Origin: Opitutales bacterium
GTDB taxonomy: Bacteria; Verrucomicrobiota; Verrucomicrobiia; Opitutales; JABSRG01
Direction: 5' to 3'
DNA length: 33,120 bases
Assembly (NCBI GenBank): GCA_028280845.1
Contig: JANQKZ010000021.1
Span: forward strand, 1 to 33,120
Position numbers and translations under genes: made by a program. Under the pieces are notes generated by a model. That model saw only the letters and a program-made list of their open reading frames with translations. It was not told where the DNA came from and ran no database searches. Within the stretch, counting starts at the first letter, position 1. The number at the start of each line of letters is the position of its first letter. This document shows positions 1 to 33,120 of the stretch, piece by piece.

Positions 1-34
1 TGGCACTTACGCACGTCCCGTGCGCTACGTGCCA
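1..34. repeat. nested inverted repeat at window edge
   Basis: Outer arms TGGCAC (1-6) and GTGCCA (29-34) enclose inner arms CGCACG (10-15) and CGTGCG (19-24) around a TCC loop. It lies about 47 bp beyond the stop of the minus-strand gene ending at 81, so it may be that gene's terminator hairpin. The T-tract that would confirm this would fall outside the window. Confidence 0.4.
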
Positions 35-80
35 AACCGCCTTGCGCTGCTCCCCTGTTTGAGCCCACCAGCGCCTCAAT

Positions 81-1262
81 TTAAATGCAGATTGCTCTAT
101 TCGATTTCCGGCGACACCACTCCAGGAGACCGGCGGCTCCGAGGAGTAGGCCAATGCTGAAATAGGTGGAGGGTTCGGGAATGGCGGGAACCAGTCCACC
201 TCCTCCGCCGATCTCGCCATTGCTGGCGCCAAAGAAAATCTGGGTGCTCACGTTGATCGAGGATTTTCTGGAATCGAAATCGATCTCGGTGTTGTTGTTG
301 AAGCCTATAACGGTGAGGGTGCCGTTACCGGTAATCTTCCCCAGGTCAATGCTGGCATTTGGATTGTCGCCCAAGTCCAGAATGGAATTGCCGTTCAGGG
401 TGAGGTTTTTGACGTCCAGATCATTTCCATGGGTGTTGATCACCGCGTCAGAAGCAAAAATGTCAGTGTTCTTTTCAAACAAGTCATCCCCTTCGAGGTT
501 TAAGGTACCGCTGGTGATTTCGAAATCTGCGTTTTCTTTAATCTCTTCAGTCAGCGTAAGGCTCCCGCCGGTGACGATGAAGTCGGCATTCTTCTTAACT
601 TCAGCCAGGATAAGGGTTCCGCCGGAAATGTTGAGATCCAGGTTTTCTTTGATCTTGTCTTCGAAAGTGATGTTGCCGCTTTCGACAAAGATGTTGGCAT
701 TCTTCTTGATTTCGTCTTCGAAAGTCACATCGCCGCCTTCGAGGAACAAATCCGCGTTATCTTCGATCGCTTCCTGAAAGACGATGTCGCCTGCTTCAAC
801 GGTGATTTCCGCATTTTTTTTGATTTTTTCCTCAAAAGTCACCCTACCGTCGGCGATCCCGATGATGGCATTTTCCTTTACCTCTGCTTCGAAGGTGACG
901 GTTCCGTCCTCGATCGTAATCTCAGCATTCTTCTCGATTTTGTTTTCGAACCTCACATTGCCGTTTATGATCAGGATATCGGGGTTCCGTTTTATCTTCT
1001 GTTCGAAGGTAGCGATTCCGCCTGAAATGGTAATATCGGAATTGTTTCCGATTTCGCCGGTGAAGGTAGCATCCCCACCACTGACAGCAATGACACTGTT
1101 CCGACCCTGGTGCCCGTAGGAGGAAGTGCCCGCTGTATGATTCACCGTGCCAGCCTGGGCCTTGGAGGAATGATAGAGGATAACAAACACAGCCACAATC
1201 CAAGCGACCAGGGTGAGGCGGCGTGTTTTTATGGTTTGGACCGGGTTGCGTTGCGAGTTCAT
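81..1262 (-). CDS. PEP-CTERM protein with 19-residue charged solenoid repeats
   Basis: A 393-aa exported surface protein of unknown function. Residues 1-37 form a signal peptide (basic stretch near 13-15, hydrophobic core 17-30, likely cut after AQA). Residues 63-271 are eleven tandem repeats of about 19 aa with the pattern G-x-V-T-F-E-x-x-I-K-x-N-A-x-I-x-V-x-x. Hydrophobic residues alternate and E/K/D are abundant, as expected of a short beta-solenoid. Residues 272-340 are more Asn/Asp/Thr-rich and resemble passenger beta-helix sequence. The C-terminus is a PEP-CTERM tag: IPEPSTY at 361-367, a hydrophobic helix, then the basic cluster CRRK at 383-386. An exosortase should cleave here and move the protein to the outer surface or matrix. 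The ATG has no Shine-Dalgarno; a sigma-54 promoter match lies directly upstream. Existence and sorting tag are secure; the biological role is not known. Confidence 0.9.
   Translation of the reverse strand: MNSQRNPVQTIKTRRLTLVAWIVAVFVILYHSSKAQAGTVNHTAGTSSYGHQGRNSVIAVSGGDATFTGEIGNNSDITISGGIATFEQKIKRNPDILIINGNVRFENKIEKNAEITIEDGTVTFEAEVKENAIIGIADGRVTFEEKIKKNAEITVEAGDIVFQEAIEDNADLFLEGGDVTFEDEIKKNANIFVESGNITFEDKIKENLDLNISGGTLILAEVKKNADFIVTGGSLTLTEEIKENADFEITSGTLNLEGDDLFEKNTDIFASDAVINTHGNDLDVKNLTLNGNSILDLGDNPNASIDLGKITGNGTLTVIGFNNNTEIDFDSRKSSINVSTQIFFGASNGEIGGGGGLVPAIPEPSTYFSIGLLLGAAGLLEWCRRKSNRAICI
450..1076 (-). repeat. eleven tandem 57-bp (19-aa) coding repeats
   Basis: Most units are exactly 19 codons; one is 18 (GTLILAEVKKNADFIVTG) and the last is 21. 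The best-conserved positions are the starting Gly, V-T-F-E, I-K-x-N and the following alternating hydrophobics. Units have diverged at the DNA level, so this is an old protein-level amplification, not a fresh satellite. Confidence 0.85.
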
Positions 1263-1285
1263 TTTGGCGGTGTGTGCCGTTTAAA

Positions 1286-1302
1286 TTGCAGTCACGATGC
1301 CA
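1286..1302 (-). promoter_or_regulatory. sigma-54 (-24/-12) promoter candidate
   Basis: The minus strand reads TGGCATCGTGACTGCAA. It has the invariant GG and GC dinucleotides with exactly 10 nt between them, and matches the TGGCAC-N5-TTGCA consensus at nearly all defined positions. Transcription would begin near 1276, giving a leader of about 14 nt before the ATG at 1262. PEP-CTERM genes in other bacteria are known to be controlled by RpoN with PrsK/PrsR, so the placement is sensible. It is a single-site match without experimental support. Confidence 0.5.
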
Positions 1303-1390
1303 AAATGATTTTGTCCTACTTAAGTTGTTGTTTTTAAAATACTTAAAAAATATAGTTTATATTTTAGCGCTTGGATCTTTAGATAATTCT

Positions 1391-1418
1391 ATATCAATAA
1401 ATGCATAGAGATTGATAT
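1391..1418. promoter_or_regulatory. dyad, possible activator-binding site
   Basis: A perfect inverted repeat ATATCAAT-N12-ATTGATAT with an ATGCAT palindrome in the spacer. Its centre is about 110 bp upstream of the sigma-54 match, the usual distance for an enhancer-binding protein site (80-150 bp). The dyad is visible; its role is inferred from position. Confidence 0.4.
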
Positions 1419-1659
1419 TATATTGCAAATTCATTGCATAAAAGAACCATCAACACCGAAGCGGTATCGGGGCAGCAACCGATCTGGAGTGCAATCCGAT
1501 CGCAGATTACACACCATAACCGGGAGGGCTGCTGAGGGCTGGCAGGCAGATGAAAGGCCACCTCAGCTCAAACAAGTGCATCCGCCGAGGGTCAGGCTGG
1601 CATCGGCGGGCAAGTTTTGCGGCTTTGGCTAAGGGGCGGCCACGCGCAAAGCACGGGCC

Positions 1660-4600
1660 CTACGATTTGTTTTGTTTGCGGCGGCGGAATTCGAAGAGGA
1701 TGGCGGCGAGGGCGAGGAGGGCGCCGCCGAGATAGGTGGAGGGCTCGGGGACGACAGGGACGAGTTCGCCGGTGGGGAGGAGTTGGGCTTCGTAGATGCC
1801 GGGGCCGAAGCCATCCGGGTTGATAAAGCGGATTTGGGCGATCTGGATGGCATTGAGCGCCGAATCGTCAGAGCCGAAGAAGATTTGATCCGTGCCTCCG
1901 CCGTTGATGGCGTCGCCGGACCAGTTTTCGATGTCCCAGTAGTTGGTGCTCCCGACCCAGGATTCTGCCTTGGAGTCGGCGAAGTTGATACGGGTGGAGC
2001 CGTTGCCGAGGTCGAGGGTGGAAGCGGCGGAGAGGGTGAGGGTGCCGAGGACATCGCTGCTGCCCATGGTGAAGGTGCCGGTGGACAAGTTGCCCCCGCT
2101 GAGGACCACGTTGGTGCCGTTGGCGATGCCGCCATTTTCGGCGAAGACCAGGGTGCCGCTCTGGATATCGAGGGTTGTGGCGTCCAGGTCAGCTTCGACG
2201 GTGACCTCGAATCCGGTGTTGGCGTTGATCGTGATGGTGTCAGCGGTGAGGGAGAAGGAACCGCCGTTACCGATCAAGTCACCATTCCGGATCTCGGCAT
2301 CCCCGTCGACGGTGATGTTGTTGTCATTGGTATCGAGAATACCCTCTTTGATTTTGAAAACGGAGCCGGTCTGGCCGGAGAGGTCGATGTCGCCGCCGGT
2401 GACTTCGACCCGGGTGGTATAGTCGAAGTCGGCCGTGCTGGACCCGATGGTAGAATTGGCCGAGTTTCCTTTCACGATGAGGCCGCCCCAGGTGTTGAGG
2501 TCGTTGCCGGAGTTGTCGAGGGTGATCGTAATATCCTGGGTGGCGTTGGAGGCGAGGCCGAGTTTGGCGGTGGAGGAGGAATTGGGCCCGTCGTCAACCG
2601 TGAGGCCGTTTGTGCGCGAGCGGAGGGTGAGGGTGCCGGTATTGGAAGAACCGATGGCGCCGAGGGCGCCGGCATCGACAAAGAGTTGGAGAACCGTAGC
2701 GCGGGCTTCGATTTCGAGCCCGCTGCAGGCCTCGCCCATGATGCTGAGGGCGGTGGAGCCATCGACGGTGACATTTAGATTATCTTCCAGGACGAGGCGG
2801 GATTCGCCCCCGGAGTCGGTGCCGAAACCGGTGACCGTCTGGTCGAAGGTGATGTTGCCATCGCCTTTTCCGGTAACGAGGGCGTTTTCGCCGATATTGA
2901 GGTTATGGTTAAAGACAATGCCGGCGTCGTCATTCGTGGTGAGGTTGACGGTGGAGTTTGCCTTTGCGTCAACGAGTCCACCAAAAACGAGGTTGCCTGC
3001 GTTGGTGGAAGAGTCGGTATTATTGATATTAACAAGACCATTGAGCTGGAGCGAGCCGGAGGAGGAGAGGAGGGTGGTATTGCCGGTGCCGGTGATAGAG
3101 CGGTTGATGGTGGTGCCGAGAGAGCCGCCATTCACGATGATATTGCCTCCGCTGGACAGGCCGGTGCCCGAGCCGTAATTGAGGTCGAGGGTCGTATTTT
3201 CGGACAGGGTCCAGGAGTTGGAAGAGCCCAGGTTGCCGAGGCTGGCGGATGAATTGATCTGGAGGGTGCCCTCCTGGAGGGTGGAGTTACCGGTAAAGGT
3301 ATTGGCTCCGGAAAGGACGACCGTGCCGCCGCCGATCTTGTCAATCCCGTTGCCGCCGGAGATGACCCCGGAGAAGGTAGTGGTGCCACCGGTGGCGGAA
3401 GTGAGGTTCACATCCTGGCCGGTGACGGTGGTGCCGAGGTCGATGTTGCCACTGAACTCGGCGGTGCCGGAGTTGAAGTTACCCCCCAGCGTGGTCTCGA
3501 CCGGGGAATTGACGATGTCAATATTGCGGGTGAGGTTGGTGCTGTTCGATCCATCAGTCAGGAGGAGCTGGGCATTGCCGGTGGCGGCGGCGTTACCGAC
3601 TTGAATATCGGAGGTGCCGGTGCCGAGGCTGCCGGAGCCGGAGATCTGGACGGTGCCGGACTGGATGTCGACATCACCGGAGAAGCCGCTGTTGGAATTC
3701 TGGGTAAAGGTGAGGGTGCCGTTGCCGGATTTGGTCAGGCTGCCGGTGCCGGAGAGATTGCCGTCGAGCTGAGTGTCACCGGTGCCACGAATGATGAGGG
3801 GGTTGCCCTTCGTGTTGAGGTCGCCATTGATCTCGAGGAGGCCGGAAGAACCCTGGGCAATGATGAGGCCGTCTGTATCATCGTTCTCCAGGTTGACATC
3901 GATCGTCTGGTTGGCGGTGCCGCCAAGGGTCATGCGGGCCTGGAGGGAGTTGCCGGTGTTGAAATCGATCGTGCGGGTTGTCCCATCGTCCCCGATCGTA
4001 TAAGCGGTCGATTCATTAAACTCCATGAAGCCGATGCTGAAGTTGCCATCGAGGGCGACCGTGGTCTGGCCAGAGCCGGTGTTGTCGAAGAGGACGAGGT
4101 CGCCCGTGCTGTCGAAGTCGGGGTAGTCGGCTTCGGGATCGGAGATCCAGCTATTATTAAAATCCCACTGGTTGCTGGTGCCATTCCACTCGAACACCTG
4201 GGCGGTGAAATTGGGCAATATCTCGTAGAAGCCATTGCCATTGTCGACGAACTCGAAGCCGGTATCGAAGCCTTCAAAGTTGATGATCAGATCATTGGGA
4301 TCGATTGAAGTGCTGAAGAGGAGCTGTTGGGAACCGCCGCCGCCGGAAATGATGCCGTCCCAGTCCTTAATGGTGAGGGTGTTTCCGTTGGTGTCGGAGT
4401 TGGCGCCGGCAAAGGTGAGGATGGCGGTATCGCCGGCATAGTTGATATTGCTGTCGGCCCCGAGGGTGAGGTTGTTAAAGGTTTCATCTATGTTAGCGCT
4501 GGGATTGGGGTCCGGGGCTTCCCTCGTGGCGAGGGTGAGGTCGCCCCCATTGAGGATGAGGTTGGCACTGGAGTTGACCTGGCCGTCGGCATTGGTGGTG

Positions 4601-7600
4601 GGCTTGATGACCAGCGCGGCGCCAGCGCCAACAGTGATCGAGTTTACCGCCCCCAGGGCCTGGTTCGTGGCATTGTTCAGTTCGAGGGTGCCGTTGCTCA
4701 CAGTGACATTGCCAGTGAGCGTGTTGGTGCCGTCGAGGGTGAAGGTGCCAGTGCCGGTTTTGGTGAGGTCGGTGCCGGTGCCGGTGATTACACCGGAGAA
4801 GGTCGTGTTGGAATTGTCGCCGCCGGTGGTGAGGTTGTTGCCCTGCATCGTGAGGGTGCCGCCGTTGCCCGCGAGGCTACCTATGGTCTCATTGTCGTTG
4901 AGGATGACTTCGGCGGAGTTGTTGATCGTAAGCGTATCGGTGTTGCTGATGGCGGTGTTCCCCGTGCCTTGCAGATTTAATACACCACCGTTGGCAGTGA
5001 CATCACCCAGGGTATCGGATTGTCCTGTGATCACAAAGGTGCCGTCTCCCGTTTTGACCAGGTTGGTTCCGCTTGGATTGGAGGTGCTGACATTGGCATC
5101 CCAAAGGAGGTCGACGGACTGGGAACCATTCCCCACGTCGACGGTGAGGTCGGTGTTGGCCAAGGTGATATCGGCAAAGCCGGTACCGCTGGAGTCCTGG
5201 CCGATGAAGCCCTGGCCGTTGGTGTTGGTTTTGCTGACAGAATCTCCCTGGATGGTGAGGGTACCGGTGCCCATAAGGATTTTCCCCTGCTCGAATGAAA
5301 TATCTTCAAAATCCTGATCGGTGTCGGTGGCATCGAGGGTGCCGGCTGTGGTTGTCGTGCCGATTGACAAATTGGAATAGTCCGTGGAGGACCCGGAGGT
5401 GCCGCGAATCTGGTTATCCTGGGTAAGGGCCAGGGTGCCGTTTTCGACGAAGGTGTTGATGGCCCCTACGTAATCATTGGTGAGGGTGAGGTTCGAGGTG
5501 CCAGACCCTTCCTTGGTGAAATCGCCCAGATTATAAATGGGCCCACCTTCAATGGAGGAGCTGGTGGTGGTTTCGAGTTCGGGGTCGCAGAAGCCGCAGT
5601 AATTGGAGTCGAGGGAGTAATTGACGTCGTATTGGTCGGTCGTGAGGGTGAGGTTGGGGGAATTGAGGATGTTGGCGTTGTTCAGGTTACCGACATCCAG
5701 GATGCCGGAGAGGCGGAAGGTGCCTTTTTCGGTCTCAGTCCCCCCGTCGAGGATGGTGGTGCTGTAGAGGATGGTTTCGGGGGTGCGGAGGATGTTGAAT
5801 TCATTCTGCCCTTTCCAGCGGATTTCGCCCTCGAGCTGGACCTCGTTCCCGCCGAGAATGTTAAACACCGACCCGACGTCTTCCACCTGGATGACGTCGC
5901 CGGCATCCAGAATAAAAAAGGAGCCAGTGCCATCGGTGAGGCTGTGGAAGCCGGGCGTGGTGTCATCTCCGTCAACCTCGAAGGAGGTGAGGATGGTGAC
6001 TTCAGAGCCCCCGGTGACGGTGATGGTATTGTCAGCCCCGTCGGTAGTCTGGAAATCATCATAAGAAATGATGCAGAAGTGGGCCCCATTGATATTGAGG
6101 TCGCCGAAGATGGAAATATCGTCGTCGGAGATAATGGTCATATCTCCCAGAACGTCGAGAGTGCCGCCGGCCTCGAGGCGGAAGTCTTCGTCTCCGGCCA
6201 CATTGATGTAGGCTTTACCCCCGGACTCGACCACGAAGTCGCCATTGATTTCGAGGCCGTGATTGTTGCCCTGATCAGCAAGCTCAAAGACGGCGAGGCC
6301 TCCGGATTTCACCGTTATTTTTCCATCGAGCTGCATGTCAACATCGGAAGCGGTGGAAGAGTAGACGAAGAATTCACCGCCGTTGCCAATAGTGATATCC
6401 CCGGTGCCGAGGTAATTTAGGCCGCTAGCTGTGGAGCCGAAGCGGGCATTATCTACCGAGTTGGTGTTCGTTCCGATACTGATTCGCCCTTCAGTTATCT
6501 TTGTACCACCCGAGTAGGTATTATTGCCGGCGCTCGTGGTATCGATGACCAGGGTGCCCAGGCCCGATTTCTCGAGGCCTCCCGTACCCGTTAAATTGCC
6601 CGATACCTCGAGCGTGTTCCCCGACTCCACAGCTACTTTGCCTAAAATGAGGGCGCCGGACTCGTCGGTCGCGGTGCCGTTAAAAGTGATATCTCCGCTG
6701 AACTCCCGGTTGGTGCCGGTATTGACACTGAGGAGGGTGCCCTGGTTGGCCCCGTTGGCGAAGCTCAGCGCTTCATCGGACACGCCGGAATCGTAGGCGA
6801 GTTCGAGGGTGCCTCCGTTGGTGAGGGTGGTGCCGGATCCGGTGCCACCGAGCCCGGAACTGTTGGTGATGCGGAGGGTGGTGCCATTGATGGTGGTGGT
6901 TCCGGTATAGGTGTTGGCACCGGAGAAGCGGGTGGTGCCGTCGCCCTGGAGGGAGATGTTGTTGCTCCCGCTGATGACACCGCCGAGGGTGAAGGTGGTG
7001 GTCGATTCGGTCTGGTTGATAACCAGATTATCGTCCAGGGCGATATTGGAATTGATGGCGTGGGAGCCGGTGCCGCCGACATAGATAAGGGCATCGGATC
7101 CGTTGTTGTCGAAAGTCAGTTCGCCCGTACCCGAAATGGTGTAGGAAGTATCTTCCTGGAAGTAGAGTTGCCCGATGGTTTTGTTGGAGGGGAGGTTCAC
7201 GTTGGGATAGGCGGTGCCTTGAGGGCCAAAGAGGGCGATGGTGCCGGGGTCCTGGGGATCCCGTGTATTCGGATCCCAGTTTGCGTCGTAGAACCAAACA
7301 TTTTCGTTACCCACCGCTCCGCCGCCGACCCATTCGACGGCGCCGAGATCCGGGATAATTTCGTAGTAGCCATCGTAGACGCCACCGGAGATCTGGTTGG
7401 CCTTGGCGCCGCTAGAAAACCCGTTAAAGGTGATATTGGACAGGGTGGTGGCATCGACCGGGTTGGCGGAGAGGAGGCGATCGCCTCCGGCGCCGCCAAA
7501 GACGCCGTTGTTCCAGCCATTAATGGTGATGCCAAAGGAAGCAAAGGTGAGGTCGTTGGCATCGATCACACTGAAATCGGATCCGAAATTGAGGGTGGAG

Positions 7601-10600
7601 GTATTCGTCGTAGAGAGGATACCAAAACTATCCGTAACTCCGTCGAAGGTGAGGGTGCCGCCGTCCAGGGTGATGGGGACTGAGTTTCCGATCAGGTTAT
7701 TAGATGAGAGTTGGAGGGTGCTGCCGGAGGAGACCGAAATGCCTGAGGCTGAACCGATGGCTTCGGTGGATCCATTCAGGTTGAAGGTGGTATTGTTGAC
7801 CGTGACGGAGCCATTGGTTTCGATGGTGCCGCCAAAATTATAGGTGCCGCTCCCGGCTGTGCTGAAATTACCCGAGGCGGATCCGCTGCCGATAGTGCCG
7901 GAAAAAGAGGAGGTTCCGGAAGTGGTGACAACGAGGTTGGAAGAACCCATGTCAAAGGTACCGGTACCGGTGAGGTTTCCAATGGTTTCGTTCTGATTGA
8001 TGGAGACAGTCGCTCCGGAGGAAAGGTTGAAGTCGGAGCCGTCGTTAATGTTTGCGGTATCAAAATCCACATTGCCGGCCTGGATCTCGTAATCACCGGT
8101 AAAGGCATCGGAAGAGCCGGAGATGGTGAGCTTACCTGCGCCGGTCTTCTGGAGCGTACCGGAACCGGAAAGGCCACCTGCGATATTGAGGGTATCGCCC
8201 GTAACCACGACCGGGGAGGTGCCACTCAGACCCAGGGTGGGGTTAAAAGTGACATTGGTACCCGTGTTGTTCTTGGTCAGGGTGCCGGACACGGTGAGGG
8301 TGCCGGATCCATTCACGTTCGCATTGTTCAGGGTAAGGTTTCCGATGGTGTCGCTGTTGGTGCCGAGGTTGAGGATGCCCGAGGTGGACGTGATGTTGGA
8401 AGTGTTGTTAATGACATTGCTGGCCCCCCAGGAAAAGGTGCCGGATTGAATTTCGTAGTTGCCGGTATAGGCGGTGGAGTCGGCATTGATTGACAATTCC
8501 CCGACGCCCGTTTTCTGGAGGGTGCCGGAGCCGGTGAGGCCTCCGGAGAGTCCGAGCGAATCCCCTGCGACATTGATCGACCTGGTGCCGGAGAGGGAAA
8601 GGGTGGGAGCCAGGTCGACGTTGGTCCCGGTTGCATTTTTGGTGAGGGAGGAGAGGGTGAGGGTGCCGGATCCGAGAACGTTTGAGCTGTTCAGGGTGAG
8701 GGAGTTGATCGTTTCGGAATAAATACCCAGGTCGAGGGAGCCACCGTTGGAAATGAAATCAGCATTGTCGTCGAACAGATCGGAGGCGCCCCAGCCGAGG
8801 AGGCCGCCACTTACGGTATAAGTCGTGGAGGAGGAGGTGACCGTACCGCCGATGAGCAGTCCCCCGGCACCGGTTTTGGAAAAGGCGGTGGACCCGGACA
8901 GGGCTCCATTGATGGTGAGGTCGTAGCCGACAACCGTATCCGGGACATTGAAGGCCAGCGAGGAAAGAGCGAGGTCGGTATTGATGGTGGATTGACCGGT
9001 CGCGGCGCCGGAAAAAGTGCCAGACACCGTGAGGAGGCCGGAGCCATCAATCGTGCCTTCGCTGAGGTTCAGGTTGGTAATCGTCTGGTTAAAGGTGCTG
9101 AGGTCGAAGGTGGACCCGCCGGTGAGGGTGAGATCGGAACCGGTATTGAGGAGGTTGGAGGCGCCGAGAGCGAGGCTGCCCCCGGAAATGGAGTAGTCTC
9201 CCGTGTAGCCGGTAGCGTCTCCATTGAGGAGGACGCGTCCGGTTCCGGATTTGGCGAAAGTGCCGGAGCCAGTGAGATCACCGTTCAAGATAAGCTCATT
9301 GGTTTGGGATCCGTTGTCTGTAACGGCGATCGAGTAGTTTCCGCTGAGGGCCAGGTTGGGGTTGATTGTGGTGGCGCCCGAGGTGGCAGTTATGTTCAAG
9401 CCGTTGGTGATGGTGAGGGTACCGGAGCCGTTCACGTTGCCGGCGGCGGAGGTGAGGGTGCCAAAGGTTTCATTGTTGGAGCCAAAGTCGACGGTGGCTC
9501 CTGAGAGGGAAATGGTGGCGGTATTGTTGATGGAGTTGGCGTTGGTGACTTCGAGGATGCCGCCGTTGATGGCCAGGGTGCCGGACAGGTTGTTGGCTGA
9601 TCCATTGAGGACGAGGGTGCCGGTGCCCTGTTTGGTGAAACCGGCAGTACCGGACAGATTTCCGGCCAGGATGAGGTCCTGGGCGGCGGCTCCGTTGGCC
9701 ACGGAGATATTGGGTGTGGAGGCACCGAAGGCCAGATTCGGGTTGATGGTGACACTGGTGGCGGTGTTGTTTTTTGTGATACCCCCATTGATGGTAAGCG
9801 TGCCGGAGCCGAGGACATTGTCGGAGTTGAGGATCAGATTATTGAAGGATTGATCGAAGGTGCTGAAGTCGAGGGTCCCGGAGGTCACGGTGATGTCGGA
9901 ACCAGAGTTGATGATATTGGCCGCGGTGAAGGAGAGGCCGCCGGCCTGAAGGTTGTAATCCCCGGAAAAGGCGGTGGAACTGCCATTGATGACCAGGTCC
10001 CCTGATCCTGTTTTGTTGAGGGTGCCGGAGCCGGACAAACCGCCGGTCAGGGTGACCTGATCCGTGTCGATGGAGAAGGTTTGGGACGTTCCATTATCCA
10101 GGCCGAGAATGGCGGCGATGGTTGTGTTGGTGCCGGTGTTGGTTTTGGTGAAGGTTCCATCGAACAGGAGGGTGGCGCTCCCGGAAATACTGCCCTCTCC
10201 GATTGTGATATTGCCAATGGCATTTCCGGTGTTGGTGGTGCCCATATTGAGGGACCCGCCATTGGTGATTTCCAGATTTGGGGTTCCGCCAAGGGCGGAA
10301 ACTGAATCCGCAGACAGGTTGCCCCCGTTGATGAAGAGGTCGCCGGCAAAGGAGTTCACGCCAGAGAAGGAGGTTAATCCGGCCTCCTCGATAAAAATGT
10401 CCTCCCCGGCATCCGAATTGAAATTGCCGCTCAGGGTAAAGGTGGCGCCGGTATCGAATTGTGAGATGACGAGATCGTCACTGTTGAGGTTGGCATCCCA
10501 GACCACTTCCTGGCCCAGGGAACTGATGTCGATTACCCGGATGATGGCATTTCCGTTGTAGCCCGATTGGCTGTTCCTCAGGTTAAAATTATCATTGTTG

Positions 10601-10905
10601 CCGTGGAGGGTGGTATATTGGTCGGAGGAATCAAAAATGAAGCCTCCAATCGTTCGGTCCTGATTTAAATCCACGGTGAATCGGGCTACCCCATCGGCAG
10701 AGTCGAGGAAACGCCCGATATCGTTTGCCCCGTCGGGATCTCCATTGGACCCAAACCCCCAGTTGCTATTCCGGGTCCAATTGTCGTTGGTCGAACTGCC
10801 GTCCCAGTCGATGATGTTCTGGGCGGAAAGGGTAGACACCCACCCTAGATAGACACCCAGAACCAAGCCGAAGCATTTGAGTATGCGGCAGCTAGCCGCA
10901 GGCAT
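1660..10905 (-). CDS. giant PATR-repeat PEP-CTERM protein (about 3,081 aa)
   Basis: A secreted giant adhesin or matrix-type protein made almost entirely of autotransporter-associated beta-strand repeats (GSGTLTKxGTGxLxLxG...YTGxxxIxxG), expected to fold as a long beta-helix. The ATG at 10905 is chosen: it gives a clean signal peptide (hydrophobic core FGLVLGVYLGW, cut after LSAQ). The reading frame extends upstream to a TTG at 11004, but that start lies inside a 23-bp palindrome and puts 33 extra residues before the signal. Residue numbers below count from that TTG. W-rich N-modules recur at 66-101, 1225-1262, 2272-2308 and 3016-3046; matching C-modules (GGGxxQ...F..GxYEI) end near 1220, 2268 and 3077, dividing the protein into three units. 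The C-terminus is VPEPSTY, a hydrophobic helix and FRRRK: a PEP-CTERM tag. There is no autotransporter barrel. Function unknown; adhesion or biofilm matrix is a family-based guess. Confidence 0.93.
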   Translation of the reverse strand: MPAASCRILKCFGLVLGVYLGWVSTLSAQNIIDWDGSSTNDNWTRNSNWGFGSNGDPDGANDIGRFLDSADGVARFTVDLNQDRTIGGFIFDSSDQYTTLHGNNDNFNLRNSQSGYNGNAIIRVIDISSLGQEVVWDANLNSDDLVISQFDTGATFTLSGNFNSDAGEDIFIEEAGLTSFSGVNSFAGDLFINGGNLSADSVSALGGTPNLEITNGGSLNMGTTNTGNAIGNITIGEGSISGSATLLFDGTFTKTNTGTNTTIAAILGLDNGTSQTFSIDTDQVTLTGGLSGSGTLNKTGSGDLVINGSSTAFSGDYNLQAGGLSFTAANIINSGSDITVTSGTLDFSTFDQSFNNLILNSDNVLGSGTLTINGGITKNNTATSVTINPNLAFGASTPNISVANGAAAQDLILAGNLSGTAGFTKQGTGTLVLNGSANNLSGTLAINGGILEVTNANSINNTATISLSGATVDFGSNNETFGTLTSAAGNVNGSGTLTITNGLNITATSGATTINPNLALSGNYSIAVTDNGSQTNELILNGDLTGSGTFAKSGTGRVLLNGDATGYTGDYSISGGSLALGASNLLNTGSDLTLTGGSTFDLSTFNQTITNLNLSEGTIDGSGLLTVSGTFSGAATGQSTINTDLALSSLAFNVPDTVVGYDLTINGALSGSTAFSKTGAGGLLIGGTVTSSSTTYTVSGGLLGWGASDLFDDNADFISNGGSLDLGIYSETINSLTLNSSNVLGSGTLTLSSLTKNATGTNVDLAPTLSLSGTRSINVAGDSLGLSGGLTGSGTLQKTGVGELSINADSTAYTGNYEIQSGTFSWGASNVINNTSNITSTSGILNLGTNSDTIGNLTLNNANVNGSGTLTVSGTLTKNNTGTNVTFNPTLGLSGTSPVVVTGDTLNIAGGLSGSGTLQKTGAGKLTISGSSDAFTGDYEIQAGNVDFDTANINDGSDFNLSSGATVSINQNETIGNLTGTGTFDMGSSNLVVTTSGTSSFSGTIGSGSASGNFSTAGSGTYNFGGTIETNGSVTVNNTTFNLNGSTEAIGSASGISVSSGSTLQLSSNNLIGNSVPITLDGGTLTFDGVTDSFGILSTTNTSTLNFGSDFSVIDANDLTFASFGITINGWNNGVFGGAGGDRLLSANPVDATTLSNITFNGFSSGAKANQISGGVYDGYYEIIPDLGAVEWVGGGAVGNENVWFYDANWDPNTRDPQDPGTIALFGPQGTAYPNVNLPSNKTIGQLYFQEDTSYTISGTGELTFDNNGSDALIYVGGTGSHAINSNIALDDNLVINQTESTTTFTLGGVISGSNNISLQGDGTTRFSGANTYTGTTTINGTTLRITNSSGLGGTGSGTTLTNGGTLELAYDSGVSDEALSFANGANQGTLLSVNTGTNREFSGDITFNGTATDESGALILGKVAVESGNTLEVSGNLTGTGGLEKSGLGTLVIDTTSAGNNTYSGGTKITEGRISIGTNTNSVDNARFGSTASGLNYLGTGDITIGNGGEFFVYSSTASDVDMQLDGKITVKSGGLAVFELADQGNNHGLEINGDFVVESGGKAYINVAGDEDFRLEAGGTLDVLGDMTIISDDDISIFGDLNINGAHFCIISYDDFQTTDGADNTITVTGGSEVTILTSFEVDGDDTTPGFHSLTDGTGSFFILDAGDVIQVEDVGSVFNILGGNEVQLEGEIRWKGQNEFNILRTPETILYSTTILDGGTETEKGTFRLSGILDVGNLNNANILNSPNLTLTTDQYDVNYSLDSNYCGFCDPELETTTSSSIEGGPIYNLGDFTKEGSGTSNLTLTNDYVGAINTFVENGTLALTQDNQIRGTSGSSTDYSNLSIGTTTTAGTLDATDTDQDFEDISFEQGKILMGTGTLTIQGDSVSKTNTNGQGFIGQDSSGTGFADITLANTDLTVDVGNGSQSVDLLWDANVSTSNPSGTNLVKTGDGTFVITGQSDTLGDVTANGGVLNLQGTGNTAISNTDTLTINNSAEVILNDNETIGSLAGNGGTLTMQGNNLTTGGDNSNTTFSGVITGTGTDLTKTGTGTFTLDGTNTLTGNVTVSNGTLELNNATNQALGAVNSITVGAGAALVIKPTTNADGQVNSSANLILNGGDLTLATREAPDPNPSANIDETFNNLTLGADSNINYAGDTAILTFAGANSDTNGNTLTIKDWDGIISGGGGSQQLLFSTSIDPNDLIINFEGFDTGFEFVDNGNGFYEILPNFTAQVFEWNGTSNQWDFNNSWISDPEADYPDFDSTGDLVLFDNTGSGQTTVALDGNFSIGFMEFNESTAYTIGDDGTTRTIDFNTGNSLQARMTLGGTANQTIDVNLENDDTDGLIIAQGSSGLLEINGDLNTKGNPLIIRGTGDTQLDGNLSGTGSLTKSGNGTLTFTQNSNSGFSGDVDIQSGTVQISGSGSLGTGTSDIQVGNAAATGNAQLLLTDGSNSTNLTRNIDIVNSPVETTLGGNFNSGTAEFSGNIDLGTTVTGQDVNLTSATGGTTTFSGVISGGNGIDKIGGGTVVLSGANTFTGNSTLQEGTLQINSSASLGNLGSSNSWTLSENTTLDLNYGSGTGLSSGGNIIVNGGSLGTTINRSITGTGNTTLLSSSGSLQLNGLVNINNTDSSTNAGNLVFGGLVDAKANSTVNLTTNDDAGIVFNHNLNIGENALVTGKGDGNITFDQTVTGFGTDSGGESRLVLEDNLNVTVDGSTALSIMGEACSGLEIEARATVLQLFVDAGALGAIGSSNTGTLTLRSRTNGLTVDDGPNSSSTAKLGLASNATQDITITLDNSGNDLNTWGGLIVKGNSANSTIGSSTADFDYTTRVEVTGGDIDLSGQTGSVFKIKEGILDTNDNNITVDGDAEIRNGDLIGNGGSFSLTADTITINANTGFEVTVEADLDATTLDIQSGTLVFAENGGIANGTNVVLSGGNLSTGTFTMGSSDVLGTLTLSAASTLDLGNGSTRINFADSKAESWVGSTNYWDIENWSGDAINGGGTDQIFFGSDDSALNAIQIAQIRFINPDGFGPGIYEAQLLPTGELVPVVPEPSTYLGGALLALAAILFEFRRRKQNKS
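5539..6387 (-). other. acidic, non-PATR island inside the giant protein
   Basis: Residues about 1540-1822 of the giant reading frame (counted from the TTG at 11004) lack the Gly-Thr-Asn repeat rhythm. They are rich in Asp/Glu and aromatic residues, and contain three of the protein's few cysteines: C1644 and a CGFC pair at 1803/1806. This is a domain description only; I recognise no named family. Confidence 0.5.
7939..10155 (-). repeat. six tandem modules of about 120 aa in the giant protein
   Basis: Residues about 284-1022 (counted from the TTG at 11004) contain six consecutive modules of roughly 115-128 aa. Each runs T-K-N-x-T-G-T-N...(N)P-x-L-x-L-S-G, then L-S-G-S-G-T-L-x-K-T-G-x-G, then F-T-G-D-Y-x-I-Q-x-G, then an N-I-x-x-x-S-D-I/L segment, ending N-x-x-x-L-G-S-G-T-L-T. 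Boundaries fall near 408, 536, 661, 786 and 907. Modules 5 and 6 are the most alike. Each module holds several short PATR strands. Confidence 0.75.
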
Positions 10906-10984
10906 AAATCTAGCGACTCCCAAAATGAATAGGCTTTGGGATCTTTTTGGAGTGGCTACCAAAACGGAACGAACTTGATTGAGG

Positions 10985-11007
10985 GGTTTGGTGAATATCA
11001 CCAAACC
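10985..11007. promoter_or_regulatory. 23-bp palindrome in the giant gene's leader
   Basis: Perfect 10-bp arms GGTTTGGTGA and TCACCAAACC around ATA. It lies 80-102 bp upstream of the preferred ATG and downstream of the predicted promoter. It could be an mRNA hairpin or a dimeric repressor site. Confidence 0.5.
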
Positions 11008-11082
11008 TTAGACAGAAATCTAGGGGACTTAGAGGGCGAATCTAGGGTCCTTAGATACCTAATATAGGGTGAACCCCTTAGT
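11006..11082. promoter_or_regulatory. iterated operator-like array, 22-bp period
   Basis: AATCTAGGG begins at 11017 and 11039, and AATATAGGG at 11061, exactly 22 bp apart (about two helical turns). Each is preceded by C/A-CTTAGA, so each site is also an imperfect dyad of the form CCTTAGA-N6/7-TCTAGGG (first copy 6/7 arm match). The array overlaps the predicted -10 and initial transcribed region of the giant gene, a typical repressor position. Confidence 0.5.
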
Positions 11083-11088
11083 TACCAA
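11061..11088 (-). promoter_or_regulatory. sigma-70-like promoter candidate for the giant gene
   Basis: On the minus strand TTGGTA (-35, 4/6) is followed after 16 nt by TATATT (-10, 5/6). Transcription would start near 11053, giving a leader of about 150 nt that carries the 23-bp palindrome. No sigma-54 match was found in this spacer. Weak consensus evidence supported by position. Confidence 0.35.
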
Positions 11089-11565
11089 ATTTTCCGTTTT
11101 ATGAATAGCTTAAACTGCCTCATTCAGGGCAATTTTGATGTTTTTTTACAAAATAGGCATGAATTTTGATGAGAAATCGGGTCAAAATCCTCCAAAAGCT
11201 GCCTATAGGATTCTATTTCAGGGAGTTGCACGCTTTAATGAGAATGCAGAATCAAACCGGATATGCGGCTGTTTTGGCCTGGGAAGAGGTTAAATTCTGT
11301 CAAAAAATTGGTCAATTTGGGCATATGCATGGAATCGGAATTTTCAATGCAAGTTCATAGGTCTTCTCGCATGCAAATGCATGAAACAGGTTGAATTGAA
11401 GAGTGGAAATGACCTGTGGCCGGGCTCAGGTCTTCCTTTCTGTCATCGCCTGGCCAGGCCGAGACAGTTGCTTCGAGATGTGGGGGGATGTTGTCTCGTG
11501 CGGTGTTGCTGTCCTTCAGCGAGGCTTGGAATCCACATTTTTCTCGCTTTCGCCAGGCAGCGTGG
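11089..11565. other. gene-free spacer between pgpH and the giant gene
   Basis: I see no convincing gene. Two patches stand out. At 11324-11383 ATGCA words cluster, including the palindrome CATGCA-AA-TGCATG (11370-11383). At 11405-11467 a GC-rich patch has consecutive stem-loops: GACCTG (11411-11416) with CAGGTC (11427-11432), then CTGTC/GACAG (11440-11444, 11463-11467) around CCTGGCCAGG. The latter is 100-160 nt beyond the pgpH stop and may serve as a transcript end or a small structured RNA. Confidence 0.5.
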
Positions 11566-14004
11566 TTAGCCGAGGCCTTCTCTGGGATCGCGAGGGGCTT
11601 CGGTTTCGGCTAAGGGGTCCTCTTCTTCAGCATCTTGCACGCTGGGTTCGATGACCTTGGGCTCAGGCGTTTCATCCATCTTGGGATACTCGATGCGGGT
11701 ATGCAGCATGTTGAGCAGGGTAAACGAGAAGCTCTTTTTTATCTGAGTGATCTCCTTAAAGGTGATTGGGCAATCATCTAACTGGCCATCTTCCAGGCGG
11801 TCTTGAAAAATGCGATCGAGGAGCTCATCGATGGCGAGAGGGGTAACTTTCTTCAGGCTGCGGCTGGCGGCCTCAACGGAATCGGCAAAGAAAATAATAG
11901 CGCTCTCCTTAAATTTGGGCTTGGGTCCATCATAGCGGTAGGTACTTTCATCAACCTCCTCAGCCTTGATGGTGGGGGCTTCGGGGAAGGGGCTGCTGGT
12001 GCTACCGGACTTCCGTTTTTTCAGCGCTTCATAATAAAAATACTGAATGAGGGAGGTGCCATGATGTTGTCGGATGATCTCCATCAAAATACGGGGAAGT
12101 TTATGCTGGCGTGCGAGTTGCACCCCTTCCTTGACGTGGGCCTTAATGACCAGCGCGCTCATAGATGGGTTTTGAGCGAGGTGGGGGTTGATGCCGCCGC
12201 GTTGGTTTTCTGTGAAATACTCAGGTTTGACCAATTTGCCAATATCGTGGAAGAGGGATCCGACTCGACAGACGAGTGGGTTGGCTCCCACGTTGGCGGC
12301 CGCATTTTCAGCCAGGTTGGCGACCATCAGGCTATGGTGGTAAGATCCTGGTGCTTCAACCTGCATCCGGCGGAGGAGGGGGTGATTAAAATCCGTTAAC
12401 TCCAGCAGGGTAATCTGGGTGGTGACCTTAAAAATGTTTTCGAGGACCGGTAGCATACCCACTCCGATGATCCCGGTCAGGATCCCGGCAAGGAGTCCAA
12501 AGGCCATTTGCTGGGCGATAACGAGCAGGTTGACCTCTTGAAGCAGTCCCAGGAAGGCGGCCGACAAGGCCATACATACCCCGGCAAGGGTACCTGCCTT
12601 GACCACAGTGCTGCGCTTTCGAACGTCGAGACAGAAAAACACCGCAACAAAAGAGGAGACCAGGGCCGCGAAGAGTGGCTCAATGGTTCCCCCCTGCATG
12701 AGCGCGTAGAACAGGCTGACAATGATGGAGGTCAGGATGGCATAACGCGCACCGATCAGGAGGGTCACAAGGAGTGAGGCCAAGGCGACCGGAGCGACGA
12801 ATGGAAGGATCGCCAGGATGGCTGGTTGCGTAGAAAAGAGGGTGGTTTCTCCGATTTCGAGGATCAGCCGAATCAGTCCCAAATTGATGAGGATAGCGGT
12901 GATACAAAGGGCCAACCGGCGATTCTGACGACCCAGGCGGATATCACTAATCCGGATGTAAAGCACCGCGACGATGGATACGGCCAGAATGAGGATAAAC
13001 TTCTGGATCAGTGGGGAATCGAAGGCGAAGCCTTCTTTTTCTCGACGGATGATCTCCTCGCGGTAGGCCTTCAGCTTTTCCTGGTCGCGCTCGGTGACCA
13101 CGGTTCCCGGCTCCAGAATCGTGACCCCTTCGACCACGGTTTCAAAGACAGGGGCGACGGCGAGTTCAGCTTCTCGGATACTCGCCTCGGTGGCTTCCAG
13201 GTCGTAAATTAAGTTAGATTGCAGACCCGTGCGGAAAACGCCGAAAAGGGCCCGAGCGGTTTGAGCGCTGGCGAGGGCCCGGATTTGTTGATTGAGCTCG
13301 AAGGTGGCTTCGGCCACGGGTTGGAGGCCCACTGCTGCGGGCTGTCCGGTTGGGTCGATCACCGTAAACTGCATGATGTCTTCACGGGTGGCGGAGAACC
13401 CGGAATTCGCCTGCTCATAAATTCCGTCCTGGTATAGGTTTCTCAGGATCTCGAGTGCCTGAGCAAATAAGACCTTTCGGTCTTCGGCGGTGGAGTGGCG
13501 CAAGAGGGTCTCCACCTGCGCCGGAGAGATGCCAAAGCCGTCCTCCGTGAGGGCTGAGGCTGAAAAGGTGGCGATGGCCTCTTCCCGTGCTTTCCCTTCG
13601 AGTCCATCGATCTGGAGTTCAAGGATCTGCAGACTTTCCTCCAGCTGCCCCATATATTCAAAGAAATCGCGATAGGGCTGAAAACTGAGGCGGTGAACCG
13701 GAGGGACCTTGGTGCGGGCTTCTCGAATTTTTTCATCCCGGGCCAGCTGGCTTTCGTAGGCAAAACTGAACTCCGCCACAACCCGCGTCTGAGCCCGTTG
13801 GCCCGTCACCACGGGGGGCAGGGTTTTACTGAGGCCGATAAAACCGATCAACAGCACCAGCAGGGTGAAGCCAAAAAACAAAACGGAGCGAATAACCTGA
13901 CTGGTTTCGAAAAAAACCGTGGCGCGTGAGGGTTCTCCGTCCCTGCGGGAACGTTTGCGCGGAGCTTCGGATCGGCTCTTCTTTTTAAACCTGAAAAATC
14001 GCAT
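11566..14004 (-). CDS. pgpH: PgpH-type 7TM-HD phosphodiesterase (c-di-AMP)
   Basis: An 812-aa inner-membrane protein of the YqfF/PgpH family, whose studied members hydrolyse cyclic di-AMP to pApA. After a basic N-terminus there is one membrane helix (38-58), a long extracytoplasmic 7TMR-HDED-like domain (about 70-330), a block of about seven helices (333-520) and a cytoplasmic HD domain. HD signatures are visible: H556-H557, F-H-D-I-G-K at 585-590, H623, H647-H648 and D708. An acidic tail follows (775-812). The length fits the family. The upstream neighbour on the same strand, after 392 bp, is phoH, which commonly sits near pgpH and ybeY; no ybeY is seen here. The start has no Shine-Dalgarno but a pyrimidine-rich leader. 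Substrate is by family assignment only. Confidence 0.9.
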   Translation of the reverse strand: MRFFRFKKKSRSEAPRKRSRRDGEPSRATVFFETSQVIRSVLFFGFTLLVLLIGFIGLSKTLPPVVTGQRAQTRVVAEFSFAYESQLARDEKIREARTKVPPVHRLSFQPYRDFFEYMGQLEESLQILELQIDGLEGKAREEAIATFSASALTEDGFGISPAQVETLLRHSTAEDRKVLFAQALEILRNLYQDGIYEQANSGFSATREDIMQFTVIDPTGQPAAVGLQPVAEATFELNQQIRALASAQTARALFGVFRTGLQSNLIYDLEATEASIREAELAVAPVFETVVEGVTILEPGTVVTERDQEKLKAYREEIIRREKEGFAFDSPLIQKFILILAVSIVAVLYIRISDIRLGRQNRRLALCITAILINLGLIRLILEIGETTLFSTQPAILAILPFVAPVALASLLVTLLIGARYAILTSIIVSLFYALMQGGTIEPLFAALVSSFVAVFFCLDVRKRSTVVKAGTLAGVCMALSAAFLGLLQEVNLLVIAQQMAFGLLAGILTGIIGVGMLPVLENIFKVTTQITLLELTDFNHPLLRRMQVEAPGSYHHSLMVANLAENAAANVGANPLVCRVGSLFHDIGKLVKPEYFTENQRGGINPHLAQNPSMSALVIKAHVKEGVQLARQHKLPRILMEIIRQHHGTSLIQYFYYEALKKRKSGSTSSPFPEAPTIKAEEVDESTYRYDGPKPKFKESAIIFFADSVEAASRSLKKVTPLAIDELLDRIFQDRLEDGQLDDCPITFKEITQIKKSFSFTLLNMLHTRIEYPKMDETPEPKVIEPSVQDAEEEDPLAETEAPRDPREGLG

Positions 14005-14396
14005 AAGATGGCGGAGGGCCTAGCCCTACCTGGGAAAAACCATCAATATTCCACCAATAGCTTTGTCCCATTCTCCGTCACGGAGCTGATTGTTATAGAT
14101 TCGGTTGGATTGAAGTGAATTCGAAAGGATGCAGGGAATCCTATAGACCGCCCCATTTGAGGCAATGCTCAAAATCAGGACCACAATTGCTCCTGGTTTT
14201 GCGGGTGAAAGGGGGAGGGAAGTCCATCTTACTTCACACGTAATCCCTGGTAACCGTTGATCTTCAGCCCTGTCCTTCTCTCTTTGTCTTACTTATAAGT
14301 CACTAATATAAAGCGACTTAAATGTCTCTTCTTCAAGTGTCCACTCCTTGTGGTAATACTACTTAAGTATGAGGTATGTCGCATGAAAGCCCATCC
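14005..14396. other. gene-free spacer between phoH and pgpH
   Basis: No gene seen. The phoH-proximal end holds two perfect 10-bp palindromes built on the same word, ACTTATAAGT (14291-14300) and TACTTAAGTA (14360-14369), with another ACTTA copy at 14316-14320. These may be regulator sites; nothing else was recognised. Confidence 0.45.
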
Positions 14397-15371
14397 TCAA
14401 TCATTCCGGTTGAGGCCGGGGGCGTCCTTATAACGCTCGTAAGCGGTAATGATACGTTGGACGAGGGGATGGCGGACGACATCTGTTTGATCAAAATAGA
14501 ACACCTTGATGTCGTGGACCTGGTTGAGGATGCGAACGGCCTGTTTCAGCCCGGACTGTTTAGAACGGGGAAGGTCGATTTGGGTAATATCTCCGGTAAT
14601 GACCATGCGGCTGTTTTCCCCGAGGCGGGTCAGGAACATCATCATTTGTTCCGGAGTGGTGTTTTGGGCCTCGTCCAAAATGATGTAGGCGTCGGACAGG
14701 GTCCGACCACGCATGTAAGCGAGGGGGGCGATTTCGATAAGACCACGCTCCATGAGCCGGTGCGTGTCCTCTTTCCCCATCATGTCATACATGGCATCAT
14801 AAAGGGGGCGCAGGTAGGGCAGGATTTTCTCCTCCAGGTCCCCGGGCAGAAAGCCGAGGGCCTCTCCAGCTTCCACGGCAGGCCGGGTGAGGATGATTTT
14901 TTCGACTTTATTTTCGAGGAGGGATTGAAGGGCGGTGGCTACGGCCAGAAAGGTTTTTCCGGTTCCGGCAGGCCCGGCCCCAAAGACGACGGTATTCTTG
15001 TGAATAAATTTCAGATACCGCTTCTGGTTGACGGTTTTGGGGACGATCGACTTTTTACGCACCTTGATGATCAGAGGATCCTGAAACAGCTCATCGAGCT
15101 CGTCATTCTTCCCTTTGCGGACGGTCTGCAGCATGTAATCGAAATCGGAGTTCCGGATTGTGAGGCCCTGTTTGCGCCCCTCCTCCAGAAAATCGAACAG
15201 GGTCTGAGTCTTATCGATATCTTCCTGTTTGCCCTCCACCTTTATCCAGTCATCGCGGGAGACAACGGTGACCCCGAGGGTGCTTTCCAGTTTGTCTAAA
15301 TTGGCTTCGTCGTCGCAATAAAGTTGGGAGAGGAGTCGTGGACTGGAAAATTGAAGGGTTTGCGAGGGCAT
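14397..15371 (-). CDS. phoH: PhoH family ATPase
   Basis: A 324-aa cytoplasmic PhoH-like NTPase, a family linked to RNA metabolism and often encoded beside ybeY. A KH-like N-terminal region (about 1-70) precedes the ATPase core. Walker A is GPAGTGKT at 133-140, Walker B is I-I-L-D-E-A-Q-N at 230-237, and the family motif T-G-D-I-T-Q-I-D-L-P-R is at 259-269. Length is typical. It lies downstream of the HIT gene with 114 bp between, containing a hairpin terminator candidate, so it may have its own promoter. The exact biochemical role of chromosomal PhoH is unsettled. Confidence 0.93.
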   Translation of the reverse strand: MPSQTLQFSSPRLLSQLYCDDEANLDKLESTLGVTVVSRDDWIKVEGKQEDIDKTQTLFDFLEEGRKQGLTIRNSDFDYMLQTVRKGKNDELDELFQDPLIIKVRKKSIVPKTVNQKRYLKFIHKNTVVFGAGPAGTGKTFLAVATALQSLLENKVEKIILTRPAVEAGEALGFLPGDLEEKILPYLRPLYDAMYDMMGKEDTHRLMERGLIEIAPLAYMRGRTLSDAYIILDEAQNTTPEQMMMFLTRLGENSRMVITGDITQIDLPRSKQSGLKQAVRILNQVHDIKVFYFDQTDVVRHPLVQRIITAYERYKDAPGLNRND

Positions 15372-15468
15372 CTGGTAAGAAGTCGGAAGTCGGCAGGCAG
15401 AAGACTGAGGCAGGGGTTCTGTAAGAGAATTAACTGCTTTTCAAAAACTGAAATCCGAAACCTGAAAA
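15372..15468. repeat. intergenic short-word repeat tract
   Basis: The spacer holds imperfect repeats of 7-9 bp words (AAGTCGGAAGTCGG, GCAGGCAGAAGACTGAGG, CTGAAATCCGAAACCTGAAA). Similar low-complexity tracts occur in two other spacers of this window. Function unknown. Confidence 0.4.
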
Positions 15469-15500
15469 CTCCAGTTCATTTTGAATTAAATGAACTGGAG
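15469..15500 (-). terminator. hairpin terminator overlapping the HIT stop codon
   Basis: Perfect 13-bp arms CTCCAGTTCATTT and AAATGAACTGGAG with a 6-nt loop. On the minus strand the first arm encodes the last codons and the TAA stop of the HIT gene; the second arm is followed by TTTTCAGGTTTC. The stem is strong and the T-tract short, so a factor-independent terminator is likely. Confidence 0.6.
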
Positions 15501-15968
15501 CAGGCGGTCATACATGGACTGGAGTGAAGTCGGGAGCACACGAGTCTGTCCCAGGACCGGCATGAAATTGGTATCGCCACTCCACCTCGGGACGATGTGA
15601 CCGTGCAAATGGGAGGGGATCCCCGCCCCGGCATTGCGGCCGAAATTGAAGCCGATGTTGAACCCATCCGGATTCAGGGCCTTCTGCAGGATGTCCTGCC
15701 CGTGTATGAGCCGCTCCATAAGCTCAGTTTGTTCCCCGGGAGTCAGGTTGGAAAGTTCCGGAACTTCCCGGTAGGGCATGGCGAGCAAATGCCCTGCATT
15801 GTAGGGAAATTTGTTGAGAATGAGAAAAGTCAGCGGGCCGCGATAGAGGATGAGCGCATCGCGATCATTCCCAGCCTCTAAGGCGCCGAGGAAAGGGTTA
15901 TTGCCGCCAGTTTCCGGTTTGGGTGATTCGATATATTCCATGCGCCAGTAGGCATGTAGATGGTCCAT
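15486..15968 (-). CDS. HIT-family hydrolase/phosphorylase (Ap4A type)
   Basis: A 160-aa cytoplasmic histidine-triad protein acting on nucleotide phosphoanhydrides. The triad H120-x-H122-x-H124 sits in S-H-L-H-G-H-I-V-P-R-W, and conserved N-P-D-G-F-N-I-G-x-N is at 99-108. The N-terminal L-H-A-x-W-R and the long G-D-T-N-F-M-P-V tail resemble the bacterial Ap4A phosphorylase-like branch (Mycobacterium Rv2613c type) more than HinT, so diadenosine tetraphosphate is the likeliest substrate. It is divergent from the exosortase gene 261 bp away. Translation starts after a pyrimidine-rich leader (CTACTCTGCCCTC) with no Shine-Dalgarno. Family is sure; substrate is inferred. Confidence 0.92.
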   Translation of the reverse strand: MDHLHAYWRMEYIESPKPETGGNNPFLGALEAGNDRDALILYRGPLTFLILNKFPYNAGHLLAMPYREVPELSNLTPGEQTELMERLIHGQDILQKALNPDGFNIGFNFGRNAGAGIPSHLHGHIVPRWSGDTNFMPVLGQTRVLPTSLQSMYDRLLQFI

Positions 15969-16229
15969 GAGGGCAGAGTAGGGGGAGCTGAGGGGAGTGT
16001 CTAGTGTCTAGTGTCAGGAGCTTGGTGAAACCAATCTTCCGTTTCGGGCCACCTTGATCATGATCTGAACAGATGGAGGTGAGGATGCAGTTAAAGGTGA
16101 CTCCGTTTCCGATCAAACGAATGCCTTGGATGTTTACGCCGCCGGACCTGGGTTTTCCGCTTTCGGGGTTGCCTGTTTAAAAAGGAGCGGCCTAGGGTAA
16201 CGGTCTATTTCTGATGTGATTGCCTCGAT

Positions 16230-17267
16230 ATGGCTGAAAGCTCTGACCAGCGCTCGTACTTTGATCTGCCGAAGGAGACCCAATGGGCCGGATATGTAGC
16301 TCTTGGGTTCGTTCTGTTTGTCATCTGGGACCAGTGGTATTGGTGGGGGAGTCGGGATGACTACAGCTTTGGTTACCTGGTGCCGGTTTTCGTTGGATAT
16401 GTCCTTTTTGAGCGATGGCCGGAGATATACCAGATCCTGCTGGGAGCCCCAGGATCTGAGGGTGAAAGTGAGCATGAGAAGGTCTGGGTGGGGTGGCGCA
16501 TATTCTGGGGGGTTTTGTTTGGGGCAGCGTTTTTCCTCGGTTTGCTCGTCTTTTTATTTGGGGCGGTCTTACGGGCTACACAAGGGGTTCAAAACCCGGC
16601 CTCCCTGTCGATCGCCTGGGGGTTTGCTTGGTTCCTGTTGAGTCTTGTTTATCTCATCAATGATCGCAGGGCGGATGGGGCTCCTGTCCGGCTGCAGCGG
16701 CGCCTGCGGCTCACCGCCCTGTTTTTGTTTCCCGCCTTTATCTGGCTGATCTCTGCCCCTTTATTGAATTTTATTGAGCGGGGTTTGAGCCTCTTTCTCC
16801 TGGATAAGGTAACCGCCGTGGTGTTCTTGGTCTTTGAGATTTTGGGTATACCAATCCAAAAGGAAGGAAATGTGCTGGTTCTGGGGTTCCTGGAAGGAGG
16901 AAGGCGGAATGAAGTCATGGTGGAGGACGCCTGTTCCGGGATCCGTTCCCTCATGGCTTGCCTGTTTGCCGGATCCTTCCTCGGTGCGGTATTTATGAAG
17001 CCGGTATGGAAAAAGGTGCTCCTCGTCGGATTGGCCATGCTCTTTGCGTTTTTCACCAACATTCTGCGGAGCCTCTTTTTGACGGCGTGGGCGTATAGGA
17101 ACGGGGCGGACTCTATCGCCGGAGCGGTGCATGACATCACCGGGTATGCGGTCCTCGGGCTCACCTGCGTGGGTTTGATTGCACTGTTACCTCTGATCAA
17201 TTTCCAATACTCGCTTGACGCCCTGGATGAAGAAGATGCATCGTCCGAGGCAACGGATACTTCCTAG
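16230..17267 (+). CDS. xrt: exosortase (PEP-CTERM sorting transpeptidase)
   Basis: A 345-aa multi-pass inner-membrane cysteine protease/transpeptidase of the EpsH/exosortase family that cuts PEP-CTERM proteins at the membrane. Catalytic residues are visible: C235 in E-D-A-C-S-G-I-R, R280 in N-I-L-R-S and H301 in G-A-V-H-D-I-T-G. There are hydrophobic helices from about 20 onwards, and a short acidic cytoplasmic tail (330-345). No EpsI (DUF3485) domain is fused to the C-terminus. The expected substrates in this window are the two PEP-CTERM proteins at 81-1262 and 1660-10905. No exopolysaccharide genes flank it; glgA follows after 15 bp and could be co-transcribed. The exact exosortase subtype cannot be assigned by eye. 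Confidence 0.92.
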   Translation: MAESSDQRSYFDLPKETQWAGYVALGFVLFVIWDQWYWWGSRDDYSFGYLVPVFVGYVLFERWPEIYQILLGAPGSEGESEHEKVWVGWRIFWGVLFGAAFFLGLLVFLFGAVLRATQGVQNPASLSIAWGFAWFLLSLVYLINDRRADGAPVRLQRRLRLTALFLFPAFIWLISAPLLNFIERGLSLFLLDKVTAVVFLVFEILGIPIQKEGNVLVLGFLEGGRRNEVMVEDACSGIRSLMACLFAGSFLGAVFMKPVWKKVLLVGLAMLFAFFTNILRSLFLTAWAYRNGADSIAGAVHDITGYAVLGLTCVGLIALLPLINFQYSLDALDEEDASSEATDTS

Positions 17268-17282
17268 ACCCTGACCCCGGAT

Positions 17283-18767
17283 ATGATGAAAGTGCTCATG
17301 GTGGCGCCTGAAGTTGCGCCTTTTGTAAAAGTTGGTGGTTTGGCAGATGTTGTGGGGGCGCTGCCGAAAGCATTGTATAAACGAGGGATCGATGTGCGCA
17401 TCGTATGCCCGCTTTACGGATCCCTGACACCCGGGAAAGACTGGGTGGGGGGAGAGACCCCCCTCGAGGTCCACATGGGCCCGGGCTCGATTTTTGCCCG
17501 GGTGTGGGAAACTAGCTTACCGGATGAGCCCGTTCCGGTTTATTTTATTGAGCATAAGGGTTTTTTTGACCGGCACGAGGTCTATGCCGGTCCCTGGGGC
17601 GACCATGTGGACAATGGCGAGCGCTTCAGTTTTCTGAGCCGGGCAGCGATCGATTTGTGCAGTTATCTCGATTGGATTCCAGATGTATTCCACTGCCATG
17701 ACTGGGCTACCGGATTCGTTCCTGTCTATCTGAATACGGTGATGCGGGGAACGCCTTTTGAGCATTCAGCGAGCATCATCACGATTCATAATTTGAAATT
17801 CCAGGGGCTGTTCCGTCCAGAGCTGCTCAACTTCGCAGGGTTGCCCTGGGATGTGTTCAAGACCGATGGCTTGGAGTGCATGGGAAATGTCAGCATGTTG
17901 AAAGGCGGGATATATCATGCCACTAAAGTCACTACCGTAAGTCCGACTTATGCGGAGGAAATTCAAGGACCCGAATTAGGCGAAGGGCTGAACCACATCT
18001 TGAAATTCAGAGCCGCCGACTTGGTGGGGATTTTGAATGGAATTGATGCGGAGGCTTGGGACCCCCGGAAGGATGCGTATTTACCGGCCCCCATTTCTCC
18101 CGATGATTTATCTGGCCGGGCCCTCAGCAAACAGGCGGTCCAGAAAGAAATGGGTTTGGCGGTGAATCCGGATATCCCGCTTTTTGCGACAGTTTCCCGG
18201 CTCTACGACCAGAAGGGTTTGGACTTGTTGGCTGGTATTGTCGACGGCTTGATGGACAATATGGTGCTCCAACTGGCCGTCCTTGGTAGTGGAGACAAGG
18301 AGATTGAAGGGATGCTCGCGGCAGCGGCCGAGCGCCACCCGGGTCGGGTTGCCGTTCATTTCGGATTTAACGAGGGGCTGGCCCATCGGCTTTATGGAGG
18401 AGCAGATGTGTTTTTGGTTCCCAGCCGGTTTGAGCCCTGCGGGCTTACCCAGATGTATTCCATGCGCTACGGGGCGCCTCCCCTCGTCCGGTCCACGGGG
18501 GGGTTGGTCGACACGGTTGAGCAATATGAAGAGGGTCGGCACAAGGGCACTGGTTTTCGTTTTGAAGAAGCCAGTCAGAACGCGCTCTACTATACGATTG
18601 GTTGGGCGGTTTCTACCTATTATGACCGCCCGGAAGAGTTCCAGCAGCTGATCATGAACGGCATGAAGCAGGACTTCTCGTGGAAACACTCTGCCGATGC
18701 CTACATCGAGCTCTATCGATGGTCGATGGCAGCCCGGGATTGGACCCGAGCTATGGTATCGACTTAG
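17283..18767 (+). CDS. glgA: glycogen synthase (ADP-glucose type)
   Basis: A 494-aa GT5 glycosyltransferase that elongates alpha-1,4-glucan from ADP-glucose in the cytoplasm. The nucleotide-sugar loop K16-V-G-G-L-A-D-V-V is at the N-terminus, with H-C-H-D-W at 137-141. The C-terminal half has R307-x-x-x-K311 and P-S-R-F-E-P-C-G-L-T at 380-389, with the catalytic-region E384; T-G-G-L-V-D-T-V is at 405-412. Length is normal. Two ATG codons are adjacent at the start; the first is used here. No other glycogen genes are in the window; the 15-bp gap to the exosortase suggests co-transcription but not a shared function. Confidence 0.96.
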   Translation: MMKVLMVAPEVAPFVKVGGLADVVGALPKALYKRGIDVRIVCPLYGSLTPGKDWVGGETPLEVHMGPGSIFARVWETSLPDEPVPVYFIEHKGFFDRHEVYAGPWGDHVDNGERFSFLSRAAIDLCSYLDWIPDVFHCHDWATGFVPVYLNTVMRGTPFEHSASIITIHNLKFQGLFRPELLNFAGLPWDVFKTDGLECMGNVSMLKGGIYHATKVTTVSPTYAEEIQGPELGEGLNHILKFRAADLVGILNGIDAEAWDPRKDAYLPAPISPDDLSGRALSKQAVQKEMGLAVNPDIPLFATVSRLYDQKGLDLLAGIVDGLMDNMVLQLAVLGSGDKEIEGMLAAAAERHPGRVAVHFGFNEGLAHRLYGGADVFLVPSRFEPCGLTQMYSMRYGAPPLVRSTGGLVDTVEQYEEGRHKGTGFRFEEASQNALYYTIGWAVSTYYDRPEEFQQLIMNGMKQDFSWKHSADAYIELYRWSMAARDWTRAMVST

Positions 18768-18860
18768 GGGGGAGGGGATGCGGGATGCGAGATACGGGAT
18801 ACGGGGGGGCTCGAGTCTGGGTTCTGGAATCCAGGATCCGGCTTCTGAATTTTGTCTTCC
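18768..18860. repeat. intergenic short-word repeat tract
   Basis: The spacer after glgA begins with approximate 7-8 bp repeats (GGGATGCGGGATGCGAGATA, then CGGGATACGGG) and then TCTGGGTTCTGGAATCCAGG-like words. It carries no open gene and resembles, in style though not in sequence, the tracts at 15372-15468 and near 16000. Confidence 0.45.
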
Positions 18861-18932
18861 TGCTTGTCAGGGAGAATCAGCATTCTTTAACATGGTAAGC
18901 TTCTTTGCGTTCACTTTTCCTTACCCTCTCTT

Positions 18933-21461
18933 ATGCCTCCTCCGACAAGGACTGCCAAGCGGATCTATAGTCCCTCTGCCCTTGAATTCTGGTTTCGTCG
19001 AATAGACCAGGATTGGGAACCTCTATTTTCAAAGGCTGCTTTGCGTCGAGGTCGTGAGTTATACCGGGATGGGGAAATCCGGGAAATTGAATTGGGGCCG
19101 GACGATGCCATCATTCACTTCAAATTCGGCAAGCAGAGTTGTTATGCAATGGTTGAGTGGAATGGGGACTTCCACGTTCGTGGGAGTCTGGAGGATGCGG
19201 AGTCCAATGCGTCAATGGCAGCGGCAGGTCTGTACGAGATTGAGGAGCTACTTGCCGATGAGATTTCTCCTGTGCCTCCGGAGCGTCCAGACACACATGG
19301 AGGAGCCAAACCGGAGCCTGACAAGGTGGAGGAGGCCAAGCAGGTTGCCGCCCCGGACAGAATAAGCCGGGAGTTGATACTCTGTTTTAGTGGTAGAGAG
19401 AGTGGTCTTTCGGTTCGAGGTCATTGGAAAAATGGAAAGGAACCCCACGGGAACTCCAAGTCGGAGAAGGGAACCAACGGAGAGGATTCTCCGCTGACGG
19501 AGGGGGAGCGCGAATCCATGATTCGCCTGACTACCCTGGCTAAGCGGAGTGGGTTCGAGTATCGGCCCAATCGGGGAGATTTCATTTTAAAGGAATTCAA
19601 ACAAATCATTCCTTTTCTGAAAAGTGAGCTGACCGGGTGGGAGTCGCATTTTGCTACCCGTTTTGACGAGGCAGCCAATCTTCTGAAGAAGGGGATTCAG
19701 AGTGTTTCCCTGGAAGGGAAGGCCGAGAATTCCAGGAAGGATATGGCGATCCAGTGGAAACTCCGGGTGGATGGCCTGGATCTGGACGAGGAACAATCCC
19801 TGCGGTTATTGAAGCGGGGTCGAGGTTTGACGCTTTTGCCACGAGTAGGGCTGGTTCGCCTCTCGGATGAGCAGGCCGACGCGATTGACGAATGGAAGGC
19901 CTTTCAGCATGGCGGCGAATCGGGAGAGTGGCCCAAATACATGTTGTTTTCCTTGTTTGCCGAGCCTTTCTCCCGTTTGCGCCTGGAAAAGACGTTGAAG
20001 GAATGGCACGGAGCGGTGACCAAGGGAAAAGCAGGAAAGATGATAGCACCGAGCTTCCTGCGGCCCTACCAAGAAGATGGAGTAAAGTGGCTCGCCCATC
20101 TTTGTGACCTGAATTGTCATCCGCTGCTGGCCGATGAAATGGGGCTGGGAAAAACCTTGCAGATCCTCTCCTTGTTTCATTCACGGAAACTGAAGGGCGA
20201 CTCCGGCAAGCGGCCGCACTTGATTGTGTGTCCCGCGAGTGTCGTTCCCGTGTGGCAAAACGAAATCCATCGCTTTTTCCCCGAAATGAAAGTGGCGGTG
20301 TTGAAGACGCACCATGATTTTGAGCAGGTCAGACTCAGGCCGGGCAATGTATGGATTTCCAGCTACACGCAGCTGCGGCGACACCGTAACCAGCTCGATC
20401 ATATACAATTTGGATATGCGGTGTTGGATGAAGCGCAACATATCAAGAACCCGGATGCTAAGGTCAGCCAGGCCTGTGTTCATATCCAGGCCGAGCATCG
20501 GTTGGCGCTGACAGGAACCCCCTTGGAGAACCGTCACCTGGATTTATGGGCCCTGTTTCGGTTTCTCATGCCGGGATTGCTGGGGAATCGGCGGCGGTTC
20601 GAACTTGCGGTTAATGGAGACGATCGAGAGGCCTTCATCCGTCGACTGGAGCGACAGGTCCGACCATTTATTCTGAGGCGAACCAAGAGCGGGGTGATGA
20701 AAGAACTTCCGCCGAAAGTGGAGATGGACCTCGCGTGCCCCTTAACCGATCTTCAAGTGCGCGAATACCGCCGCCTGAGTGAAACGGGGGTGGAGCAACT
20801 GGGTGAAGACCTGGAAGCGGCCTTGCAGGAACGTTCCCTGAGTTTCTTTACCCTTCTCACCCGATTGCGCCAGGTGTGTTGCGACCCCGGGTTATTACCG
20901 TGGGAAAGCTGTGATGTGGCCAACAGTGGTAAAATCAATGCCCTGCTCGGCCGCATGGAGGAGATTCTGGATTCGGGCAGCAAGGTCGTCATTTTCTCTC
21001 AGTTCACTTCGCTGCTGAAGCGGGTTCGCTCTGCCCTGCGAGACAACTTCCCCGAGCTGGCTGTTTATCAACTAACGGGCAAAACCCTCGACCGTGACCG
21101 ACCGGTTCGCTCCTTCCAGGAAAAGGAAGGCAGCGGGGTGATCCTGGTCAGTCTGCGGGCCGGCGGGGTAGGAATTACTCTCCATGCGGCCGATTATGTG
21201 TTCCTGATGGACCCCTGGTGGAACCCGGCGGTAGAAGCCCAGGCGATCGACCGTGTGCACCGGATCGGACAGGAAAAACGTGTTTTCGTCTACCGCATGA
21301 TCACGACCGGTACGGTGGAGGATAGGATACAGGCCTTGAAGGCGGATAAGAATGAAATGTTTCAGCGTATCCTTGGGGATATGACAGGAGTGCGGGATAT
21401 TCAGGCGTCTTTCAAGTCGCTCAGCAGTTTGATTCAGCTGGAAGTTGAGGGGGATTCATGA
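18933..21461 (+). CDS. SNF2-family DNA translocase/helicase
   Basis: An 842-aa superfamily-2 ATPase of the bacterial SNF2 (RapA/HepA-like, DEAD/DEAH) group, which moves along double-stranded DNA to remodel bound proteins. Motif I is D-E-M-G-L-G-K-T at 401-408, motif II D-E-A-Q at 499-502, motif III T-G-T-P-L-E-N at 527-533. The second RecA lobe contains F-S-Q-F at 688-691 and motif VI D-R-V-H-R-I-G-Q at 773-780. The N-terminal 330 residues include a segment (about 50-107) laid out like the SWIM domain usual in this subgroup, but only one cysteine remains (C70), so zinc binding is unlikely. A 32-nt leader that is nearly all pyrimidine precedes the ATG. The stop overlaps the pstS start (ATGA). 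Target process unknown. Confidence 0.93.
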   Translation: MPPPTRTAKRIYSPSALEFWFRRIDQDWEPLFSKAALRRGRELYRDGEIREIELGPDDAIIHFKFGKQSCYAMVEWNGDFHVRGSLEDAESNASMAAAGLYEIEELLADEISPVPPERPDTHGGAKPEPDKVEEAKQVAAPDRISRELILCFSGRESGLSVRGHWKNGKEPHGNSKSEKGTNGEDSPLTEGERESMIRLTTLAKRSGFEYRPNRGDFILKEFKQIIPFLKSELTGWESHFATRFDEAANLLKKGIQSVSLEGKAENSRKDMAIQWKLRVDGLDLDEEQSLRLLKRGRGLTLLPRVGLVRLSDEQADAIDEWKAFQHGGESGEWPKYMLFSLFAEPFSRLRLEKTLKEWHGAVTKGKAGKMIAPSFLRPYQEDGVKWLAHLCDLNCHPLLADEMGLGKTLQILSLFHSRKLKGDSGKRPHLIVCPASVVPVWQNEIHRFFPEMKVAVLKTHHDFEQVRLRPGNVWISSYTQLRRHRNQLDHIQFGYAVLDEAQHIKNPDAKVSQACVHIQAEHRLALTGTPLENRHLDLWALFRFLMPGLLGNRRRFELAVNGDDREAFIRRLERQVRPFILRRTKSGVMKELPPKVEMDLACPLTDLQVREYRRLSETGVEQLGEDLEAALQERSLSFFTLLTRLRQVCCDPGLLPWESCDVANSGKINALLGRMEEILDSGSKVVIFSQFTSLLKRVRSALRDNFPELAVYQLTGKTLDRDRPVRSFQEKEGSGVILVSLRAGGVGITLHAADYVFLMDPWWNPAVEAQAIDRVHRIGQEKRVFVYRMITTGTVEDRIQALKADKNEMFQRILGDMTGVRDIQASFKSLSSLIQLEVEGDS

Positions 21462-22429
21462 GGAGGCTTCTACGATGGCTGATCATCCTGGGACTCGGGA
21501 TTCCTGGTAATGGCCGTTCCCTCTGGGGAGACCGGCATCTCGAATCTGAAAATCTTTCCACTTATGTTCCAGTTTCCGGGATTACCGGCAATCTGAATTC
21601 AATTGGTTCGGACACGTTGAATAATATGATGACTCTCTGGGCGGAGAGTTTTCAGGCGATATACCCAAACGTAAATATCCAGCTGGAAGGCAAGGGATCC
21701 TCGACTGCTCCCCCTGCGCTTATTGAGTCCACGGCACAGTTGGGTCCCATGAGCCGGGACATGAAGCCGTCGGAAATCCAGGGATTCGAGGTGCGCTTTG
21801 GGTATGAACCGATGCGGATCCCGGTGGCGATGGATGCGCTCGCCATATTCTTACATAAGAATAATCCCATTGAGGTGCTGAATCTAAAACAGCTCGACGC
21901 GATCTTTTCTCAGACGCGCTACCGTGGGAACGCAGCCATCATAAGCTGGAGTCAGTTGGGTTTAGAGGGACCGATGGCCAAACGCACCATCTCGGTATTT
22001 GGCCGGAATAGTGCCTCGGGGACCCATGGGCTCTTTAAAAAATATGTCCTGTTGGAGGGGGATTTTTTACCCAAGGTGCAGGAACAACAGGGATCCAGTG
22101 CGGTGGTCATGGGAGTAGCCAACGATCTCTATAGCATTGGCTACTCCGGGATTGGTTACCAGAATTCCGGTGTAAAGATCATCAAAATTTCAGATGACGG
22201 AGAAACTTTCTTTTCACCGGCCTATCAGCATGTGGTTTCCGGGGAGTACCCCCTGAGCCGGGTATTGTGGATTTATATCAATCGTCCTCCCGGCGAGCCC
22301 ATGGATGCTCTGGTGAGGGAGTTTCTAAAATTTGTCCTTAGCCGTGAAGGCCAGGCGATCGTTGAAAAAAGTGGGTATTATCCCGTACCCCAGGAATTGG
22401 CCGAACGCTATATGGACCTGTTGAATTAA
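21458..22429 (+). CDS. pstS: phosphate ABC transporter substrate-binding protein
   Basis: A 323-aa periplasmic phosphate-binding protein feeding the PstCAB importer. A signal-like N-terminus (basic M-R-R, hydrophobic 4-16) is followed by phosphate-binding elements: G-S-D-T at 50-53, G-K-G-S-S-T-A-P-P-A at 78-87, S-R-D-M near 99-102, and S-A-S-G-T-H-G-L-F around 186-194. These loops fit the PstS family. A G-rich Shine-Dalgarno (GAGGGGG, four bases before the ATG) lies within the end of the SNF2 gene, and the start overlaps the SNF2 stop by 4 bp. That predicts translational coupling. No Cys lipobox is evident, so a soluble periplasmic form is likely. Confidence 0.92.
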   Translation: MRRLLRWLIILGLGIPGNGRSLWGDRHLESENLSTYVPVSGITGNLNSIGSDTLNNMMTLWAESFQAIYPNVNIQLEGKGSSTAPPALIESTAQLGPMSRDMKPSEIQGFEVRFGYEPMRIPVAMDALAIFLHKNNPIEVLNLKQLDAIFSQTRYRGNAAIISWSQLGLEGPMAKRTISVFGRNSASGTHGLFKKYVLLEGDFLPKVQEQQGSSAVVMGVANDLYSIGYSGIGYQNSGVKIIKISDDGETFFSPAYQHVVSGEYPLSRVLWIYINRPPGEPMDALVREFLKFVLSREGQAIVEKSGYYPVPQELAERYMDLLN

Positions 22430-22438
22430 CCACCCACT

Positions 22439-24724
22439 TTGCCCGAATCACCACTAACCCGTCCGCCGCCGCAGGACCCTTCACCATCCGCCTCATTTGA
22501 AGTCGGCAGGGAGGTGCTACGGCTGGACCGTTTCATGCGCTGGTTTATTGTGGTCGGTGGCATCTCGGTGATTCTCTCGGTGTTAGGTTTGTTTGTCTTT
22601 ATATTCTGGCATGCGATCCCGCTCTTCCAAAAGGCTAGAGTGGGGACTCCGAGCGAGTTAGGCGTAAGCCTGGTAGATCCGGTCGCTATGTTGCCCGGGA
22701 GCTATGGTTTCGATGCCGTGGTCGTTCAAGAAAATGGAGCGTTTCAGTTTCTGTCCTGCCTTCCATTCCAGGAGAGCGTGACGATTGAGCTGGCTGAATC
22801 TGGGCCTCATGAGGTGGTCGAGGTATCGACTCATCAAGGTGACGGGTACCTCTACCTCGGCATGCGCCATGGAGCCGTCCTGACAGTGCGGACAGCCTTC
22901 CTCCCGCACGCCCAAGAGTCCCACCAGCCGGTTATAGAGATCTTGGAGTCCTTGCAGCTCCCTGTGGCAGAGGGTGCGGCCCTGCTCAGTTTGGATACCT
23001 ATCATATGGATCAGCAGGAACTGATTATCGGCCTGGTGGATTCACCAGGCGAGGGTCAGATCCTCGGGATCAACCGGAGTGCGCGAGCTAATCCCTTTGG
23101 GGAAGTCGAGACGAGGGATGAGCATGAGTGGTCTCTGATTCTTCCGGATGGGGTGGTAGCGAAAACCGTACTCTCTGGAGCGGACGCGCGGTCTATTGTG
23201 GTTCTGTCTGAGCAGGGTGAGCTGTTCTACTTTCGAACCGGGTCGGGTTCTCCTGAACTCCGGCAGCGCTTTTTCCCGATGGGGGATCAAGGGCCAGCTG
23301 AGATGGCCTTCCTCAATGGCAGGCGAACCCTGGCGGTATGGACTCCTGGTGGCCGTGTGCGCTTTTTTACTCCTGTGAGTTTAGCTGCTGGCGGGTTTAA
23401 ATATGTTCAATCGAACGAGACTTTCTTTGAGGGGACCGGGCCGCTGCAGCTGGTCCCTGCAGCCGATAAGCGGAGCCTCCTCCTGGTCAGGGGAAATCGG
23501 GTTGGCCTCCACTACTCCACGACCAATGCATTGCGTTGGGAAGGGAGCCTTCCATTTGTCCCCCAAAAAAGCCAGTTTGGTGAGCTCAACCAGTCGATTC
23601 TCTTTTTGAACCACGAAGGCTCTTTTGTCTCCTATCCGTTGGATGATCCATTCCCCGAGGCGGGTCTGAGAGGGTTGTTTGGAAAGGTTCACTACGAGGG
23701 CCGTGAAGCGTCCAGCTATGAGTGGCAGTCTACTGGTGCTTCCGATCGGTTTGAACCGAAAATCTCCCTGATTCCCCTGTTATTCGGATCGATCAAAGGG
23801 ACGCTCTGCTCACTCCTTATCTCAATTCCCATCGCCCTGTGCGCGGCGGTGTACTCTGCTCAATTTATCCGGCGTGAGTGGAAAGCCTGGATACGTCCTA
23901 CCATAGAATTGATGGCGTCGATTCCCTCGGTCATTTTAGGGCTGCTGGCAGCCATCTGGTTTGGCCCTCTGGTGGTCAACAAGGTGCCTTCGATGCTGAG
24001 TTTCATGGTGCTGGTTCCCATGGGGGCGATGTTGGCCGGGTTTGCCTGGGGTCGACTTTCTCCTGTAGTGAGAAAATGGATACCGGATGGAACTGAGCTC
24101 TTCCTGCTCGTTCCGCTGTTTTTCGCCCTGTCCTATACGGCCTGGCACCTGGGGGACTGGGTGGAGTCGATTTTTTTCCGCGTCTATGATCTTCCGACCG
24201 GCGAGTGGGTAGGGGACTTTGCGCTTTGGTGGTCCCTGGCCGAAGGAAAACAAATGGAGCAGCGCAATTCCTTTATCATTGGTGTTTTTATGGGATTTGC
24301 CGTGGTGCCCCTCATATTCAGTGTGGCGGAGGAGGCGTTCTCGAGTGTGCCCCGACAGTTAGTATCTGGTTCGATTGCGCTGGGGGCCAGCCGGTGGCAA
24401 ACGGTGCGCCGAGTCATCATCCCCATGGCGGCTTCCGGTATTCTCTCTGCCATTATGATTGGAATGGGGCGCGCGATCGGGGAAACCATGATTGTGCTGA
24501 TGGCCTCTGGCAATACGCCTATCCTGGAATGGAACTTTATGGCGGGCTTCCGGGCCCTCTCGGCAAACATTGCCATTGAACTCCCTGAAGCGACGCAGGG
24601 GGGGCTGCTCTACCGGTCGATGTTTCTTGGGGCGAGTTTACTCTTTGTGCTCACCTTTTTTGTCAACACCCTCGCGGATCTCCTCCGAGGCCACTTGCGA
24701 AAAAAATACAAGGTCCTGGAATGA
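22439..24724 (+). CDS. pstC: phosphate ABC transporter permease PstC, long form
   Basis: A 761-aa inner-membrane permease, more than twice the length of E. coli PstC. One helix (36-58) is followed by about 380 extracytoplasmic residues rich in beta-strand, then the normal permease core (440-761) with the EAA loop around E-E-A-F-S-S-V-P (about 630) and G-A-S-R-W-Q-T-V-R-R. Long PstC forms of this kind are known in Pseudomonas and Vibrio. The frame opens with TTG at 22439, 10 bp after pstS; the first ATG is at 22535 and would begin just before the first helix, so the start is uncertain. The stop overlaps pstA by ATGA. Function is clear from family and operon; the extra domain's role is unknown. 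Confidence 0.9.
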   Translation: MPESPLTRPPPQDPSPSASFEVGREVLRLDRFMRWFIVVGGISVILSVLGLFVFIFWHAIPLFQKARVGTPSELGVSLVDPVAMLPGSYGFDAVVVQENGAFQFLSCLPFQESVTIELAESGPHEVVEVSTHQGDGYLYLGMRHGAVLTVRTAFLPHAQESHQPVIEILESLQLPVAEGAALLSLDTYHMDQQELIIGLVDSPGEGQILGINRSARANPFGEVETRDEHEWSLILPDGVVAKTVLSGADARSIVVLSEQGELFYFRTGSGSPELRQRFFPMGDQGPAEMAFLNGRRTLAVWTPGGRVRFFTPVSLAAGGFKYVQSNETFFEGTGPLQLVPAADKRSLLLVRGNRVGLHYSTTNALRWEGSLPFVPQKSQFGELNQSILFLNHEGSFVSYPLDDPFPEAGLRGLFGKVHYEGREASSYEWQSTGASDRFEPKISLIPLLFGSIKGTLCSLLISIPIALCAAVYSAQFIRREWKAWIRPTIELMASIPSVILGLLAAIWFGPLVVNKVPSMLSFMVLVPMGAMLAGFAWGRLSPVVRKWIPDGTELFLLVPLFFALSYTAWHLGDWVESIFFRVYDLPTGEWVGDFALWWSLAEGKQMEQRNSFIIGVFMGFAVVPLIFSVAEEAFSSVPRQLVSGSIALGASRWQTVRRVIIPMAASGILSAIMIGMGRAIGETMIVLMASGNTPILEWNFMAGFRALSANIAIELPEATQGGLLYRSMFLGASLLFVLTFFVNTLADLLRGHLRKKYKVLE

Positions 24725-26415
24725 GTGGAGTTTCGGATTTCATCGCACGACCCCGGACAATTGGGGAAACCTGGGTCTGGTTGACGGGGATGGGACTGGT
24801 GGCCGCGCTCGTCATGATCATCGGGTTATTTGGATTTATCTGTTACAGAGGGGTGATTGTGTTTTGGCCCACGACGATTGTGGAGCTGGAGCTGTCACAG
24901 GAAGCCCAGGAGCGATTCGGTTTGCCGGAAAAAATAGCGGGCCGCTACCTGGGCGAGAGCCCCCGGGTGGCCTGGCCTTCCACGGTGGACGAGATGCGGC
25001 CCGGAGGTGGGCTTCCGGAAAAGAAATACTTCATTGGCAACGAAGAGAGTTATGGAAGCCGGTTTGGGGCCTTTACCTCGGATGAGGTCGTTGCCCGCAC
25101 GAAACCGTTGAACCTCCTTGTGGCGGAGCGATTGGAATTTGGGGAAGCCTTTCTGTATCCGGTTGAGATTAAGCTATCCAATGGGGGCGCTATTTCTGCC
25201 GACTCCCCGGATTTCCTGACGCTTTTCCGAGAAGAGTTAAACCAGATCAACCAGCGCCGGAAGGCCATTCAGCGATTGGAAAAAGTTCAGATCGGGCAAA
25301 TCAGTTGGCGAATCGAAAAACTGAGAACGGAAGAACGAGGTATTCGGCGTAAGGGGGAACCCGTATCCTCCTCGGACGCAGCTCGCTTGGAACGGATCGA
25401 GGAGGAGCTCAGTGGTTTGGAAAACCGTTATCGTGTATTTGCTCTGGAGGCGCGGTCGCTACGTGAGCTGCAAGGGGCCTCCCACCTGGTCTACCGGTTG
25501 CCACACGGTGAGCTGGACGAGATCAGCCTGGACAAAGTCAATCGCGTTTACGCTCCGAACCGCCTGAATCTCTGGCAAAAAGTCCGGTTGTATGTGGAAA
25601 GCCTGCACCTGTTTCTGACAGAATCCCCGCGGGAATCGAATACGGCTGGAGGAATCTTTCCGGCAATTTTCGGGACCTTTGTCATGACCGTTTTAATGAG
25701 CGCAGCAGTCCTTCCCTTTGGAGTGATTGCGGCCCTGTATCTGCATGAGTATGCCAGGCAGGGGCCGCTCGTGCGACTGGTCCGGATCTCGGTGCTGAAT
25801 CTTGCCGGGGTTCCATCGATCGTCTTTGGTGTATTTGGGCTGGGCTTTTTCGTCTATTTTATTGGAGGCGGCATCGATTCCCTATTCTTTTCCGAGCGTT
25901 TACCAACGGCGACATTTGGAACCGGGGGAATTTTCTGGGCATCGCTCACCCTGGCTTTGATGACCGTTCCCGTGGTCATTGTGGCGACTGAGGAAGCCCT
26001 GGCTGCCGTGCCGGCCGGCTTGCGGGAAGCCTCTTATGCCTGTGGTGCATCTAAATGGCAGACTACGGTGCGGGTTCTGATTCCCGGATCCCTCCCGGGA
26101 ATCCTGACCGGACTGATCCTGGCTATGGCCCGTGGAGCAGGAGAGGTCGCGCCCCTGATGCTCGTCGGCGTGGTGAAACTGGCTCCGAGTTTGCCGATTA
26201 ACCTGGTACCCCCGTTTATTCATCTGGATCGAAAGTTCATGCACCTCGGTTTTCATATCTATGACCTTGGGTTCCAGTCTCCCAACGCGGAAGCCGCCTT
26301 GCCCATGGTCTTTGCCAGCACGGTGCTCCTGATCCTTTTAGTCGTTGTGCTCAATATCGGGGCCATCCTGCTCCGAAATCACTTGCGCCGAAAATATACC
26401 ACTGACACCTTCTAG
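24721..26415 (+). CDS. pstA: phosphate ABC transporter permease PstA, long form
   Basis: A 564-aa partner permease for PstC. A first helix (about 21-42) is followed by a periplasmic region of about 260 residues resembling the DUF3333 extension of Pseudomonas-type PstA. This has a probable coiled coil at 165-250 (many E/R/K with hydrophobic heptads). The permease core runs from about 312 to 560, with the EAA loop [11 protein letters not shown] at 423-433 and G-A-S-K-W-Q-T at 441-447. Its ATG overlaps the pstC stop by 4 bp, so translation is coupled. Both permeases carry large periplasmic additions, which may contact each other or PstS. Confidence 0.93.
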
Positions 26416-26437
26416 CCCTCAACTCTCCCGTCTACCC

Positions 26438-27265
26438 ATGTCCATTGATGCACCAGATTTTCCTATTCGCGCGGAGCTCCCGGAAACTCCCAAAAAGGTC
26501 GAGGAACAGGATGAGCGGTTCATTGAAGTCAAAGACTATAGCTTTTTTTATGGGAAAAAACAGGTCCTATCCAACTTGTCCTTTGATATTCCGGAGCGCC
26601 AGGTAACGGCATTTATCGGGCCGTCGGGGTGTGGAAAGTCCACCTTGCTGCGGAGTTTTAACCGGTTGAACGAACTGGTGGAGAATTCTTGGCAAACCGG
26701 GGATATTCGCATCCAGGGAGAGAGCATCTTTTCTAAGAATCTGGATGTGATTTCCCTGCGGCGGCGGGCTGGGATGATTTTCCAGAAATCGAATCCATTT
26801 CCCAAGACGGTATACGAAAATGTCGTTTACGGGCTTAAGGTGGCCGGAATCAGAAAGAAAGCCGTGCTCGACGAGATCGTTGAACGAAGCTTAAAAGGCG
26901 CCGCGCTCTGGGACGAAGTAAAGGACTATCTCCATGAAAATGCCCACAGCCTATCTGGTGGGCAACAGCAACGCTTGTGCATCGCTCGTGTCATAGCGAC
27001 GGAGCCTCAGATTCTTCTTCTGGACGAACCCTGTTCGGCCCTTGATCCCATCGCCACCGGGAAAATTGAAGAATTAATTCATGAGCTGAAAAAGCGGTTC
27101 ACCGTCCTCATCGTCACCCACAATATGCAGCAGGCTGCCCGGGTGTCGGACCGGACGGCGTTTTTTTACGAAGGAAAGCTTGTAGAATACAGAAATACGG
27201 AGGATATTTTCCTAAACCCAATGAATCCTCGGACGGAAGCTTATGTTTCCGGGAGATTCGGGTAA
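26438..27265 (+). CDS. pstB: phosphate ABC transporter ATP-binding protein
   Basis: A 275-aa cytoplasmic ATPase powering PstCA. Walker A is G-P-S-G-C-G-K-S-T at 61-69, Q-loop Q116, signature L-S-G-G-Q-Q-Q at 172-178, Walker B I-L-L-L-D-E-P at 192-198, and a switch histidine in V-T-H-N. The ATG at 26438 is chosen although the frame extends upstream into pstA; it follows 22 bp after the pstA stop behind a pyrimidine-rich leader (CTCTCCCGTCTACCC). The N-terminal 28 residues before the domain are longer than in E. coli but common elsewhere. Confidence 0.96.
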
Positions 27266-27283
27266 CAACAGGGGCTGAATAAA

Positions 27284-27931
27284 ATGAAACGTTACTTCCA
27301 TAGTGAACTGGAGGATATCCGGTCACAACTGGTTCTGCTGGGCGAGAAGGCTATCGAAAGTGTCCGCCTGGCAGGGCGAGGGCTGTTGGAGCAAGACTTG
27401 TACTTTGTGGAGCAGGTGCTCTCGATGGACGATGCCATCGACGACCTGGAGGTGGAAATTGACCGGGAAGCGATACGCTATATATCTTTGCGGGCTCCGG
27501 TGGCCTCGGAACTGCGCCTCTTAACCGTTGGAATTAAAGCCAGTCACGACCTGGAACGGGTAGGGGATGAGGCGACGAATATCGCTAAGCGGTCGCGCAA
27601 AATAAACACCGATGGGGTGGTGCCTGACTTTTATGAGATTCCGACGATGCTGGAGATGGCTCTGGAGATGCTCCGCGACGCCCTGGACAGTTTTGTGGAG
27701 GAGGATCCGGAGAAGGCCATATCAATATGCCGGCGGGACAAGCAGGTCGATGAGCTTGACCGGCTCAATTACGCAAGAATTTCTCAGGAGATGAAAGATA
27801 ATGCGGAGCACATCGGGGCCTTGCTCGAACTCGCATTTATCTCACGTTCGCTGGAACGGGTGGCCGATCATGCCACCAATATTGCAGAGGAAGTGATCTT
27901 CCTTCTCAGCGGGCAGGAAAAAAAAGTATAA
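27284..27931 (+). CDS. phoU: phosphate signalling protein PhoU
   Basis: A 215-aa all-helical cytoplasmic protein with two PhoU three-helix repeats. Each carries the metal-binding signature: L-E-R-V-G-D-E-A-T-N-I-A at 90-101 and L-E-R-V-A-D-H-A-T-N-I-A near 191-202. PhoU restrains Pst transport and signals phosphate status to PhoR-type kinases; no phoBR pair is in the window. It is the last gene of the pst operon, 18 bp after pstB, and faces the convergent ACT-domain gene across 9 bp. Confidence 0.96.
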   Translation: MKRYFHSELEDIRSQLVLLGEKAIESVRLAGRGLLEQDLYFVEQVLSMDDAIDDLEVEIDREAIRYISLRAPVASELRLLTVGIKASHDLERVGDEATNIAKRSRKINTDGVVPDFYEIPTMLEMALEMLRDALDSFVEEDPEKAISICRRDKQVDELDRLNYARISQEMKDNAEHIGALLELAFISRSLERVADHATNIAEEVIFLLSGQEKKV

Positions 27932-27940
27932 TTTCAAGGC

Positions 27941-28345
27941 TTATGGGGCCGGGCTTACCTGGTGTCCTTTTTCCCGGATGACCTCAATGGCTGAGGCCAT
28001 GTACTTTTGAGCGATCAGCAACATATCGGTATCATATGTGGAAAGGGCGCACACCGGGATATTGCGCTCGGCCAGGAGAGCGGTGAGCTCTTTCAGGATG
28101 CCGACCAGGGAGAACTCCAGGGGGCCTTTAATCTCGAGAATGCCGAAGCCTTTCTCAAAGTTGTCGGCCAGAGGATAGTCTTTCCCTGTGGTGTCGCTCA
28201 CGATCAGCGTAATGGCGGTGGAATCCTTCAAACAAGCGAGGAAGCCCTTTTTTGTAGGATTCACCCCCTCATTCGGCCACGAGTCATGCTCGTAACGAAG
28301 GTAGGTAAAGGTGTCGTCGAGTTGTTTCAGCTTTATCGCGGTCAT
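27941..28345 (-). CDS. small ACT-domain (CASTOR/ACT_7-like) protein
   Basis: A 134-aa cytoplasmic protein with no enzyme domain. The C-terminal half (from about residue 60) has the ACT_7-type pattern: G-P-L-E-F-S-L-V-G-I-L, then N-I-P-V-C-A-L-S-T-Y-D-T-D-M-L-L-I. This family binds small ligands, often amino acids, and resembles aspartate-kinase regulatory domains and eukaryotic CASTOR arginine sensors. The ATG at 28345 is preferred over one 30 bp upstream (28375) because it begins just before the conserved region and follows a CATTATCCTCT leader like other starts here. It converges on phoU. Ligand and partner unknown. Confidence 0.8.
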   Translation of the reverse strand: MTAIKLKQLDDTFTYLRYEHDSWPNEGVNPTKKGFLACLKDSTAITLIVSDTTGKDYPLADNFEKGFGILEIKGPLEFSLVGILKELTALLAERNIPVCALSTYDTDMLLIAQKYMASAIEVIREKGHQVSPAP

Positions 28346-28466
28346 AGAGGATAATGGGTGACATTCCTCGTGCATTCCCCTGTTTTGACAATAACAATTC
28401 CCAATTAAATTCTGTTCTATCTCTTGTTTCCTGAAATGAGCCGAATTTGGAGGTTAGCTGCAATTT

Positions 28467-29156
28467 ATGTTCAGTTTTAAAGCAATAGACGGCGATTTGG
28501 TGGATGCCCTGAGTGACACCTTTTCAGCGGAGGTTTCTACTTCGGCTATTCGGTGGGAAACCCTATCGGTGGATTCAATTCAGGATGAAACCATGCAAAC
28601 CCTGTGCGTTGATTTTGCTCCCGCTCGCAAGCTTCAGTTTCTCGCTGGTCGCTACTGTGCATCAGCCGCCTTGAATGCGCAGGGAATTCGTGGGGTTTCC
28701 ATATTTCCCGGTGAGAATCGGGAGCCGGTTTGGCCCAAGGGAATGTGTGGAAGTATCAGTCATGCGGGGGAATGGGCAGCGTCGGGGGTCGGACCGACAC
28801 AGGAAGGAAAAGTAAGCCTGGGGCTGGATTTTGAGCTATCCGACCGATGCCGCCACAAACTGTGGAGGTTGGTTCTGACTCAGCGTGAGGTGGAATGGGT
28901 GAGGCATGCCGACTCTGAAACGGAAGTGGCCGTAGCCACCGCAGTATTCAGCGCGAAGGAGACCTTTTATAAGTGGCAATACCCCCTGACGGAGTCCTGG
29001 TTGGGTTTTCACGACGTGGAGACTATCCCGATTGGGGATAGCGCCCTGGTTTTAAAGATGACCAAGGCAGATGGTCCAGTCGGGTTAAGGGACCGGTCCT
29101 TTACTATTCAAATTCGTTATTGGGGAGGCTATGTCATCTCGGGAATGTATGAATAA
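28467..29156 (+). CDS. 4'-phosphopantetheinyl transferase, EntD/Sfp type
   Basis: A 229-aa enzyme that transfers phosphopantetheine from CoA to a serine of carrier proteins. Family landmarks: F-L-A-G-R-Y-C-A at 58-65, P-V-W-P-K-G-M-C-G-S-I-S-H at 87-99, Mg-binding D121-x-E123 in G-L-D-F-E, and F-S-A-K-E-T-F-Y-K at 161-169. Length fits the EntD branch, often linked to secondary metabolism or polyunsaturated lipid synthases. No carrier protein, NRPS or PKS is in the window, so its client is elsewhere. GGAGG lies about 13 bases before the ATG, and a TTGACA box at 28385-28390 may be part of its promoter. Overlaps the next gene. Confidence 0.9.
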   Translation: MFSFKAIDGDLVDALSDTFSAEVSTSAIRWETLSVDSIQDETMQTLCVDFAPARKLQFLAGRYCASAALNAQGIRGVSIFPGENREPVWPKGMCGSISHAGEWAASGVGPTQEGKVSLGLDFELSDRCRHKLWRLVLTQREVEWVRHADSETEVAVATAVFSAKETFYKWQYPLTESWLGFHDVETIPIGDSALVLKMTKADGPVGLRDRSFTIQIRYWGGYVISGMYE

Positions 29157-30126
29157 AACGGATACAAGCTGCCCGGTCCTTGTTATTGGCGCCACCGGGT
29201 TTATCGGAAGGCGTGTATGTTCCGTATTACTTCGACAGGGGGAGGCAGTACGCGCGTTGGTTCGTAATCCGAAGCGATTGGATCCCGACCTCGCGGAGCA
29301 TATTGACGTGATGGTAGGGGATGCTCGGGACCCGGAGATTTTGAAACAGGGAATCGAGCAGGCTTCCGGTGTTATTCACCTGGCTGGACCTTCGGGATGG
29401 GATGGTCTTGGTCAGCCGTCGGTTCACAGGCAGGTAATTTCTCTGGCGGAAGCTTTTGACTCGGCTCTCGAGGTCGCGCCGGAGCTGCCCGCGGTCTACG
29501 TGAGTACAGGAGCGGCATTGGGTCCCTGTGGACCGGATGAAGTCATTGATGAACAATGCCGGAACCCTATCCCCCGCTTTTTGGGGTATGCCAGGGCCAA
29601 GCGGGAAGCGGAGGACCTGCTATTGGCGGGCGCGGGGAAATCGATACGGTGGGTTTACCCGGGAGAGGTGTATGGCCCGGGGGATCGGGATCAGGTCACC
29701 CTTTCCGGATTAAAGCGCTTACTCGGCCAGCGGCCGCGTGTGGTCCCAGCGGGAGGAACCGGGGTGGTGCATTTGGATGATGTGGCCGACGGCATCGTCC
29801 GGTCCCTCTTCCGTGGCCAAGCGGGAAGAAAAATCATTTTGAGCGGACAAAATCTACGCCTGAGGGAAATCGGTGACGTGGTCCTGGAGTGGTCGGGGCA
29901 AGACAGTCGGTTTCAGGAGATTCCTGCCGGGATCGTGCGATGGGTAGCCCGGACCCTGGGCCTGGGCAAGCTGGCCTTGGGGGCGGATCGCTATGCGGCC
30001 CTTTACGGAAGCTACTTTTGGTTCTTTGACAATTCGGAATCGGTGAGGGCACTGGGCATGGAGTACCAGGGGGCGAAGCAAGCCATATTCTCTGCACTGG
30101 ACTGGGGGGCCAAAAATCTAAAATGA
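29149..30126 (+). CDS. NAD-dependent epimerase/dehydratase (extended SDR)
   Basis: A sugar-nucleotide or sterol-type short-chain dehydrogenase of about 325 aa. The Rossmann signature V-I-G-A-T-G-F-I-G is at the N-terminus. The catalytic-type Y-A-R-A-K is seen mid-protein, preceded by the V-Y-V-S-T-G serine/threonine strand; W-V-Y-P-G-E-V-Y-G-P-G-D follows. The frame could also begin at 29131, but ATG 29149 puts the Rossmann strand at the usual distance from the start. It overlaps the phosphopantetheinyl transferase by 8 bp, so the two are probably co-expressed. The exact substrate cannot be read from sequence. Confidence 0.85.
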   Translation: MNKTDTSCPVLVIGATGFIGRRVCSVLLRQGEAVRALVRNPKRLDPDLAEHIDVMVGDARDPEILKQGIEQASGVIHLAGPSGWDGLGQPSVHRQVISLAEAFDSALEVAPELPAVYVSTGAALGPCGPDEVIDEQCRNPIPRFLGYARAKREAEDLLLAGAGKSIRWVYPGEVYGPGDRDQVTLSGLKRLLGQRPRVVPAGGTGVVHLDDVADGIVRSLFRGQAGRKIILSGQNLRLREIGDVVLEWSGQDSRFQEIPAGIVRWVARTLGLGKLALGADRYAALYGSYFWFFDNSESVRALGMEYQGAKQAIFSALDWGAKNLK

Positions 30127-30183
30127 GGTTTTTTGGGGTTGAGAGGGCCCATTTCCAGCTCCATATGGGTGTAAGAATTCGTC

Positions 30184-30669
30184 ATGAACCCCTCTACTCC
30201 TCTCTCTTCATCCCCGACGTTAATAGGATGGAAGGAAGTCATTCACCTTCCCGAATGGGGTCTGCATTCGATCGTGGCCAAAGCGGATACGGGAGCCCGC
30301 AGCTCTGCCCTGGATGTTGTTCGAATAAAGGAAATTGAAAATGACCGGGTGGCCTTCTCTATGGTACTCAGCCGAAAGCGCCCCATGCTGACCTATGATC
30401 TGGAGGCCAAGATCTTTCGCCGGAAGAAAGTGAAATCGAGCAATGGCAAGGTCCAGGAGCGGTTCACTATCTTACAACATGTTGAAATCGGTGCTCTGAC
30501 AAAGGAGATTGAATTCAGTCTGGTGAACCGAAAGAAAATGATATGTCGGGTTCTGCTGGGGCGGGATGCGCTTCGGCCAGAGTTTCTCGTCCATCCTGAT
30601 GCCAAATATCTGATTAGCCGCCGTCGTCGGCCGCGGATCAGTCAAATTGTTCACAAAAAGCGAAAGTAG
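30184..30669 (+). CDS. RimB-like retropepsin-type / 'ATP-dependent Zn protease' family protein
   Basis: A 161-aa cytoplasmic protein of the family annotated as putative ATP-dependent zinc protease (COG4067). It carries the aspartic-protease-like motif K-A-D-T-G-A-R-S-S-A-L around D35 and a later L-L-G-R-D-A-L near 127-133, the layout of a single retropepsin-like fold. RimB of the Pseudomonas rimABK operon belongs here and modulates RimK. Only 4 bp separate it from the rimK-like gene, supporting the same partnership. No zinc ligand set is obvious, so the historic 'zinc protease' name may mislead. The C-terminus is very basic. Confidence 0.85.
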   Translation: MNPSTPLSSSPTLIGWKEVIHLPEWGLHSIVAKADTGARSSALDVVRIKEIENDRVAFSMVLSRKRPMLTYDLEAKIFRRKKVKSSNGKVQERFTILQHVEIGALTKEIEFSLVNRKKMICRVLLGRDALRPEFLVHPDAKYLISRRRRPRISQIVHKKRK

Positions 30670-30673
30670 CTCC

Positions 30674-31870
30674 ATGGTATCCAATCGTCCCCTGAAAATC
30701 GCAATTTTGTCGCGCGCTCCACGGATCTACAGCACGCGGCGTTTACGGGAAGCGGCTGAGCAACGTGGCCACCAGGTCAAGGTCTTGAACACGTTGAAAT
30801 TTGGCATGTTCGTCGAGTCCAAGGACCCGGATTTAATTTACAGTGGGCGCAGTATATCTGCCTATGATGCGATCATTCCAAGAATCGGGACATCGATTAG
30901 CTTTTATGGGGCCGCGGTTGTTCGTCAATTTGAGCAGATGGGAGTGTTCACCCTGAATTCATCGACAGCCATCTCGAATTCCCGGGACAAGCTACGGTCA
31001 TTGCAGATATTGAGCCGTCACGACATTGGAATTGGCAAGAGTGCGTTTGTACACCGCAAGGCGGATGTCCTGGATGCGATTGAAGAGGTCGGAGGAGCCC
31101 CGGTCATCATCAAGTTGTTAGAGGGAACGCAGGGGGTTGGGGTGATTCTGGCGGATACCGTGAAGGTGGCTGAGGCGATTGTAGAAACCCTCCAAAGCAC
31201 CAAACACAACGTGATGATCCAAAAGTTCGTGGCGGAGAGCCGTGGAAAAGATATTCGGGCGTTTGTGATCGGAGACCGTGTCGTGGCAGCGATGCGACGC
31301 CGAGCAAAGGGTGGTGAATTTCGAAGTAATGTACACCGTGGAGGATCAACTGAATCGGTTCAATTAGATGGGGAATATGAAAGGACCGCCGTTCGCGCAG
31401 CGCAGACCCTGGGTCTGCGGGTAGCGGGTGTGGATATGCTGGAAGGCGAGGATGGGCCTGTTATTATGGAGGTCAACTCCTCTCCGGGTCTGGAGGGAAT
31501 TGAGGCAGCATCGGGGGTGGACGTAGCCGGCGAGATTATCGATTATCTGGCTGAGCATATTCGATTTGGGGATGTTGATATCCGTCAACGGCTGGCCTTT
31601 GCCCGGGGCTTTGTGGTGTCTGAATTTACGGTTTCAGACAAGAGTTCTCTTGCTGGAAAAACGATATCCCGGAGCGGATTAAGCGAGCGGGGGATCATGA
31701 TCATGAGCATCAACCGAGGGAGTCAGCACTATCCTGCCCCGAAGGGAGACGATGACATTTTATCCGGAGATATTCTGATTTGCTATGGACCGAAAGTCGC
31801 TCTCCAAGAGTATATCCCGCTGACCGAACCCAAGCCCCGGAAGCGCAAAAAGAAAACAAAAAAACAATGA
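30674..31870 (+). CDS. rimK: RimK-type ATP-grasp glutamate ligase fused to an RCK_C domain
   Basis: A 398-aa enzyme. Residues about 6-296 form the RimK core that ligates glutamate to a protein carboxyl terminus (ribosomal protein S6 in E. coli) using ATP. Seen are K-I-A-I-L-S-R at the start, P-R-I-G-T-S-I-S-F-Y-G (69-79), the ATP-grasp loop K-L-L-E-G-T-Q-G-V-G-V (147-157), and Mg ligands in M-E-V-N-S-S-P-G-L-E-G-I-E (265-277). Residues about 314-380 match a TrkA-C/RCK_C ligand-binding domain (S-L-A-G-K-T-I...G-I-M-I-M-S-I-N-R-G...L-S-G-D-I-L-I-C-Y-G). The tail is lysine-rich (P-R-K-R-K-K-K-T-K-K). ATG 30674 is chosen over an upstream in-frame TTG. Overlaps the next gene by ATGA. Activity is confident; target protein and ligand are not known. 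Confidence 0.93.
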   Translation: MVSNRPLKIAILSRAPRIYSTRRLREAAEQRGHQVKVLNTLKFGMFVESKDPDLIYSGRSISAYDAIIPRIGTSISFYGAAVVRQFEQMGVFTLNSSTAISNSRDKLRSLQILSRHDIGIGKSAFVHRKADVLDAIEEVGGAPVIIKLLEGTQGVGVILADTVKVAEAIVETLQSTKHNVMIQKFVAESRGKDIRAFVIGDRVVAAMRRRAKGGEFRSNVHRGGSTESVQLDGEYERTAVRAAQTLGLRVAGVDMLEGEDGPVIMEVNSSPGLEGIEAASGVDVAGEIIDYLAEHIRFGDVDIRQRLAFARGFVVSEFTVSDKSSLAGKTISRSGLSERGIMIMSINRGSQHYPAPKGDDDILSGDILICYGPKVALQEYIPLTEPKPRKRKKKTKKQ

Positions 31871-32910
31871 ATGACTTTCAAATTGCCGGTGAATCGGTGG
31901 CCCCGGGTGAAACTCGAGATTTAAAAATAAAAATTTCGGAAACCTATACCGGAGATGAAATATATCTGCCGCTTCGGGTGATTCGTTCCTCTGAGGATGG
32001 TCCGACTCTATTTGTAACGGCGGCGGTTCACGGAGATGAAATTAACGGGACTGGTATTGTGCATGACCTCATGTTTGGGGATGCTTTAAAGCTGACCAGC
32101 GGGACGCTTATCCTGGTTCCGGTTGTCAATATATTCGGTTTCGAAAATCACGAGCGCTATCTGCCCGACCGCCGCGATTTAAACCGCTCCTTTCCGGGGA
32201 GTGAGGACGGGAGCATGGCGAGTCGGATTGCCTTCATTGTGATGACGGAAATCATCAAAAAGTCGGACTACGGGATTGATCTGCACTCGGCGGCCTTTCA
32301 ACGGACCAACTACCCCAATGTCAGAGGCGATTTTCGAGACAAAGGGGTCCGACGATTAGTCCGTCACTTTGCCACGTCTCTCAATGTGGACGGGAGGGGG
32401 CCGGATGGGGCCTTGCGTCGCGAGGCATGTAAAGCGGGCGTCCCGACCATAATTCTGGAAGCGGGTGAACCGTGGAAAATCGAACCGACGGTAATGAAGG
32501 TGGGGGTGCAGGGGATTCTGAATGTGCTCATTGGATTGGGCATGATGGAAGGAGCCATACAGAAGCCGGCATATTCTGCGAGAATTCAAAAGACAATTTG
32601 GATGCGAGCGGAGGTTGGCGGAATTTTAAGGTTTCAGGTTAACCCGGGGGATATCGTCGACAAGGGCGAGGTGGTGGCCACGAACTACAGCATCATGGGC
32701 GCGGTTCAAAACGAGCTGAAAGCCCCGGAAGATGGGATTGTCCTCAGCCTGGCTACCATGCCGGCCGTAAAACCGGGTGAACCGGTCTGTCATCTTGCGA
32801 TGCCGACAAAAAGCCTGGCGTCTATCCGTCGTGCCTTGGCCAAAGCACCGAAGCGCGGGCTCTACCGGAAGGTGGCTAAGGACTTGGCGTCGTCCGTCTC
32901 CCCCGCCTAG
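31867..32910 (+). CDS. succinylglutamate desuccinylase/aspartoacylase-family (M14-like) enzyme
   Basis: A 347-aa zinc hydrolase of the AstE/AspA family, related to M14 carboxypeptidases. Zinc ligands: H55 and E58 in A-A-V-H-G-D-E-I-N-G, and H140 in D-L-H-S-A. Substrate-type residues N106-R107 (D-L-N-R-S-F-P-G) and a catalytic-type glutamate E198 (I-L-E-A-G-E-P) follow. The last third (about 250-325) is a beta-barrel resembling a biotinyl/lipoyl fold, as in many members. Its ATG overlaps the rimK stop by 4 bp, so it is translated with RimK. Substrate is not predictable: free N-acyl amino acids, or glutamyl peptide bonds made by RimK, are both plausible. Confidence 0.9.
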   Translation: MNDFQIAGESVAPGETRDLKIKISETYTGDEIYLPLRVIRSSEDGPTLFVTAAVHGDEINGTGIVHDLMFGDALKLTSGTLILVPVVNIFGFENHERYLPDRRDLNRSFPGSEDGSMASRIAFIVMTEIIKKSDYGIDLHSAAFQRTNYPNVRGDFRDKGVRRLVRHFATSLNVDGRGPDGALRREACKAGVPTIILEAGEPWKIEPTVMKVGVQGILNVLIGLGMMEGAIQKPAYSARIQKTIWMRAEVGGILRFQVNPGDIVDKGEVVATNYSIMGAVQNELKAPEDGIVLSLATMPAVKPGEPVCHLAMPTKSLASIRRALAKAPKRGLYRKVAKDLASSVSPA

Positions 32911-33120
32911 GAAGAGGGAGGGCGCTTGAGCTTGGCAAATGGCCTTGGATAGGGGCAGGGCATGCGCCTTCGGCTTTGCCGTTGTCGGACGCGAGGCCAA
33001 GCCCAAGCTTTCGCCCACATGCGGCGTGTTCGGGTCGTTTGGGATGGCTCACGTATTTGAATACGCTCACCTTCCCGTCCTTCCTCAAGCGCCACATCTG
33101 AGCTGAACCTCCCCCTTCCT
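32911..33120. other. terminal spacer with inverted repeats
   Basis: No gene starts convincingly before the window ends. GCTTGAGCTTGGC (32924-32936) and GCCAAGCCCAAGC (32996-33008) are inverted with one mismatch. GGCGCTTGAG (32921-32930) also has its exact complement CTCAAGCGCC at 33084-33093, so two alternative foldings exist. This may be a transcript end region for the rimK unit. Confidence 0.4.

Follow-up and report, generated by a model that had tools for sequence, protein, structure and literature searches.

Gene content and domain organisation of the rimK-RCK_C locus

The window, i.e. the whole stretch of 33,120 nucleotides analysed here from an Opitutales bacterium assembly (GCA_028280845.1, contig JANQKZ010000021.1), carries a rimK gene extended at its 3' end by an RCK_C domain and a short basic tail (Table 1). 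This gene stands in a tight operon-like order, rimB-like / rimK-RCK_C / astE-like, with four bases between the rimB-like stop codon (30669) and the rimK-RCK_C ATG, and an overlap of 4 bases between the rimK stop and the astE-like start. Residue numbers refer throughout to the reading frame product P0001, which starts at 30677, one codon past the ATG, and are increased by one for the ATG-start protein.

Table 1 Features of the window discussed in the text
Feature	Coordinates	Strand	Characteristics
RimB-like retropepsin aspartic peptidase (P0003)	30184..30669	+	PF05618, 71.2 bits (cut-off 27); DTGA motif
rimK-RCK_C gene, 398 aa	30674..31870	+	ATG visible at 30674
Rimk_N pre-ATP-grasp and RimK ATP-grasp catalytic domains	30692..31549	+	P0001 residues 6-291
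RCK_C (TrkA_C) domain	about 31613..31819	+	P0001 residues about 313-381
Lys/Arg-rich C-terminal tail KPRKRKKKTKKQ	31820..31867	+	low-confidence structure
AstE/AspA-type zinc amidohydrolase	31867..32910	+	PF24827, 115.3 bits
7TMR-HD (PgpH-type) phosphodiesterase	11566..14004	-	PF07698, PF07697, PF01966; outside the operon

Judged by its domains, the gene product is a RimK-family alpha-L-glutamate ligase, with a predicted activity to match. Both Rimk_N (residues 6-99, 133.8 bits) and the RimK ATP-grasp domain (residues 103-291, 201.8 bits) lie above the curated Pfam cut-offs, and the protein passes the NCBIfam RimK equivalog NF007764 (345.6 bits, cut-off 331). The whole-protein AlphaFold model (pLDDT 85.4) has the RimK fold, and Foldseek matched the catalytic fold to Pseudomonas and E. 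coli RimK at a TM of about 0.95 on target length. The pre-ATP-grasp and ATP-grasp domains are thus common to all of these proteins, at an identity of about 54-58% when P. aeruginosa and other gammaproteobacterial RimKs are compared, whereas the RCK_C domain and the basic tail, a feature that is also found in most relatives, are additions absent from the Pseudomonas and E. coli enzymes.

RimK in Pseudomonas is regulated by RimA, RimB and c-di-GMP. A RimB-like retropepsin is the operon partner in both that system and the present one, but the window operon includes an AstE-like partner and lacks RimA. The neighbouring P0003 combines a PF05618 domain with a DTG(A) motif (read as ADTGARSS), the two features that place a protein in the RimB retropepsin family; its best NCBIfam match, the RimB equivalog NF052261, reached 83.8 bits against a cut-off of 200, and on these scores we class it as RimB-like and not as RimB proper. 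Another domain fusion on RimK is the RimBK hybrid, in which RimB is fused to the RimK N-terminus (PMC11957791): there the fused part is the peptidase, whereas here it is an RCK_C domain at the C-terminus, and the RimB-like protein is encoded by a separate gene.

The C-terminal RCK_C domain is genuine, as the original prediction had proposed for RimK residues about 314-380. TrkA_C (PF02080) matched residues 315-378 with 44.9 bits (cut-off 27), and the profile searches by which the whole genome was surveyed recovered the domain at C23:31616-31813, one of 7 TrkA_C stretches. An AlphaFold model of the domain alone (mean pLDDT 83.6, about 90-94 over the core; all models are of single chains) matched the RCK_C domains of PH0236, KhtT, MthK, KtrA, and BusR at Z about 10-11, with Foldseek E-values down to 1e-5. 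The interval first given, 31613-31870, takes in the Lys/Arg-rich tail as well as the domain. While the fold is shared with MthK and TrkA, RCK_C domains in those proteins sit together with RCK_N in ion-channel gating rings, whereas here RCK_N is absent and the partner is a ligase. Fold comparison proved useless for discriminating between ligands, because c-di-AMP binders and the Ca2+-gated MthK are found at equal Z.

Several domain residues are invariant across the 81 fused RimKs compared (80 relatives and the window protein), namely R347, P355, D365, C369, and G371, and E316 is found in all but one. C369, encoded at 31781-31783, belongs to LLCFG, the final strand of the RCK_C core. No cysteine takes its place in the aligned KtrA, KtrC, KhtT, and PH0236, or in any further RCK_C domain that the genome encodes. 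A cysteine so specific to the fused family and retained across phyla, together with the presence of MthK among the closest folds, might point to a domain that senses something else, for example a metal ion (as in MthK), a nucleotide, or, by way of C369, the redox state. We regard this as decidedly unlikely: the residue sits in a core beta strand, where it may contribute only buried packing.

Distribution and neighbourhood of the fusion

The RCK_C domain was present in all 80 nearest relatives, taken as the 80 top-scoring proteins among genomes sampled one per species, from collections that include MAGs. These fusions are encoded by Verrucomicrobiota, Planctomycetota, Myxococcota, Acidobacteriota, Gemmatimonadota, Hydrogenedentota, Actinomycetota, and a few Gammaproteobacteria, the nearest relatives being Puniceicoccaceae/Opitutales (Verrucomicrobiota). 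In a catalytic-domain tree for which plain RimKs were drawn from gammaproteobacteria only, fused RimKs formed a clade separate from these plain enzymes (support 100/100), and the gammaproteobacterial fusions fell within the fused group. Two gammaproteobacterial genomes (G264 and G205) encode plain RimK genes as well as a fused one, which suggests a separate role for the fused form. The rim genes are known to be patchily distributed, without a match to host phylogeny (PMC11957791). Among open-licence papers, we found no description of a RimK-RCK_C fusion; nor did any relevant paper link RimK to TrkA-C or to c-di-AMP, the single hit using these words solely in its list of references.

The partners seen in the window recur around these genes, with a RimB-like gene in the flanking sequence available for 64 of the 80 loci and an AstE-like gene in that of 42. 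The only other recurring neighbours were a response-regulator-like gene, in 6 loci, and shadow ORFs. Across the same survey of relatives' loci, neither a diadenylate cyclase, nor PgpH, nor a potassium transporter recurred beside the fusion.

Likely product of the ligase

In E. coli and Pseudomonas, RimK extends the acidic C-terminal tail of ribosomal protein S6. This tail is absent from the S6 of the present genome, which ends right after the core strand (C-terminus DKRVHRIFVESH, with the last residues RVHRIFVESH), and it is likewise missing from S6 across the order (S6 loci L107-L128), including the S6 of all five further genomes there that carry the fusion. Several actinobacterial fusion genomes also have an S6 with a short, non-acidic end, while that of HTCC2148 ends in Glu-Glu. 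Ribosome modification by RimK-RCK_C, as envisaged in the original prediction, is therefore doubtful, and the lack of the acidic tail is also why we file the protein as a RimK-family ligase and not as an S6 ligase. RimB both cleaves poly-Glu and stimulates the synthesis of free poly-alpha-Glu by RimK (PMC11957791). We infer that the ligase here more probably yields poly-glutamate in free form, or glutamylates some protein that is not S6.

c-di-AMP as a candidate ligand

The RCK_C domain had initially been proposed to bind c-di-AMP at its dimer interface, in the manner of KtrA and BusR, and so to make the activity of RimK depend on the potassium or osmotic state of the cell. The gene content fits this proposal in part. 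The phosphodiesterase predicted at 11566-14004 has the full PgpH architecture (7TMR-HDED, 7TM, and HD in Pfam), and the genome encodes a diadenylate cyclase (C11:34404-34781, 76 bits), so that the proposal does not fall for want of an enzyme making the nucleotide. The occurrence of PgpH in the same window was considered as a sign of linkage and rejected: the gene lies about 17 kb from rimK-RCK_C, on the opposite strand and in another transcription unit, and elsewhere no gene for c-di-AMP turnover or potassium transport recurs beside the fusion.

Co-occurrence across genomes was also rejected as support. A diadenylate cyclase was found in 47 of 50 fusion genomes, but this corresponds to the background rate, because the cyclase is equally common in genomes of the class that lack the fusion: it is near-universal in the class of the window (134/141), where the fusion is rare (6/141). 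Moreover, fusions are retained in lineages in which we detected no diadenylate cyclase at all. Among Microbacteriaceae, the fusion was found over its full length in 45 of 150 genomes and a diadenylate cyclase in none of the 150, and among Gammaproteobacteria the corresponding figures were 3 and 0 of 274, where the counts cover diadenylate cyclases, as distinct from CD-NTase-type cyclic dinucleotide synthases.

Some observations concern genes outside the operon. The diadenylate cyclase, the only one in the genome, combines PTS_EIIA_2, DacZ_P, and DAC domains (locus L001:1459-2817, minus strand), and its EIIA portion contains the histidine motif ALPH. Similarly scoring cyclases, about 450 aa long, are found throughout the order. 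By carrying an EIIA(Ntr)-like domain, such a synthase could couple c-di-AMP to phosphotransfer. Adjoining PgpH, an ORF of 3114 aa (1660-11004, minus strand) with six passenger-associated-transport repeats (PATR) is predicted to encode a giant autotransporter-like surface protein, and an exosortase EpsH-type gene is found at 16230-17267.

Residues of the dimer-interface pocket bear more directly on the ligand. The best PDB sequence matches of the domain include the c-di-AMP receptors KtrC, KtrA (4xtt), KhtT, and BusR. The contacts of KtrA with c-di-AMP are I163, I164, D167, I168, R169, A170, N175, I176, and P191 (PMC7288161, a review), and those of BusR occupy the same positions, with residue numbers lower by ten (PMC8517857). 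In our profile alignment, from which CpaA was left out, the KtrA contacts correspond, in the same order, to I330, S331, G334, L335, S336, E337, M341, I342, and G357 of the window protein. The hydrophobic positions are thus kept (KtrA I163, I168, and I176 as I330, L335, and I342) and carry I, L, or V in nearly all fused RimKs. Adenine binding in RCK_C pockets relies in part on the backbone and on hydrophobic contacts.

In contrast, comparison with the known binders showed the polar contacts to be replaced, with G334, S336, M341, and G357 standing in place of KtrA D167, R169, N175, and P191. Position 167 is D or N in KtrA (of both S. aureus and B. subtilis), KtrC, KhtT, and BusR, but in only 8 of the 81 fused RimKs; at position 169, Arg is found in 55 of the 81, with Ser in the window protein. 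In addition, the entire fused family shares a one-residue deletion at KtrA Y172, before the second strand. The polar pocket set is no more conserved than expected at random, as 84% of random sets of domain positions were at least as conserved.

The fused RimKs therefore resemble the c-di-AMP-binding RCK_C proteins (KtrA, KtrC, KhtT, BusR, and CpaA) in fold, in sequence proximity, and in the hydrophobic part of the pocket, but depart from them in the polar contacts, in the deletion, in a family-specific invariant cysteine, and in occurring where diadenylate cyclases are absent. On distribution and pocket residues, c-di-AMP was rejected as the best reading of a general ligand for these domains, and its role as the signal for RimK, as first suggested, appears quite improbable in spite of the cyclase, the PgpH gene, and the conserved hydrophobic positions.

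A contrasting case is provided by another protein of the same genome, a CPA2-type antiporter (C50, about 11741-12190; locus L005) with two RCK_C domains, the second of which reads GADLRRKYGVNV and, aligned by eye, matches the KtrA positions with Asp, Arg, Tyr, and Asn. Since this RCK_C keeps the D, R, and N contacts, the antiporter is, from its sequence, the better candidate for a c-di-AMP receptor here, if c-di-AMP acts through RCK_C at all.

Proposed role of RCK_C in dimerisation and, probably, allostery

The reading that we favour, and to which we would give a roughly even chance of being correct, draws on the domain content, the fold, the operon-like gene order, the distribution, the independence from diadenylate cyclase, and the loss of the polar pocket contacts. 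In this reading, the protein is a RimK-type ligase whose RCK_C domain would act as a dimerising, probably allosteric module, and for which c-di-AMP, at least as KtrA and BusR bind it, is not the signal. The ligase would make poly-alpha-glutamate, either free or protein-bound, the co-transcribed RimB-like peptidase would trim the poly-glutamate chains, and the AstE-like hydrolase may process a small amide product. By pairing ligase subunits, the RCK_C domain would set their activity through the dimer interface, and may either respond to some ligand other than c-di-AMP in the KtrA/BusR mode or be purely structural. Two sets of observations sit less easily with this scheme, namely the retained hydrophobic pocket positions 330, 335, and 342 together with the frequent Arg at the R169 position, and the fact that RimK of E. 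coli and Pseudomonas forms a tetramer without any RCK_C domain, so that the domain could instead serve partner binding.

Partner binding is at the core of the main rival explanation, according to which the domain senses nothing and functions purely in oligomerisation or, with the basic tail assisting, in docking to a partner such as the RimB-like peptidase or the ribosome. The variation at polar pocket positions, the frequent RimB-like neighbour, and the prevalence of basic tails among relatives would all be compatible with such a role. Plain RimK, however, already assembles as a tetramer and binds RimB without an RCK_C domain (PMC10092738), and the near-invariance of E316, R347, and C369 seemingly exceeds the needs of packing, although some of these residues are generic to TrkA_C. 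We therefore consider a docking-only domain unlikely, if still a serious contender.

Should the RCK_C domain be a sensor after all, RimK would have built-in control. If the ligase makes poly-alpha-glutamate and not modified S6, then calling members of this branch "30S ribosomal protein S6--L-glutamate ligase", as current annotation does, is misleading. The branch, a RimK-RCK_C family, spans at least seven phyla and is apparently undescribed in the open-licence literature. More speculatively, and with limited confidence, the fused family may represent widespread ligand-gated poly-alpha-glutamate synthetases, whose signal could be an ion, a nucleotide, or redox state and might act via C369. In that case, RCK_C, a domain otherwise associated with ion transport and BusR, would control an amino-acid polymerase that makes or trims poly-glutamate together with RimB-like and AstE-like partners.
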